Part shown: positions 1 to 64,000 of the stretch, in pieces | Layout of the letters: every line of letters begins with the position of its first letter | How positions within the stretch are numbered: position 1 is the first letter of the stretch | NCBI RefSeq assembly: GCF_009708215.1 | Contig: NZ_CP046175.1 | Location: 2,232,001-2,296,000 of the forward strand | Origin: Occultella kanbiaonis | GTDB lineage: Bacteria > Actinomycetota > Actinomycetes > Actinomycetales > Beutenbergiaceae | Length of the DNA stretch: 64,000 nt | Reading direction: 5' to 3' | Translations under genes and position numbers: made by a program | Notes under the pieces: generated by a model | What the model saw: only the letters and a program-made list of their open reading frames with translations | The model's database searches: none | What the model was told of the DNA's origin: nothing

Positions 1-1098
1 CTGCGTCACCTGCAGCGCGCCGGCCACCGGGCCCTCGCGCTCGTCGGCGGCGCCACCGGGCTGATCGGCGACCCGCGGATGTCCGGCGAGCGAACCCTGA
101 ACACGAAGGAGGTCGTGGCCGAGTGGACGATGCGTCTGCACGCCCAGATCTCCCGGTTCCTCGACTTCGAGGGCGACAACCCGGCCACCATGGTGAACAA
201 CCTCGACTGGACCGCGCCGCTGTCCGCGATCGACTTCCTGCGGGACATCGGCAAGCACTACCGGCTCGGCACCATGCTCGCGAAGGACACCGTGGCCCGC
301 CGGCTCAGCAGCGACGAGGGCATCAGCTTCACCGAGTTCAGCTACCAGATCCTGCAGGGCATGGACTTCCTGGAACTGAACCGGCGCTACGGCTGCACGC
401 TGCAGACCGGCGGCAACGACCAGTGGGGCAACCTGCTCTCCGGCGTGGACCTGATCCGCAAGGCCGACGGTCGCACGGTCCACGTGCTCACCACCCCGCT
501 CATCACGAAGGCGGACGGCACCAAGTTCGGCAAGACCGAGGGCGGTGCGGTCTGGCTGGCCCCGGACCTGATGAGCCCGTACGCCTTCTTCCAGTTCTGG
601 GTGAACACCGACGACGCCGACGTGGTGGGCTACCTGAAGATCTTCACGTTCCTCGACCGGGAGCGGATCACCGAGCTGGAGCAGGCCGTCGCCGACGCAC
701 CCCGCGCCCGCGAGGCCCAACGGGTGCTCGCCCGTGAGGTGACCACGCTGGTTCACGGCGCGGACGCCACGGCCAGGGTCGAGGCCGCCTCGGCGGCGCT
801 GTTCGGCGCCGGGGACCTGCACGACCTCGACGCCGGAACCCTCGCCGATGCCGTGGCCGAGGTGCCGCGGGGCACCGTGGTGCCGGGGGAGTCCACCATC
901 GTCGATGCCCTCGTGGCCGCCGGCCTGGAGAAGGGACGCAACGCCGCCCGCCGCGTGGTCGGCGAGGGTGGTGCGTACCTGAACAACGTGAAGATCACCG
1001 ACCCGGAGCAGATCATCACCGAGGGAGACCTCCTCGCCGGCGGTGTTGCCCTGGTGCGCCGGGGGCGTCGGAACCTGGCGGTCATCACCCGCCGCTGA
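1..1098 (+). CDS. tyrS: Tyrosyl-tRNA synthetase (5' end missing)
   Basis: Charges tRNA-Tyr with tyrosine in the cytoplasm. The frame is open from base 1, so the N-terminus lies outside the window; 365 residues remain. Visible class I features are the GGATGLIGDPR segment near the start, the tyrosine/tRNA-binding QTGGNDQWGN stretch, a KFGKT segment that replaces KMSKS (normal for bacterial TyrRS), and a C-terminal S4-like RNA-binding region (about the last 65 residues, containing GRNAARRVV and GGAYLNN). It is the first gene of a block ordered as in M. tuberculosis Rv1689 onward, but here an rRNA operon separates it from the next protein gene. An internal ATG at 79 is not the true start because the TyrRS motif continues upstream of it. 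Confidence 0.96.
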   Translation: MRHLQRAGHRALALVGGATGLIGDPRMSGERTLNTKEVVAEWTMRLHAQISRFLDFEGDNPATMVNNLDWTAPLSAIDFLRDIGKHYRLGTMLAKDTVARRLSSDEGISFTEFSYQILQGMDFLELNRRYGCTLQTGGNDQWGNLLSGVDLIRKADGRTVHVLTTPLITKADGTKFGKTEGGAVWLAPDLMSPYAFFQFWVNTDDADVVGYLKIFTFLDRERITELEQAVADAPRAREAQRVLAREVTTLVHGADATARVEAASAALFGAGDLHDLDAGTLADAVAEVPRGTVVPGESTIVDALVAAGLEKGRNAARRVVGEGGAYLNNVKITDPEQIITEGDLLAGGVALVRRGRRNLAVITRR

Positions 1099-1206
1099 CC
1101 GACCCGCACCCGCTGCCCGATGCCGGCCGGCCTGCCGAGGACCCTTGGTCCCGGCGGCCGGCCGTGCCCGTTCCGGCGAGGGCCATCACCCGAGCAGTCG
1201 CGGATC

Positions 1207-1220
1207 GTGACTCAGGTCAC
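1207..1220. promoter_or_regulatory. CRP/GlxR-like dyad GTGA-N6-TCAC
   Basis: A perfect inverted repeat GTGA-CTCAGG-TCAC lies 109 bases after the tyrS stop and about 130 bases before the first rRNA promoter. It matches the core of the CRP-family consensus (TGTGA-N6-TCACA), although the outermost T and A are not both present. A role in controlling rRNA transcription is inference from position only. Confidence 0.35.
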
Positions 1221-1347
1221 TGGGACCAGTTCCTGCCGGATCTGGGCCGAAGCCGAGACCTGGGAGTTCCGCCGAACGGACGTAGCCGCAGGTCAGGGGC
1301 CATGGACGGGGTCCGGACCGGTGCCCGTGGGGCGCGCTGCGGGTGAT

Positions 1348-1376
1348 TTGACCGCTGCCTCGGCACGACGTAATGT
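1348..1376 (+). promoter_or_regulatory. rRNA promoter P1 (TTGACC-N17-TAATGT)
   Basis: A -35 TTGACC (1348-1353) and -10 TAATGT (1371-1376) with an optimal 17-base spacer give a strong SigA-type promoter about 460 bases before 16S rRNA. Multiple tandem promoters are usual for actinobacterial rrn operons. Confidence 0.65.
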
Positions 1377-1559
1377 TTCACCTCGTTGCCCCGACAGGGA
1401 GGAACGGACACCGAGAGGTGGACGGTCCCGGATAGAGGGCACGAACCCCCGGCAGTCACCCGATGCGATGCATCGAGGAGCGACAGGACGGGCCTTGGAC
1501 CACAGTCCACGCAGCAACTCCATGCCCACCGGCAGCAGGTACGAGCCGGAACGCAGGAT

Positions 1560-1588
1560 TTGACGGCGAGGGTGCGGGAGGCTAAGGT
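1560..1588 (+). promoter_or_regulatory. rRNA promoter P2 (TTGACG-N17-TAAGGT)
   Basis: A second SigA-type pair, -35 TTGACG (1560-1565) and -10 TAAGGT (1583-1588), again with a 17-base spacer. It lies about 250 bases before 16S rRNA and just upstream of the leader processing element at 1644-1663. Confidence 0.7.
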
Positions 1589-1834
1589 AGAGAGGTTGCC
1601 CCAGCGAGGATCTGAACGGGTCTGGGTTGGTGCGCGTCCGCTCCTTGAGAACTCAACAGTGTGTCATATGATCGATGCCGAATAGTTTGTTTATTTGGTT
1701 TGACCAGTTGTGCCAGATGACTGGTCGGGCCGGGTTTTGAATCGGCTTCCATTGCAGCTTTGGTTGTGGTGGGGGTTGCTTCGTAGTGTCGGTGCTTGTG
1801 GCTGCCTTTGGGTGGTTGTGGGTGCTGTTATGCA

Positions 1835-6848
<5,014 letters not shown>

Positions 6849-6929
6849 AAAAAAGTCAATACCTGTGTGTTACGCGTCCACTGTGCGGTTCCCGAGATAC
6901 GGTCGGGAAACCGAGAACATCTCCATAGA

Positions 6930-7048
6930 GTTACGGCGGTCATAGCGAGGGGGAAACGCCCGGACCCATTCCGAACCCGGAAGCTAAGCCCCTCTGCGCC
7001 GATGGTACTGCGTGGGAGACTACGTGGGAGAGTAGGACGCCGCCGGAC
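6930..7048 (+). rRNA. rrf: 5S ribosomal RNA
   Basis: About 118 bases beginning GTTACGGCGGTCATAGCG and ending GACGCCGCCGGA; the two ends pair as helix I. The conserved loop C segment CCCATTCCGAACCCGG is present. It follows 23S by about 80 bases and is followed immediately by a terminator. Confidence 0.96.
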
Positions 7049-7058
7049 AACACTTAGA

Positions 7059-7098
7059 CAAGGGCCACCCCACACCGGGGTGGCCCTTGTCGCATTTT
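7059..7098 (+). terminator. Rho-independent terminator of the rRNA operon
   Basis: A perfect 13-bp stem (CAAGGGCCACCCC / GGGGTGGCCCTTG) with a 5-base loop ACACC lies 11 bases after 5S, followed by TCGCATTTT. It is the strongest intrinsic terminator in the window. Confidence 0.92.
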
Positions 7099-7144
7099 CA
7101 GGTAGTTTTGGGAACGCATCACTGAGCGGGCATGAAGGAGCACG

Positions 7145-9565
7145 ATGTCGGACGAGCGACCTGACCGCGGCGAGAACGCCGACGGCCGGAAGCCACGTAG
7201 CAGTGGCGAGGGCGGCTCTCGAAGCCCGCGGCGCGAGGGTGCCGGTGCGTCCGGTTCCAGGCCCCAGCGCGGAAGTGGCTCCGGCCGGCCCCGCGATGGC
7301 GAGCGACGCGAGTGGAAGCCGCGCGACGGCCAGAGCTCGGGGCGTCCGCCTCGTGATGGGGACAGCCGTTCCTACGACTCGCGTCCTTCTCGCGACGCGG
7401 ACCGTCGAGGCTCCGACTCGCGTCCGCCTCGTGATGGGGACAGCCGTTCCTACGACTCGCGTCCGCCTCGTGACGGGGACCGTCGAGGCTCCGACTCGCG
7501 TCCGCCTCGTGACGGGGACCGTCGAGGCTCCGACTCGCGTCCGCCTCGTGACGGGGACCGTCGAGGCTCCGACTCGCGCCCTCCGCGTGATGGTGAGCGG
7601 CGTTCCTATGACTCCCGTCCTCCGCGTGATGGGGACCGTCGAGGCTCCGGCTCGCGCCCTGCTCGTGATGGTCAGCGGTCTGGTGACTCGCGTCCGCCTC
7701 GTGATGGTGAGCGGCGTTCTTATGACTCGCGTCCTCCTCGTGATGGTGAGCGGCGTCCGTACGAGTCAAGCCCGCCCCGTGATGGTGAGCGGCGCTCGTA
7801 TGACTCGCGCCCGCCCCGTGATGGTCAGCGGTCTGGTGACTCGCGTCCGCCGCGTGATGGTGAGCGGCGTTCTTATGAGTCGCGTCCTCCGCGTGATGGT
7901 GAGCGGCGTTCTTATGACTCGCGTCCGCCGCGAGATGGTGAGCGGCGTCCGTTCGAGTCCCGTCCTCCGCGTGATGGTGAGCGGCGCTCGTATGACTCGC
8001 GCCCGCCCCGTGATGGTCAGCGGTCTGGTGACTCGCGTCCTCCGCGTGATGGTGATCGACGCTCGTACGACTCGCGTCCGCCTCGCGAGGGTGAGCGGCG
8101 TTCCTATGATTCCCGTCCGCCTCGCGAGGGTGAGCGGCGTTCCTATGATTCCCGTCCGCCTCGCGAGGGTGAGCGGCGTTCCTATGACTCGCGCCCGCCT
8201 CGCGAGGGTGAGCGGCGTTCCTATGACTCGCGCCCGCCTCGCGAGGGTCAGCGGTCTGGTGACTCGCGTCCGGCCCGTGATGGCGAACGTCGGGAGTGGA
8301 AGTCTCGCGACGCCCAGGGCACCGGACGGCCGCCGCGAGCTGATCGAGCCGGGGGCTCGCAGCGTCCCGGCTCGGACGACTCGCGTCGTCCGCTGCGCAG
8401 CGCCGATCGCCGCCTCGACAGCCGCCCGCCGCAGAGTGAGCGGGTGCCGGCGCCGGAGATCGACGAGGACGTCGTTCCTCAGGACCTCGATCCCGTGGCA
8501 CGGCAGCGACTCCGGACCCTCTCGAAGGAGAACTCAGACGAGGTCGCACGTCACCTCGTGATGGCCGGCCGTCTCATGGACCTTCGCCCCGAGGAGGCCT
8601 ACGAGCACGCGCAGGCCGCGCTCCGCCGCGCCGGCCGGGTGGACATCGTCCGCGAGGCGGTCGCCCTCACGGCCTACGCCACCGGGAACTACGCGGAGGC
8701 TCTCCGTGAACTGCGCACCGTTCGCCGGCTGAGCGGCATCGATGCGCACCGTGCACTCGAGGCCGACTGCGAGCGTGGACTGGGGCGCCCCGAACGTGCC
8801 CTCACGCTTGCAGCCGCCGAGCCGAGCCCGGACATGACAGACGTGGATCGCGTGGAGCTCGCGATCGTGGCGAGTGGCGCGCGACTCGACCTCGGTGAGT
8901 CCGAGGCGGCGTTGCTCACCCTCGACACACCCGTCACCGCGGCCGTGACCGACCCCGACCTGAAGCATCGGTTGGACGAGGCCCGCGTGGAGGTGCTGCG
9001 GGCGCTGGGCCGGGAGGACGAGGCGGACGCGCTCGCCGCAACATTGCCGGTGCCGAGCGAGGACGACCTGGAGGACGACGGCGTCGAGTTCGCCGAGGTG
9101 CCGTACTCGACGGCCGAACTCGAGGCCATGGCCGCTCAGGTCGAGGAGCAGGAGGAGGCCGCCGAGCGTGAGCGCGCGGCGCGCGCTCAGCAGCGACTGG
9201 ACGAGGCTGCCGAGGAAGAAGCCGAGGAGGAGGCCGAAGTCGATCGGGGGCCGGCAGGCGACTCGGACGACGGTTTAGACGATTCGGACGATTCGGACGA
9301 TTCGGACGACTCGGACGACGCGGACGACTCGGACGACGCGGACGACGGCTTTGACGATTCGGACGACTCCGAGGACTCCGACGTTGAGGAGGACGCGGAA
9401 GCCGCGACGGAGCCCAGCCCCGAGGAGGACGCGGATCCCGACGCGGAGCAGGTGGACGACCCCGACCTCGAGGTCGATGCCGAGCCGGACCCTGAGCCCG
9501 TTGACGAGTCCGGGTCAGCGGCTCCGACCGACGCTGCCGAGGACGCTCCGGAGAGCGAGAAGTGA
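7145..9565 (+). CDS. Arg-rich tandem-repeat / TPR-like / poly-acidic protein (Rv1691-like position)
   Basis: 806 residues in three parts. Residues 1-440 are disordered, basic and low complexity, with 25 tandem 12-13-residue units of the type RPPRDGERRSYDS (residues 67-387). Residues about 440-640 are helical and TPR-like and form the only globular part. Residues about 640-806 are strongly acidic, with DSDDSDD runs and Glu/Ala-rich helices. The ATG at 7145 follows AAGGAG. The gene occupies the place of the TPR-family protein Rv1691 between tyrS and the HAD phosphatase gene, but the repeat arm is far longer than a typical homologue. It contains a rare TTA leucine codon (9275). A nucleic-acid or ribosome-assembly role is inference from the basic arm and from its position beside rRNA and tlyA. 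The stop overlaps the next start (GTGA). Confidence 0.85.
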   Translation: MSDERPDRGENADGRKPRSSGEGGSRSPRREGAGASGSRPQRGSGSGRPRDGERREWKPRDGQSSGRPPRDGDSRSYDSRPSRDADRRGSDSRPPRDGDSRSYDSRPPRDGDRRGSDSRPPRDGDRRGSDSRPPRDGDRRGSDSRPPRDGERRSYDSRPPRDGDRRGSGSRPARDGQRSGDSRPPRDGERRSYDSRPPRDGERRPYESSPPRDGERRSYDSRPPRDGQRSGDSRPPRDGERRSYESRPPRDGERRSYDSRPPRDGERRPFESRPPRDGERRSYDSRPPRDGQRSGDSRPPRDGDRRSYDSRPPREGERRSYDSRPPREGERRSYDSRPPREGERRSYDSRPPREGERRSYDSRPPREGQRSGDSRPARDGERREWKSRDAQGTGRPPRADRAGGSQRPGSDDSRRPLRSADRRLDSRPPQSERVPAPEIDEDVVPQDLDPVARQRLRTLSKENSDEVARHLVMAGRLMDLRPEEAYEHAQAALRRAGRVDIVREAVALTAYATGNYAEALRELRTVRRLSGIDAHRALEADCERGLGRPERALTLAAAEPSPDMTDVDRVELAIVASGARLDLGESEAALLTLDTPVTAAVTDPDLKHRLDEARVEVLRALGREDEADALAATLPVPSEDDLEDDGVEFAEVPYSTAELEAMAAQVEEQEEAAERERAARAQQRLDEAAEEEAEEEAEVDRGPAGDSDDGLDDSDDSDDSDDSDDADDSDDADDGFDDSDDSEDSDVEEDAEAATEPSPEEDADPDAEQVDDPDLEVDAEPDPEPVDESGSAAPTDAAEDAPESEK
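7343..8305 (+). repeat. In-frame 36/39-bp minisatellite, 25 units
   Basis: Twenty-five consecutive units, 21 of 39 bp and four of 36 bp, encode RPPRDG(E/D)RR(S/G)(Y/S)DS variants. The shorter units, ending QRSGDS, recur every four to six units, which suggests expansion of blocks larger than one unit. Neighbouring units are often nearly identical in DNA, as at 7470-7570 and 8085-8230, so recent slippage or unequal recombination is likely. Unit length is a multiple of three, so copy-number change keeps the frame. Confidence 0.93.
9260..9382 (+). repeat. 9-bp GATTCGGAC-type repeat encoding Asp/Ser runs
   Basis: Near-perfect 9-bp repeats (GAT/GAC-TCG-GAC) encode D-S-D and D-A-D triplets in the acidic tail of the same protein. 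Like the basic repeat it preserves frame and may vary in copy number. Confidence 0.8.
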
Positions 9566-10650
9566 CGACGGGCGCCAGCCTGCTCGGCTCGAGCGGGCCG
9601 CTGCAGAACGCCTACGACGTCGCCCTCCTCGACCTCGATGGCGTCGTGTACCGGGGCGCGCTCGGTGTTCCGCACGCGCCGGAGGCCGTGATCGGCGCCC
9701 GCGCCGCGGGCATGCGAGTCATGTACGTGACGAACAACGCCGCTCGCGCCCCGCAGACCGTCGCAGATCACCTGACCGAGCTCGACATCCCGACCAGCGC
9801 CGACGAGGTCACCACGGCCGCGCAGGCGGCCGCTGCCCTGGTCGCCTCCGAGGCGGACGCGACGACCCGGGTGCTGACGATCGGTGGTGACGGGCTCCGG
9901 CAGGCGATGCTCGCGGAGGGGCTCACGGTCGTCGCCTCCGCGGACGACGCGCCCACCGTCGTGGTTCAGGGCTTCGCACCGACCCTCGGCTGGACCGACC
10001 TCGCCGAGGCCGTGTACGCGATCCGCGCTGGTGCCGGCTACATCGCCTCGAACCTGGACGCGACCCTGCCCACCGACCGCGGCATGGCTCCCGGGAACGG
10101 CTCGCTCGTGGCGGCCGTCGTGCACGCCACCGGAGTCACCCCGCGCTCGACCGGCAAGCCGCAGGCCTCGATCTTCCACCAGGCCGCCCGCCGCTCCGGC
10201 GCCGAGCGCCCGCTCGTGGTCGGCGACCGGCTGGACACCGACATCGCCGGTGCCCGGGCCGCCGGCTATCCGAGCCTGCACGTGCTCACCGGCGTCGACC
10301 AGATCACCGAGGTGCTCCGGGCCGTCCCGGGGGAGCGACCGACGTTCCTCGCCGCGGACCTGCGCGGCCTCGCCCAGGCACACCCCGAGCCACAGTGGCG
10401 CGAGGGAGCCTGGACCAGTGGCACGGCCGCAGCCCGCGTCGATGACGCGACGCTCATCCTCACCAGGCCGGGCGGCGAGCTCACGCTGACCGCCGGATCG
10501 GACCCCACCACCGTCTCCCTGGACGAGTTCCGCGCGGCCGCCGCCGCGGCCTGGGCGGCCAGCGACGCCGTCGGCACTGTCGGCACTGCCGGAACCGACA
10601 CATCCGTCCTGCCCGCCGACTTTCCACCGTTGCGCCTCGCCTCCGAGTGA
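9562..10650 (+). CDS. HAD-IIA family phosphatase (glycerol-3-phosphate phosphatase-like)
   Basis: 362 residues. Motif I is DLDGVVYRG (first nucleophilic Asp), followed by the TNNAAR segment typical of the NagD/PGP-type HAD-IIA clan, a C2 cap region, and a C-terminal VVGDRLDTDIAGARAAG motif III/IV. By family and gene order it corresponds to Rv1692, which has been characterised as a glycerol-3-phosphate phosphatase; substrate assignment here is inference. The GTG start (9562) overlaps the previous stop by four bases, pointing to translational coupling. The last 100 residues after the HAD core form a less conserved Ala-rich extension. Confidence 0.88.
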   Translation: MTTGASLLGSSGPLQNAYDVALLDLDGVVYRGALGVPHAPEAVIGARAAGMRVMYVTNNAARAPQTVADHLTELDIPTSADEVTTAAQAAAALVASEADATTRVLTIGGDGLRQAMLAEGLTVVASADDAPTVVVQGFAPTLGWTDLAEAVYAIRAGAGYIASNLDATLPTDRGMAPGNGSLVAAVVHATGVTPRSTGKPQASIFHQAARRSGAERPLVVGDRLDTDIAGARAAGYPSLHVLTGVDQITEVLRAVPGERPTFLAADLRGLAQAHPEPQWREGAWTSGTAAARVDDATLILTRPGGELTLTAGSDPTTVSLDEFRAAAAAAWAASDAVGTVGTAGTDTSVLPADFPPLRLASE

Positions 10651-10697
10651 GCGCGCCGCGGGGCAGGTAGCGTGGGTCAGGCGAAGGGAGAACGACC

Positions 10698-10874
10698 GTG
10701 CCCCCCAGTGACGACAGCGCCTACGACGAGCCGACCGAGTTCGACGACCCCGAGATCGAGGCCGCCCTCACGGCACTCGGAGGCATGTCCGAGGCGCCGC
10801 TGAGCCAGCACGTCGAGGCCTTCGAGAACGTCTACCGGGTGCTCCAGGACCGGCTCACCCAGGCCGAGAACTGA
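10698..10874 (+). CDS. Conserved 58-aa protein (Rv1693-like)
   Basis: A short frame with GTG start preceded by GAAGGGAG. The product is 58 residues: an acidic disordered N-terminus (PPSDDSAYDEPTEFDDPE) and a C-terminal amphipathic helix ending LQDRLTQAEN. It sits exactly between the HAD phosphatase and tlyA, where M. tuberculosis has the small gene Rv1693 of similar length, so both position and size support it. The stop at 10874 is one base before the tlyA GTG. Function is unknown; the helix could mediate a protein contact. A TAGCGT at 10667 may be a -10 element for this part of the operon. Confidence 0.75.
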   Translation: MPPSDDSAYDEPTEFDDPEIEAALTALGGMSEAPLSQHVEAFENVYRVLQDRLTQAEN

Positions 10875-10875
10875 C

Positions 10876-11715
10876 GTGGCGCGTCGGGCGCGCCTGGATG
10901 CCGAGCTGGTCCGCAGGGGGCTGGCCCGGTCGCGGCAGCATGCCGCCGAGCTGATCGACGGCTCCCGTGTGCTGCTCGACGGCACGACCGCCACCAAGGC
11001 CGCCACCCAGCTCGACCCGGCCCAGGCCGTGCGCGTCCTGCCGCCGGCCGAGGGCATCGAACCGGAGTACGCCTCCCGGGGCGGCCACAAGCTGGCCGGA
11101 GCGCTCGACGCGCTCGCCGGCGCCGCCCCACGGGTCGCGGGTCGTCGCGCCCTCGATGCCGGCGCCTCCACCGGTGGCTTCACCGATGTGCTGCTGCGGC
11201 GCGGCGCCGCCCACGTGGTGGCCGTGGACGTCGGATACGGCCAGCTCGTCTGGGAGCTCCAGACCGACGAGCGGGTCACCGTCCGGGACCGCACGAACGT
11301 CCGCTCGCTCACCCCCGCCGACGTGGCCCCCGCACCGGAACTCGTGGTCGGGGACCTCTCCTTCATCTCACTGACCCTGGTGCTGCCCGCGCTGGTGGGC
11401 GCCGTCGCCCCGGACGCCGACTTCCTCCTGATGGTCAAGCCGCAGTTCGAGGTGGGCCGGGAGCGGCTCGGCTCCGGGGGAGTGGTGCGCGACGTCGCCC
11501 TGCACGCCGACGCCGTGCGCACCGTCGCCCGCGCCGCGGCCGAGCTCGGCCTGGCCCTGCGGGCCGTCGTGGCCAGCCCGCTGCCCGGGCCGAGCGGTAA
11601 CGTCGAGTACTTCGTCCACCTTCGCGCCGGCGACGGCGTGTTCCCGACTCCGGAGGAGATCGACGCGATGATCGCGGTCGCCATCGAGAACGGCCCCGCG
11701 GGGTCGGCGCCATGA
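10876..11715 (+). CDS. tlyA: TlyA family rRNA (cytidine-2'-O)-methyltransferase
   Basis: 279 residues. TlyA 2'-O-methylates 16S (and in mycobacteria also 23S) rRNA cytidines and thereby makes ribosomes sensitive to capreomycin. An N-terminal S4 RNA-binding domain (about residues 1-60, RLDAELVRRGLARSR) is followed by an FtsJ-like Rossmann methyltransferase with the SAM site ALDAGASTGGFTD, the acidic DVGYGQ strand, GDLSFISL and the catalytic-lysine strand MVKPQFE. The GTG start is one base after the preceding stop, and the stop overlaps nadK (ATGA). Its location a few kb from an rRNA operon fits its substrate, though that is probably incidental. Confidence 0.95.
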   Translation: MARRARLDAELVRRGLARSRQHAAELIDGSRVLLDGTTATKAATQLDPAQAVRVLPPAEGIEPEYASRGGHKLAGALDALAGAAPRVAGRRALDAGASTGGFTDVLLRRGAAHVVAVDVGYGQLVWELQTDERVTVRDRTNVRSLTPADVAPAPELVVGDLSFISLTLVLPALVGAVAPDADFLLMVKPQFEVGRERLGSGGVVRDVALHADAVRTVARAAAELGLALRAVVASPLPGPSGNVEYFVHLRAGDGVFPTPEEIDAMIAVAIENGPAGSAP

Positions 11716-12560
11716 GCCGCCGGGTCCTGATTCTGACCCACCCGACCCGGCCGGCCGCGGTGCACACGGCGGAGTCGGTGGCGTCCGGACTGCGGGACCG
11801 CGGGATGACCCCGATCGAGGAGTCGGAGGTCGACGACGGCGACATCGAGCTCGCGATCGTGCTCGGCGGGGACGGCACGATCCTGCGTGCCGCGGAACTG
11901 ATCCGCGGCCGCGAGACCCCGCTGGTCGGCATCAACCTCGGCCACGTGGGGTTCCTCGCCGAGTCCGAGGTGGACCGGGTCGCCGACGTGGTGCGCCGGG
12001 CCGCCGAGCGGGACTACGTCGTCGAGGAGCGGATGACGCTGGACGTGACCGTGCAGCGACCCGACTCCGACGAGCTCCACCACGGCTGGGCCATCAACGA
12101 GGCCAGCGTGGAGAAGAGCGAGCGCGAGCGGATGATCGAGGTGGCCATCGGCATCGACGAGCGGGGCCTGTCGACGTTCGGGTGCGACGGCGTGGTGCTG
12201 GCAACGCCCACCGGCTCCACCGCCTACGCGTTCTCCGCTGGCGGCCCCGTGGTCTGGCCCGACGTCGAGGCCATGCTGCTCGCCCCGATCAGTGCCCACG
12301 CGCTCTTCGCCCGGCCGCTCGTGGTCGGACCGGACTCGCGCATGTCCGTGGAGATCCTGGCCCGCAGCTACTCCTCCGCGGTGGTGTGGTGCGACGGCCG
12401 ACGGCGGATCGACGCCCCGCCCGGCTCCCACATCGACGTGGTCCGCGGCGCCGAGCCGGTGCGGTTGGCCCGGCTCAACCTGGCCCCGTTCACCGACCGT
12501 CTGGTCGGCAAGTTCAACCTGCCGGTGGCCGGCTGGCGGGGCGGTCGGGAAGCGCCATGA
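11712..12560 (+). CDS. nadK: NAD kinase
   Basis: 282 residues. Phosphorylates NAD to NADP using ATP or polyphosphate. The diacylglycerol-kinase-like GGDGTILRAAE motif lies near residue 57, the substrate-binding INEASVEKSERERMI segment follows, and the glycine-rich DGVVLATPTGSTAYAFSAGGP motif is complete. Length matches Rv1695. ATG start overlaps the tlyA stop and its own stop overlaps recN (ATGA), so the three genes are probably cotranscribed and translationally coupled. Confidence 0.96.
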   Translation: MSRRVLILTHPTRPAAVHTAESVASGLRDRGMTPIEESEVDDGDIELAIVLGGDGTILRAAELIRGRETPLVGINLGHVGFLAESEVDRVADVVRRAAERDYVVEERMTLDVTVQRPDSDELHHGWAINEASVEKSERERMIEVAIGIDERGLSTFGCDGVVLATPTGSTAYAFSAGGPVVWPDVEAMLLAPISAHALFARPLVVGPDSRMSVEILARSYSSAVVWCDGRRRIDAPPGSHIDVVRGAEPVRLARLNLAPFTDRLVGKFNLPVAGWRGGREAP

Positions 12561-14293
12561 TCGAGGAGATCCGCATTGAGAACCTCGGTGTGATCGTGTC
12601 CGCCCGGATCGAGCTCTCCCCGGGACTGACCGTCATCACCGGGGAGACCGGCGCCGGCAAGACGATGGTGCTGACCGGGCTCGACCTGCTGCTCGGCGGC
12701 AAGGCCGACGCCGGCGCGGTACGGCCCGGCGCCGACACCGCCTCCGTGGAGGGCCGGCTCGTGCCCCCGAGTGGACACCCGGCGCTCGACCTCGCTGCCG
12801 ACGCCGGTGCCCTGCTCGACGACGACGCCCTGATCGTGCTGCGGACGGTGGCCGCTGCCGGACGTTCTCGTGCGCACCTCGGTGGCCGCACCGTCCCGCA
12901 GGGCATTCTCGCGGACGTGGGCGCCGAGCTGGTGACCGTGCACGGGCAGAGCGACCAGCTGCGCCTGCGGTCCAGCGCCCACCAGCGCCAGGCCCTCGAC
13001 GCGTTCGCGGGCCCCGAGCACCTCGACACCCTGACGACATTCACCCAGGCCCACGGCCGCCGTCGGGCACTGGAGCACGAGCTCGCCGCGTGGGACGCCG
13101 AGGTCGAGGACCGCCGCGCCGAACTGGCCAGGCTCGAACGCGACCTGGAACGCATCGACGCCCTCGAACCCGTGCCCGGCGAGCTCGCCACACTCCGGGA
13201 CGAGGCCGAACGGCTCGGCAACGTGGAGGAGCTACGGCTTGCCGCGGAGCAGGCGCACGCAGCACTGGCCGGCACCGAGGACACCCTGGACGCGCCGAAC
13301 GCCGTCGCCCTGACCGAGGCGGCACGCCGAGCCCTCGCAGCCGCGGAGGGCTTCGACGCCTCGCTGGCGGACTGGTCCGCCCGACTGGCCCAGATGTCCT
13401 ACCAGCTCAGCGACCTCGTCACCGAGATCAGCAGCTACGCCAGCGCCCTCGAGGCGGACCCGGATCGGCTCGAACAGCTTCACAACCGGCGTTCCGCCCT
13501 CGGCGAACTGACCCGCGCCTACGCCGACCCGGGCGACGACGACCCCCTCGCCGCCGTGCTCGCCCACGCCGCCGCGGCCCGGGTGCGCATCGGGGAACTC
13601 ACGGCACCGGGGGCCGGCCGGGACGCCCTCGAGGCCAGGGCCGCCGAGGCCACCGAGGCCGAGTCGGCGGCCGCCGCGGCCCTGACCGCCGGGCGTCAGG
13701 ACGCGGCGGCCCGGATGGCCAGTGCCGTGAACGCCGAGCTCGCCGGGCTCGCCATGGGTGGCGCGAGCATCGAGGTGGTCCTGACCCCGCGTGCGGAGCT
13801 CGCCGGGTGGGGCGCCGAGGACGTCGAACTGCTCCTGGTCGCCCACCGGGGAGCGCCCTCGCGCCCGCTCGCCAAGGGTGCCTCCGGCGGTGAGATGTCC
13901 CGCGTGATGCTGGCGATCGAGGTCGCGCTCGCCCGGGAGCAGGCGACCTCCACCGATCGCGCGTTGCCCACGTTCGTGTTCGACGAGGTGGACGCCGGCG
14001 TCGGTGGACGGGCCGCCGTCGAGGTGGGTCGCCGGCTGGCCGAACTGGCCCGCCACACCCAGGTGATCATCGTCACCCACCTGGCTCAGGTCGCCGCCTA
14101 CGCGGACCGGCACGTGGTGGTCACCAAGACCACGCACGACGGTGCGGATGCGGTGACGAACAGCGACATCCGCGAGGTGCTGGGCGCCGAGCGCGAAGCC
14201 GAACTGGCCCGCATGCTCAGTGGCGACGCGGACTCCGACACCGCCATGCGGCATGCCGCAGAACTCCTCGAACGAACGGGCGTGGGACCATAG
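12557..14293 (+). CDS. recN: DNA repair protein RecN
   Basis: 578 residues. An SMC-like ATPase that acts early at DNA double-strand breaks. The start ATG at 12557 overlaps the nadK stop and is followed at once by the RecN N-terminus (IEEIRIENLGVI); the frame is open further upstream inside nadK but that is a shadow. Walker A is GETGAGKT, followed by the VTVHGQSDQLRL segment, a Glu/Ala-rich coiled coil (about residues 180-420), the signature GASGGEMSRVML and Walker B TFVFDEVDAGVGG. Length is normal for the family. The same nadK-recN-steA order is found in M. tuberculosis. Confidence 0.95.
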   Translation: MIEEIRIENLGVIVSARIELSPGLTVITGETGAGKTMVLTGLDLLLGGKADAGAVRPGADTASVEGRLVPPSGHPALDLAADAGALLDDDALIVLRTVAAAGRSRAHLGGRTVPQGILADVGAELVTVHGQSDQLRLRSSAHQRQALDAFAGPEHLDTLTTFTQAHGRRRALEHELAAWDAEVEDRRAELARLERDLERIDALEPVPGELATLRDEAERLGNVEELRLAAEQAHAALAGTEDTLDAPNAVALTEAARRALAAAEGFDASLADWSARLAQMSYQLSDLVTEISSYASALEADPDRLEQLHNRRSALGELTRAYADPGDDDPLAAVLAHAAAARVRIGELTAPGAGRDALEARAAEATEAESAAAAALTAGRQDAAARMASAVNAELAGLAMGGASIEVVLTPRAELAGWGAEDVELLLVAHRGAPSRPLAKGASGGEMSRVMLAIEVALAREQATSTDRALPTFVFDEVDAGVGGRAAVEVGRRLAELARHTQVIIVTHLAQVAAYADRHVVVTKTTHDGADAVTNSDIREVLGAEREAELARMLSGDADSDTAMRHAAELLERTGVGP

Positions 14294-14298
14294 ACTCG

Positions 14299-15486
14299 AT
14301 GAGATCCCTGCTCCGACGCCGATCGAGTGACGCCAACGCTCCCTCCGATGCGCTCCACCATGTCCGCGTGGACCCGCGCACCAAGTCGTTGACGAAGCGC
14401 CTGCGGGCGGGCGAGGTCGCCGTCATCGACCACGAGGACATCGACAGGGTCTCCGCGGAGGCCCTGGTCGCGGTGAAGCCGACCGCCGTGCTGAACGCCG
14501 CGAAGTCCACCTCCGGGCGCTATCCGAACCTCGGCCCGCAGATCCTCGTCGACGCGGGAATCCCGCTGATCGACGACCTCGGCCCGGACGTGATGACCCT
14601 CAAGGAGGGCACCACCATCCGGTTCGACGGCGGCACCGTCTTCGACGCGGCCGGTTCGGTGGTCGCCGAGGGCACCCGCCAGGACGACGCGAGCGTCGCG
14701 GCCGCGATGGAGGACGCCCGGGCAGGCCTGTCGGTGCAGCTCGAGGCGTTCGCCGCGAACACCATGGACTACATGAAGCGGGAGCGAGAGCTCCTGCTCG
14801 ACGGCGTCGGCGTGCCGAGGATCACCACCAAGATCGAGGGCCGGCACGTGCTGATCGTGGTCCGCGGGTACTCCTACAAGGAGGACCTGGCCATGCTGCG
14901 CTCGTACGTGCGCGAGTACCGGCCGATCCTCATCGGCGTGGACGGCGGCGCCGACGCCATCATCGAGGACGGGCTCAAACCCGACCTGATCGTCGGGGAC
15001 ATGGACTCCGTCTCGGACAAGACCCTGCGCAGCGGTGCCGAGGTCGTGGTGCACGCCTACCGCGACGGTCGCGCACCCGGACTGGAACGCGTGGAGCAGC
15101 TCGACGTCCCCCACGTGGTGTTCCCGGCCACCGGCACGTCCGAGGACATCGCGATGCTCCTCGCCGACGACAAGGGTGCCGCGCTGATCGTGGCCGTCGG
15201 CACCCACGAGACCCTCGTGGAGTTCCTCGACAAGGGACGCTCCGGGATGGCCTCGACGTTCCTGACCCGGCTGCGGGTCGGCGGGAAGCTCATCGACGCC
15301 AAGGGTGTCTCCCGCCTGTACCGGCACCGCATCTCCAACTGGCAGGTCACCGGCCTGATCCTGGCCGGCCTCGCGGCACTGATCGCCGCGCTGGCCTCCA
15401 CGCCGGCCGGCCAGGCGTTCTTCGGGATCCTGCTGGCCCGGTTCGACGACATCTGGTCCTGGATCCGGGGCCTGTTCGGCGGCTAG
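14299..15486 (+). CDS. steA: SteA-like cytokinetic-ring protein with TPK-like domain
   Basis: 395 residues. The middle region carries a thiamine-pyrophosphokinase-like fold signature (GVDGGAD...KPDLIVGDMDSVSD), and a single hydrophobic segment near residues 350-370 (LILAGLAALIAALAS) anchors the C-terminus in the membrane. This architecture and its place after recN match Rv1697/SteA. In Corynebacterium SteA forms a complex with SteB that controls the peptidoglycan hydrolase RipA at division. Thiamine phosphorylation is unlikely to be its role. It starts five bases after the recN stop without an obvious Shine-Dalgarno sequence. Confidence 0.88.
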   Translation: MRSLLRRRSSDANAPSDALHHVRVDPRTKSLTKRLRAGEVAVIDHEDIDRVSAEALVAVKPTAVLNAAKSTSGRYPNLGPQILVDAGIPLIDDLGPDVMTLKEGTTIRFDGGTVFDAAGSVVAEGTRQDDASVAAAMEDARAGLSVQLEAFAANTMDYMKRERELLLDGVGVPRITTKIEGRHVLIVVRGYSYKEDLAMLRSYVREYRPILIGVDGGADAIIEDGLKPDLIVGDMDSVSDKTLRSGAEVVVHAYRDGRAPGLERVEQLDVPHVVFPATGTSEDIAMLLADDKGAALIVAVGTHETLVEFLDKGRSGMASTFLTRLRVGGKLIDAKGVSRLYRHRISNWQVTGLILAGLAALIAALASTPAGQAFFGILLARFDDIWSWIRGLFGG

Positions 15487-15543
15487 TACGCCGTCCCGCC
15501 GCCCCACCTGCCCCGGCCGAAGACCGAGAAGGAAAACCCACAC

Positions 15544-16611
15544 GTGATCGACTTCCGCTACCACATCGTCTCCCTGATCTCGGTGTTCCTCGCGCTCGCC
15601 GTCGGCATCGTGCTCGGCGCCGGGCCGCTGCGCGACTACATCGCCGACGAGCTGACCGGTCAGGTGGAACTGCTGCGCGACGAGAAGGATGCGCTGCGCG
15701 CCGAACTCGACGTGGCCGAGATGAACCTGCAGCGCCGCTCGGAGTTCATCTCCGCGTCCGCCCCGGCCCTGCTCGGCGGCGTCCTCGAGGACCGGTCCGT
15801 GGCCGTCGTGGAACTGCCGGGTGCGAACCCGGAGGTGACCGAGGCCGTGATGACCCGCCTGGAGCAGTCCGGCGCCACCGTGACCGCCCGGGTGATGGTC
15901 GGCGAGAACTGGGCCGACCCCACCGAGCGCGCGTTCCGCTCCGGGATCGCCCAGAGCCTTGTCGGTTACCTCAACCCCGCACCCGCCGCCGACGCCAGCA
16001 CCGAGACCATCCTCGGTCAGGCGCTTGGCCAGGCCCTGACGCTGCGGGACCCGGCGAACCTCGAGGCCAGGTCCGCCGAGGCCGAGAACCTCTACGAACT
16101 CCTGATCAGCAGCGAGCTGATCACCGAGGTGAGCGCGCCAACGGCGCCGGCGTACGCCACCGTCGTGATCGCGCCGGAACTGGTCGAGGAACCGGCCGAC
16201 GAGGCGGCGGTCACCGAGCTGACCGAGGCCAACGTCGCCTACACGGGTCTCGCCGTCGAGCTCGCCGGTTCCGGCGAGGCATCCGTGCTCGCCGGCGGGG
16301 ACGCCGTCCAGGGCGACCTGGTCCGAGCAGTGCGCGCGGACGAGGCGGCCGCCTCGGCCGTGACCACGGTGGACGGTGTCGGCACCATCACCGGACAGGT
16401 GACCGTGCCGCTCGCGGTCGCCGCGACCACGGGCGGAGCGCCCGCGAGCTATGGCTTCGCCGAGGGCGTCACCGCGGTCATCCCGGAGCCGACGACCCTG
16501 ACCCCGCCCGACCCGGCGACGTTCGCCCCCGGCCCCGTGGACGCCCCGGCCGGCTCCGACGACACCGGCGACGCGGAGCCGACCGACGACGCCACGGACG
16601 GCGAGGGATGA
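15544..16611 (+). CDS. steB: SteB / MctB-like membrane-anchored coiled-coil protein
   Basis: 355 residues. An N-terminal transmembrane helix (about residues 6-27, VSLISVFLALAVGIVLGAG) leads into a coiled coil (QVELLRDEKDALRAELD...) and an Ala/Val-rich extracytoplasmic domain, ending in a Pro/Asp/Thr-rich tail. This is the DUF3186 family, represented by Rv1698 (first called a copper-transport/channel protein, MctB) and SteB. With steA directly upstream the division role is the better guess. GTG start, with AAGGAAAA upstream; the stop overlaps the next ATG. Confidence 0.85.
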   Translation: MIDFRYHIVSLISVFLALAVGIVLGAGPLRDYIADELTGQVELLRDEKDALRAELDVAEMNLQRRSEFISASAPALLGGVLEDRSVAVVELPGANPEVTEAVMTRLEQSGATVTARVMVGENWADPTERAFRSGIAQSLVGYLNPAPAADASTETILGQALGQALTLRDPANLEARSAEAENLYELLISSELITEVSAPTAPAYATVVIAPELVEEPADEAAVTELTEANVAYTGLAVELAGSGEASVLAGGDAVQGDLVRAVRADEAAASAVTTVDGVGTITGQVTVPLAVAATTGGAPASYGFAEGVTAVIPEPTTLTPPDPATFAPGPVDAPAGSDDTGDAEPTDDATDGEG

Positions 16612-17471
16612 GCCGGCTGGCCGCGGCGCTCCTCGGCGGCGGCCTGACCGTGGCCGCGTCGGTCCTGCTGCGTGAGGCCGCCCCCGGCGGTGCGGCGCGT
16701 TGGCAGCGGAGCAACTACCGCGGCAACACGGTCAGCCTGCTCGGCGGTGTGGCCACCGCCAAGGGGTCCGTAGCGGCGGCGCTGGGCGCCGGCGGGCGGG
16801 CCGGTGCGGCCGGTGCCCTCGCCGCCGCCGTCGGTGGCGCCCTCGGGGCCGTCGACGACCTCGACCCGGGCGCTCCCGCCTCCAAGGGCCTGCGCGGTCA
16901 CCTGGGCGCCCTCGCCCGGGGTGAGGTGACCACCGGCGCCATCAAGCTCCTCGGCATCGGCGCGTCGGCCATGGTCGCCGCCGCCGTCGGCACCCGGATG
17001 GGTGAGCGCGCCGCGATCGACCCGGGTGAGACCGGGACGGCCGTCCGCTCGGCGGCCGCCCGCGGACTCGACGTGCTCACCTCGGGCGCCCTCGTGGCCG
17101 GCACCGCGAACCTCGTCAACCTGTTCGACCTGCGCCCCGGCCGGGGACTGAAGGCCGCGGGAGCGCTCGCCGCGCCGCTGGCCCTCGCGGGCGGGCCGGG
17201 CGCCCCGCTCGCGACCGGCGTGCTCGCCGTGATCGTGGCCTCCTGGTCCGACGACCTCGCCGAGCGGACCATGATGGGCGACACCGGCGCGAATGCGCTC
17301 GGTGCCCTGGTGGGCACCGCGTTCGCGCTGCATCCGAGTGCGCGCGTTCGCGGGATCGGCCTCGGTGCCGTGGTGGCGGCGACGCTGCTGAGCGAGCGGG
17401 TCAGCTTCTCGAAGGTCATCGAGGCGACCCCGGTGCTGCGCCGGGTGGACGGTTGGGGCCGGACGGCGTGA
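16608..17471 (+). CDS. MraY/WecA-like polyprenyl-phosphate sugar-1-phosphate transferase family protein
   Basis: 287 residues, almost entirely hydrophobic helices and Gly/Ala-rich. The motif order follows the MraY/WecA superfamily: an N-terminal NYRG segment, GAVDDL (the paired Asp motif), KGLRGHLGAL...TTGAIKLLG, NLVNLFDLRPGRGLK (the N-L-x-D motif) and MGDTGANALGALVG. The His-rich loop of true MraY (HHH) is not visible near the C-terminus (TPVLRRVDGWGR). At 287 residues it is shorter than MraY (about 320-370). It lies between steB and murJ with stop-start overlaps on both sides, so an envelope-precursor role or a degenerate regulatory role is likely. Substrate unknown. Confidence 0.72.
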   Translation: MSRLAAALLGGGLTVAASVLLREAAPGGAARWQRSNYRGNTVSLLGGVATAKGSVAAALGAGGRAGAAGALAAAVGGALGAVDDLDPGAPASKGLRGHLGALARGEVTTGAIKLLGIGASAMVAAAVGTRMGERAAIDPGETGTAVRSAAARGLDVLTSGALVAGTANLVNLFDLRPGRGLKAAGALAAPLALAGGPGAPLATGVLAVIVASWSDDLAERTMMGDTGANALGALVGTAFALHPSARVRGIGLGAVVAATLLSERVSFSKVIEATPVLRRVDGWGRTA

Positions 17472-19078
17472 GCTCACGCCGCCTGCTCGGTGGCGTCGCC
17501 GGGGCGGCGACCATGATCGCCGTCCTCACTGTCGCGTCCCGCCTGATCGGCTTCGGCCGCTGGTGGGTCCAGGCCAAGACCGTCGGTGCGACCGCCGTCG
17601 GCAACGCCTACGCCACCGCGAACACGGTCCCGAACGTGCTCTACGAGGTGGTCGCGGGCGGTGCGCTCGCCGGCGCCGTGATCCCGCTGCTCGCGGGACC
17701 GCTGGCCCGGAAGATCCAGGCCGACGTGGACCGGATCTCCTCGGCGCTGCTCACCTGGGCGATGCTCGCGCTGATCCCGATCGCGCTCGCGCTGACCCTG
17801 CTGGCCCGGCCGATCGCCGAGGCCCTGCCGCAGTCCGTCGGCGGGAACGCCGCCGCTCAGGAGGACCTGACCACCTTCTTCCTGATCGTCTTCGCACCGC
17901 AGGTCGTGTTGTACGGCATCGGGGTGGTGCTGACCGGTGTCCTGCAGGCGCACCGGCGCTTCCTGGCACCGGCGCTGGCGCCGCTGGTGTCCTCGACGGT
18001 CGTCATCCTCAGTTATGTCGCGTTCGGCGTGCTCGCGGACGGGATGCAGGACCAGCCGGGCCAGCTCTCGGACGCCGCGCTGGCCTGGCTCGCCTGGGGC
18101 ACCACGGCGGGGGTCGCCGTGCTGTCCCTGCCGCTGCTGATCCCGGTCCGCCGGTGTGGGGTCCGGCTGCGCCCGACGCTGCGGTTCCCGCCCGGGGTGG
18201 CCCGCCGGGCCGGCGCCCTCGCGCTCGCCGGCATCGGTTCCCTCGTGGCACAGCAGGTCAGCGTCCTGGCGGTCGTGCTGCTGGCCCGCAAGGGCGGCGC
18301 GGAGGGCACCATCAACGTGTTCCAGTGGACCCAGGCGGTCTACCTGCTGCCGTACGCGGTGCTCGCGATCCCGCTCGCCACCGCCGTGTTCCCTCGCCTC
18401 GCGGAGCTCGCCTCGAACGGGCACCGGGACCAGTTCGCCCGCACCGCCGACGGGTCGACCCGGGCGGTGCTGGCCGTCTCGATGCTCGGCATGGCTGCCC
18501 TGCTGGCCGTGGCCCCGGCGGCGGAGGCCGTCTTCGCTCTCGACAACGACACCGCCGGGATGACCATGGCGCTGACGCTCATGGCACCCGGCGTGGTCGG
18601 CCTGGCGATGATCTTCCACGTCGGCCGGGCCCTGTTCGCGCTCGACCGCCAGCGGGTGGCCGTGGCGGCGACGGCGGGCGGGTGGCTCGTGGTGACCGTC
18701 GCCTGCGCCGTCGGCGTCCGGGTGGTGGCGCCCGACGGCGGAGCACCCGCGGCGACGCTGGCGGTACTTGGCCTCGGGCACAGCATCGGGATGACCGTCG
18801 CCGGGCTGGCCCTGCTCGTCGCGTTCGCGCGGGCCCTGCCCGGCTCGGTGACGCGGGCGACTGCTCGGACGGTACTGGTCTGTGGTGGTGGCGCCGTGAT
18901 CGGCTCGTTGGTGGGCCGGTGGGCCACCGACGCGGTTCTCGACCTCGCCGGTCACTCCGGCCTCGCCGCCGTGATGGCCGGCCTGCTCGGCGCCATCCTC
19001 GCCGCGGCGGCCGTGTGCGGTGCGGTGTTCGCCGCGGACCGTGACATCCTGAGCATCCTGAGGAGGACCCGTGCCTGA
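17468..19078 (+). CDS. murJ: MurJ/MVN family lipid II flippase
   Basis: 536 residues with about 14 predicted hydrophobic segments. MurJ-type proteins of the MOP exporter superfamily flip lipid-linked peptidoglycan precursors. The N-terminal region (SRLIGFGRWWVQAKTVG, then AYATANTVPNVLYEVVAGGAL) matches the MurJ/MVN start, and the central Arg residues and paired 7-helix lobes are as expected. I place the start at GTG 17468, which overlaps the preceding stop (GTGA), rather than 15 bases earlier. Many actinobacteria have a second, larger MurJ with a kinase-like extension; this copy has none, so it may be a paralogue. Confidence 0.85.
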   Translation: MSSRRLLGGVAGAATMIAVLTVASRLIGFGRWWVQAKTVGATAVGNAYATANTVPNVLYEVVAGGALAGAVIPLLAGPLARKIQADVDRISSALLTWAMLALIPIALALTLLARPIAEALPQSVGGNAAAQEDLTTFFLIVFAPQVVLYGIGVVLTGVLQAHRRFLAPALAPLVSSTVVILSYVAFGVLADGMQDQPGQLSDAALAWLAWGTTAGVAVLSLPLLIPVRRCGVRLRPTLRFPPGVARRAGALALAGIGSLVAQQVSVLAVVLLARKGGAEGTINVFQWTQAVYLLPYAVLAIPLATAVFPRLAELASNGHRDQFARTADGSTRAVLAVSMLGMAALLAVAPAAEAVFALDNDTAGMTMALTLMAPGVVGLAMIFHVGRALFALDRQRVAVAATAGGWLVVTVACAVGVRVVAPDGGAPAATLAVLGLGHSIGMTVAGLALLVAFARALPGSVTRATARTVLVCGGGAVIGSLVGRWATDAVLDLAGHSGLAAVMAGLLGAILAAAAVCGAVFAADRDILSILRRTRA

Positions 19079-20183
19079 GCTTCGGATCGTGCAACTCACC
19101 GGCTCCAGCGACGGTGGGGTCGGCCGCCACGCCCGGGAGCTGGCGGAGCATCTCGCCCGCGAGCACCGGGTGATCCTGGCCGGACCGCCGGGCGTGATCG
19201 AGGCCGCCGCCGACGGGGTGCACACCCAGCAGGTGACGATCGCCGACCGCCCCCGGATGTCCGACGCGAACGCCGTCGCCCGGATCCGCAGCATCGCCCG
19301 GCGCGCGGACGTGGTGCACGCGCACGGCCTGCGGGCCGGGGCTCTCGCGGCGCTTGCCCTGACTCCTCCCGGGCACGGCCCGGACCGGACCGCGCTCGTG
19401 GTCACGCTGCACAACGCACCGGTGGGTGGCGTCGGGATGCGGACGGTGGCCGCGGGCCTGGAACGGCTCATCTTCGCCCGCGCCGACGCCGTCCTCGGCG
19501 TCAGCGGCGACCTCGTCGAACATGCCCGCCAGCTGGGCGCCAAGAACCCCGAGCGTGCCCTCGTGCCGGCGCCGGTGCGCGTCACCGGGTCGGCGGGGCA
19601 GAGCGGTGCGACGCCGTTGGACGCCTCCGGGCGGCGCCACCTCGGTATCTCGCCCGAGCACCGGATGGTGCTGACGGCCGCCCGGCTCGCTCCGCAGAAG
19701 GGTCTCGGCCTGCTCGCCGATGCCGCTGCGCTGCTCGCCGCCCGGGCCCCCGACGCCCGCTGGCTGGTGGCCGGTTCGGGGCCGCTGCTCGACGAGCTGG
19801 CCGATCAGGTGCTCGGGGAGGATCTCCCCGTGATCCTGCTCGGGTGGCGCGACGACCTGTCCACCCTGATGGCCACCGCGGACGTGGTGGTGAGCACCAG
19901 CGCGTGGGAGGGGCAGCCGTTGAACCTCCAGGAGGCGCTCGCCGCGGGCGCACCGATCGTCGCGACCGACGTGGGTGGCACCGCCGAGGTCACCGGCGAC
20001 GCGGCGGAGCTCGTGCCCTTCCCGGACGCGGACGCCATGGCGGCCAGGATCGCCGCCGTCCTGTCCGATCCGGAGCGCCAGCAGTCGATGCGTGCGGCCT
20101 CGCTGGCGCGGGCCGCCGGGCTGCCGACGGCGGCCGACTCGCTCGCTCAGGTGCTCAGGATCTACACAACGGTGATAGCGTAA
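19071..20183 (+). CDS. GT4-family glycosyltransferase
   Basis: 370 residues. A GT-B fold retaining glycosyltransferase: N-terminal acceptor domain with VVHAHGLRAG, then MVLTAARLAPQKGLGLL (the nucleotide-sugar domain start) and the EX7E motif in SAWEGQPLNLQEALAAGAPIVATDVGG. The GTG start overlaps the end of murJ by eight bases, so it belongs to the same operon. With the MraY-like protein and flippase next to it, transfer of a sugar to a lipid-linked or surface-glycan intermediate is a reasonable guess, but donor and acceptor are not readable from the sequence. Confidence 0.8.
   Translation: MPELRIVQLTGSSDGGVGRHARELAEHLAREHRVILAGPPGVIEAAADGVHTQQVTIADRPRMSDANAVARIRSIARRADVVHAHGLRAGALAALALTPPGHGPDRTALVVTLHNAPVGGVGMRTVAAGLERLIFARADAVLGVSGDLVEHARQLGAKNPERALVPAPVRVTGSAGQSGATPLDASGRRHLGISPEHRMVLTAARLAPQKGLGLLADAAALLAARAPDARWLVAGSGPLLDELADQVLGEDLPVILLGWRDDLSTLMATADVVVSTSAWEGQPLNLQEALAAGAPIVATDVGGTAEVTGDAAELVPFPDADAMAARIAAVLSDPERQQSMRAASLARAAGLPTAADSLAQVLRIYTTVIA
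20176..20181 (+). promoter_or_regulatory. -10-like TAGCGT before pyrG (possible leaderless start)
   Basis: TAGCGT ends eight bases before the pyrG GTG, and no Shine-Dalgarno sequence is present. A transcript started from this hexamer would begin at or next to the start codon. Confidence 0.4.
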
Positions 20184-20189
20184 AAGTCC

Positions 20190-21905
20190 GTGGTGAACTC
20201 TTCGGACCGGTACGCCGGCAACCTGGCCAACATCCCGCGTCATATCTTCGTGACGGGCGGTGTCGCCTCCTCGCTCGGCAAGGGTCTGACCGCCTCGAGC
20301 CTCGGCCATCTGCTCCGCGCTCGCGGGCTGCGGGTGACCATGCAGAAGCTCGACCCGTACATCAATGTGGACCCGGGCACGATGAACCCGTTCCAGCACG
20401 GTGAGGTGTTCGTCACAGAGGACGGCGCCGAGACGGATCTGGACATCGGCCACTACGAGCGCTTCCTCGACGTCAACCTGAACGCCGGGGCCAACGTCAC
20501 CACGGGCGTCGTCTACTCCACGGTGATCGCCAAGGAGCGCCGCGGTGAGTACCTCGGGGACACGGTCCAGGTGATCCCGCACATCACCGACGAGATCAAG
20601 CTCAGGATGCGCGCCCAGGCCACCCCCGCGGCCGGCGAGCAGGCACCGGACGTCATCATCACCGAGATCGGTGGCACTGTCGGCGACATCGAGTCCCAGC
20701 CGTTCCTCGAGGCGGCGCGCCAGGTCCGCCAGGACATCGGCCGCGACAACGTGTTCTTCGTGCACGTCTCACTGGTGCCGTACCTGGCCCCGAGCGGTGA
20801 GCTCAAGACCAAGCCCACCCAGCACTCCGTGGCCGCGCTGCGCAGCATCGGTATCCAGCCGGACGCGATCGTGTGCCGTGCCGACCGGGACATCCCCGAG
20901 TCCGTGAAGGGCAAGATCGCCGCGATGTGTGACGTGGACCGCGAGGCCGTCATCACGTGCGTCGACGCCCCGAGCATCTACGACATCCCCAAGGTGCTGC
21001 ACAGCGAGGGCCTGGACGCCTACGTGGTCCGCCGCCTGTCGATCCCGTTCCGGGACGTCGAGTGGGACTCCTGGCACGGTCTGCTCGACCGGGTGCACCA
21101 CCCGGCCGACGAGGTCGAGGTGGCCCTGGTCGGCAAGTACATCGACCTGCCGGACGCCTACCTGTCCGTCACCGAGGCGCTGCGCGCCGGTGGCTTCCAC
21201 GAGAACAGCCGGGTCAACATCCGCTGGGTCGCCTCCGACGACTGCGCCACCGAGGCGGGCGCCCGCAAGGCCCTCGCCGACGTCGACGCCGTGCTCATCC
21301 CCGGTGGTTTCGGCGTCCGTGGCATCGAGGGCAAGCTCGGGGCGCTGCGATGGGCCCGGGAGCAGCAGGTGCCCACGCTCGGGATCTGTCTCGGGCTGCA
21401 GTGCATGGTCATCGAGTACGCCCGTAACGTCCTCGGCCTCGAGCAGGCGTCTTCCACCGAGTTCGACCCGCAGACCCCGGACCCGGTCGTCGCGACCATG
21501 GAGGAACAGCTCGCGATCGTCGACGGCGGGGGAGACCTGGGCGGCACGATGCGCCTCGGCAGCTACGAGGCCGTGCTCACCCCCGGCTCCGTGGTGGCCG
21601 AGACCTACGGTGCGGAGCGCGTCTCCGAGCGGCACCGGCACCGCTACGAGGTGAACAACTCCTACCGCGACGTGCTCGCCGAGGCCGGACTGCAGATCAG
21701 CGGCCGGTCGCCGGACTCCTCGCTGGTGGAGTTCGTCGAACTCGGCCGCGAGCAGCACCCGTACTACGTCGCCACCCAGGCGCACCCGGAGTTCAAGTCC
21801 CGGCCGACCCGCGCCCACCCATTGTTCGTGGGGCTGATCGCGGCCGCGCTCGGCCGCCAGCGCGAGACCCGCCTCCTCGAGGTGGAACCGGCCCGCAATG
21901 CCTGA
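20190..21905 (+). CDS. pyrG: CTP synthase
   Basis: 571 residues. Converts UTP to CTP using glutamine-derived ammonia and ATP. The N-terminal amidoligase domain starts [21 protein letters not shown] and contains the [13 protein letters not shown] and [15 protein letters not shown] segments. The C-terminal class I glutamine amidotransferase domain has the nucleophile in [12 protein letters not shown] and the catalytic His-Pro-Glu near the end ([10 protein letters not shown]). Tandem GTG codons at 20190 and 20193 are both possible starts. Same position as Rv1699, before the NUDIX gene. Confidence 0.97.
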
Positions 21906-22572
21906 CGGCGGCCCCGTGCCGGATGCTGTGCCGTCTGTGCCGGACGCCACGCCGATCGAGGGTCCGATCGCCGACGAGCGTGTTGACCTGCCGGTCACGG
22001 ACTCCCGCACCATCCACGCCGGCTACGTGTTCGACATCGTCGCCGAGACGGTCGACCTCGGCGCGGCCGGCACCGTGCACCGGGAGTTCATGAAGCACCC
22101 GGGCGCCGTGGCCGTGGTGGCCCTCGACGACGCCGAGCGGGTGCTGCTGCTACGCCAGTACCGGCACCCGGTCCGGTCCTACCTGTGGGAGGTCCCGGCG
22201 GGACTGCTCGACGTGGCGGACGAGCCGCTCGTGGACGCCGCCGCCCGGGAGCTGGCCGAGGAGGCGGACCTGCGCGCCGGCCGCTGGGACACGCTCGTGG
22301 ACTACTACACGAGCCCCGGCGGCTCCGACGAGGCCCTGCGGATCTTCCTCGCCCGGGACCTCGGCGAGCTTCCCGACGGCGACCGGTTCACCCGCGAGGG
22401 CGAGGAGGCCGGGATCCAGCTGCGCTGGGTGCCGCTCGCCGACGCCGTCGCCATGGTCATGGCCGGGGACCTGCACAACCCGAGTGCGGTCGCCGGGCTA
22501 CTGGCCCTGCAGGCGGCTCGCGCCACCGGCCTGAGCGGGCTCCGGCCCGCCGACGCTCCCTGGGTGCGCTGA
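21898..22572 (+). CDS. NUDIX hydrolase, ADP-ribose pyrophosphatase type
   Basis: 224 residues. Cleaves ADP-ribose or a related nucleoside diphosphate. After a disordered Pro/Asp-rich N-terminus (about 35 residues) the Nudix fold contains [10 protein letters not shown] followed by [11 protein letters not shown], the Nudix box in the spacing used by Rv1700-type enzymes, and then [16 protein letters not shown], the characteristic downstream segment of that subfamily. It overlaps pyrG by eight bases, as expected for an operon, and is the last gene of the plus-strand block. Convergent with ctaA, 15 bases away. Confidence 0.9.
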
Positions 22573-22587
22573 CCGGACGGGCCGACC

Positions 22588-23574
22588 TCAGGCCGCGCCG
22601 GCGTCGACCGACGTGACCGACCCGGCTGCGGCCGGGGTGACCGGGCGGACCCGCAGGCCGAACACCGCGACGGTCGTCGCGACGATCAGCAGCGCCGAGC
22701 CCACCAGGTGCATGCCCACCACGAGCTCGGGCAACCCGTTGAAGTACTGGTAGTAGCCGATGCCCCCCTGCAGGGCCGTCACTGCGACCAGCACCCACCC
22801 GCGCCGACGCGCCCTGACCAGAGCCGCTGCGCCGTCGGGCACGTCGGCCTGCGGCCGGGCCCGGTACAGAGCCACCAGCAGCAGCGCCAGCACGCCCACG
22901 AACACCCAGACGGTGCCGGAGTGGAGCCTGGTGACCAGCAACGGGTCGACGGCGAACCGGTAGCCGACCTCATCGTCGCCGGAGTGCGGGCCGGCGCCGG
23001 TGACGACGACCCCGAGGACGACCACGAGGCCCGCCAGCACGGCGAGCACCCGGCCCAGCACCCGCACCGCGGGTGCCACCACCGACACTGGCGCCCCGTC
23101 GCCCTCGCGCCAACGCAGCAACAACACGGTGGACACCCAGACCAGGGCCGCCGAGAGCAGGAAGTGTGAGCCCACGATCACCGGGTGCAGCTCGATCAGC
23201 ACCGTGATGCCACCGACGACCGCCTGGACGAGCACCCCGATCAGCGGGACCAGTGCGAGCCGCCGGAAGCCCCGGTCCCGCACCGGGGTGACGCCCGCGC
23301 GCTCCTGGGTGAACACGAGCAGCACCACGGCTGCGGAGATGGCCACCAGCACGCCGGACATGGTCCGGTTCCCGAACTCCACGAACGGGTGGTAGGTGGC
23401 AGCCTCGTGGAACACGGGCGCGAACTGGCCCGGCTCGCACTGCGGCCAGGTGGAGCAGCCGAGGCCGGAACCGGTCAGGCGCACCGCACCGCCGGTGCCG
23501 ATGATGAGGATCTGGCCGATCAGGTTCGCCACGATCGCGGCGCCGGTGAGCTTGGTGTGGGTTACGGGGGACAC
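22588..23574 (-). CDS. ctaA: Heme A synthase, COX15/CtaA family
   Basis: 328 residues, eight predicted transmembrane helices. Oxidises the heme O methyl group to make heme A for cytochrome aa3 oxidase. The early GLGCSTWPQCEPGQF segment (Cys pair) and the conserved His in FVEFGNRTMSG, HSGTVWVFVG and VVGMHLVGSA fit heme-binding positions of CtaA. I choose the GTG at 23574 (SPVTHTKLTG follows) because a helix begins soon after; the frame is open 54 bases further into the intergenic gap. The same gene order (ctaA, ABC permease, ABC ATPase, sufR) is found at Rv1456c-Rv1460. Confidence 0.9.
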   Translation of the reverse strand: MSPVTHTKLTGAAIVANLIGQILIIGTGGAVRLTGSGLGCSTWPQCEPGQFAPVFHEAATYHPFVEFGNRTMSGVLVAISAAVVLLVFTQERAGVTPVRDRGFRRLALVPLIGVLVQAVVGGITVLIELHPVIVGSHFLLSAALVWVSTVLLLRWREGDGAPVSVVAPAVRVLGRVLAVLAGLVVVLGVVVTGAGPHSGDDEVGYRFAVDPLLVTRLHSGTVWVFVGVLALLLVALYRARPQADVPDGAAALVRARRRGWVLVAVTALQGGIGYYQYFNGLPELVVGMHLVGSALLIVATTVAVFGLRVRPVTPAAAGSVTSVDAGAA

Positions 23575-23596
23575 ATGCCTACCGTAATCGCCCCGC

Positions 23597-24352
23597 TCAC
23601 TCCCACTTGAACCAGCGCACGGTGGCAACGCTGAAGACCGCGGTCCAGGCGGCCAGCACGGCGAGCGCGATCCACGTGGCGCCCGACGGACCGGGGCCGA
23701 GCGCGGTCCGCATCGCCTCGCCGAGCGCCCCGGAGGGCAGGAATCGGGTGGGGCCGGCGGCCGGGAGCAGGATGCCCCCGCCGACCACGAGGAGCAACCA
23801 GAGCAGGTTCGCCCCGGCCAGGACCGCCTCGGCGCGCAGCGTCCCGGCGAGCAGCAGGGCCAGGGCGGTGAACGCGCCGGTGCCGAGCACGACGGCGAGC
23901 AGCGCGGCGGCGATCCCGGACGGGTTCGGCTGCCAACCGAGCGCGAGCGCGAGACCGCCGAGGATCACGACCTGGACGGCCTCCATCGCGAACACGCCGA
24001 GCACCTTGCCGCCGAGCAGCCCGGTGCGTCCGAGCGGGGTGGTGGCGAGCAGACGCAGTGCGCCGGCCCGCCGGTCGAACCCGGTGGAGATCGCCTGGGA
24101 CGTGAACGCGGTGGACATCACGGCCAGCGCGAGCACTCCCGGGGCGGCGACGTCGATCGCCGGGGCGCCGCCGGTGTCCAGGCGGATCAGGTCGGTACGC
24201 ACGAGCACGACGAGCATCAGCGCGGGCAGGATCAGGGTGAGCAGGAGCTGCTCACCGTTGCGAATCAGATTGCGGAGCTCGAAGCCGCCATGTGCCACCA
24301 CCCGGCGCGGCCACGGGGCGCCGCCGGCGTGGGGTTGCCGCGTGAGCGTCAT
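23597..24352 (-). CDS. ABC-2 type transporter permease
   Basis: 251 residues with six hydrophobic segments. It matches the ABC-2 exporter membrane subunit: an early LTLILPALMLVVLVRTD helix, then AVMSTAFTSQAISTGFDRRAGALRLLATTPLGRTGLLGGK, the typical cytoplasmic loop of the family. The ATP-binding gene lies directly upstream with an ATGA overlap (24349-24352). Substrate is unknown. The conserved linkage to ctaA and sufR suggests a role in heme or metal-cofactor handling, but that is inference. Confidence 0.87.
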   Translation of the reverse strand: MTLTRQPHAGGAPWPRRVVAHGGFELRNLIRNGEQLLLTLILPALMLVVLVRTDLIRLDTGGAPAIDVAAPGVLALAVMSTAFTSQAISTGFDRRAGALRLLATTPLGRTGLLGGKVLGVFAMEAVQVVILGGLALALGWQPNPSGIAAALLAVVLGTGAFTALALLLAGTLRAEAVLAGANLLWLLLVVGGGILLPAAGPTRFLPSGALGEAMRTALGPGPSGATWIALAVLAAWTAVFSVATVRWFKWE

Positions 24353-25260
24353 CGCAGGCTCCGTCCGGTCAGGTCGAGGAAGACGTCCTCGAGGGTGCGT
24401 GCGCCACCCTCGAGCTCGAGGGTGAGTCCGTGCGCGTCGGCGAGCTGTGCGAGCGCGGTCCGCGCGGCCGGGGTCAGCGGACCGGACAGGCGGGCGGCGT
24501 GCGGGGTGGGTGGCGCCGCGGACCCGGCGGAGCCGTCCGGGGCCTCGAGGCCCGGCGCCGACCTGGCCGCCGGGACCCCGACCGATTCGGTCAGCTCGGC
24601 GACCGTGCCCTGCGCCAGCACGGCGCCGTGGTCGATGATCGCGACGTGATCGGCGAGCCGGGCTGCCTCGTCCATCAGGTGCGTGCTCAGGATGACGCTC
24701 ACGCCGTCGGCCCGCAGCGCCTCGATCAGGTCCCAGACCACCAGGCGCGCCTGCGGGTCGAGCCCGGCGCTCGGCTCGTCCAGGAACACCAGGTCGGGCC
24801 GGCCGACCAGGGCGATCGCCAGGGCCAGGCGCTGGCGCTGTCCCCCGGAGAGGCGGCGCACCGACGTGCGCGCGAACGCGTCCAGGCCGAGGAGGTCGAC
24901 GAGCTCGTCGACGTCCCGGGGCGCGGCGTACATGCGGGAGACGTGCCGCAGCAGCTCAAGCGGCCGGGCCATGATGGGCAGGCCGCCGTCCTGGACCATC
25001 ACGCCGACCCGCGGCCGCAGCTCGGCCGCGTCCCGCCGGGGATCGAGGCCGAGGACCCGCACCAGCCCGCCGTCGGCGCCCTGGAGGCCCTCGCAGATCT
25101 CCATCAGCGTCGTCTTGCCGGCACCGTTCGGGCCGAGGATCGCGGTCACGGCACCGCGCCGGGCCGACAGGGACAGGGACCGCAGGGCGTGGGTGTCGCC
25201 GAAGGACTTCGTGACGCCGTCGAGTTCGAGACACCAGTGATCGGTGCCGGGTGCGAGCAT
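24349..25260 (-). CDS. ABC transporter ATP-binding protein
   Basis: 303 residues. Walker A GPNGAGKTT, Q-loop region VGVMVQDGG, signature LSGGQRQRLALAIAL, Walker B LVFLDEPSAGLD and the switch His in ILSTHLMDEA are all intact, so this is an active ATPase of the DrrA/CcmA type. After the core it has a variable C-terminal extension of about 90 residues. The start ATG at 25260 precedes LAPGTDHWCLELDGVTK; the frame is open another 252 bases but that part overlaps the sufR control region. It pairs with the permease gene downstream. Confidence 0.9.
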   Translation of the reverse strand: MLAPGTDHWCLELDGVTKSFGDTHALRSLSLSARRGAVTAILGPNGAGKTTLMEICEGLQGADGGLVRVLGLDPRRDAAELRPRVGVMVQDGGLPIMARPLELLRHVSRMYAAPRDVDELVDLLGLDAFARTSVRRLSGGQRQRLALAIALVGRPDLVFLDEPSAGLDPQARLVVWDLIEALRADGVSVILSTHLMDEAARLADHVAIIDHGAVLAQGTVAELTESVGVPAARSAPGLEAPDGSAGSAAPPTPHAARLSGPLTPAARTALAQLADAHGLTLELEGGARTLEDVFLDLTGRSLR

Positions 25261-25437
25261 CCCGTCAGCGTAGTGCGGATGTCTCAGGTGCCCGCACTGT
25301 GGCGTGTCTCTCATTTCTCGCATGCTGGACGCACCGTTCCGGGACCTGATCCGCCTCAGGTGGCGTCCTCGAGCGGCTTGCTGGTGCCGGTCCGAGCGGG
25401 TCGGGCGGCCGGATCCGGGCGGCGCGAGCGTTGCGAT

Positions 25438-25449
25438 AAGGCTTGCCTT
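25438..25449. promoter_or_regulatory. Iron-box-like dyad AAGGC-TT-GCCTT
   Basis: A perfect 5-bp dyad with a 2-base centre in the divergent region between the ABC/ctaA genes and sufR. It resembles the centre of DtxR/IdeR iron boxes (AGGnTnnnCCT type) but lacks their full 19-base consensus. Confidence 0.25.
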
Positions 25450-25470
25450 GCTTGCCTGGAAGCATTTGGG

Positions 25471-25484
25471 CAACGAAACTGTTG
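25471..25484. promoter_or_regulatory. SufR operator CAAC-N6-GTTG
   Basis: CAAC-GAAACT-GTTG, a 14-base inverted repeat, lies 48 bases before the sufR start codon. The same CAAC-N6-GTTG pattern is the reported SufR-binding site in cyanobacteria and Streptomyces. A possible core promoter (TTTGGG at 25465, TAATTC at 25487) would place it inside the -35/-10 spacer, suited to repression. Confidence 0.75.
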
Positions 25485-25532
25485 AGTAATTCGAGGGCCG
25501 TGGCATGCCCATCGACGCCAGGAGGTGAGCAC

Positions 25533-26231
25533 GTGACGACCGAACCGGTAGAGGACACCGAGTCCAGCACCCGCGAACGGGTCCTCGCGCTCATCGTGGA
25601 ACTCGGCCCGGTCACGGCCGCGGTGCTCGCGGAGCGCCTCGACCTGACGTCGGCCGCGATCCGCCGGCACCTGTCGGCGCTCGACTCCGACGGTCAGATC
25701 GCCGAGCGTGAGGACACCACGCACGCGCCCCGCGGACGCGGGCGGCCCGCCAAGCAGTACATCGCCACCGCCGCGGCGCACAGCCACCTCGGTCAGGCCT
25801 ACGCGGACCTCGCCGTGCACGCGCTCGAGCACCTCAACCGGGTCCTCGGGCCGGGTGCCGTCGACGGCTTCGCCGAGGAACGCTCGACGGAGCTGCGGGA
25901 GCGGTACGCCGCCGCCGTGGACGCCGCCGGGCCCGACCTGCCGGCCCGGACCGCAGCCCTCGCGGAGGCGCTCAGCAAGGATGGCTACGCTGCCACATCG
26001 CGTCCGATCGGGAACGACCTGGCCGTGCAACTGTGCCAGGGTCACTGCCCGGTGCAGGAGATCGCAACCCAGTTCCCCCAGCTGTGCGAGGCGGAGACGC
26101 GTGCGTTCTCCGACCTCCTCGGCGTCCATGTCCAGCGGCTCGCCACCCTCGCCGGCGGAGAGCATGTGTGCACGACCCATATCCCGGTGACGATCCAGAC
26201 CCGTGCGGAAGGAAAGAGAACACACCCATGA
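25533..26231 (+). CDS. sufR: SufR-type iron-sulfur transcriptional repressor
   Basis: 232 residues. SufR holds a [4Fe-4S] cluster and represses the suf operon when clusters are sufficient. An N-terminal winged helix-turn-helix ([37 protein letters not shown]) is followed by [10 protein letters not shown], and the C-terminal half has candidate cluster cysteines in CQGHCPV and QLCEAE, two of them spaced C-x12-C, with a further Cys in HVCTTH. The GTG start follows AGGAGGTGAGC. It is the first gene of the operon, overlaps sufB (ATGA), and has its likely operator 48 bases upstream, so autoregulation is expected. Confidence 0.92.
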
Positions 26232-27673
26232 CGACACCGACCGAGACCACCCCGAAGACAGAACCGATGACGCAGGACGAGACGATCGCGTCCATCGGCA
26301 ACTACAACTACGGCTGGCACGACGCCGACGACGCCGGTCTGAACGCCACCCGGGGACTCTCGGAAGACGTGGTCCGCAACATCTCGCATCTCAAGAACGA
26401 GTCCGAGTGGATGCTCAAGACCCGGCTCAAGGCGCTGCGGCTGTTCGACAAGAAGCCGATGCCGAACTGGGGCGCCGACCTCACCGGGATCGACTTCGAC
26501 AACATCAAGTACTTCGTCCGGTCGACCGAGAAGCAGGCGCAGAGCTGGGAGGATCTCCCCGAGGAGATCAAGAACACCTACGACAAGCTCGGCATCCCCG
26601 AGGCGGAGAAGCAGCGCCTCGTGGCCGGCGTCGCCGCCCAGTACGAGTCCGAGGTGGTCTACCACCAGATCAACGAGGAGCTCGAGCGTCAGGGTGTGCT
26701 GTTCCTGGACACCGACACCGCGCTGCGCGAGCACCCGGAGATCTTCGAGGAGTACTTCGGCACCGTGATCCCCTCCGGGGACAACAAGTTCGCGGCCCTG
26801 AACACCGCGGTCTGGTCCGGCGGGTCGTTCGTGTACGTGCCCCCGGGGGTGCACGTGGAGATCCCGCTGCAGGCCTACTTCCGGATCAACACCGAGAACA
26901 TGGGTCAGTTCGAGCGGACCCTGATCATCGCCGACGAGGGCTCCTACGTGCACTACGTGGAGGGCTGCACCGCGCCGATCTACTCCTCCGACTCGCTGCA
27001 CTCGGCGGTCGTGGAGATCATCGTCAAGAAGAACGCCCGGGTGCGCTACACGACGATCCAGAACTGGTCGAACAACGTGTACAACCTCGTCACCAAGCGG
27101 GCGACGGCAGCCGAGGGCGCCACCATGGAGTGGATCGACGGGAACATCGGGTCGAAGGTCACCATGAAGTACCCGGCCGTCTACCTGACCGGTGAGCACG
27201 CCCGCGGCGAGACCCTCTCGATCGCGTTCGCCGGCGAGGGTCAGCACCAGGACACCGGCTCCAAGATGGTCCACATGGCACCGCACACCTCCTCCTCCAT
27301 CGTCTCCAAGTCGGTGGCCCGGGGCGGCGGGCGCGCGTCCTACCGCGGCCTGGTCCAGGTGCTCGACGGCGCCGAGGGCTCCAAGTCCAACGTGCTCTGC
27401 GACGCGCTGCTGGTGGACACCGAGTCCCGCTCGGATACCTACCCGTACGTGGACGTGCGCGAGGACGACGTCGAGATGGGCCACGAGGCCACGGTCTCCA
27501 AGGTGAGCGCCGAGCAACTGTTCTACCTGATGTCCCGCGGCCTCGCCGAGACCGAGGCGATGGCGATGATCGTCCGCGGCTTCGTGGAGCCGATCGCCCG
27601 CGAGCTCCCGATGGAGTATGCGCTCGAACTGAACCGACTGATCGAACTGCAGATGGAAGGGGCCGTCGGCTGA
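26228..27673 (+). CDS. sufB: Fe-S cluster assembly protein SufB
   Basis: 481 residues. Scaffold subunit of the SufBCD complex on which [Fe-S] clusters are built. The frame extends upstream through sufR, but ATG 26228, overlapping the sufR stop, is the natural start ([15 protein letters not shown], then the conserved [11 protein letters not shown]). The beta-helix core with [20 protein letters not shown] and the conserved C-terminal [17 protein letters not shown] motif is intact. No intein is present, unlike M. tuberculosis SufB. The stop overlaps the sufD ATG by one base. Confidence 0.97.
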
Positions 27674-28956
27674 TGTCGACCACCACAACTGAGACCACCG
27701 ACAACGCCGGACTGACCACCGACCACTCCCGAGCGGTCGCCGACGGCGCCCACACCCACGGTCAGGGGACCGTCCCGGAGAGCTCGCGTGGCGACCGCGC
27801 GACCTCCTTCGCGCTCGCCGACTTCCCGCTGCCCACCGGCCGCGAGGAGGACTGGCGGTTCTCCCCGGTCGGTCGGTTCCAGGGCCTCTTCGGTGGTGTC
27901 CTGACCGGGGCCGCCCCGCAGGTCGAGATCGCCGGGGACCCGGCCGTCACGATCGAGCGCGTCGGTCACGACGACCCGCGCCTCGGCGCCGCCGGCGCCC
28001 CCGGGGACCGGCTCGCCGCGACCGCGTGGGAGTCCTTCGCGGAGGCCCTGGTGATCACCGTGCCGGCCAACCACGTCACGACCGGCGAGACCATCGTCAC
28101 GATCACCGGGACCGACACCACGCCCGCCGCGCAGCACGTCCTGATCGTCGCCGAGTCCCTCAGCGAGGGAGTCGTGGTGCTCGACCACCGCGGCAGCGCC
28201 GAGCTCGCGCAGACCGTCGAGATCCAGGTCGAGGACGGCGCCTCGCTGCGGGTCGTCTCGGTCCAGGACTGGGACGCCGGCGCCGTGCACGCGTCGAGCC
28301 ACCGCGCCGTGATCGGCCGGGACGCGACCCTGCGGCACGTGGTCATCACCCTCGGTGGGGACGTCGTCCGGATCACCCCGGAGGCCGCGTTCACCGCCCC
28401 CGGTGGCGAGGTCGAGATGAACGGCCTGTACTTCGCCGACGCCGGCCAGCACCAGGAGCACCGCCTCTTCGTGGACCACGCCGTGCCGAACTGCCGGTCC
28501 CGGGTGACCTACAAGGGCGCCCTCCAGGGCGACGGTGCTCACTCGGTCTGGATCGGCGACGTGCTGATCCGCAAGGAGGCCGAGGGCACCGACACCTACG
28601 AGCTGAACCGCAACCTCGTGCTCACCGACGGTGCCCGCGCCGACTCGGTGCCGAACCTGGAGATCGAGACCGGTGAGATCGAGGGCGCCGGGCACGCGTC
28701 CGCGACCGGCCGGTTCGACGACGAGCAGCTGTTCTACCTGCGCTCGCGCGGCATCCCCGAGGCGGCCGCCCGCCGCCTGGTGGTGCGTGGCTTCTTCGCC
28801 GAGATGATCTCCAAGATCGGCGTGCAGTCCGTGCAGGACCGCCTCCTCGCCGCGATCGACGCCGAGCTGGACATCGTCATGGGCCAGCTCATCGGCACCG
28901 ATGACCTCGACGAGGCGGACGTGATCGCCGCCGTGGAGAGCGGCGTGGTGAAGTGA
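27673..28956 (+). CDS. sufD: Fe-S cluster assembly protein SufD
   Basis: 427 residues. SufD pairs with SufB in the SufBC2D complex and supports iron delivery and cluster assembly. The N-terminus contains PTGREEDWRFSPVGRF, the beta-helix core has VEIQVEDGASLRVVSVQDWD, and the C-terminus ends with the family motif ATGRFDDEQLFYLRSRG. Shorter and more divergent than SufB, as usual. Stop overlaps the next gene (GTGA). Confidence 0.96.
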   Translation: MSTTTTETTDNAGLTTDHSRAVADGAHTHGQGTVPESSRGDRATSFALADFPLPTGREEDWRFSPVGRFQGLFGGVLTGAAPQVEIAGDPAVTIERVGHDDPRLGAAGAPGDRLAATAWESFAEALVITVPANHVTTGETIVTITGTDTTPAAQHVLIVAESLSEGVVVLDHRGSAELAQTVEIQVEDGASLRVVSVQDWDAGAVHASSHRAVIGRDATLRHVVITLGGDVVRITPEAAFTAPGGEVEMNGLYFADAGQHQEHRLFVDHAVPNCRSRVTYKGALQGDGAHSVWIGDVLIRKEAEGTDTYELNRNLVLTDGARADSVPNLEIETGEIEGAGHASATGRFDDEQLFYLRSRGIPEAAARRLVVRGFFAEMISKIGVQSVQDRLLAAIDAELDIVMGQLIGTDDLDEADVIAAVESGVVK

Positions 28957-29306
28957 CCGCGCAGGTGGTGGCCGCCCGTGACGACCTCGAGCTGGGGGAG
29001 ACCCTCAAGCTCGAGCTCGACGGCGAGGACGGCTCGCTCGTGGAGGTGGCCCTGGTCCGGGCCGAGGACGGCGAGTACTACGCCGTCAACGACATCTGCT
29101 CGCACGGGCAGGTCTCGCTCTCCGAGGGCGAGGTGGACGGCACCACCGTCGAGTGCTGGCTGCACGGCTCCACCTTCGACCTTCGCACCGGCAAGCCCCT
29201 GTCCCTCCCGGCCACCCGGCCGGTCCCCGTGTATCCGGTGAGTTATGACGGCGACAACGTCCTGGTGGACGTGGACGCCCCGCTCGCCGCCCACCAGAAC
29301 GTCTGA
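28953..29306 (+). CDS. Rieske-type [2Fe-2S] ferredoxin in the SUF operon
   Basis: 117 residues, a stand-alone Rieske domain. The two cluster motifs are ICSHGQ (C-x-H) and CWLHG (C-x-x-H), spaced as in ferredoxin subunits of ring-hydroxylating dioxygenases. No oxygenase gene is near; instead the gene sits between sufD and sufC, overlapping sufD by four bases. This placement is seen in many actinobacteria and suggests an electron donor for cluster assembly or repair, but its exact role is not established. Confidence 0.93.
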   Translation: MTAQVVAARDDLELGETLKLELDGEDGSLVEVALVRAEDGEYYAVNDICSHGQVSLSEGEVDGTTVECWLHGSTFDLRTGKPLSLPATRPVPVYPVSYDGDNVLVDVDAPLAAHQNV

Positions 29307-29326
29307 GAAGAAGGAGAACCGCACAC

Positions 29327-31902
<2,576 letters not shown>

Positions 31903-31906
<4 letters not shown>

Positions 31907-32235
31907 GCACCGAAGCAACCAGCGCCGTCCCGAACGCGGCAGACGTCGAGGAGGCCCTCCGCGACGTCATCGACCCCGAACTCGGCATCAATGTCGTGGA
32001 CCTGGGTCTGATCTACGGGATCACCCTCGACCAGAACAACGTGGCCATGATCGACATGACGCTCACGTCCGCGGCCTGCCCGCTGACCGACGTCATCGAG
32101 GAGCAGGCCGCCCAGGCGCTGGAGGGCATCACCGCCGGCCAGCGCATCAACTGGGTGTGGATGCCGCCGTGGGGTCCGGACAAGATCACCGAGGACGGCC
32201 GCCAGCAGTTGCGGGCGCTCGGCTTCAACGTCTGA
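31903..32235 (+). CDS. sufT: SufT/MIP18-like (DUF59) Fe-S assembly factor
   Basis: 110 residues. The DUF59 fold with DPELGINVVDLGLIYGI and the MTLTSAACPLTDVI motif, including the conserved cysteine in AACP. Proteins of this group help mature [4Fe-4S] proteins; the homologue Rv1466 ends the mycobacterial suf operon in the same position. Start ATG 31903 overlaps sufU. Its stop codon abuts the stop of the convergent metallopeptidase gene with no base between (TGATCA at 32233-32238). Confidence 0.93.
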
Positions 32236-33120
32236 TCAGAGCGAGGCGCCGTCCACGGCGAACGTGTCGCACGCGTTCGGACCGGAGTCGTAGCCGGCGG
32301 TGAACCACCGCTGGCGCTGTTCCGAGGACCCGTGGGTCCAGGACTCGGGGTGCGCCTGACCGCCCTGCTGGGTCTGGATGTGGTCGTCCCCGACGGACGC
32401 CGCCGCGTCCAGCGCGGAGGCGAGCTGGTCGGGCGTGAACGGTTCCAGGAACCTGTTGCCGTCGGAGTCCAGGGTGTTCACGGCGTCCGCCGCCCACGCG
32501 CCGGCCAAGCAGTCCGCCTGCAGCTCCAGCCGCACCGCGTCCGACGTCGGACCGGTGTCGGAGGTGTCCACCTGCCCCATGATCCCGGACAGGTTCTGGA
32601 TGTGGTGGCCCCACTCGTGCGCCACCACGTACAGCTCCGCGAGCGGCCCGCCCTCGGCGCCCAGTTGGGTCGTCATCACCTGGAAGAACGTCGGGTCAAG
32701 GTAGATGCCCTGGTCCGGTGGGCAGTAGAACGGCCCGACGGCGCTGCTCGCCTGGCCGCAGCCGGTGGTGGTCCCGTCGGTGAACAGTTCCATGCCGGGG
32801 GACGCGTACGCGCCGCCGCTGATCTGGGGGTAGGCGTCCGCCCAGTAGTCGTCGAGGGAGTTGTACGCGCCGACCATCCGGCACTCCACGTCCTCGTTCG
32901 CGGCAGCACCCGTGGTGCAGTGCTCGAGACCCGTGTCGCTCTCGCCGGCGGGAGCGCCGCCGTCGCCGCCCGGGGCGAGTCCGGTCAGGTCCACGCCGAG
33001 CAACTGGGAGAGCAGGAACAGCACGAGTACGGTGCCGCCACCCACGGCGACGCCGGTGCCGGTGCGGCGGCGTCGCCGGACCCGGGACGGGTCCAGCTTC
33101 GCGTCCTCGTTGAACGTCAT
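32236..33120 (-). CDS. Membrane-anchored neutral zinc metallopeptidase (YpfJ type)
   Basis: 294 residues. A basic N-terminus (PSRVRRRRRTGTG) and one transmembrane helix (VAVGGGTVLVLFLLSQLLGV) place the catalytic domain outside the membrane. The zinc motif is HEWGHHIQN, preceded by FYCPPDQGIYLDPTFF and followed by LELQADCLAGAWA, which contains the likely third ligand Glu. This is the uncharacterised PF04228 family. ATG 33120 starts TFNEDAKLD; a TTG six bases earlier is less likely. Four cysteines in the external domain could form disulfides. Confidence 0.9.
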   Translation of the reverse strand: MTFNEDAKLDPSRVRRRRRTGTGVAVGGGTVLVLFLLSQLLGVDLTGLAPGGDGGAPAGESDTGLEHCTTGAAANEDVECRMVGAYNSLDDYWADAYPQISGGAYASPGMELFTDGTTTGCGQASSAVGPFYCPPDQGIYLDPTFFQVMTTQLGAEGGPLAELYVVAHEWGHHIQNLSGIMGQVDTSDTGPTSDAVRLELQADCLAGAWAADAVNTLDSDGNRFLEPFTPDQLASALDAAASVGDDHIQTQQGGQAHPESWTHGSSEQRQRWFTAGYDSGPNACDTFAVDGASL

Positions 33121-33173
33121 GGGCAAACGCTAGCGCCGAACCGGCATGGCTACCCGTCGAGCGTCTGCGCTGG

Positions 33174-34127
33174 TCAGGCCGGGGTCGCGGCGATCTCCGT
33201 CTCGGCGCCGATGGTTGCCGACCCGGCGTTCAGGAGCCCGGTGACGACCGCCGCGAGCGGCTCCATGGCGTCGTCGACCTCCACCTGGACCGGGTACCGG
33301 GCCACCAGCATCGCGAGCAGGTTGTGCACCGCCCCGCGGGCCCGGGCCGGATCGAGGTCCGCGTCGTAGCCGAGCAGCACCTCGGTGGGCGCGTCCAGCG
33401 GCTCCGCGGTGTCGGTCGCGGGCGGGTCGTAACTCACCGCGAAGGACAGGATCCGGCCGCCGGCGTCCTTGGGGCGGTCCCGGAGCACGACGGCGCCGCG
33501 TGCCCCGGTGGCCGGCGCGAGGAGGTGGTCCTGCGCCCGCCCGAGCGTCATCTCCGACCGGTCCCAGGATGCGTGCACCGCGTCGTAGAACGCGGCGACC
33601 ACCTTCGTCAGTTCGACGGAGCCGGTGGCGAGATCCTCCAGGGTCGGGCCGGTCGGTCCGAACGGCGGGACCGCCAACGAGTCCGGGGAGACCACCACGA
33701 GCCGGGAGCGCTGGATCGGGACGAGCCCGATCGACGCGGCGAACGGTGCCGCGGCGAAGTCCTCGGAGTCCTCGTCCTGGGTCACCGGGTAGCGGGTCCG
33801 CAGGCCGCTCGTGCCCGACGGCGGGATCTCGTCCGTCAGGGCGCCCACCAGGGCGGTGCCCACGCCCTGCCGACGGCTGGCGGGCCGCACCTCCGCGTAC
33901 AGCCAGAGCCGGTCCGGGTGCAGACTGCTCTCCGAGACCGCCGCGGCCCCGACGACCACGCCGTCGGCCTCGGCGACGACGGTGCGCCGCCACGGCCGCT
34001 GCGTGGCCGGACCGAGCAGCGCCCGGCTGAGCGCGGCCTGCGGCGACCCGGCCGGTCCGAGCGCGTCGGCGACCGTCACGTCGTCGCCGTCGCGCCAGTC
34101 GCGCAGCGAGAGTGTCGGTTCGCTCAC
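33174..34127 (-). CDS. GNAT-family N-acetyltransferase
   Basis: 317 residues. An N-terminal GNAT domain with the acetyl-CoA P-loop RRQGVGTALVGAL (about residues 98-110) and a WLYAEVRPAS beta strand; the C-terminal half (QRSRLVVVSPDSL onward) looks like a second, degenerate GNAT-like unit. GTG start at 34127 is supported by a good GAGGAGGTAGAT ribosome-binding site; the frame is open upstream into the ABC-F gene's control region. Substrate unknown. Divergent from the ABC-F gene. Confidence 0.82.
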   Translation of the reverse strand: MSEPTLSLRDWRDGDDVTVADALGPAGSPQAALSRALLGPATQRPWRRTVVAEADGVVVGAAAVSESSLHPDRLWLYAEVRPASRRQGVGTALVGALTDEIPPSGTSGLRTRYPVTQDEDSEDFAAAPFAASIGLVPIQRSRLVVVSPDSLAVPPFGPTGPTLEDLATGSVELTKVVAAFYDAVHASWDRSEMTLGRAQDHLLAPATGARGAVVLRDRPKDAGGRILSFAVSYDPPATDTAEPLDAPTEVLLGYDADLDPARARGAVHNLLAMLVARYPVQVEVDDAMEPLAAVVTGLLNAGSATIGAETEIAATPA

Positions 34128-34232
34128 ATCTACCTCCTCGGATCGGCCGCCGGTGGCGGCAGAAGCCGCCCGCCGGACCCTGCCACGGTACTGGGTCCGA
34201 GGTCTGCCGGTAATCTGCTGGTCGCCGATCGG

Positions 34233-34238
34233 TAGACT
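34233..34238 (+). promoter_or_regulatory. -10-like TAGACT before the ABC-F gene (possible leaderless start)
   Basis: TAGACT ends seven bases before the GTG at 34246 and there is no Shine-Dalgarno sequence, so transcription could begin at the start codon. Confidence 0.45.
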
Positions 34239-34245
34239 GGTGCCA

Positions 34246-35844
34246 GTGATCATCGCGCAGGACGTCGAACTCCGGATCGGGGTTCGCCAGCTACTCAGCG
34301 GGGCAACCTTCCGCATCGACTCCGGTGACCGGATCGGCCTCGTGGGCCGCAACGGCGCCGGGAAGACCACGTTGACGAAGACCCTGGCCGGGGAGGGGCA
34401 ACCCACCGGAGGCACGATCACCCGGACCGGCGAGGTGGGCTACCTGCCGCAGGACCCACGGACCGGTGACCTGGACATGCTGGCCCGGGACCGAGTGCTC
34501 TCCGCGCGCAACCTGGACGAGGTGGTGCGCCGGATCCGCAAGGCCGAGGTGGACATGGCCAGCGAGGACGACGCCGTCCGCGAGAAGGCGATGAACCGCT
34601 ACACCCGGCTGGACGAGGAGTTCACTGCGCAGGGCGGTTGGGCCGCGGAGAGCGAGGCAGCGAGGATCACCTCGAACCTCGGCCTGCAGACCGGGGTGCT
34701 CGCGCAACCACTGGGCACGCTCTCGGGTGGTCAGCGCCGCCGGGTGGAACTGGCACGGATCCTGTTCTCCGACTCCGAGACGCTGCTCCTGGACGAGCCC
34801 ACGAACCACCTGGACGCGGACTCCATCGCCTGGTTGCGGGAGTTCCTCGCGTCCTACTCCGGCGGGTTCATCGTGATCAGCCACGCCACCGACCTGCTCC
34901 GCGCCACCGTGAACAAGGTGTTCCACCTGGACGCCAACCGGAGCGAGCTGGACGTCTACAACCTCGGCTGGGACGCGTACCTCGAACAGCGGGAGACCGA
35001 CGAACGGCGCCGCAAGCGCGAGCGCGCGAACGCCGAGAAGAAGGCCTCCACCCTGATGGTGCAGGCGGACAAGATGCGCGCCAAGGCCACCAAGGCAGTC
35101 GCCGCCCAGAACATGGCCCGCCGGGCCGAACGGATGCTCTCGGGCCTGGACGAGGTCCGCACCAAGGACCGGGTGGCGAAGCTGCGCTTCCCCGACCCCG
35201 CCCCGTGCGGGCGCACCCCGTTGCGCGCCGCGGGCTTGTCCAAGACCTACGGGTCGCAAGAGGTCTTCACCGACGTGGACCTGGCGATCGACCGCGGCAG
35301 CAAGGTGGTGGTGCTGGGCCTGAACGGTGCCGGGAAGACCACCCTGCTGCGGATCCTGGCCGGGGTGGAGGCCTCCGACACCGGGGAGGTGCAGCCCGGG
35401 CACGGGCTGAAGGTCGGTTACTACGCGCAGGAGCACGAGACCCTCGATACCGAGCGCACCGTGGTGGAGAACCTGCGCTCGGCGGCCCCGGACCTGAACG
35501 ACACCCAGGTCCGCAGCGTGCTCGGGTCGTTCCTGTTCTCCGGCGACGACGCGGACAAGCCCGCTCGGGTGCTCTCCGGCGGGGAGAAGACCCGCCTCGC
35601 GCTCGCGGTGCTGGTGGTGTCCTCGGCGAACGTGCTGCTGCTGGACGAGCCCACGAACAACCTCGACCCGGCCAGCCGCGAGGAGATCCTCGGCGCGCTG
35701 CGCTCGTTCACCGGTGCCGTGGTGCTGGTGACGCACGACGAGGGCGCCGTGGTGGCTCTCGAGCCGGAGCGGGTGCTCCTGCTGCCCGACGGCGACGAGG
35801 ACCACTGGAACGACGGTTACGTCGAGCTGGTCTCGCTGGCCTGA
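34246..35844 (+). CDS. ABC-F family ATPase (ribosome-associated type)
   Basis: 532 residues, two ABC domains and no membrane segments. Domain 1 has GRNGAGKTT, LSGGQRRRVELARIL and LLLDEPTNHLD; domain 2 has GLNGAGKTT, LSGGEKTRLALAVL and LLLDEPTNNLD. Between them a highly charged linker (ERRRKRERANAEKKAST..., about residues 245-310) corresponds to the P-site tRNA interaction motif region. ABC-F proteins act on ribosomes in translation or antibiotic protection; this one resembles the general actinobacterial type (cf. Rv1473) and need not give resistance. GTG 34246 is the start; the longer open frame overlaps the GNAT gene. Confidence 0.92.
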   Translation: MIIAQDVELRIGVRQLLSGATFRIDSGDRIGLVGRNGAGKTTLTKTLAGEGQPTGGTITRTGEVGYLPQDPRTGDLDMLARDRVLSARNLDEVVRRIRKAEVDMASEDDAVREKAMNRYTRLDEEFTAQGGWAAESEAARITSNLGLQTGVLAQPLGTLSGGQRRRVELARILFSDSETLLLDEPTNHLDADSIAWLREFLASYSGGFIVISHATDLLRATVNKVFHLDANRSELDVYNLGWDAYLEQRETDERRRKRERANAEKKASTLMVQADKMRAKATKAVAAQNMARRAERMLSGLDEVRTKDRVAKLRFPDPAPCGRTPLRAAGLSKTYGSQEVFTDVDLAIDRGSKVVVLGLNGAGKTTLLRILAGVEASDTGEVQPGHGLKVGYYAQEHETLDTERTVVENLRSAAPDLNDTQVRSVLGSFLFSGDDADKPARVLSGGEKTRLALAVLVVSSANVLLLDEPTNNLDPASREEILGALRSFTGAVVLVTHDEGAVVALEPERVLLLPDGDEDHWNDGYVELVSLA

Positions 35845-35862
35845 GCGGGTCGGGGCAGGCGC

Positions 35863-36732
35863 TCAGATGAACGTCAGCGCCCGCGCCAGCGCGGGATTGT
35901 CGTTGTCGGAGCGCCAGACGCAGTGCACCTGCACCGCGTGGTCGGGCATGTCCGAGACCTCGAGGTAGGTCACCGACGGCAGCTGCAGGGTGGCCACGGA
36001 CGACGGCACCAGCGCTACCCCGAGTCCCGCACCGACGAGCGCCAGCACGCTGTTCACCTGCGCGACGTGCTGGACGTAGCGCGGGGTGAGGTTCGCCTCC
36101 CGGAAAACCCCCGCCACCGTCTCGTAGAGGTAGCGAGCCTGGGCCGGGGCGTAGGTGACCACCGGGTGCGCGGCCACGTCCGAGAGCGTCGGGCGCAGAC
36201 CCGTGAACGGATGACCCGTCGGAACCGCCAGGACCATGGACTCGCTGGCGACCGGGCGCGCGGTGAGGGGCTCGGTCCGGGCGGGGCCGCGGGCCAGCCC
36301 GACATCGATCTCGCCGGCGAGCAGCGCCTCTACCTGCTCACCCGTGACCATCTCGGTGAGGATCAGGTCGACGTCCGGCAGCTGCTCGGCGAGCGTGCTC
36401 GCCCAGGGGCCGAGCACGGTCATCGCAGAGACGGCCGTGAAGGCGATCCGCACCGTGCCGGTTGTCCCGTCCGCGGCGCTCCGGGCGCGCAGTCGCGCCG
36501 TCTCCGCCCGGGCCAGGAGCCGGCGCGACTCCTCCAGGAAGACCCGGCCGGCCGGGGTCGGGCGCGCGCCCCGGTGGTGGCGCACGAGGAGCTCGACGCC
36601 GACGTCCCGCTCGAGCTTGCGCACCTGCCGGCTCAGTGGGGGCTGCGTCATCCGCAGGCGGTCGGCCGCGCCCGCGAAGCTGCCCTCCTCGGCGACGGCG
36701 ACGAAACCCACGAGCTGATCGAGCGTGTACAT
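35863..36732 (-). CDS. LysR-type transcriptional regulator (likely of glucarate genes)
   Basis: 289 residues. An N-terminal winged HTH ([39 protein letters not shown]) and a C-terminal periplasmic-binding-protein-like effector domain. ATG 36732 is preceded by GAGGACGGAGAT and followed by YTLDQLVGF, the usual LysR beginning; an in-frame start 51 bases upstream is less likely. It is divergent from kdgD with a 119-base gap that carries a GTATC-N4-GATAC dyad. By the usual LysR layout it should regulate kdgD-gudD in response to glucarate or a catabolite. Confidence 0.92.
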
Positions 36733-36764
36733 CTCCGTCCTCCCCACCCAGGTATGCCCTTTGT

Positions 36765-36778
36765 GTATCGCACGATAC
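36765..36778. promoter_or_regulatory. Dyad GTATC-GCAC-GATAC between lysR and kdgD
   Basis: A perfect 5-bp dyad with a 4-base centre, AT-richer than its surroundings, 33 bases upstream of the LysR start. It is a candidate LysR-regulator binding site. It does not have the exact T-N11-A spacing. Confidence 0.45.
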
Positions 36779-36788
36779 TTCATTGGAC

Positions 36789-36819
36789 TTGGACGGGTAT
36801 GGCTCGGGCGGCGTAGGTT
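36789..36819 (+). promoter_or_regulatory. Possible kdgD promoter (TTGGAC-N19-TAGGTT)
   Basis: TTGGAC at 36789 and TAGGTT at 36814 with a long 19-base spacer, between the dyad and the kdgD ATG. The poor spacing would suit an activator-dependent promoter. Confidence 0.3.
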
Positions 36820-36851
36820 CGACCCGACGACCTACCTCTCGGAGCGCAGAC

Positions 36852-37808
36852 ATGAACACCTCACGTTTCTCCCCGCCGGAGCTACGGACCCGACTCGGAT
36901 CAGGACTGCTCTCCTTCCCGGTCACACACACGGCACCGGACCTGGGCTTCGACGAGGCCGGCTACCGCGAGCACGTCGCCTGGCAGGCCGGCTTCGGCCC
37001 GGCCGGCCTGTTCGCGGCCGGTGGCACGGGGGAGATCTTCGCGCTGACTCCGGACGAGGTGCCCCGGGTGGTGCGGGCCGCCGTCGCGTCGGTACCGGAG
37101 GAGGTGCCCATCGTCGCGCCGGCGGCGTACGGCACGGCGCAGGCGGTGGCGATGGCGGTGGACGCGGAGGCCGCGGGTGCCGACGGGATCCTGTTGTTCC
37201 CGCCGTACCTCGTCCAGGTGAGCGAGGCGGGTCTGGTCGCGCACGTGCGTGCCGTGTGTGCCGCGACGTCACTGGGCGTCATCGTCTACCACCGGGCCAA
37301 CGCCCGTTTCACCGCCGCGGCCGTGGCCACGCTCGCGCAGACGTGCCCCAACCTCATCGGCTTCAAGGACGGCGTCGGCGACGTGGACCTGATGACCCGG
37401 CTGTGCCACGGCACCGAGGACCTGCTCCTCATCGGGGGGCTCCCGACGGCCGAGGTGTACGCCCTCCCGTACCTCGAGCTCGGGGTGCGCACCTACTCCT
37501 CGGCCATGTTCAACTTCATCCCGGAGTTCGCTCTCGCGTTCCACCGGGCGGTGCTCGCCCGTGACCGCGCGGAGGTGGCCCGGCGGCTGCGGGAGTTCGT
37601 GCTGCCCTACCTCGAGATCCGCGACCGGAGCGAGGGCTATGCGGTCTCGATCGTGAAGGCGGGCATGACCGCAGTCGGGCGCCCGGCGGGTCCGGTGCGC
37701 GGCCCGCTGCTGGATCTCGGACCGGACGACCTCGCGGACCTCGCCGCGCTCATCGAGAGCGCCGTGCACCCGGACGAGGCGCGGACCGCGTCCTCGGTGA
37801 CGCGGTGA
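36852..37808 (+). CDS. kdgD: 5-dehydro-4-deoxyglucarate dehydratase
   Basis: 318 residues, a class I aldolase-like TIM barrel of the DHDPS/NAL family. Converts 5-keto-4-deoxyglucarate to 2-oxoglutarate semialdehyde with loss of water and CO2. The Schiff-base lysine is in [10 protein letters not shown] (K172) and the catalytic tyrosine in [11 protein letters not shown]. The early LLSFPVTHT and [12 protein letters not shown] motifs are those of KdgD rather than dihydrodipicolinate synthase. ATG 36852 is chosen; the upstream open frame lies across the LysR gene. Its stop overlaps gudD (GTGA). Confidence 0.93.
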
Positions 37809-39172
37809 CCGGCGTGGAGGCGGCGCCCACGCCGTCGGGCCACGTCGGCGCCTTGCCCGTGATCACGCACATGCGGGTGGTTCCCGTGGCCGGCCGGGAC
37901 AGCATGCTGCTGAACCTCTCCGGAGCGCACGGGCCGTACTTCACCCGCAACATCGTGGTGCTCACCGACTCGGACGGACGCACCGGCGTCGGCGAGGTGC
38001 CCGGTGGGCAACAGATCACCCGGGTCCTCGAGGACTCGGTCGACCTGGTCGTGGGCCGCCCGGTGGCTCGCCATCACTCGGTGCTGCGCGACATCAGGGC
38101 CCGGTTCGCCCAGCTGGACGCCGGTGGTCGTGGCGCCCAGACGTTCGACCTGCGGGTCGCAATCCACGCCGTCACCGCCGTGGAGGCCGCCCTGCTGGAT
38201 CTGCTCGGCCAGTTCCTCGAGGTGCCCGTCGCCGCGTTGCTCGGTGAGGGCCAACAGCGCGACCGGGTGCCCGTGCTCGGCTACCTCTTCTTCGTCGGCG
38301 ACCGGGCCCGCACGGACCTGGCCTACGCGGCCGGCACCGACGCCGACGACGACTGGCTGCGGCTGCGTCACGAGGAGGCCATGACGCCCGGCGCCGTGGT
38401 GGCGCTGGCGAAGGCGGCGCAGGCCCGGTACGGCTTCAGCGACTTCAAGCTCAAGGGTGGCGTCCTGCCCGGTGACGAGGAGGCGGAGGTCGTGACCGCC
38501 CTGGCGCGGGAGTTCCCCCGGGCGCGGATCACGATCGACCCCAACGGCGGCTGGCTCCTGGATGACGCGGTCCGGCTCGGCCGCGGGCTGCGCGACGTCC
38601 TGGCCTACGCGGAGGACCCGTGCGGAGCGGAGGACGGCTACTCCGGCCGCGAGACCATGGCCGAGTTCCGTCGCGCGACCGGCCTGCGGACCGCCACGAA
38701 CATGGTCGCCACGGACTGGCGCCAGTTCGGCCATGCGGTGCGCTCCTCCTGCGTCGACATCCCGCTGGCGGACCCGCACTTCTGGACCATGAACGGCTCC
38801 GTGCGGGTGGCCCAGATCTGTGCTGCCTGGGGTCTGACCTGGGGCTCGCACTCCAACAACCACTTCGACATCTCACTGGCCATGTTCACCCAGGTGGCGG
38901 CGGCGGCGCCGGGTGAGATCACCGCCATCGACACCCACTGGATCTGGCAGGACGGGCAACACCTCACGTCGAACCCGCTCCGGATCGCCGACGGAGCCAT
39001 CGCGGTGCCGGACCGTCCGGGGCTCGGCGTCGATCTGGACCTCGACGCGCTGGCCGCGGCCCACGAGCTCTACCTCGCCGAAGGGCTCGGAGCCCGCGAC
39101 GACGCCACCGCCATGCAGTACCTCGTCCCGGGATGGACGTTCGACCCGAAGCGTCCGGCGCTGAGCCGCTGA
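37805..39172 (+). CDS. gudD: Glucarate dehydratase
   Basis: 455 residues, enolase superfamily. Dehydrates D-glucarate (and L-idarate) to 5-keto-4-deoxyglucarate, the KdgD substrate. Catalytic and metal sites are visible: the K-x-K motif in DFKLKGG, metal ligands in ITIDPNGGW and [20 protein letters not shown], and the general base His in [14 protein letters not shown] start overlaps kdgD by four bases. No sugar-acid transporter and no 2-oxoglutarate semialdehyde dehydrogenase is adjacent, so the pathway depends on genes elsewhere. Confidence 0.94.
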
Positions 39173-39242
39173 GCAGCTGAGCCGCTTTGCCCTGCGCAGG
39201 AGCGGCCGGTTCGGATCCGATCGCCGACCGACCAGGGCGACG

Positions 39243-40193
39243 TCAGGCCCGGTGCCGCAACTGCCCGTCGATGAGGGCGTCCTCCTCCTCCTCGGCGCTG
39301 CGGCGGCGGTCCCGGGCCACGTGCGGGCTCGGCCCGCTCGGGCCGGAGCTCGGACCGTCGGCCGGGGCGGGACCGGAGCCGGAACTCTCGACCGCCTCGC
39401 GGCGGGCGAGGATGACCGTGCCCACCAGGGCTCCGATCCCGAAGATCCACCACTGGAACGCGTACGAGAGGTGGTTCCCCAGGTCCGCGGCCGGCCGCGG
39501 GAGCATGCTCGGGGGTGAGGCCGTGGTCGGTGACTCGACCGCGAGCACGCCGTAGGCCCCGGTGACCAGCTCGCCGTCGCCGCCAACCGCAGGGTTGCCC
39601 GAGGCGCCGTCGCCGATCGTCGCGGCCAGCACCTGTGCCGGCGCGAGGCCGTAGACCTGCCCGTCCGGGGCGTCCCTGTCGGTGGTCGGCTCCGCGGGGC
39701 GCAGGCGCACGGTGAGCGTGACGTCGCCGCTGGGGACCTCCTGCTGCGCACCGTGGTCGGTGAACGTGTCCGTGGCGTACCAGCCGCGGTCGACGGTCAG
39801 CAGCCAGGTGCCGCCGTCGGCCAGCTCCACGGCGAAGACGGCGGCCACGTGGTCGGCGGGACTGCCCCCGATCGGACGCTGCGGCAGCACCACGGAGGGG
39901 TGCGGGGCGTCGGTGAGGTAGTGACCGGTCACGGTCACCGGGGTCCAGGTCTGCGACGTGGCCAGTACCGTGCCCGGCGAGGGGAGGACCTCCTCGATAC
40001 CGACCGGGGCGGACTCGTAGTTCGCCTCGACCAGCTCGATCGCGGCGGCCTTGCCCTGGTAGCGGGTCAGCTGCCAGTAGCCCAGGGCCGTGCAGGCGAG
40101 CGCGACGACGAGGGCGACGGCCACGGTGCCCGCCCACCGGCCGCTCAGCAGGAACCCGTACCGTCCCTGCATCCGGTTCGTCTCAGCACTCAC
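39243..40193 (-). CDS. SURF1 family cytochrome oxidase biogenesis protein
   Basis: 316 residues. SURF1 helps assemble heme-copper oxidase. The topology is typical: an N-terminal transmembrane helix (VALVVALACTALGYWQLTRYQGK, including the family's G-x-W-Q-x-x-R motif), a large external domain, and a C-terminal helix (YAFQWWIFGIGALVGTVILARR). The extreme C-terminus is a Pro/Ser/Glu-rich cytoplasmic tail. GTG 40193 overlaps the stop of the upstream gene (GTGA), which favours it over ATG 40172. Confidence 0.9.
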   Translation of the reverse strand: MSAETNRMQGRYGFLLSGRWAGTVAVALVVALACTALGYWQLTRYQGKAAAIELVEANYESAPVGIEEVLPSPGTVLATSQTWTPVTVTGHYLTDAPHPSVVLPQRPIGGSPADHVAAVFAVELADGGTWLLTVDRGWYATDTFTDHGAQQEVPSGDVTLTVRLRPAEPTTDRDAPDGQVYGLAPAQVLAATIGDGASGNPAVGGDGELVTGAYGVLAVESPTTASPPSMLPRPAADLGNHLSYAFQWWIFGIGALVGTVILARREAVESSGSGPAPADGPSSGPSGPSPHVARDRRRSAEEEEDALIDGQLRHRA

Positions 40194-40436
40194 GTCGGCT
40201 CGTCGGGGCTCACTCGAGGCTCCGATCCACCCACGCCCGACTCCGGCGGCAGGTCCGCCACCGGGATGGTCTCGCGCAGGAACGAGCGGGCGCCGAGGAA
40301 GTTCTCCAGGTGGACGCGGTGGTCCGGGCACGCGAGCCAGGTCTTGCGCCGGTCCGCGGTGTGCAGCTTCGGGTTGTTCCACCGCAGCGCCCACGCAGCC
40401 TCCTGGCGGCAGCCCTTCGCGCTGCAGACGAGGTGC

Positions 40437-40444
<8 letters not shown>
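40190..40444 (-). CDS. Conserved small Cys/His protein
   Basis: 84 residues. The core has CSAKGCRQEAAWALRWNNPKLH and WLACPDHRVHLENFL, giving a C-x4-C ... C-x2-H pattern that could bind zinc. Similar actinobacterial proteins are often found beside SURF1 and are of unknown function, some databases giving them the misleading name acetone carboxylase. The ATG at 40444 overlaps the end of the DUF3099 gene and the stop overlaps the SURF1 start, so all three genes form one tightly coupled unit. Confidence 0.8.
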
Positions 40445-41595
<1,151 letters not shown>

Positions 41596-41679
41596 CCGCG
41601 GGGCCCCAAGGGCCCAACAACGACAACCACCCGACGCACCACACACAGGCACCACAGACACAGCACAGGAGACGCAGGC

Positions 41680-42447
41680 ATGGGACTGCTCGAGGGTAAG
41701 AAGCTACTGATCACCGGCGTGCTCATGGAGAGCTCGATCGCGTTCACGGTCGCCAGGCTCGCGCAGGAGCAGGGCGCCGAGGTGGTGCTCAGCTCGTTCG
41801 GCCGCCAGTTCAAGCTCACCCAGGCGATCGGGCGCCGGCTGCCCGCGCCCGCACCGGTGGTGCAGTTGGACGTCACCGACGACGACGACCTCGCCGCCCT
41901 GGCCGACCGGGTCGGCGAGCACGTGGACTCCCTGGACGGCGTGCTGCACTCGATCGGGTTCGCGCCGCAGAGCGTGATGGGCGGCAACTTCCTCACCGGG
42001 CAGTGGGCGGACGTCGCCACCGCCCTCGAGGTCTCCGCGTTCTCCCTGAAGTCGCTCGCGGTCGCGGCCAAGCCGCTGCTCGGCGCGGGTTCCTCGATCG
42101 TCGGTCTCACGTTCGACGCCCAGTTCGCCTGGCCGGTCTACGACTGGATGGGCGTGGCCAAGGCCGCGTTCGAGTCGACGGCCCGCTACCTGGCCCGGGA
42201 CCTCGGGCCGGACGGCATCCGGGTGAACCTCGTCTCGGCCGGGCCGCTGCGCACCACCGCGGCCAAGTCGATCCCGGGGTTCGAGGCGATGGAGGGCGGC
42301 TGGCCCACCCGTGCCCCGCTGGGCTGGGACGTCAACGACGCCGAACCCACGGCCCGCACGATCGCCGCCCTGCTCTCGGACTGGATGCCGGCGACCACCG
42401 GAGAGATCGTTCACGTCGACGGTGGCGTGCATGCCATGGGACTCTAG
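41680..42447 (+). CDS. fabI: Enoyl-ACP reductase FabI (InhA-like)
   Basis: 255 residues. NADH-dependent last step of the fatty-acid elongation cycle. The InhA/FabI variants of the SDR motifs are present: LLITGVLMESSIAFTVARLA, HSIGFAPQ, DFxAQFAWPVYDWMGVAKAA-type catalytic Tyr-x6-Lys (in VYDWMGVAK), and AAGPLRTTAAKSIPG-like substrate loop. Preceded by GGAGACGCAGGC. The gap of 84 bases after fabG carries a CA-rich tract (CACACACAGG-like) but no terminator, so cotranscription is likely. Confidence 0.94.
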   Translation: MGLLEGKKLLITGVLMESSIAFTVARLAQEQGAEVVLSSFGRQFKLTQAIGRRLPAPAPVVQLDVTDDDDLAALADRVGEHVDSLDGVLHSIGFAPQSVMGGNFLTGQWADVATALEVSAFSLKSLAVAAKPLLGAGSSIVGLTFDAQFAWPVYDWMGVAKAAFESTARYLARDLGPDGIRVNLVSAGPLRTTAAKSIPGFEAMEGGWPTRAPLGWDVNDAEPTARTIAALLSDWMPATTGEIVHVDGGVHAMGL

Positions 42448-42451
42448 GTCC

Positions 42452-42991
42452 ATGAACGAGTCAGCTTCTGAGCGGCACCTGATCCTGCTCCGGCACGCGC
42501 AGGCGGAGCACTCGGCACCGACCGACTACGACCGGGTCCTGACCGTCACCGGACGGGCCCAGGCCACGGTCGTCGGTCAGCGGATCGCGGAGCGGGACAT
42601 CGTGCCGGACCTGGTGCTGTGCTCGGCGGCCGTTCGAGCCCGGCAGACCTGGCAGTTGGCCGCGGCGGCCCTCGGCGATGCTGCCGAGGCCATCGAGGTC
42701 ACCTACTCCGACGACCTCTACAGCGCCGATGTCGACGAGATCCTGGACCTGCTGCGGGCGGTCGCGCCCGAGGTGGTCCGGGTCCTGGTGGTCGGGCACG
42801 AGCCGGTGCTCTCCGGAGCCGCACACCGGCTCGCCGGCCCGAAGTCGCAGGAGTCCGCGGCGCTGCGGGTACGCACCGGGATCTCGACGGCGACCGCGGC
42901 GTTCCTGGAGTTCAACGCGCCCTGGTCGACGCTCACGGACCGCTCCGCGGTGCTGACCGGGTTGTCGACGGCTCCGACGCCCGTCGAGTAG
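42452..42991 (+). CDS. sixA: SixA-type phosphohistidine phosphatase
   Basis: 179 residues. Histidine phosphatase superfamily: LILLRHAQAEHS carries the nucleophilic His (RHx motif) and VLVVGHEPVL the second catalytic His. Small size and absence of extra domains fit SixA rather than phosphoglycerate mutase. Starts five bases after the fabI stop, so it probably shares the transcript. The partner histidine kinase, if any, is not in the window. Confidence 0.88.
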   Translation: MNESASERHLILLRHAQAEHSAPTDYDRVLTVTGRAQATVVGQRIAERDIVPDLVLCSAAVRARQTWQLAAAALGDAAEAIEVTYSDDLYSADVDEILDLLRAVAPEVVRVLVVGHEPVLSGAAHRLAGPKSQESAALRVRTGISTATAAFLEFNAPWSTLTDRSAVLTGLSTAPTPVE

Positions 42992-43031
42992 GTCGGTCGC
43001 TCGGGACCGGGTCAGTTCTCGTCGGGACCGG

Positions 43032-43721
43032 TCAGCTCTCGTCGAGCAGGGCCAGCACCGCGTCCAGGCGCGGCCCGGGCAGGGCGACGTCGGCCTGGGC
43101 GGCCACCACCGGCTTCGCCGCGAAGGCGACCCCGAGCCCGGCGGCGGCGATCATGTCGAGGTCGTTCGCGCCGTCGCCCACCGCGACCGTGTCGGCGAGG
43201 TCGATACCCTCGGCGGCCGCGAACTCGCGCAGGTGCCGAGCCTTCGCGGCCCGGTCCACGATCGGGCCGCTGACGCGGCCGGTGAGCACCCCGCCGTCGG
43301 CCTCGAGCCGGTTCGCCCGGACCAGGGTGATGCCGGCCTGGGCGGCGATCGGGTCGACGATCTCGTGGAAGCCGCCGGAGACCAGGGCGACCGGCCAGCC
43401 GCGCGCGAGTAGTTCGCGCACCAGCTCGAGGGCGCCCGGTGCGGTGCGCACCTGCGCGCGGACCTCGTCCAGGACCGACGCCGGTAGCCCGGCGAGCGTG
43501 GCGACGCGCTCGGTCAGCGACCGGGCGAAGTCGAGCTCGCCACGCATGGCCCGCTCGGTGATGGCCGCGACGAGGTCGCCGGTACCGGCGTGCGCCGCGA
43601 TCAGGTCGATCTGCTCGGCGGTGATGAACGTGGAGTCCACGTCCATGACCACCAGCCGGCGGCGAGAACTCGGCGTCGTCGGTCCGGTCGGCCCAGTCGG
43701 TCCGGTCGGCGTGGTCGGCAT
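43032..43721 (-). CDS. serB: Phosphoserine phosphatase SerB
   Basis: 229 residues. Last step of serine synthesis. HAD motif I is VVMDVDSTFITAEQID, motif II LVSGGFHEIV, and motif III/IV VAVGDGANDLDMIAAAG; the C-terminal AKPVVAAQADV matches SerB. It lacks the N-terminal ACT domains of mycobacterial SerB2, so feedback control by serine is likely absent. The N-terminus has a short Gly-Pro-Thr repeat (PTGPTGPTGPT) before the fold. ATG 43721 is the chosen start. Convergent with sixA. Confidence 0.92.
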   Translation of the reverse strand: MPTTPTGPTGPTGPTTPSSRRRLVVMDVDSTFITAEQIDLIAAHAGTGDLVAAITERAMRGELDFARSLTERVATLAGLPASVLDEVRAQVRTAPGALELVRELLARGWPVALVSGGFHEIVDPIAAQAGITLVRANRLEADGGVLTGRVSGPIVDRAAKARHLREFAAAEGIDLADTVAVGDGANDLDMIAAAGLGVAFAAKPVVAAQADVALPGPRLDAVLALLDES

Positions 43722-43790
43722 GGGGCAATCATGCCGTAGCCGCCCACCCGGGCGGACCCGCATGGCGAGGACGCGTGCCCGGATGCGTGC

Positions 43791-45035
43791 TCAGACGGCG
43801 GTGACCCGGGTGCCCTTCGGAACCACGGTGACCCCGGCGGGCGTCACCGCGAAGCCGCGGCTGGCGTCGAGCTCGGCGTCGACCCCCACCGTGGCACCGG
43901 CCTCGATCTCCACGAACTTGTCCACGATCGCCTTGTTCACCTGTGCCCGCCGGTGCACCTGGACACCGTCCATGAGCACCGAGTCCGCGACCGAGGACCA
44001 GGAATTCACGCGGGTCCCGGGGGACAGGATCGAGCCGGACACCTCGCCACCGGAGACGACGACGCCGGGGGAGATGATCGAGTCGTGCGCCTGGCCGATC
44101 CGGTCGGCGGACGCGTGCACGAACTTCGCCGGCGGCAGACCCACGTACCCGGTATGCAGCGGCCAGTTGTCGTTGTAGAGGTTGAACACCGGCTCGACGG
44201 CGATGAGGTCCTTGTTCGCCTCGTAGTAGGCGTCGAGGGTTCCGACGTCGCGCCAGTAGTCACGGTCCCGGTCGGTGGAGCCGGCGACGTCGTTGTGGAT
44301 GAAGTCGTACAGGCCGCACTGCCCGCGGTCGACGAAGTACGGCACGATGTCGCCGCCCATGTCGTGGCGGGAGGCGGTCGACGCGGCGTCCTTGGTGACG
44401 GCGTCCAGCAGCGCGTCCGCGTTCATCACGTAGTTGCCCATGGAGGCCAGGACCTCCTGCGGGGAGTCCGCCAGGCCGACCGGGTCGGCCGGCTTCTCGA
44501 GGAACTCGGCGATCCGCAGCGGGTCGGACGCGTCCGCGGAGATCACCCCGAACTGGTCGGCGAGGCCGATCGGCTGCCGGATCCCGGCGACGGTCATCTC
44601 CGCGCCGGAGGCGATGTGGGAGGCGACCATCTGGGAGAAGTCCATCCGGTACACGTGGTCGGCGCCCACCACGACCACGATGTCGGGACGCTCGTCGTCC
44701 ATGATGTTCAGGGACTGGTAGATCGCGTCGGCGCTGCCGAGGAACCAGTTCTTGCCGACCCGCTGCTGCGCCGGGACCGGGGCCACGTAGTTGCCGAGCA
44801 GGTGGGACATCCGCCAGGTCTTCGCGATGTGGCGGTCCAGTGAGTGCGACTTGTACTGCGTCAGCACCACGACCTTGAGGTAGCCGGAGTTCACGACGTT
44901 GGACAAGGCGAAATCGATGAGGCGGTAGATGCCGCCGAACGGGACCGCTGGCTTGGCGCGATCAGCCGTCAGTGGCATCAATCGCTTACCTTCTCCACCG
45001 GCCAGGACGATCGCGAGAACTCGTGGTGCTGCCAT
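43791..45035 (-). CDS. glgC: Glucose-1-phosphate adenylyltransferase
   Basis: 414 residues. Makes ADP-glucose for glycogen synthesis. N-terminal nucleotidyltransferase motif [24 protein letters not shown], then [26 protein letters not shown], and a C-terminal left-handed beta-helix ([17 protein letters not shown]). I take ATG 45035 because a TATGGT sits exactly seven bases before it and there is no Shine-Dalgarno sequence; ATG 45047 is the alternative. Divergent from glgA(M), as in Rv1213/Rv1212c. Confidence 0.95.
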
Positions 45036-45042
45036 GGTCTGA

Positions 45043-45048
45043 ACCATA
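45043..45048 (-). promoter_or_regulatory. -10-like TATGGT before glgC (possible leaderless start)
   Basis: On the minus strand TATGGT is followed by seven bases (TCAGACC) and then the glgC ATG at 45035. No ribosome-binding site is present, so the mRNA may start at the A of the ATG. Confidence 0.5.
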
Positions 45049-45138
45049 GGGTGAGGCGAGGGTTCCCACCATTGCTTGCCGTGGTTTGTCACCAGCAGTT
45101 CCGCCCGGGGCCCGGCACCGAACCGGAAGGAGAGCGGG

Positions 45139-46341
45139 ATGCGCGTCGACCTGCTGACCAGGGAGTACCCGCCGAAGGTCTACGGGGGTGCCGGCGTGCA
45201 CGTCACCGAACTCGCGGCAGTTCTCGCCGAGCACATCGAGGTGCAGGTGCGGTGCTTCGACGGCCCGCGGCCGGACGCCGTCGGCGTGACCGGGTACGAC
45301 GTGCCGCCGGGCCTGGCCGGCGCCAACCCCGCGTTGGCCACCCTCGGCGTCGACCTGGAGATCGCCGCCGACGTCGCCGGGGCGGACCTGGTCCACTCGC
45401 ACACCTGGTACGCCAACCTCGCCGGGCACCTCGGCGGACTGCTCAACGACATCCCGCACGTGCTGTCAGCACACAGTCTCGAGCCGTTGCGGCCCTGGAA
45501 GGCCGAGCAGCTCGGCGGCGGCTACGCCGTCTCGAGCTGGGCCGAACGGACCTCCTACGAGGGCGCCGCCAGGGTGATCGCGGTGAGCGCGGGCATGCGC
45601 TCCGACATCCTGCGCAGCTATCCGTCGCTCGACCCCGAGAAGGTCGTGGTCGTCCACAACGGGATCGACCTGGACTCCTGGCGCCGCCCGGAGCCCGCCG
45701 AGGTGGACGCCGTCGCCGCGAAGTTCGGCGTCGACCGCTCCCGGCCCACCGTGATCTTCGTGGGCCGGATCACCCGGCAGAAGGGGCTGCCCTACCTCCT
45801 GCAGGCGGTCCGGGACCTGCCCGCCGAGGTCCAGATCATCATGTGCGCGGGAGCGCCCGACACCCCGGAGATCGCGGTCGAGGTCTCCGGCGCGTTCGCG
45901 CAGCTCACCACCGGACGCACCGGGGTGATCTGGATCGACGAGATGCTGCCCCGCGCGGAGGTGGTCGGGCTGCTCGCGGCGTCCACGGTGTTCGTCTGCC
46001 CGTCGATCTACGAACCGCTCGGCATCGTGAACCTGGAGGCGATGGCGGTCGGGCTCCCGGTGGTGGCGTCCGCGACCGGCGGCATCCCGGAGGTCGTCGA
46101 GGACGGTGTGACCGGGCTCCTGGTGCCGATCGAGCAGGTCACTGACGGCACCGGTACGCCGGTGCACCCGCAGACCTTCGTCCGCGACCTGACCGCAGCC
46201 CTCACCGAACTCACGTCGGACCCCGAGCGTGCGGCGCGGATGGGCGCCGCCGGGCGGACCCGGGCCGAGGAGCACTTCTCCTGGGCCGCGATCGGGGAAC
46301 GCACCCTCGAGGTGTACCGGGGGGTGCTCGCCGAGCGCTGA
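45139..46341 (+). CDS. glgA: Glycogen synthase, actinobacterial GT4 type (GlgA/GlgM)
   Basis: 400 residues. N-terminal [21 protein letters not shown], a GT-B linker, [17 protein letters not shown] and the donor-site motif [24 protein letters not shown] with the EX7E pair. This is the Corynebacterium/Mycobacterium type of glycogen synthase; the mycobacterial member GlgM makes maltose-1-phosphate from ADP-glucose and glucose-1-phosphate, so either chain elongation or maltose-1-phosphate synthesis is possible. ATG 45139 follows AAGGAGAG. Divergent from glgC, which supplies its donor. Confidence 0.92.
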
Positions 46342-46369
46342 GCATCCCGCGCGGCGATCACGGATCCGG

Positions 46370-47158
46370 TCAGCCCGGTCGCGGCGCGCTCGCGCTCGCC
46401 GCGGTCAGGGCCCGCCGGGCCGCGGCGGCGACGTGCCGGAGCGCGGCCGAGCGCTGATCGGCCTGCCAGGCGTTCACCGCCGCGCCGTCGTCGGTCCGGG
46501 CGAGCTCGACGATCGCGGTGAGCCTGGCCGCGCGGGCCAGGAGGTCGGTGCGGCGGGGGTCCTGATCGGGGGGCAGCCGGATCTCCAACGCCGGGGGTAC
46601 GACGGACGAGGCCAGCCTGGAGATCTCCTCGGCGGCCTCCTCGCGCCACCGCGCCACATCCATCCGGCTGAGCGCCTCGATGGCGACGTTCAGCGCCTCG
46701 GCGAGCCCCGCGCGTGCCTCGCCGAGGGAGTCCACCGCGGGGGGCCCGGCCGTGCCCGCGAACACCTGCCACGCCACCATCGCACCGGGCTCGAGCGCCG
46801 AGCCGAACTCGGTCACGATCGGCACCGCGACGAAGGACCCGGTGGCGCCGTTCGGGCCGTTCGGCGGCCCGAGCTGCGAGCCGGACACCACGAGCGCCTC
46901 GCCGACCTCCATGGCCAGCTCCCCGGCCGGGCCGCCGAGGGCGACCGGTTGGCCCGGGCTCGGCAGCGCCGCGACGACCTGACCACCGCCGGCCCGCAGC
47001 AGCAGCTCAGCGAGCGAGCCACCGCCGTCGACAGTGTGCGGTTCGTCCTCGCCGATGATCGCGGCGAGGGCGTCCGAGACGGAGGTCCGGGCGTCCGGGT
47101 CGCGCAGCGCGTCGACCCAGAGCGCGGCCAGCACGCTGCGCGGCACGTCGATGGTCAC
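46370..47158 (-). CDS. Conserved actinobacterial protein of unknown function
   Basis: 262 residues, no transmembrane helix, no signal peptide and no motif I recognise. The N-terminal half alternates short strands and glycine-rich turns (VVAALPSPGQPVALGGPAGEL), while the C-terminal half is mostly Ala/Arg-rich helix (ARWREEAAEEISRLA onward). GTG 47158 is preceded six bases earlier by TAGGTT and no ribosome-binding site, suggesting a leaderless start. It is divergent from the orphan ABC ATPase gene and convergent with glgA. Confidence 0.68.
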   Translation of the reverse strand: MTIDVPRSVLAALWVDALRDPDARTSVSDALAAIIGEDEPHTVDGGGSLAELLLRAGGGQVVAALPSPGQPVALGGPAGELAMEVGEALVVSGSQLGPPNGPNGATGSFVAVPIVTEFGSALEPGAMVAWQVFAGTAGPPAVDSLGEARAGLAEALNVAIEALSRMDVARWREEAAEEISRLASSVVPPALEIRLPPDQDPRRTDLLARAARLTAIVELARTDDGAAVNAWQADQRSAALRHVAAAARRALTAASASAPRPG

Positions 47159-47164
47159 AGGCAG

Positions 47165-47170
47165 AACCTA
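47165..47170 (-). promoter_or_regulatory. -10-like TAGGTT before the 47158 gene (possible leaderless start)
   Basis: On the minus strand TAGGTT is followed by six bases (CTGCCT) and the GTG start. Confidence 0.4.
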
Positions 47171-47191
47171 GGTCAATTAGGGTCAGGAGTC

Positions 47192-48013
47192 ATGGGTGAC
47201 GTGCTGCAGTTCGACGACGTGAGCGTCCGTCGCGGGACCAAGACCATTCTCGACGGCGTGAACTGGTCGGTCGAGGAGGGTGAGCGTTGGGTGGTGCTCG
47301 GCCCGAACGGGGCCGGCAAGACCACGATCGTGCAGCTCGCCTCGGCACGGATGCACCCGAGTGCGGGACAGGTGGAGATCCTGGGCGAGCGGATGGGCGC
47401 CGTCGACGTGTTCGAGCTGCGCCCGCGGATCGGCCTTGCCAGCGCGGCGCTGGCCGACCGGATCCCGGGCGGCGAGACCGTCCTGGACGTCGTCCTCACC
47501 GCCTCCTACGGGGTCACCGGCCGGTGGCGGGAGAACTACGAGACGCTCGACGTCGGCCGAGCACACGATCTGCTGGGTGCGTTCGACGTGGCGGACCTGA
47601 GCGGCCGATTCTTCGGAACGCTCTCGGAGGGCGAGCGCAAGCGGGTCCAGATCGCCCGGGCCCTGATGACGGATCCCGAGGTGCTCATCCTCGACGAGCC
47701 GGGGGCCGGCCTCGACCTGGGTGGCCGGGAGGAGCTCGTCGCCGCCCTCGGTGAGCTCGCTGCGGACGTGTACTCACCCGTGCTCATCCTGATCACCCAC
47801 CACGTCGAGGAGATCCCGCCCGGGTTCACCGACGGTCTGCTGCTGCGGGACGGGAAGGTCGAGGCCTCCGGGCGTCTCGAGGACGTGATGACCCCGCAGG
47901 ACCTCTCGCGCACGTTCGGACTCGACCTGCTGGTCGAGCGGCACGGCAAGCGGTGGAGCGCGCGGGCCCTCACCCGTGACGAGCGTGAGCCTGAACGTCG
48001 TCACGTGCTTTAA
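47192..48013 (+). CDS. Orphan ABC ATPase (ModF/YlmA-like)
   Basis: 273 residues, one ABC domain. Walker A GPNGAGKTT, signature LSEGERKRVQIARAL, Walker B VLILDEPGAGLD and switch His in LITHHVEEI are intact. The LSEGE signature and the HHVEEIPPGF segment resemble the ModF/YlmA group of soluble ATPases. No permease gene is adjacent, so either it works with a distant partner or it is not a transporter subunit. ATG 47192 follows AGGAG; the upstream open frame lies opposite the unknown gene and is a shadow. Confidence 0.86.
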   Translation: MGDVLQFDDVSVRRGTKTILDGVNWSVEEGERWVVLGPNGAGKTTIVQLASARMHPSAGQVEILGERMGAVDVFELRPRIGLASAALADRIPGGETVLDVVLTASYGVTGRWRENYETLDVGRAHDLLGAFDVADLSGRFFGTLSEGERKRVQIARALMTDPEVLILDEPGAGLDLGGREELVAALGELAADVYSPVLILITHHVEEIPPGFTDGLLLRDGKVEASGRLEDVMTPQDLSRTFGLDLLVERHGKRWSARALTRDEREPERRHVL

Positions 48014-48060
48014 ACTTCCTTTACACTGCACTCAAAGGCGACAGGTGAGGGGAGGCAGCG

Positions 48061-48546
48061 ATGAATTACGGCTGGCTGTGGTGGCTCGGAGCGGCGTTGC
48101 TGCTCGGGGTCGTCGAGATGCTCACCGTCGACCTGCTGTTCCTGATGCTCGCCGGTGGTGCGGTGGCCGGCGCGATCGCGGCCGGCCTCGGTGCCCCCTT
48201 CTGGGTGTCCGCCCTCGTGGCCGCCGCGGTCTCGATCCTGCTGATCTTCGCGGTCCGGCCGTGGGCACTGGCTCACCTGAAGAAGACCACCCCAGAGGCG
48301 GACACGAACATCTCGGCGCTCACCGGCCGCACTGCGACGGTGCTGGCCGACGTGACCCAGCAGTCCGGCCGAATCAAACTGGTCGGCGAGGTCTGGACCG
48401 CGCGGGTGGACCAGCCCGGAGTGGTGCTGGGCGTCGGCTCGGTGGTCTCCGTCGTCCGCATCGAGGGCGCCACCGCCGTGGTCACGGCGCAAGCCGTGCC
48501 GCAGAACCCGAGTCAGCCGTACGGCACGCCGGGTCCCGGTTACTGA
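48061..48546 (+). CDS. NfeD family membrane protein
   Basis: 161 residues. Two or three N-terminal transmembrane segments (WLWWLGAALLLGVVEMLTVDLLF, then AGGAVAGAIAAGLGAPFWVSALVAA) followed by a soluble OB-fold domain (GRTATVLADVTQQSGRIKLVGEVWTARV), the short NfeD1b architecture. NfeD proteins act together with SPFH proteins, and the SPFH gene follows directly. Good ribosome-binding site GAGGGGAGGCAGCG. Confidence 0.91.
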   Translation: MNYGWLWWLGAALLLGVVEMLTVDLLFLMLAGGAVAGAIAAGLGAPFWVSALVAAAVSILLIFAVRPWALAHLKKTTPEADTNISALTGRTATVLADVTQQSGRIKLVGEVWTARVDQPGVVLGVGSVVSVVRIEGATAVVTAQAVPQNPSQPYGTPGPGY

Positions 48547-48607
48547 CCGACGACCTTCCACACACGCACGGCCCGATCTGCGGGCCAGAGGAGAGTAGGG
48601 GTAGCTG

Positions 48608-49783
48608 ATGGATTTCGGTCAGGTAGTCGGAGCGATCATCCTGATCCTGGTGGTGATCTTCGTGGTCGTGGCGGCTCGCCGCGCGATCCGGATCGTGCCC
48701 CAGGCCGTGGCACTCATCGTCGAGCGCCTCGGGCGGTACCAGACGACCATGTACGCCGGGCTGCACCTTCTGATCCCGTTCGTGGACCGCGTCCGGGCCG
48801 GCGTCGACCTGCGTGAGCAGGTCGTCCCGTTCCCGCCCCAGCCGGTGATCACCTCCGACAACCTCGTGGTCAGCATCGACACGGTGATCTACTTCCAGGT
48901 CACCGACCCGAAGTCCGCGACGTACGAGATCGCGAACTACATCCAGGGCATCGAGCAGCTCACGGTCACCACGCTCCGTAACATCATCGGTTCGATGGAC
49001 CTTGAGCAGACCCTGACCAGCCGCGACCAGATCAACGGCCAGCTCCGTGGGGTGCTGGACGAGGCCACCGGCCGCTGGGGGATCCGCGTGAACCGGGTGG
49101 AGCTGAAGGCCATCGACCCGCCCCAGAGCGTGCAGGGCGCCATGGAGCAGCAGATGCGCGCCGAGCGTGACCGCCGTGCGGCGATCCTCACCGCCGAGGG
49201 TGTCAAGCAGTCCCAGATCCTCACCGCCGAGGGTGAGAAGCAGTCCTCCATCCTGCGGGCCGAGGGTGCGGCCCAGGCCGCGATCCTGCGGGCCCAGGGT
49301 GAGTCGCGAGCGATCCTCCAGGTGTTCGACGCGATCCACCGTGGCGACGCCGACCCCAAGCTGCTGGCCTACCAGTACCTGCAGATGCTGCCGCAGATCG
49401 CGAACGGCTCGTCCTCGAAGCTGTGGGTCGTGCCGGCGGAGTTCACCGCCGCGCTCGGCTCCATCACGTCCGCGTTCGGCGGTGGCGGCGACACCTCCCC
49501 GCCGGCCCCCCGCGGCGACGGCCCCTCGGACGCGGGCAAGGCCCGCGAGGCGGCACCGGAGATGATCGAGGGCCTGGACATCGCCCTGCCCGAGACCTCC
49601 CTGCAGGACCCCGCCGAGGCACTGCGCGAGGCACGGAGCCAGGTGGACGAGGCGACAGCCGAGGCGAGCACCGCCGGCGAGCACACCGGGGCACCGTTCA
49701 ACCGGTCCGCGGAGGCCGGCCAGGCCCCGCCGGACGAGCCGATTCCGCCGGCAGCGAAGCCGTGGAGCCCACACGGGGAGTAG
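48608..49783 (+). CDS. SPFH/stomatin-like membrane protein
   Basis: 391 residues. An N-terminal transmembrane helix (VVGAIILILVVIFVVVAARR), the SPFH/band 7 domain (PQAVALIVERLGRYQTTMYAGLHLLIPFVDRVR) and a long helical coiled coil of the flotillin/QmcA type (MEQQMRAERDRRAAILTAEG, with repeated GVKQSQIL/GEKQSSIL phases). The last 90 residues are a disordered acidic Pro/Ala tail, longer than in E. coli QmcA. SPFH proteins organise membrane microdomains and regulate membrane proteases. It follows its NfeD partner by about 60 bases. Confidence 0.93.
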   Translation: MDFGQVVGAIILILVVIFVVVAARRAIRIVPQAVALIVERLGRYQTTMYAGLHLLIPFVDRVRAGVDLREQVVPFPPQPVITSDNLVVSIDTVIYFQVTDPKSATYEIANYIQGIEQLTVTTLRNIIGSMDLEQTLTSRDQINGQLRGVLDEATGRWGIRVNRVELKAIDPPQSVQGAMEQQMRAERDRRAAILTAEGVKQSQILTAEGEKQSSILRAEGAAQAAILRAQGESRAILQVFDAIHRGDADPKLLAYQYLQMLPQIANGSSSKLWVVPAEFTAALGSITSAFGGGGDTSPPAPRGDGPSDAGKAREAAPEMIEGLDIALPETSLQDPAEALREARSQVDEATAEASTAGEHTGAPFNRSAEAGQAPPDEPIPPAAKPWSPHGE

Positions 49784-49797
49784 ATGCTGACGCGGTG

Positions 49798-49803
49798 TAA
49801 CGT
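49798..49803 (+). promoter_or_regulatory. -10-like TAACGT before the ABC exporter gene (possible leaderless start)
   Basis: TAACGT is followed by six bases (CACCGT) and the GTG start at 49810, with no ribosome-binding site. This also supports the choice of 49810. Confidence 0.4.
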
Positions 49804-49809
49804 CACCGT

Positions 49810-51540
49810 GTGCTTCGACTGGTCCGCAACTTCCTGAGGCCGTACACGTCGGCGATCGTGATCGTCAGCGTCCTGCAGCTGGTGCAGACGCTCGCCGCGC
49901 TGTACCTGCCGACGCTGAACGCCCGCATCATCGATCAGGGTGTGGTCACGGGCGATACCGACTTCATCATGCGCACCGGCGGCATGATGCTCGGCATCTC
50001 GCTGGTGCAGATGGTCGCGAACGTGATCGCCATCTACTTCGGTGCGCGGACGGCGATGGCCCTCGGGCGGGACCTGCGCGAGGCCCTGTTCGGACGGATC
50101 ATGGACTTCTCCGCCCAGGAGATGTCGGCGCTCGGTACACCGTCGCTGATCACTCGCTCCACGAACGATGTGCAGCAGGTGCAGATGTTCGTGTTCATGT
50201 CCCTGACCATGATCATCACGGCGCCGATCATGCTCGTCGGCGGCATCATCATGGCGGTCCAGGAGGACACCGGGCTGTCGTTGCTGCTCGTCGTCGTGGT
50301 CCCGGTGCTCGGCGGCACCATGGCCCTCGTGGCCAGCCGGATGGTGCCCTACTTCCGCAGCATGCAGAAGCGGATCGACTCCATCAACGGGATCCTGCGT
50401 GAGCAGATCACCGGGATCCGGGTGGTCCGGGCGTTCGTGAAGGAGGGCGACGAGCAGGCCCGGTTCGCCGTGGCGAACACGTCGTTGCGGGACGTCGCGA
50501 TCAAGGTGGGCTGGGTGCTCGCGTTCGCGATCCCGCTGGTGATGCTGATCGTGAACGTCGCGTCCGTCGGAGTGATGTGGTTCGGCGCCCAGCGCGTGGA
50601 CTCCGGTGCGATGGAGATCGGGTCCATCGTGGCGTTCCTCAGCTATCTGATGTTCATCCTGTTCGCCGTGATGATGGCGACGATGATGTTCATGTTCGCC
50701 CCGCGGGCCGTGGTCTCGGGTGAGCGGATCGACGAGGTCCTCGGATCGGAACCGACGGTGCTGGCCCCCCTCGACCCGAAGCGGCCCGACCAGGTGCGCG
50801 GCGCCGTGGAGTTCGACGCCGTCGACTTCCACTACCCGGGGGCCGAGGCCTCGGTGCTGCACGAGGTCTCGTTCCGGGCCGAGCCGGGCCGGACCACGGC
50901 GATCATCGGGTCCACCGGTTCCGGCAAGACCACCCTGCTGAACCTGGTGCCCCGGCTGTTCGACGCCTCCGAGGGCGCGGTACGCATCGACGGGATCGAC
51001 GTCCGGGACATCGCCCCGGAGATCATCACCGGTGAGATCGGGCTGATCCCGCAGAAGCCGTACCTGTTCTCCGGAACGGTCGCCTCGAACCTGCGGTACG
51101 GACGTGAAGACGCCACCGACGAGGAGATGTGGGACGCGCTGAGGGTCGCGCAGGCCGAGAACTTCGTCCGCTCCATGGACGGCGGCCTTGAGGCGGAGGT
51201 CGCGCAGGGCGGCACGAACGTCTCCGGTGGGCAGCGCCAACGCCTGGCGATCGCTCGGGCCCTGATCCGCAAGCCCTCCATCTACCTGTTCGACGACTCC
51301 TTCTCCGCGCTGGACTACGCCACCGACGCGGCGCTGCGGGCGGCGCTGAGACCGCGGACGCGGGACGCCAGCGTGATCATCGTGGCCCAGCGGGTCTCGA
51401 CGATCCGGGACGCGGACCAGATCCTGGTGCTCGAGCACGGCCGGGTGGTGGGCAGGGGCACGCACGACGAGCTCCTCGCGTCGAACGAGACCTACCAGGA
51501 GATCGTCTCCTCCCAGCTGACCGCGGCGGAGGCGGCATGA
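49810..51540 (+). CDS. ABC exporter half-transporter, subunit 1 (degenerate Walker B)
   Basis: 576 residues: six transmembrane helices (about residues 15-310) fused to an ATPase domain. Walker A GSTGSGKTT and signature NVSGGQRQRLAIARAL are normal, but Walker B reads IYLFDDSFSALD, with Asp in place of the catalytic Glu. This is the pattern of the degenerate-site partner in heterodimeric exporters such as TM287/288 or BmrCD. It overlaps the second subunit gene (ATGA). Substrate could be lipid, peptide or drug. Confidence 0.93.
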   Translation: MLRLVRNFLRPYTSAIVIVSVLQLVQTLAALYLPTLNARIIDQGVVTGDTDFIMRTGGMMLGISLVQMVANVIAIYFGARTAMALGRDLREALFGRIMDFSAQEMSALGTPSLITRSTNDVQQVQMFVFMSLTMIITAPIMLVGGIIMAVQEDTGLSLLLVVVVPVLGGTMALVASRMVPYFRSMQKRIDSINGILREQITGIRVVRAFVKEGDEQARFAVANTSLRDVAIKVGWVLAFAIPLVMLIVNVASVGVMWFGAQRVDSGAMEIGSIVAFLSYLMFILFAVMMATMMFMFAPRAVVSGERIDEVLGSEPTVLAPLDPKRPDQVRGAVEFDAVDFHYPGAEASVLHEVSFRAEPGRTTAIIGSTGSGKTTLLNLVPRLFDASEGAVRIDGIDVRDIAPEIITGEIGLIPQKPYLFSGTVASNLRYGREDATDEEMWDALRVAQAENFVRSMDGGLEAEVAQGGTNVSGGQRQRLAIARALIRKPSIYLFDDSFSALDYATDAALRAALRPRTRDASVIIVAQRVSTIRDADQILVLEHGRVVGRGTHDELLASNETYQEIVSSQLTAAEAA

Positions 51541-53561
51541 GCACCGACGACCGCGATGTCACCAGCGGCGAGCGCGCCGACGACTCCGAGCTGAAGGCGT
51601 CCGTCAAGCCCGCGGCACGCCGGCCCCAGGCGCACGGCCCCGGGGGCGGGCTCGGGATGCCCGCCGAGAAGGCGATGAACTTCGGCGGCACCTTGCGCCG
51701 GATCGTCTCGGAGCTGCGTCCCCAACGGGTCGCGGTCATCGTGGCGATCGCGTTCGGTGTGGTCTCCACGGCGCTTGTCGTGGTCGGCCCGAAGCTGCTC
51801 GGGAACGCCACCAACGCCATCTTCGAGGGGTTCATCGGGAGCCAGTTCGAGCCGGGCCTGACCCAGCCGGAACTGGTCGAGCTCCTGCGCTCGCAGGGGA
51901 TGGACGCCCAGGCCGATCTGATCAGCGGGATGCCGAACCTGATCCCCGGGCAGGGCATCGACTTCACCCGGCTCGCCCAGCTGCTCGGCGTGGTCCTGGC
52001 CGTGTATGCCGCATCGTTCCTGTTCAGCTGGCTGCAGGGCCGGATCACGACCAAGGTCGTCCAGCAGACCGTGTACGACCTGCGGGAACGCTCGGACACG
52101 AAGCTGGCTCGGCTGCCGCTCAGCTACTTCGACAAGCAGGCCCGCGGCGAGGTGCTCTCCCGGGTCACGAACGACATCGACAACATCGCCCAGACGTTGC
52201 AGCAGTCGCTGTCCCAGCTGATCACCTCGGTCCTGACCGTGGTCGGCGTGCTGTTCATGATGTTCTACATCTCCTGGATCCTCGCGCTGGTGGCGCTCGT
52301 GACGATCCCGCTCTCGGCCGTGGTGGTCGCCCAGATCGCCAAGCGCTCCCAGCCCCAGTTCGTGGAGCAGTGGAAGCGCACCGGCACCGTGAACTCGCAC
52401 GTCGAGGAGATGTACACCGGGCATTCCCTCGTGAAGGTCTTCGGCCACGAGACGACCGCCCGGGAGACGTTCGAGCAGGAGAACAGGAAGCTCTACGAGG
52501 CCAGCTTCAAGGCGCAGTTCATCACCGGCACCATCCAGCCGGTGATGGGCTTCGTGTCCAACCTCGGCTACGTGGTGGTGGCCGTGGTCGGCGGGCTCCG
52601 GGTCGCGTCCGGTCAGATGAGCCTCGGTGACGTGCAGGCCTTCATCCAGTACTCGCGCCAGTTCTCCCAGCCGATCACCCAGATCGCCTCGATGATGAAC
52701 CTGCTGCAGTCCGGTGCGGCCTCGGCCGAGCGTGTCTTCGAACTGCTGGACGCGCCGGAGGAGTCCGCGGACCCGGTCGCACCGGCCACGCTGGAGACGG
52801 TCCAGGGCCGGGTCGCGTTCGAGGACGTGTCCTTCAGCTACACACCGGAGCGGCCGCTGATCGAGGGCCTGTCCTTCGTCGCCGAGCCCGGGCAGACCAT
52901 CGCGATCGTCGGCCCGACCGGGGCCGGCAAGACCACGCTGGTGAACCTGATCATGCGGTTCTACGAGGTGGACGGCGGTCGGATCACGATCGACGGCGTG
53001 GACACCCGCGACCTGACCCGCGCCGGGCTGCGCTCGAACATCGGCATGGTGCTGCAGGACACCTGGCTGTTCGGTGGCTCCATCGCGGACAACATCAGTT
53101 ACGGCACCCACCGCGAGGTGACCGAGGCCGAGCTCGTCGCCGCCGCCGAGGCCACCCACGTGGACCCGTTCGTACGGACCCTGCCGGACGGCTACGAGAC
53201 CAGGCTGGACGACGAGGGCACCAACGGCACCGCGGTCAGCGCGGGGGAGAAGCAGCTCCTGACCATCGCGCGGGCGTTCCTGGCGGACCCTTCGATCCTC
53301 ATCCTCGACGAGGCCACCTCCTCGGTGGACACCCGCACCGAGGTGCTCGTCCAGGAGGCCATGAACGCGCTGCGGCGCGGGCGCACCAGCTTCGTCATCG
53401 CGCACCGGCTCTCCACCATCCGCGATGCCGACATCATCCTGGTGATGGAACAGGGATCGATCGTCGAGAAGGGCAGCCACGACGAGCTGATCGCGGTCGG
53501 CGGCGCCTACGCCCGCCTGTACCAGGCCCAGTTCGCGGCGGCCGCGGCCGAGGTGGAGTGA
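51537..53561 (+). CDS. ABC exporter half-transporter, subunit 2 (degenerate signature)
   Basis: 674 residues: a disordered N-terminal extension of about 50 residues, a six-helix membrane domain with an enlarged first external loop (residues about 90-145, including NAIFEGFIGSQFEPGL), and an ATPase domain. Walker A GPTGAGKTT and Walker B ILILDEATSSVD keep the catalytic Glu, while the signature is AVSAGEKQLL instead of LSGGQ. Together with the Asp for Glu change in subunit 1 this gives one competent and one degenerate ATP site, so the two gene products should form a heterodimer. Confidence 0.93.
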   Translation: MSTDDRDVTSGERADDSELKASVKPAARRPQAHGPGGGLGMPAEKAMNFGGTLRRIVSELRPQRVAVIVAIAFGVVSTALVVVGPKLLGNATNAIFEGFIGSQFEPGLTQPELVELLRSQGMDAQADLISGMPNLIPGQGIDFTRLAQLLGVVLAVYAASFLFSWLQGRITTKVVQQTVYDLRERSDTKLARLPLSYFDKQARGEVLSRVTNDIDNIAQTLQQSLSQLITSVLTVVGVLFMMFYISWILALVALVTIPLSAVVVAQIAKRSQPQFVEQWKRTGTVNSHVEEMYTGHSLVKVFGHETTARETFEQENRKLYEASFKAQFITGTIQPVMGFVSNLGYVVVAVVGGLRVASGQMSLGDVQAFIQYSRQFSQPITQIASMMNLLQSGAASAERVFELLDAPEESADPVAPATLETVQGRVAFEDVSFSYTPERPLIEGLSFVAEPGQTIAIVGPTGAGKTTLVNLIMRFYEVDGGRITIDGVDTRDLTRAGLRSNIGMVLQDTWLFGGSIADNISYGTHREVTEAELVAAAEATHVDPFVRTLPDGYETRLDDEGTNGTAVSAGEKQLLTIARAFLADPSILILDEATSSVDTRTEVLVQEAMNALRRGRTSFVIAHRLSTIRDADIILVMEQGSIVEKGSHDELIAVGGAYARLYQAQFAAAAAEVE

Positions 53562-53653
53562 CTCCGTCGTACACCTGAAGTTCGACAACACGTCGGATGA
53601 CATCACCCGCGCGGTGGATACGCTACGCGGCCCGCTTCTGCCACGATCGGCCT

Positions 53654-54829
53654 ATGCGCATCGCCGTGGTAGCCGAGTCGTTCCTTCCCCAGGCCAACGG
53701 GGTCACCGTGACCCTGCTGCGGCTGCTGGAGTACCTGGACGTGCGCGGCGAGGACGTGCTGGTCCTGGCGCCGGCTCCCGGCCGTGGTGAGCACGCCGTC
53801 GCCGAGTACGCCGGCGCGACCGTGCGTCGTTACCGGGCGGTCCCGCTGCCGGGCTACGCCGAGATGCGGCTGTCCAACCCGCGGGTGCGGACCCTTGAGG
53901 AGCACCTGCGCTACTTCGGGCCGGACGTGGTGCACCTGGCCGCGCCGTTCGTGCTCGGCTGGCAGGCGATCGGAGCGGCGCAGTCGCTCGGTCTGCCGTC
54001 CGTCGCGGTGTACCAGACCGAGGTGCCCAGCTACGCGAAGCGGTACAAGGTGCGCCAGATCGAACCGCTGCTGTGGCGCCGGATCGAGGACATCCACAAG
54101 AGCGCCACGCTCTCTCTCGCGCCGTCCTCGTACGCCTGCCGGCAGCTGATCGACCGGGGCGTGCACAGGGTCGCGGTCTGGCCGCACGGGGTGGACCGAG
54201 ACCGGTTCTCGCCGGTGCACCGCGACGATGCCCTGCGCGCCACCGTGGCGCGCGGCGACGAGGTCGTGGTCGGATACGTCGGCCGGCTGGCCCGGGAGAA
54301 ACAGGTCGAGGACCTCGCCGTGCTGCAGAACCTGCCCGGCGTGCGCCTGGTGGTGGTCGGCGACGGGCCGCGCCGCGACCAGGTCATGCGGGCGCTGCCG
54401 AACGCGACGTTCACCGGCCGGCTCGAGGGCGCGGACCTGACCCGGATGATGGCCAGCCTCGACGTGTTCGTGCACACCGGGGAGATGGACACGTTCGCCC
54501 AGACCATCCAGGAGGCCCAGGCCTGCGGCGTGCCCGCAGTGGCGCCCGCCCGGGGTGGGCCGATCGACCTGATCGCGGACGGTCAGAATGGATTCCTCTA
54601 CCCGCCCGGCGACCTGGTCGCGATGCGACGTGCGGTCGCCACGCTCGCCGCCGACCCGGTCCGCCGCACGATGATGGGCCTCGCGGCGCGGGAGTCCACC
54701 GCGCCCCGGACCTGGGACGCGGTCAACGCCGAGGTGACCCAGCACTACGCGAACGCGATCGAGTTCGCGGCCCGGGATCGGATCGCGTCCGGCGGACGAC
54801 CCATGCGGCGCCGGCTGATCACCCGTTAG
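53654..54829 (+). CDS. GT4 glycosyltransferase, MgtA-like
   Basis: 391 residues. The N-terminus RIAVVAESFLPQANGVTVTLLRLLEYL and PGYAEMRLSNPRV are typical of the GDP-mannose-dependent alpha-mannosyltransferase MgtA (Rv0557) group, and the donor-domain motif is DTFAQTIQEAQACGVPAVAPARGGP. In actinobacteria such enzymes elongate mannosylated glycolipids. ATG 53654 is chosen because MRIAVV is the normal beginning; the frame is open 57 bases upstream. Donor and acceptor here are inferred from family only. Confidence 0.87.
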   Translation: MRIAVVAESFLPQANGVTVTLLRLLEYLDVRGEDVLVLAPAPGRGEHAVAEYAGATVRRYRAVPLPGYAEMRLSNPRVRTLEEHLRYFGPDVVHLAAPFVLGWQAIGAAQSLGLPSVAVYQTEVPSYAKRYKVRQIEPLLWRRIEDIHKSATLSLAPSSYACRQLIDRGVHRVAVWPHGVDRDRFSPVHRDDALRATVARGDEVVVGYVGRLAREKQVEDLAVLQNLPGVRLVVVGDGPRRDQVMRALPNATFTGRLEGADLTRMMASLDVFVHTGEMDTFAQTIQEAQACGVPAVAPARGGPIDLIADGQNGFLYPPGDLVAMRRAVATLAADPVRRTMMGLAARESTAPRTWDAVNAEVTQHYANAIEFAARDRIASGGRPMRRRLITR

Positions 54830-54832
54830 TCT
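54827..54832 (+). promoter_or_regulatory. -10-like TAGTCT before the TrmH-type gene (possible leaderless start)
   Basis: TAGTCT overlaps the preceding TAG stop and ends seven bases before the GTG start at 54840, with no ribosome-binding site. Confidence 0.35.
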
Positions 54833-54839
54833 CGCGGGC

Positions 54840-55661
54840 GTGCCGATCGTCCCGCTCACAGATCTCGGATCCACCGAACTCGCCGACTACACCAGCCTCA
54901 CCGACGTGGCGCTGCGCTCGCGCAGCGAGCCCGAGCGTGGCATGTACATCGCCGAGAGCTCCACGGTGATCAGCCGGGCCGTGGCGGCCGGGCACCGGCC
55001 CCGCTCCTTCCTGCTCGAGCCCAAGTGGCTCCCGGACCTGGAGCCCCTGCTGGCGCAGGTCGGTGCCGGGGAGCACGGGGACATCCCGGTCTACCTGGCC
55101 GAGCAGGACCTCCTCCAGGAGATCACCGGCTTCCACCTGCACCGCGGTGCGCTCGCGGCCATGCACCGGCCACCGCTCGCGCCGGTGGCGCAGATCGTGG
55201 CTGGGGCGCGGCGGGTCGCGATCCTCGAGGACATCGTCGACCACACGAACGTCGGCGCGGCGTTCCGCAGCGCCGCCGGGCTCGGCGTGGATGCGGTGCT
55301 GGTCACCCCTCGGTGCGCCGACCCGTTCTACCGGCGGTCCGTGCGGGTCTCGATGGGCACCGTGTTCCAGGTGCCGTGGACGCGCGTGGACCCCTGGCCC
55401 GACGGGATCGACGCACTGCGCGACGCCGGTTTCGTCACGGCCGCCCTGGCGCTCGACGACGACTCGATCACCCTAGACGAGCTCGCGGACGACCCGCCGG
55501 AGCGGCTCGCCATGGTGCTCGGCGCCGAGGGTCACGGACTCAAGGCCCGCACCGTCGCGGCGTGCGACCTGACCGTGCGGATCCCGATGGCCGGTGGCGT
55601 GGACTCCTTGAACGTCGCGGCCGCCGCGGCGGTCGCGTTCTGGGCCACCCGGCGCCGCTGA
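54840..55661 (+). CDS. TrmH/SpoU family RNA 2'-O-methyltransferase
   Basis: 273 residues. An N-terminal RNA-binding extension (SSTVISRAVAAGHRPRSFLLE) and a C-terminal SPOUT methyltransferase knot with the three SpoU motifs: DHTNVGAAFRSAAGLGVDAVLV (motif 1), MVLGAEGHGLK (motif 2) and IPMAGGVDSLNVAAAAAVAFW (motif 3). Target RNA and position are not readable; rRNA or tRNA are both possible. GTG 54840 follows the preceding gene by ten bases. Convergent with the peptide transporter operon. Confidence 0.91.
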   Translation: MPIVPLTDLGSTELADYTSLTDVALRSRSEPERGMYIAESSTVISRAVAAGHRPRSFLLEPKWLPDLEPLLAQVGAGEHGDIPVYLAEQDLLQEITGFHLHRGALAAMHRPPLAPVAQIVAGARRVAILEDIVDHTNVGAAFRSAAGLGVDAVLVTPRCADPFYRRSVRVSMGTVFQVPWTRVDPWPDGIDALRDAGFVTAALALDDDSITLDELADDPPERLAMVLGAEGHGLKARTVAACDLTVRIPMAGGVDSLNVAAAAAVAFWATRRR

Positions 55662-55695
55662 CGGCCACCTCCGGTCCGGCCACACCCGCCGGGCG

Positions 55696-57363
55696 TCAGC
55701 CCTCGAGCTCGGCCAGGGCGAGTCGCCGCTCCTTCTGTGCCACCGGGTCCGGAACCGGTACCGACGCGAGCAGGCGTTGCGTGTACGGGTGCGTCGGTGC
55801 CCCGAGTACCTGCGCGCTGGTGCCCTCCTCCACCAGCTCGCCCCGGTGCAGCACCCCGACACGGTCCGCAACCATCGCCACCACGGCGAGGTCGTGGCTG
55901 ATGAACAGGGTCGCGAACCCGAGGCGTTCCTGCAGCTCCGCGAACACCTCGAGCACCCTCGCCTGCACCGAGACGTCCAACGCCGACGTGGGCTCGTCCG
56001 CGATCAGCAACTCGGGATCCAGGGCGAGCGCCCGGGCCAGGCTGGCCCGCTGACGCTGCCCGCCGGAGAGTTCGTGCGGGTAGCGGCCGGCGTACTGGGT
56101 GGGCAGGTGTACCGCATCGAGCAGCTCATGGACCCGGTCCCGGGCCGCGTTCACGTCCGGGAACCGGCCGTGCACCACCAGGGGCTCGGCCACGCAGTCA
56201 GCGATCGTCAGCAGCGGGTTGAAACTCGTCGCCGGATCCTGGAACACGAACCCCAGACGTGCCCGAAGGGGGCGGAACTCCCGCTCGCGGAAGCCGACCA
56301 TCTCGTGGCCGAGGACCTGCAACGAGCCACCGGTGGCCGGGGTCAGGCCGGCGATCGCCCGCCCGATCGTCGTCTTCCCGGAGCCGGACTCACCCACCAG
56401 GCCGACCACCTCACCGGGCGCGATCTGCAGGCTGACCCGGTTGACGGCACGGAACCCGCTCCGACCGAACCGCCCGGGGTAGACCACCTCGAGATCCTGG
56501 GCGGCCACGACGGGGGCCACCGCGGACCCGCCGGCCGACGTCGCAGCGGCAGGGCCGCCGTCGGGCTCGCTCGTGTGCGCCTGCAGCCGCGGCACCGCGG
56601 CGAGCAGCGCGCGCGTGTAGGGATGCTGCGGTCGGGCGAACAGCTCGAGCGCACTGGCCTGTTCCACCAGCTGGCCCTGGTACATCACCGCGACCCGGTC
56701 CGCGAGGTCCGCGACCACACCCATGTTGTGGGTGATCAGGACGATCGAGGAGCCGAACTCGTCCCGGACCCGGCGCAGCAGGTCCAGGATCTCGGCCTGC
56801 ACGGTCACGTCGAGCGCCGTGGTCGGTTCGTCGGCGACGATGACCTTGGGGCCGAGGACGAGCGCCATGGCGATGACGATGCGCTGTTTCTGCCCGCCGG
56901 AGAACTGGTGCGGGTACTGATCCACCCGGATCTCCGCGTCCGGGATGCCCACCCGGTCCAGGACCTCGATGGCACGGCGGCGGGCGTCCTTCTTGGAGAC
57001 GGCGCCATGGGCACGCAGTCCCTCGGCGATCTGCCAGCCGACCGTGTACACCGGGTTCAGCGCAGCGGAAGGCTCCTGGAACACCATGGCCACGTCCCGG
57101 CCCCGGACCCGCCGCATCTCGGTGGCACCGAGGGTGACCACGTCGTTGCCGGCCAGGATCACGGCACCGTCGACCGTGGCCGTCTCCGGCAGCAGCCGCA
57201 GGATCGTCTTCGCCGTGACGGTCTTGCCCGAGCCGGACTCGCCGACGATCGCGAGCACCTCACCGGGCTGCACCTGCAGGCTCACCCCGTCGACGGCGGT
57301 GACCGGATCCCCGTCGGTGGCGAAGGTGACGTGCAGGTCCTTGATGTCCACGACGGCGCTCAT
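55696..57363 (-). CDS. Fused double ATPase of a peptide/nickel-type ABC importer (DppD-DppF)
   Basis: 555 residues with two complete ABC domains. The first has GESGSGKTV and QFSGGQKQRIVIAMAL, the second GESGSGKTT and LSGGQRQRASLARAL, with Walker B VIVADEPTTALD and LLIADEPTSALD. Both end with the oligopeptide-transporter C-terminal motif (HPYTRALL and HPYTQRLL). E. coli encodes these as separate DppD and DppF. ATG 57363 overlaps the permease stop (ATGA); the frame is open 954 bases upstream, which is a shadow of the permease gene. Confidence 0.94.
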   Translation of the reverse strand: MSAVVDIKDLHVTFATDGDPVTAVDGVSLQVQPGEVLAIVGESGSGKTVTAKTILRLLPETATVDGAVILAGNDVVTLGATEMRRVRGRDVAMVFQEPSAALNPVYTVGWQIAEGLRAHGAVSKKDARRRAIEVLDRVGIPDAEIRVDQYPHQFSGGQKQRIVIAMALVLGPKVIVADEPTTALDVTVQAEILDLLRRVRDEFGSSIVLITHNMGVVADLADRVAVMYQGQLVEQASALELFARPQHPYTRALLAAVPRLQAHTSEPDGGPAAATSAGGSAVAPVVAAQDLEVVYPGRFGRSGFRAVNRVSLQIAPGEVVGLVGESGSGKTTIGRAIAGLTPATGGSLQVLGHEMVGFREREFRPLRARLGFVFQDPATSFNPLLTIADCVAEPLVVHGRFPDVNAARDRVHELLDAVHLPTQYAGRYPHELSGGQRQRASLARALALDPELLIADEPTSALDVSVQARVLEVFAELQERLGFATLFISHDLAVVAMVADRVGVLHRGELVEEGTSAQVLGAPTHPYTQRLLASVPVPDPVAQKERRLALAELEG

Positions 57364-58403
57364 GTCGGTGCTCCTTCGGTGGCAGGCTCGGGTGGTGGGG
57401 TGGTGAGCACACCCTTGACCCGCCGTCGGATCCGCAGCCTGGGATCGGAGAGGTCGTTCAGGCTCTCGCCGACCAGGGTGACACCGAGCACCAGCAGCAC
57501 GATGGCGGCGCCGGGGAACACGCCGGTCCACCAGATGCCGCTCGCCACGTCGGAGATCGCCCGGTTCAGGTCGTAGCCCCACTCGGCGCCCGCCGTCGGG
57601 TTGATGCCGAACCCGAGGAAGCCGAGTCCGGCCAGGGTGAGGATGGCCTCGGACGCGTTCAGGGTGAGGATCAGCGGCAGGGACCGGGTCGCGTTGCGGA
57701 GCACGTGCCGGCCGAGGATACGCGGCGTGGAGGTGCCGATCACGCGGGCCGACTCCACGAACGGCTCGGCCTTGAGGCGCACCGTCTCGGCGCGTACCAC
57801 CCGGAAGTACTGCGGCACGAACACCACGGTGATCGACAGGCCGGCCGCGAGGATGCCACCGAGGAAGCTGGCCCGACCGCCGGAGATGACGATGGACAGC
57901 ACGATCGCCAGCAGCAGCGACGGGAACGCGTAGATCGCGTCCGCGATGGTGACCAGCACCCGGTCCAGCCAGCCGCCGAGGTAGCCGGAGACCAGCCCGA
58001 GCAGGACCCCCAGGAACAGGGATCCGATGATCGCCACGACGACGACCATCAGCGCCGTCCGGGCGCCCCAGATCACCCGTGAGAACACGTCGTAGCCGCC
58101 CACCGTGGTACCCCAGACATGTTCGGCCGACGGCGGCGCCTGGCGTGGGAAGTTCCCGTCCGGTCCGGAGAGCTCGTTGTAGGAGTAGGGCGCGATCAAC
58201 GGCGCGAACACGGCCAGCAGCAGGAACAGCACGCACAGCGCGAGACCGGCGACGAGCATGCCGCGCTGGAGGCCGACGGAGCGCCGCAGCTGCCAGATGA
58301 GGGGCAACTTCTTCCACCGTGGCTCGGCGGAGGTGCCGTGCACCACCGCGGGTTCCTCGATTGGCCCGGGCAGCTCGCTCTCGGTCAGCAGCCGCTCGCT
58401 CAT
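57360..58403 (-). CDS. Peptide-type ABC importer permease (DppC-like)
   Basis: 347 residues. A cytoplasmic N-terminus of about 45 residues, an OppC-type N-terminal helix (LVAGLALCVLFLLLAVFAPLIAPY) and five further helices, with the EAA-loop region GTSTPRILGRHVLRNATRSLPL. The C-terminus is basic. The ATG overlaps the DppB-like stop by one base. Together with the DppB-like protein it forms the membrane channel. Confidence 0.93.
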   Translation of the reverse strand: MSERLLTESELPGPIEEPAVVHGTSAEPRWKKLPLIWQLRRSVGLQRGMLVAGLALCVLFLLLAVFAPLIAPYSYNELSGPDGNFPRQAPPSAEHVWGTTVGGYDVFSRVIWGARTALMVVVVAIIGSLFLGVLLGLVSGYLGGWLDRVLVTIADAIYAFPSLLLAIVLSIVISGGRASFLGGILAAGLSITVVFVPQYFRVVRAETVRLKAEPFVESARVIGTSTPRILGRHVLRNATRSLPLILTLNASEAILTLAGLGFLGFGINPTAGAEWGYDLNRAISDVASGIWWTGVFPGAAIVLLVLGVTLVGESLNDLSDPRLRIRRRVKGVLTTPPPEPATEGAPT

Positions 58404-59479
58404 CAGTACCTCACCCTCGGGTCGATGAGCGCCGCGGCCACGTCCACGATGAAGTTCGTGACGGCGACGATCACGGCCAGCATGGCGACGATGCCCTGCA
58501 CCGCCACGAAGTCACGGGCGCCCAGGTACTGCGCCAGCTGGAAGCCGAGCCCGCGCCACTCGAACGTGCTCTCGGTGAGGATGGCCCCGCCCAGCAGCAG
58601 CGCGATCTGCATGCCCATCACGGTGATGATCGGGATCAGTGCCGGCCGGTAGGCGTGCTTGCGGACAAGGCGGGACTTGCTCACGCCACGCGACCGGGCC
58701 GCGTCCACGTAGTCCCGCCCGAGGGTGCCGATCAGATTCGTCCGCACCAGGCGCAGGAACACCCCGGCCGTGAGCAGACCGAGGGCCATCGCCGGCAGCA
58801 CCGCGTGGGCGGCCACGTCCCCGATCAGATCCATCCGTCCGGTGCGCAGCGCGTCCAGCATGTTGATGCCGGACGATCCGCTGATCCCGCTGAGGGTCAG
58901 CTGGGTGCTCGAGGTGGCCCGGCCACTGAGCGGGAACCAGCCCAGCCAGACCGAGAACACCAGCTTCAGCAACAGGCCGGCGAAGAACACCGGCGTGGCG
59001 TAGAAGAGGATGGCCATCACCCGGAGCACCGCGTCGGGCCACCGGTCCCGCAGCTGGGCGGCGAGCATCCCGAACGGGATGCCCACCGCGAGCGCCACGA
59101 TCAGGGCGTAGATGGCCAGCTCGAGGGTGGCCGTGCCGTAGGTGACCAGGATCTCGGAGATCGCTCGGTTGTCGGTGAGAGTGCGCCCGAAATTGCCGGT
59201 GAAGATCTGACCGAGGTACTCGAAGTACTGCACGTGCAGGGGCCGGTCGAAGCCCGCGTCGGCGAGCCGCTCGGCGAGCTGCGCCGCGGTGAGCCGGTCG
59301 CCCACGGATGCCGTGATCGGGTCTCCGACCACCCGCATCAGGAAGAAGACGAGGGTGACCAGGATGAACACGGTGGGAATGATGAGCAGGAAACGGGTGA
59401 GGATGTAGCCGCCGAGTCCGGAGCCCTTGCTCCGGACCGCGGCGGTCGACCCCACCGTGCGATCGTCGACGATCGTCAC
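58403..59479 (-). CDS. Peptide-type ABC importer permease (DppB-like)
   Basis: 358 residues, six helices. The N-terminal TRFLLIIPTVFILVTLVFFLM helix, external loop, and the EAA motif DYVDAARSRGVSKSRLVRKHAYRPALIPIITVM are typical of DppB/OppB, and the C-terminus ends LIDPRVRY. GTG start at 59479 with GAAAGAGGT upstream. It follows the binding-protein gene by 83 bases that contain a hairpin. Confidence 0.93.
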   Translation of the reverse strand: MTIVDDRTVGSTAAVRSKGSGLGGYILTRFLLIIPTVFILVTLVFFLMRVVGDPITASVGDRLTAAQLAERLADAGFDRPLHVQYFEYLGQIFTGNFGRTLTDNRAISEILVTYGTATLELAIYALIVALAVGIPFGMLAAQLRDRWPDAVLRVMAILFYATPVFFAGLLLKLVFSVWLGWFPLSGRATSSTQLTLSGISGSSGINMLDALRTGRMDLIGDVAAHAVLPAMALGLLTAGVFLRLVRTNLIGTLGRDYVDAARSRGVSKSRLVRKHAYRPALIPIITVMGMQIALLLGGAILTESTFEWRGLGFQLAQYLGARDFVAVQGIVAMLAVIVAVTNFIVDVAAALIDPRVRY

Positions 59480-59520
59480 ACTTGGACCTCTTTCGCAGGC
59501 GTTCCGGCGGCGTCACGAGC

Positions 59521-59548
59521 GCCGGTGCCACCGCACGGCGGCACCGGC
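59521..59548 (-). other. Intercistronic hairpin between binding-protein and permease genes
   Basis: GCCGGTGCC and GGCACCGGC form a perfect 9-bp stem around a 10-base loop (which can pair further, CCG with CGG). There is no T tract on either side, so it is more likely an mRNA-stabilising or partial-termination element that raises binding-protein level over the permeases than a full terminator. Confidence 0.55.
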
Positions 59549-59562
59549 ACCCGGTCTTCGAC

Positions 59563-61206
59563 TCAGCGGCCCAGGGCCGCGTACCGGAACTTGAAGGACG
59601 CGTCCAGCGTGTCCGTGACGCCGGTGATGTCCGCCGCCGCGACGGCCACCTGGGCGCCCTGGAGGTACGGCACCGTGGACAGATCGGCGGCGACCAGGTC
59701 CTGCACCTGCTCGATCAGCGCGGTGCGTTCGGCCTCGTCCACGGTGGTGGCCTGCGCCAGGATCAGGTCGTTGACCTCCTGGTTGTCGTAGTGGTTGCCG
59801 AGGAAGTTCTCGGTCAGGAAGAACGGGGACAGGTAGTTGTCCGCGTCCGAGTAGTCCGGGAACCAGCCGAGCTGGTAGGCCGGGTACAGATCCTGGGTGC
59901 GCTCGGCCGAGTACGCATCCCACAGGGTGGAGTTGAGCTGCACGTCGAACAGGCCGGTCGCCTCCAGCTGCGCCTCGATCATGGCGTACTCCTCGTCGGA
60001 GGAGGCGCCGTAGTGGTCCGGGCTGTACTGCAGGTTCAGCGTCACCGGGGTGGTCACGCCGGCATCGGCGAGTACCGCAGCGGCCGCATCGGCATCCGGG
60101 CCGCCCTCGCCGTCACCGTAGAGATCCTGCAGCGCCGTGTTCGCACCCGTCAGCCCCTCCGGGATGTAGGAGTACAGCGGCGTGTAGGTGCCCTGGTAGA
60201 TCTCCTCGGACAGTGCGTTGCGGTCGATCAGGTGGGCGACGGCCTGCCGGACGGCCAGGGCCATCGCGGGATCGGCCTCGGCGGTGGTGGCACCGAACGG
60301 CTGGGTGTTGAAGTTGAACACGATGTAGCGGATCTCCCCACCGGGCCCGTCGTGGACCACCACGGAGTCGTCGGTGCGCAGGTCGCCGATGTCGGTGGGG
60401 CTCATCGACCGAAACGCCACGTCCACGTCGCCCTCTTGCACGGCGAGCTTCAGCGAGGTCTCCTCGGCGAAGTACTGCACCGTGATCTCTTCCGTCACGG
60501 CCGGCGGCAGCACACCGGCGTAGTCGGCGAACGCCGTGTAGCGGATCACCTCGTTCTCCACGTAGTCACTGATCGAGTACTGGCCCGCGAACGCCTCGGC
60601 CTCGGCGATGTCGGCCGACGGCGTCACCTCGGTCGCGGAGAAGACCTCCTCGTCCACGATCGGGGCCACCGGTGAGGCCAGGATCTGCGGGAAGATCTGG
60701 TCGTTCTCGCTGAGCAGGTGGAACACGACCGTGGTCTCGTCGACGACCTCGGTGCTCTCCAGGTTGTAGAGCAGGGAGGCCGGGCCCTGCGGGTCGTTGA
60801 TGGCGACCTGGCGGTCGAACGTGAACTTCACGTCCGAGGCGGTCAGCGCGTGGCCGTTCGCGAAGGTCAGGTCGGGCTTGAGTACCACGGTGTACTCGGT
60901 CGGGGCGGTGAACTCGGCGGACTCGGCGATGTCCGGCTCCACGTCCGGCGACCCGTACGGGGAGTTCATCAGGAACGGGTACACCTGGTTCATCACGGCC
61001 CAGGAGCCGTTGTCGTAGGACCCCGCCGGATCGAGCGCGATGATCACATCAGTGGTGCCCACCGTGATCCCGGCGCCGGTGTCGCCGCCGGTGCCGTCAT
61101 CGGTGTTCGGGTCCTCGGTCTCGGCGCACGCGGCGAGCACGAGGGCGAGGGCGGCGGCAGTGCCGACCACGCTCAGGCCGCGACGCCGGAAGCTGGCTGT
61201 AGCCAT
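59563..61206 (-). CDS. Peptide-type ABC importer substrate-binding lipoprotein
   Basis: 547 residues. A lipoprotein signal peptide (basic FRRRG, hydrophobic GTAAALALVLAAC with lipobox LAAC) followed by an Asp/Thr/Gly-rich linker and a family 5 solute-binding domain (DVIIALDPAGSYD, LKPDLTFANGHALTASDVKFTFDR, QAVAHLIDRNALSEEIYQG). Its ligand may be a peptide, nickel or another small molecule. ATG 61206 is preceded by AAGGATGTGGAAC. First gene of the minus-strand operon. Confidence 0.94.
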   Translation of the reverse strand: MATASFRRRGLSVVGTAAALALVLAACAETEDPNTDDGTGGDTGAGITVGTTDVIIALDPAGSYDNGSWAVMNQVYPFLMNSPYGSPDVEPDIAESAEFTAPTEYTVVLKPDLTFANGHALTASDVKFTFDRQVAINDPQGPASLLYNLESTEVVDETTVVFHLLSENDQIFPQILASPVAPIVDEEVFSATEVTPSADIAEAEAFAGQYSISDYVENEVIRYTAFADYAGVLPPAVTEEITVQYFAEETSLKLAVQEGDVDVAFRSMSPTDIGDLRTDDSVVVHDGPGGEIRYIVFNFNTQPFGATTAEADPAMALAVRQAVAHLIDRNALSEEIYQGTYTPLYSYIPEGLTGANTALQDLYGDGEGGPDADAAAAVLADAGVTTPVTLNLQYSPDHYGASSDEEYAMIEAQLEATGLFDVQLNSTLWDAYSAERTQDLYPAYQLGWFPDYSDADNYLSPFFLTENFLGNHYDNQEVNDLILAQATTVDEAERTALIEQVQDLVAADLSTVPYLQGAQVAVAAADITGVTDTLDASFKFRYAALGR

Positions 61207-61431
61207 GTTCCACATCCTTCTTGCGATCTCTGGGTCCGTGGGTGCACGAACGCCTGGTGATGCTTGTCACATTCTGTGTGGTCTGATGTCTAGCACACCG
61301 AGATTGCGTTTCGATCACGGGCCCCGCGTGGTCCGGCCCTCCTGGCCCGCACGGGCGCGGGCACCGTGTGCCAGAATCGGCCGGGTGATCCGGCCCGCTG
61401 GTGGAACCCGCGTCCCGCGGCCGTGCATCGT

Positions 61432-61453
61432 GGCCGGCCGGATTCGGCCGGCC
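61432..61453 (+). other. GC-rich hairpin directly before the barstar-exonuclease start
   Basis: GGCCGGCCG-GATT-CGGCCGGCC, a perfect 9-bp stem with a 4-base loop, ends two bases before the ATG at 61456. If transcribed it would mask any ribosome site, so either translation is controlled by it or the true start is elsewhere (ATG 61366 or GTG 61525). Confidence 0.55.
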
Positions 61454-61455
61454 GC

Positions 61456-62877
61456 ATGAGGACTGTTCCGGTCGGGGCGACCGGTCCGGGCCACGACGGC
61501 GGGCCGCCCGGTGGCGCCCACGATGTGTGGCATCGGATCGATGGCGGCCGTTGCCGCACCAAGTCCGACCTGCTCGGTGAGATCGCGCGGGTGCTCGAGT
61601 TCCCGGACTGGTTCGGCCGTAACTGGGATGCCCTCTTCGACTGCCTGCTCGGCCTTGACCGGCTCGGCCCGCAGCGACGTGGGGCGCCGCGCCCGGGGCT
61701 GCCTCACTCCGGACGGCCGGTGGGCACCGGCCGGCACGTGCTCGTGTTCACCGACCCCGAGGCCCTCCTCGTCGACGCCGGGTCCGAGCTCGGCACGTTC
61801 CTCCAGGTGCTCACCGACGCGCGCCTGTACGGCATCGACGCGGCCGTCCTCACGGACGCCCCCGAGCAGTGGCGCGAACGTGCGCGACGGGCGATGTCCG
61901 CGCGCCGTGACAGACTCGGCGACATGGACCGACTGATGCTCCTGGACACCGCGAGCCTGTACTTCCGTGCGTTCTACGGCGTTCCCGACTCGATGACGGC
62001 ACCCGACGGCACCCCGGTGAACGCGGTCCGCGGGCTGCTGGACTTCATCACCCGGCTGGTCGAGCAGTACCGGCCGACCCATCTCGTCTGCTGCTGGGAC
62101 AACGACTGGCGGCCGCAGTGGCGGGTGGACCTGATCCCGTCCTACAAGGCCCATCGGGTCGAGGAGGTCGTCCCCGGCGGCTCGGACGTCGAGGAGGTCC
62201 CGGACCCGCTCCAGGTACAGATCCCGATCATCGTGGCGACCCTCGAGGCACTCGGGATCCGGATCGTCGGCGCGGACGGCTACGAGGCCGATGACGTCAT
62301 CGGCACCCTGGCCACGGACGCGGGCATGCCGGTGGACGTGGTCACCGGGGACCGGGACCTGTTCCAACTCGTCGACGACGGCGCTGCCGGCGGCCCGGTG
62401 CGGGTGCTGTACACCGCGCGCGGGGTGGGCCGGCACGAGGTCCTCACCGACGCCGTCGTGGTCGAGAAGTACGGCGTCCGGCCGGATCAGTACGCCGACT
62501 TCGCGACGATGCGCGGGGACTCCTCTGACGGGCTGCCCGGGGTGGCCGGGGTGGGGGAGAAGACCGCCGCGTCGCTGCTCGCGAGCTTCGGCGACCTGGC
62601 CGGGATCCGGGCCGCCGCCGCCGACCCGGGCACGCCGCTCGCCGCCGGGGTGCGCGCCAAGATCAAGGCCGCGTCGGACTACCTGGACGTGGCGCCGGAG
62701 GTGGTCGCGGTCGCGCGCCGGATCAACCTCGGCGAGGTGGACACCGCGCTGCCCGGGAGCGGGCCGGGCTATCCGGTGCCCCGGGACCCGGCGGCGCTCA
62801 CCGAACTCGTGGACCGGTGGGGCCTCGGCGGGTCGGTGTCCCGGCTGCTGGAGGTGCTCCGGCCCACAGTGTCGTGA
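61456..62877 (+). CDS. Barstar-like domain fused to a 5'-3' exonuclease (FEN/PIN-like)
   Basis: 473 residues read without interruption as two domains. Residues about 24-135 look like barstar, the RNase inhibitor: WHRIDGGRCRTKSDLL, then FPDWFGRNWDALFDCL, in which D58, D62 and C63 match barstar Asp35, Asp39 and Cys40, and LQVLTDARLYG, where D121 is at barstar Glu76. Residues 157-473 form a full 5'-3' exonuclease as in DNA polymerase I: LLDTASLYFRAFYG, IPSYKAHR, GYEADDVIGTLA, VVTGDRDLFQ, and the H3TH segment GDSSDGLPGVAGVGEKTA. The exonuclease alone would start at M157 (61924), preceded by a CAGACT seven bases earlier. So separate internal initiation is possible, but there is no stop between the domains. 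The first start codon is uncertain. No barnase-type toxin gene is adjacent. Confidence 0.78.
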   Translation: MRTVPVGATGPGHDGGPPGGAHDVWHRIDGGRCRTKSDLLGEIARVLEFPDWFGRNWDALFDCLLGLDRLGPQRRGAPRPGLPHSGRPVGTGRHVLVFTDPEALLVDAGSELGTFLQVLTDARLYGIDAAVLTDAPEQWRERARRAMSARRDRLGDMDRLMLLDTASLYFRAFYGVPDSMTAPDGTPVNAVRGLLDFITRLVEQYRPTHLVCCWDNDWRPQWRVDLIPSYKAHRVEEVVPGGSDVEEVPDPLQVQIPIIVATLEALGIRIVGADGYEADDVIGTLATDAGMPVDVVTGDRDLFQLVDDGAAGGPVRVLYTARGVGRHEVLTDAVVVEKYGVRPDQYADFATMRGDSSDGLPGVAGVGEKTAASLLASFGDLAGIRAAAADPGTPLAAGVRAKIKAASDYLDVAPEVVAVARRINLGEVDTALPGSGPGYPVPRDPAALTELVDRWGLGGSVSRLLEVLRPTVS

Positions 62878-62905
62878 CTCGTGCTCGGACGGCGCCGCAG
62901 CCGCC

Positions 62906-62911
62906 TAGACT
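62906..62911 (+). promoter_or_regulatory. -10-like TAGACT before metH (possible leaderless start)
   Basis: TAGACT ends six bases before the ATG at 62918. The GGGGG next to the ATG is too close to act as a ribosome-binding site. The 40-base gap is too short for a cobalamin riboswitch. Confidence 0.45.
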
Positions 62912-62917
62912 CGGGGG

Positions 62918-64000
62918 ATGCTCCCCGAACGCGCCGCCGCACTGAAGCACGCCATCAGCACCCGGGTGGTCGTCGCCGACGGTGCCATGGGCACCATGCT
63001 GCAGGACGCCAACCTGACCCTCGACGACTTCCAGGGACTCGAAGGCTGCAACGAGATCCTGAACGTGACCCGGCCCGACGTCATCGAGTCCGTGCACGAC
63101 GCGTACTACGCCGTCGGCGTGGACTGCGTCGAGACGAACACGTTCGGCGCGAACTGGTCGAACCTCTCCGACTACGACATCGACGACCGGATCTTCGAGC
63201 TCGCCGAGGCCGGCGCCCGGATCGCGCGGCGCAGCGCCGAGAAGAACTCCACCCCCGACCACCCCCGCTGGGTGCTCGGGTCGATGGGTCCCGGCACGAA
63301 GCTGCCGAGTCTTGGGCACACCACCTACGCCCACCTCAGGGACACGTTCGCGCAGCAGGCCGCGGGCCTGATCGCCGGCGGCGCGGACGCGATCCTGGTC
63401 GAGACCAGCCAGGACCTCCTCCAGACGAAGTCCGCCATCAACGGCGCCAAGGCTGCCATGGCCGAGTCGGGCACCGAGTTGCCGATCTTCGCGCAGGTCA
63501 CCGTGGAGACGACGGGCACCATGCTGATGGGGTCGGAGATCGGGGCCGCGCTGACCACCCTGCGCGCCCTCGGCATCGACTCGATCGGGCTGAACTGCGC
63601 CACCGGCCCGGCGGAGATGAGCGAGCACCTGCGCCACCTCGCCCGGCACGCCGACCTGCCGGTCACCTGCATGCCCAACGCCGGACTGCCGGTGCTCGGG
63701 GCGAACGGTGCCTCCTACCCGCTCACCCCCACCGAACTCGGTCTCGCGCACGAACAGTTCGTGACGGAGTTCGGGCTCGGCCTGGTCGGTGGCTGCTGCG
63801 GTACCACCCCCGAGCACCTGGCGGAGGTGGTCCAGCGTGTCGGCGGCCGCCCCGTGGTGGCCCGCTCGCCGGAGCCCGAGCAGGGCGTGGCGAGCCTGTA
63901 CACCCACGTCGACTTCGACCAGGACGCCTCGTTCCTCGCCATCGGCGAGCGCACGAACGCGAACGGGTCCAAGGCGTTCCGGGAGGCGATGCTCGCGGAG
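62918..64000 (+). CDS. metH: Cobalamin-dependent methionine synthase (3' end missing)
   Basis: The frame is open to the last base, giving 361 residues of an expected 1,150-1,250. The visible part is the homocysteine-binding barrel: VVVADGAMGTMLQ, NEILNVTRPDVI, and the zinc cysteines in LNCATGP (C227) and GGCCGTTP (C293, C294). The following FLAIGERTNANGSKAF is the start of the pterin (methyltetrahydrofolate) domain, which distinguishes MetH from stand-alone homocysteine methyltransferases. The B12 and reactivation domains lie beyond the window. Confidence 0.96.
   Translation, partial: MLPERAAALKHAISTRVVVADGAMGTMLQDANLTLDDFQGLEGCNEILNVTRPDVIESVHDAYYAVGVDCVETNTFGANWSNLSDYDIDDRIFELAEAGARIARRSAEKNSTPDHPRWVLGSMGPGTKLPSLGHTTYAHLRDTFAQQAAGLIAGGADAILVETSQDLLQTKSAINGAKAAMAESGTELPIFAQVTVETTGTMLMGSEIGAALTTLRALGIDSIGLNCATGPAEMSEHLRHLARHADLPVTCMPNAGLPVLGANGASYPLTPTELGLAHEQFVTEFGLGLVGGCCGTTPEHLAEVVQRVGGRPVVARSPEPEQGVASLYTHVDFDQDASFLAIGERTNANGSKAFREAMLAE

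Follow-up and report, generated by a model that had tools for sequence, protein, structure and literature searches.

The window, by which we mean the whole stretch of 64,000 nucleotides of Occultella kanbiaonis DNA that was analysed, carries a gene in which a barstar domain precedes a FenA-type 5' flap endonuclease (FEN) in a single frame. Its features are as follows.

61456..62877, plus strand: fusion gene, 473 residues from ATG 61456, with the frame open upstream to GTG 61366
61522..61857, plus strand: barstar domain, residues 23-134 (26-123 in Pfam, 23-134 by structural match)
61627..61629, plus strand: codon of D58, equivalent to barstar D35 and invariant in four species
61639..61641, plus strand: codon of D62, equivalent to barstar D39 and invariant in four species
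61651..61737, plus strand: basic stretch, residues 66-94 (computed pI 12.0), longer than in other aligned barstars
61816..61818, plus strand: codon of D121, at the barstar E76 position by weak alignment and invariant in four species
61858..61923, plus strand: basic linker, residues 135-156, with a predicted helix at 137-155
61924..62877, plus strand: FenA-type 5' flap endonuclease domain, residues 157-473

The 473-residue frame that runs from ATG 61456 to a stop ending at 62877 has no internal stop, but openness as such is no evidence here: this DNA is rich in long open frames, several of the others reaching at least 300 residues. That the fusion is real and specifies a genuine two-domain protein is nonetheless close to certain. 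The initial annotation had proposed an in-frame barstar-FEN fusion, and this is borne out by Pfam matches to both halves, by a frame that is free of stops in four of four Occultella genomes (the window's own included) and by barstar dN/dS well below 1. The linker is likewise stop-free in all four species, and separate profile-HMM scans of residues 1-156 and 157-473 return the same domains as a scan of the entire protein.

The barstar identity of the N-terminal part, also proposed at the outset, is confirmed by hmmscan, which places Pfam Barstar (PF01337) at residues 26-123 (E 9.8e-18; 64.4 bits against a gathering cut-off of 23.4), and by a structural match to the barstar fold that spans residues 23-134; residues 1-156 have no match in NCBIfam. 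Barstar positions Y29, D35, W38, D39, E76 and E80 are read here on the strength of what we take to be the residues that touch barnase. In phmmer alignments with PDB sequences, the DxxxD pair of the RNase-binding face is present as D58 and D62 and the neighbouring C63 aligns with barstar C40, all three as originally described, while W52 occupies the Y29 position and F61 that of W38. An acidic residue had also been assigned to the Glu76 position: D121 is indeed found there, but its placement (like that of Y125 on E80) comes from a weak second phmmer segment. The basic stretch of residues 66-94 is of low confidence in the predicted model (residues 76-88 score under 50). Other aligned barstars lack this stretch or have a much shorter one.

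In the C-terminal part, hmmscan places the Pfam domains 5_3_exonuc_N at residues 159-340 (E 1.9e-46) and 5_3_exonuc at residues 341-425 (E 5.6e-18); matches to NCBIfam are all below cut-off and include PolA and 5'-3' exonuclease models. This part aligns with Mycobacterium smegmatis FenA (PDB 6c33; E 4.3e-82), a protein that is named a flap endonuclease in an excerpt of PMC11551767. The catalytic Asp sites of FenA (125, 148 and 208) are taken from the titles of the mutant structures 6c34, 6c35 and 6c36, and the equivalent residues, D279, D301 and D358, are Asp at all three positions. D164, E277, D279, D280, D299, D301 and D358 are invariant over 23 aligned rows, and the description of a FEN with its acidic motifs holds.

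Selection was gauged by NG86 dN/dS over the six pairs formed by four Occultella species (pairs that are not independent of one another). The barstar domain (residues 23-134) gives 0.11-0.23, far below 1 in every pair, the linker (23 codons, 135-157) 0-0.33, and the FEN 0.04-0.13, below the barstar value in all six pairs. Given these low values, barstar and linker look like sequence that is translated and under constraint, and translation of the barstar part would carry on into the FEN. Residues 1-22 are poorly constrained (0.24-1.12 over the six pairs). The N-terminus, and with it the exact start codon, is uncertain: ATG 61456 is kept in three Occultella species, but 30 codons upstream, at 61366, there is a start codon in two species (GTG) and in O. 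gossypii (ATG), so that the protein may begin there. In O. glacieicola an additional 215-codon open frame (L076:4292-4936) lies directly upstream of the fusion, where the other three species differ; it has no Pfam match at 0.01. Downstream, on the same strand (62918-64000 of the window), the next gene starts with a homocysteine S-methyltransferase domain; in two other Occultella this domain heads a frame of about 1178 codons, as it would in a MetH-like protein.

Occultella is assigned to the Ruaniaceae in the taxonomy that was used for the tree described below. The whole protein as query finds a match in 24 of 24 family genomes. Twenty of these are not Occultella; 19 of them encode FenA as a protein of its own (55-80% identity), and the last, an 89%-complete draft, has a Pol I-type match only. 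No barstar lies within 1.5 kb of FenA at any of these 19 loci. PF01337 is found in seven of the 24 genomes (the four Occultella, G007, G010 and G022). Among 396 genomes of the order, strong matches to the barstar domain are confined to Occultella, the next standing at 4.9e-10. A wider contig search retained 80 of 247 relatives, three of them Occultella (80-97%) and 77 from elsewhere (35-69% over the best segment). At 132 barstar loci outside Occultella the frame runs at most 79 residues beyond the barstar match, and no other barstar-FEN fusion was found within the family, order and wider samples searched. Comparison of the genomes places the joining of the barstar to the FenA N-terminus before the divergence of the four Occultella species, as read from their sequences. 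The suggestion that a once-separate immunity gene lost its stop codon fits this comparison, kin barstars and the FenA of sister genera being separate proteins.

Barstars related to that of Occultella are commonly partnered. In 58 of the 77 non-Occultella loci a barnase-family RNase is encoded just upstream in the same orientation, with a gap of -9 to 192 nt (470 in one case); two of the 58 supplied the queries. The same arrangement is seen in 14 of the 27 loci outside Occultella that the family and order searches gave. Two weak barstars, L040 and L041, had no match in this count. PF00545 is present in 24 of 24 genomes chosen from the 77 loci. In a tree of 108 barstars, Occultella groups with ten others (support 97/87), whose surroundings vary. 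L048 adjoins a divergent RNase domain. Alongside L065 is a barnase-like stretch (1034-1378) that contains a stop and may be a decaying RNase gene. Six loci of one genus, g48 (L049, L052, L053, L058, L061 and L062), have the barstar immediately downstream of uvrB on the same strand (about 1150-1950 in the orientation of the barstar; uvrB was identified by Pfam on L049), and none of the six has an RNase beside the barstar. Facing the barstar at four of them (L049, L058, L061 and L062) is a gene that resembles homocysteine S-methyltransferase, identified by Pfam on L061. For L060 and L069, RNase is absent genome-wide at E 0.1. A profile of this group (13 rows, Occultella included), searched on 394 genomes of the class, yielded four further close members. 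The kin barstar L155 lies behind an RNase domain that ends a long frame, which looks RHS-like by eye, and L157 lies behind a barnase-like stretch that is divided between two frames. At L154 no RNase was seen by tblastn, the means by which L156 was likewise examined. L156 is a close kin barstar (about 1430-1953) behind an ATP-dependent DNA ligase gene (3-1328); a barstar of this type occurs in one of 22 genomes of its order, and the ligase neighbour is not repeated.

Occultella itself appears, on sequence searches, to have no barnase-family RNase. A search of the genome for barnase-like toxins, which the initial annotation had called for, returned no PF00545 match above cut-off, beside the fusion or elsewhere, in any of the four Occultella genomes; sub-cut-off matches at E 0.38 and 0.51 occur in G001 and G002, and none reaches 0.1. 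A tailored profile, built from 15 RNase domains of which 11 are divergent, finds a match in G022, of the same family, at 1.3e-16, yet has no match at E 1 in three Occultella genomes and none at 0.1 or better in any of the four, its one match there (E 0.31) being in G001. The idea of a self-contained inhibitor-nuclease system is not supported by these searches, nor by the published description of barstar as specific for barnase-like nucleases (PMC3482391), the attached nuclease being a FEN.

The reading that we tentatively prefer is that a barstar-type immunity domain, kin to RNase-paired ones, was joined in frame before the resident FenA, and that it may serve as an orphan immunity module blocking incoming barnase-fold RNase domains. 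The blocked RNases would be of external origin, as no RNase of this kind appears to be encoded by Occultella itself. The barstar half, which keeps its fold and the two key Asp, would be made together with FenA, and FenA, judging from its family, would continue in flap and RNA-primer removal. The Tyr at E80, Trp at Y29 and Phe at W38 imply that RNase binding may have changed. Moreover, several of the nearest tree neighbours are also orphans, six of them behind uvrB, which would fit a role outside immunity as well. The main rival, although we consider it unlikely, is of this sort: a repurposed barstar would dock FenA to a partner (which could be an RNase or some other protein of replication or repair) or restrain an RNase at primer removal. 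Selection on both domains and the linker is consistent with docking, as are the kin orphan barstars behind uvrB and DNA ligase and the report, in an excerpt of PMC10191290, that Bacillus FenA is active on RNA-DNA hybrids and that its loss gives a phenotype with an RNase HIII defect. On the other hand, the ligase neighbourhood stands alone, that of uvrB, being limited to one genus, may reflect a single event, and the barstar module is dispensable for FenA function in general, FenA being on its own in 19 of 20 other family genomes. Extended to a whole barstar sub-family that moved from toxin immunity into DNA repair (FenA fusion, uvrB, ligase), there recruiting or restraining an RNase or repair partner, the proposal becomes rather improbable; the uvrB and ligase neighbourhoods, in one genus and one genome respectively, were noticed after the fact.

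Docking is more likely than any of three further readings: autoinhibition by mimicry, a passenger domain, or an upstream frame that is not translated. The barstar might be a once-separate gene minus its stop, tolerated and serving no present function: its dN/dS exceeds that of the FEN in all six pairs and residues 1-22 are little constrained, but values far below 1 and invariant key Asp make this improbable, even if constraint could act on folding alone, sparing the FEN. It is quite improbable that an acidic barstar face mimics nucleic acid in cis, covering the DNA-binding face of the FEN and tuning its activity. Without its basic stretch the barstar has a computed pI of 4.3 and a charge of about -8, and a basic linker joins it to the FEN, but the FEN is itself acidic (computed charge about -17), and the predicted model of the fusion, with its barstar part under pLDDT 50, gives no arrangement of the domains. 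We know of no barstar that acts on a FEN. Translation of nothing but the 317-residue FEN from ATG 61924 is very improbable. M157 is conserved in all four species at the position where stand-alone FenA starts, and, O. glacieicola excepted, no clear Shine-Dalgarno sequence precedes the upstream starts; however, ATG 61924 has none either, and an untranslated frame would not preserve a Pfam-level barstar with a dN/dS near 0.2. An additional internal start may be used alongside the fusion.

In the Occultella protein, nature offers a conserved example of a housekeeping DNA-repair enzyme that has taken up an immunity-type domain. With solved relatives and established assays for both domains, and four carrier species, its function is directly testable. 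Binding of an RNase by the domain would mean that immunity can be carried by a housekeeping gene; binding of a repair protein would mean that a toxin inhibitor had turned into a docking module for repair. M. smegmatis FenA (6c33) is a stand-alone chain of 319 residues with no barstar in front, whereas FenA of Occultella is fused. The barstar of the barnase-barstar pair (1brs, 2za4) is a separate small protein paired with its RNase; that of Occultella is fused to a FEN, has the long basic stretch and comes from a genome in which no RNase was found. Imm-Barstar of polymorphic toxin systems is described, in excerpts of PMC3482391, as specific to barnase-like nucleases or toxins and as having a DxxxD motif (one table row there ties it to Ntox21 as well). 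The motif is common to both, and the kin barstars L048 and L155 adjoin barnase-like RNase domains; unlike Imm-Barstar as described there, the Occultella domain is in a genus with no toxin gene found and is attached to a housekeeping nuclease. The orphan immunity proteins of PMC10539506 are likewise immunity-type domains whose cognate toxin is not found in the genome, but their setting is type VI secretion, and the excerpts of that paper do not mention fusion to a housekeeping enzyme. Both families are known; their combination in a barstar-FEN architecture is, as far as the searches reach, new.
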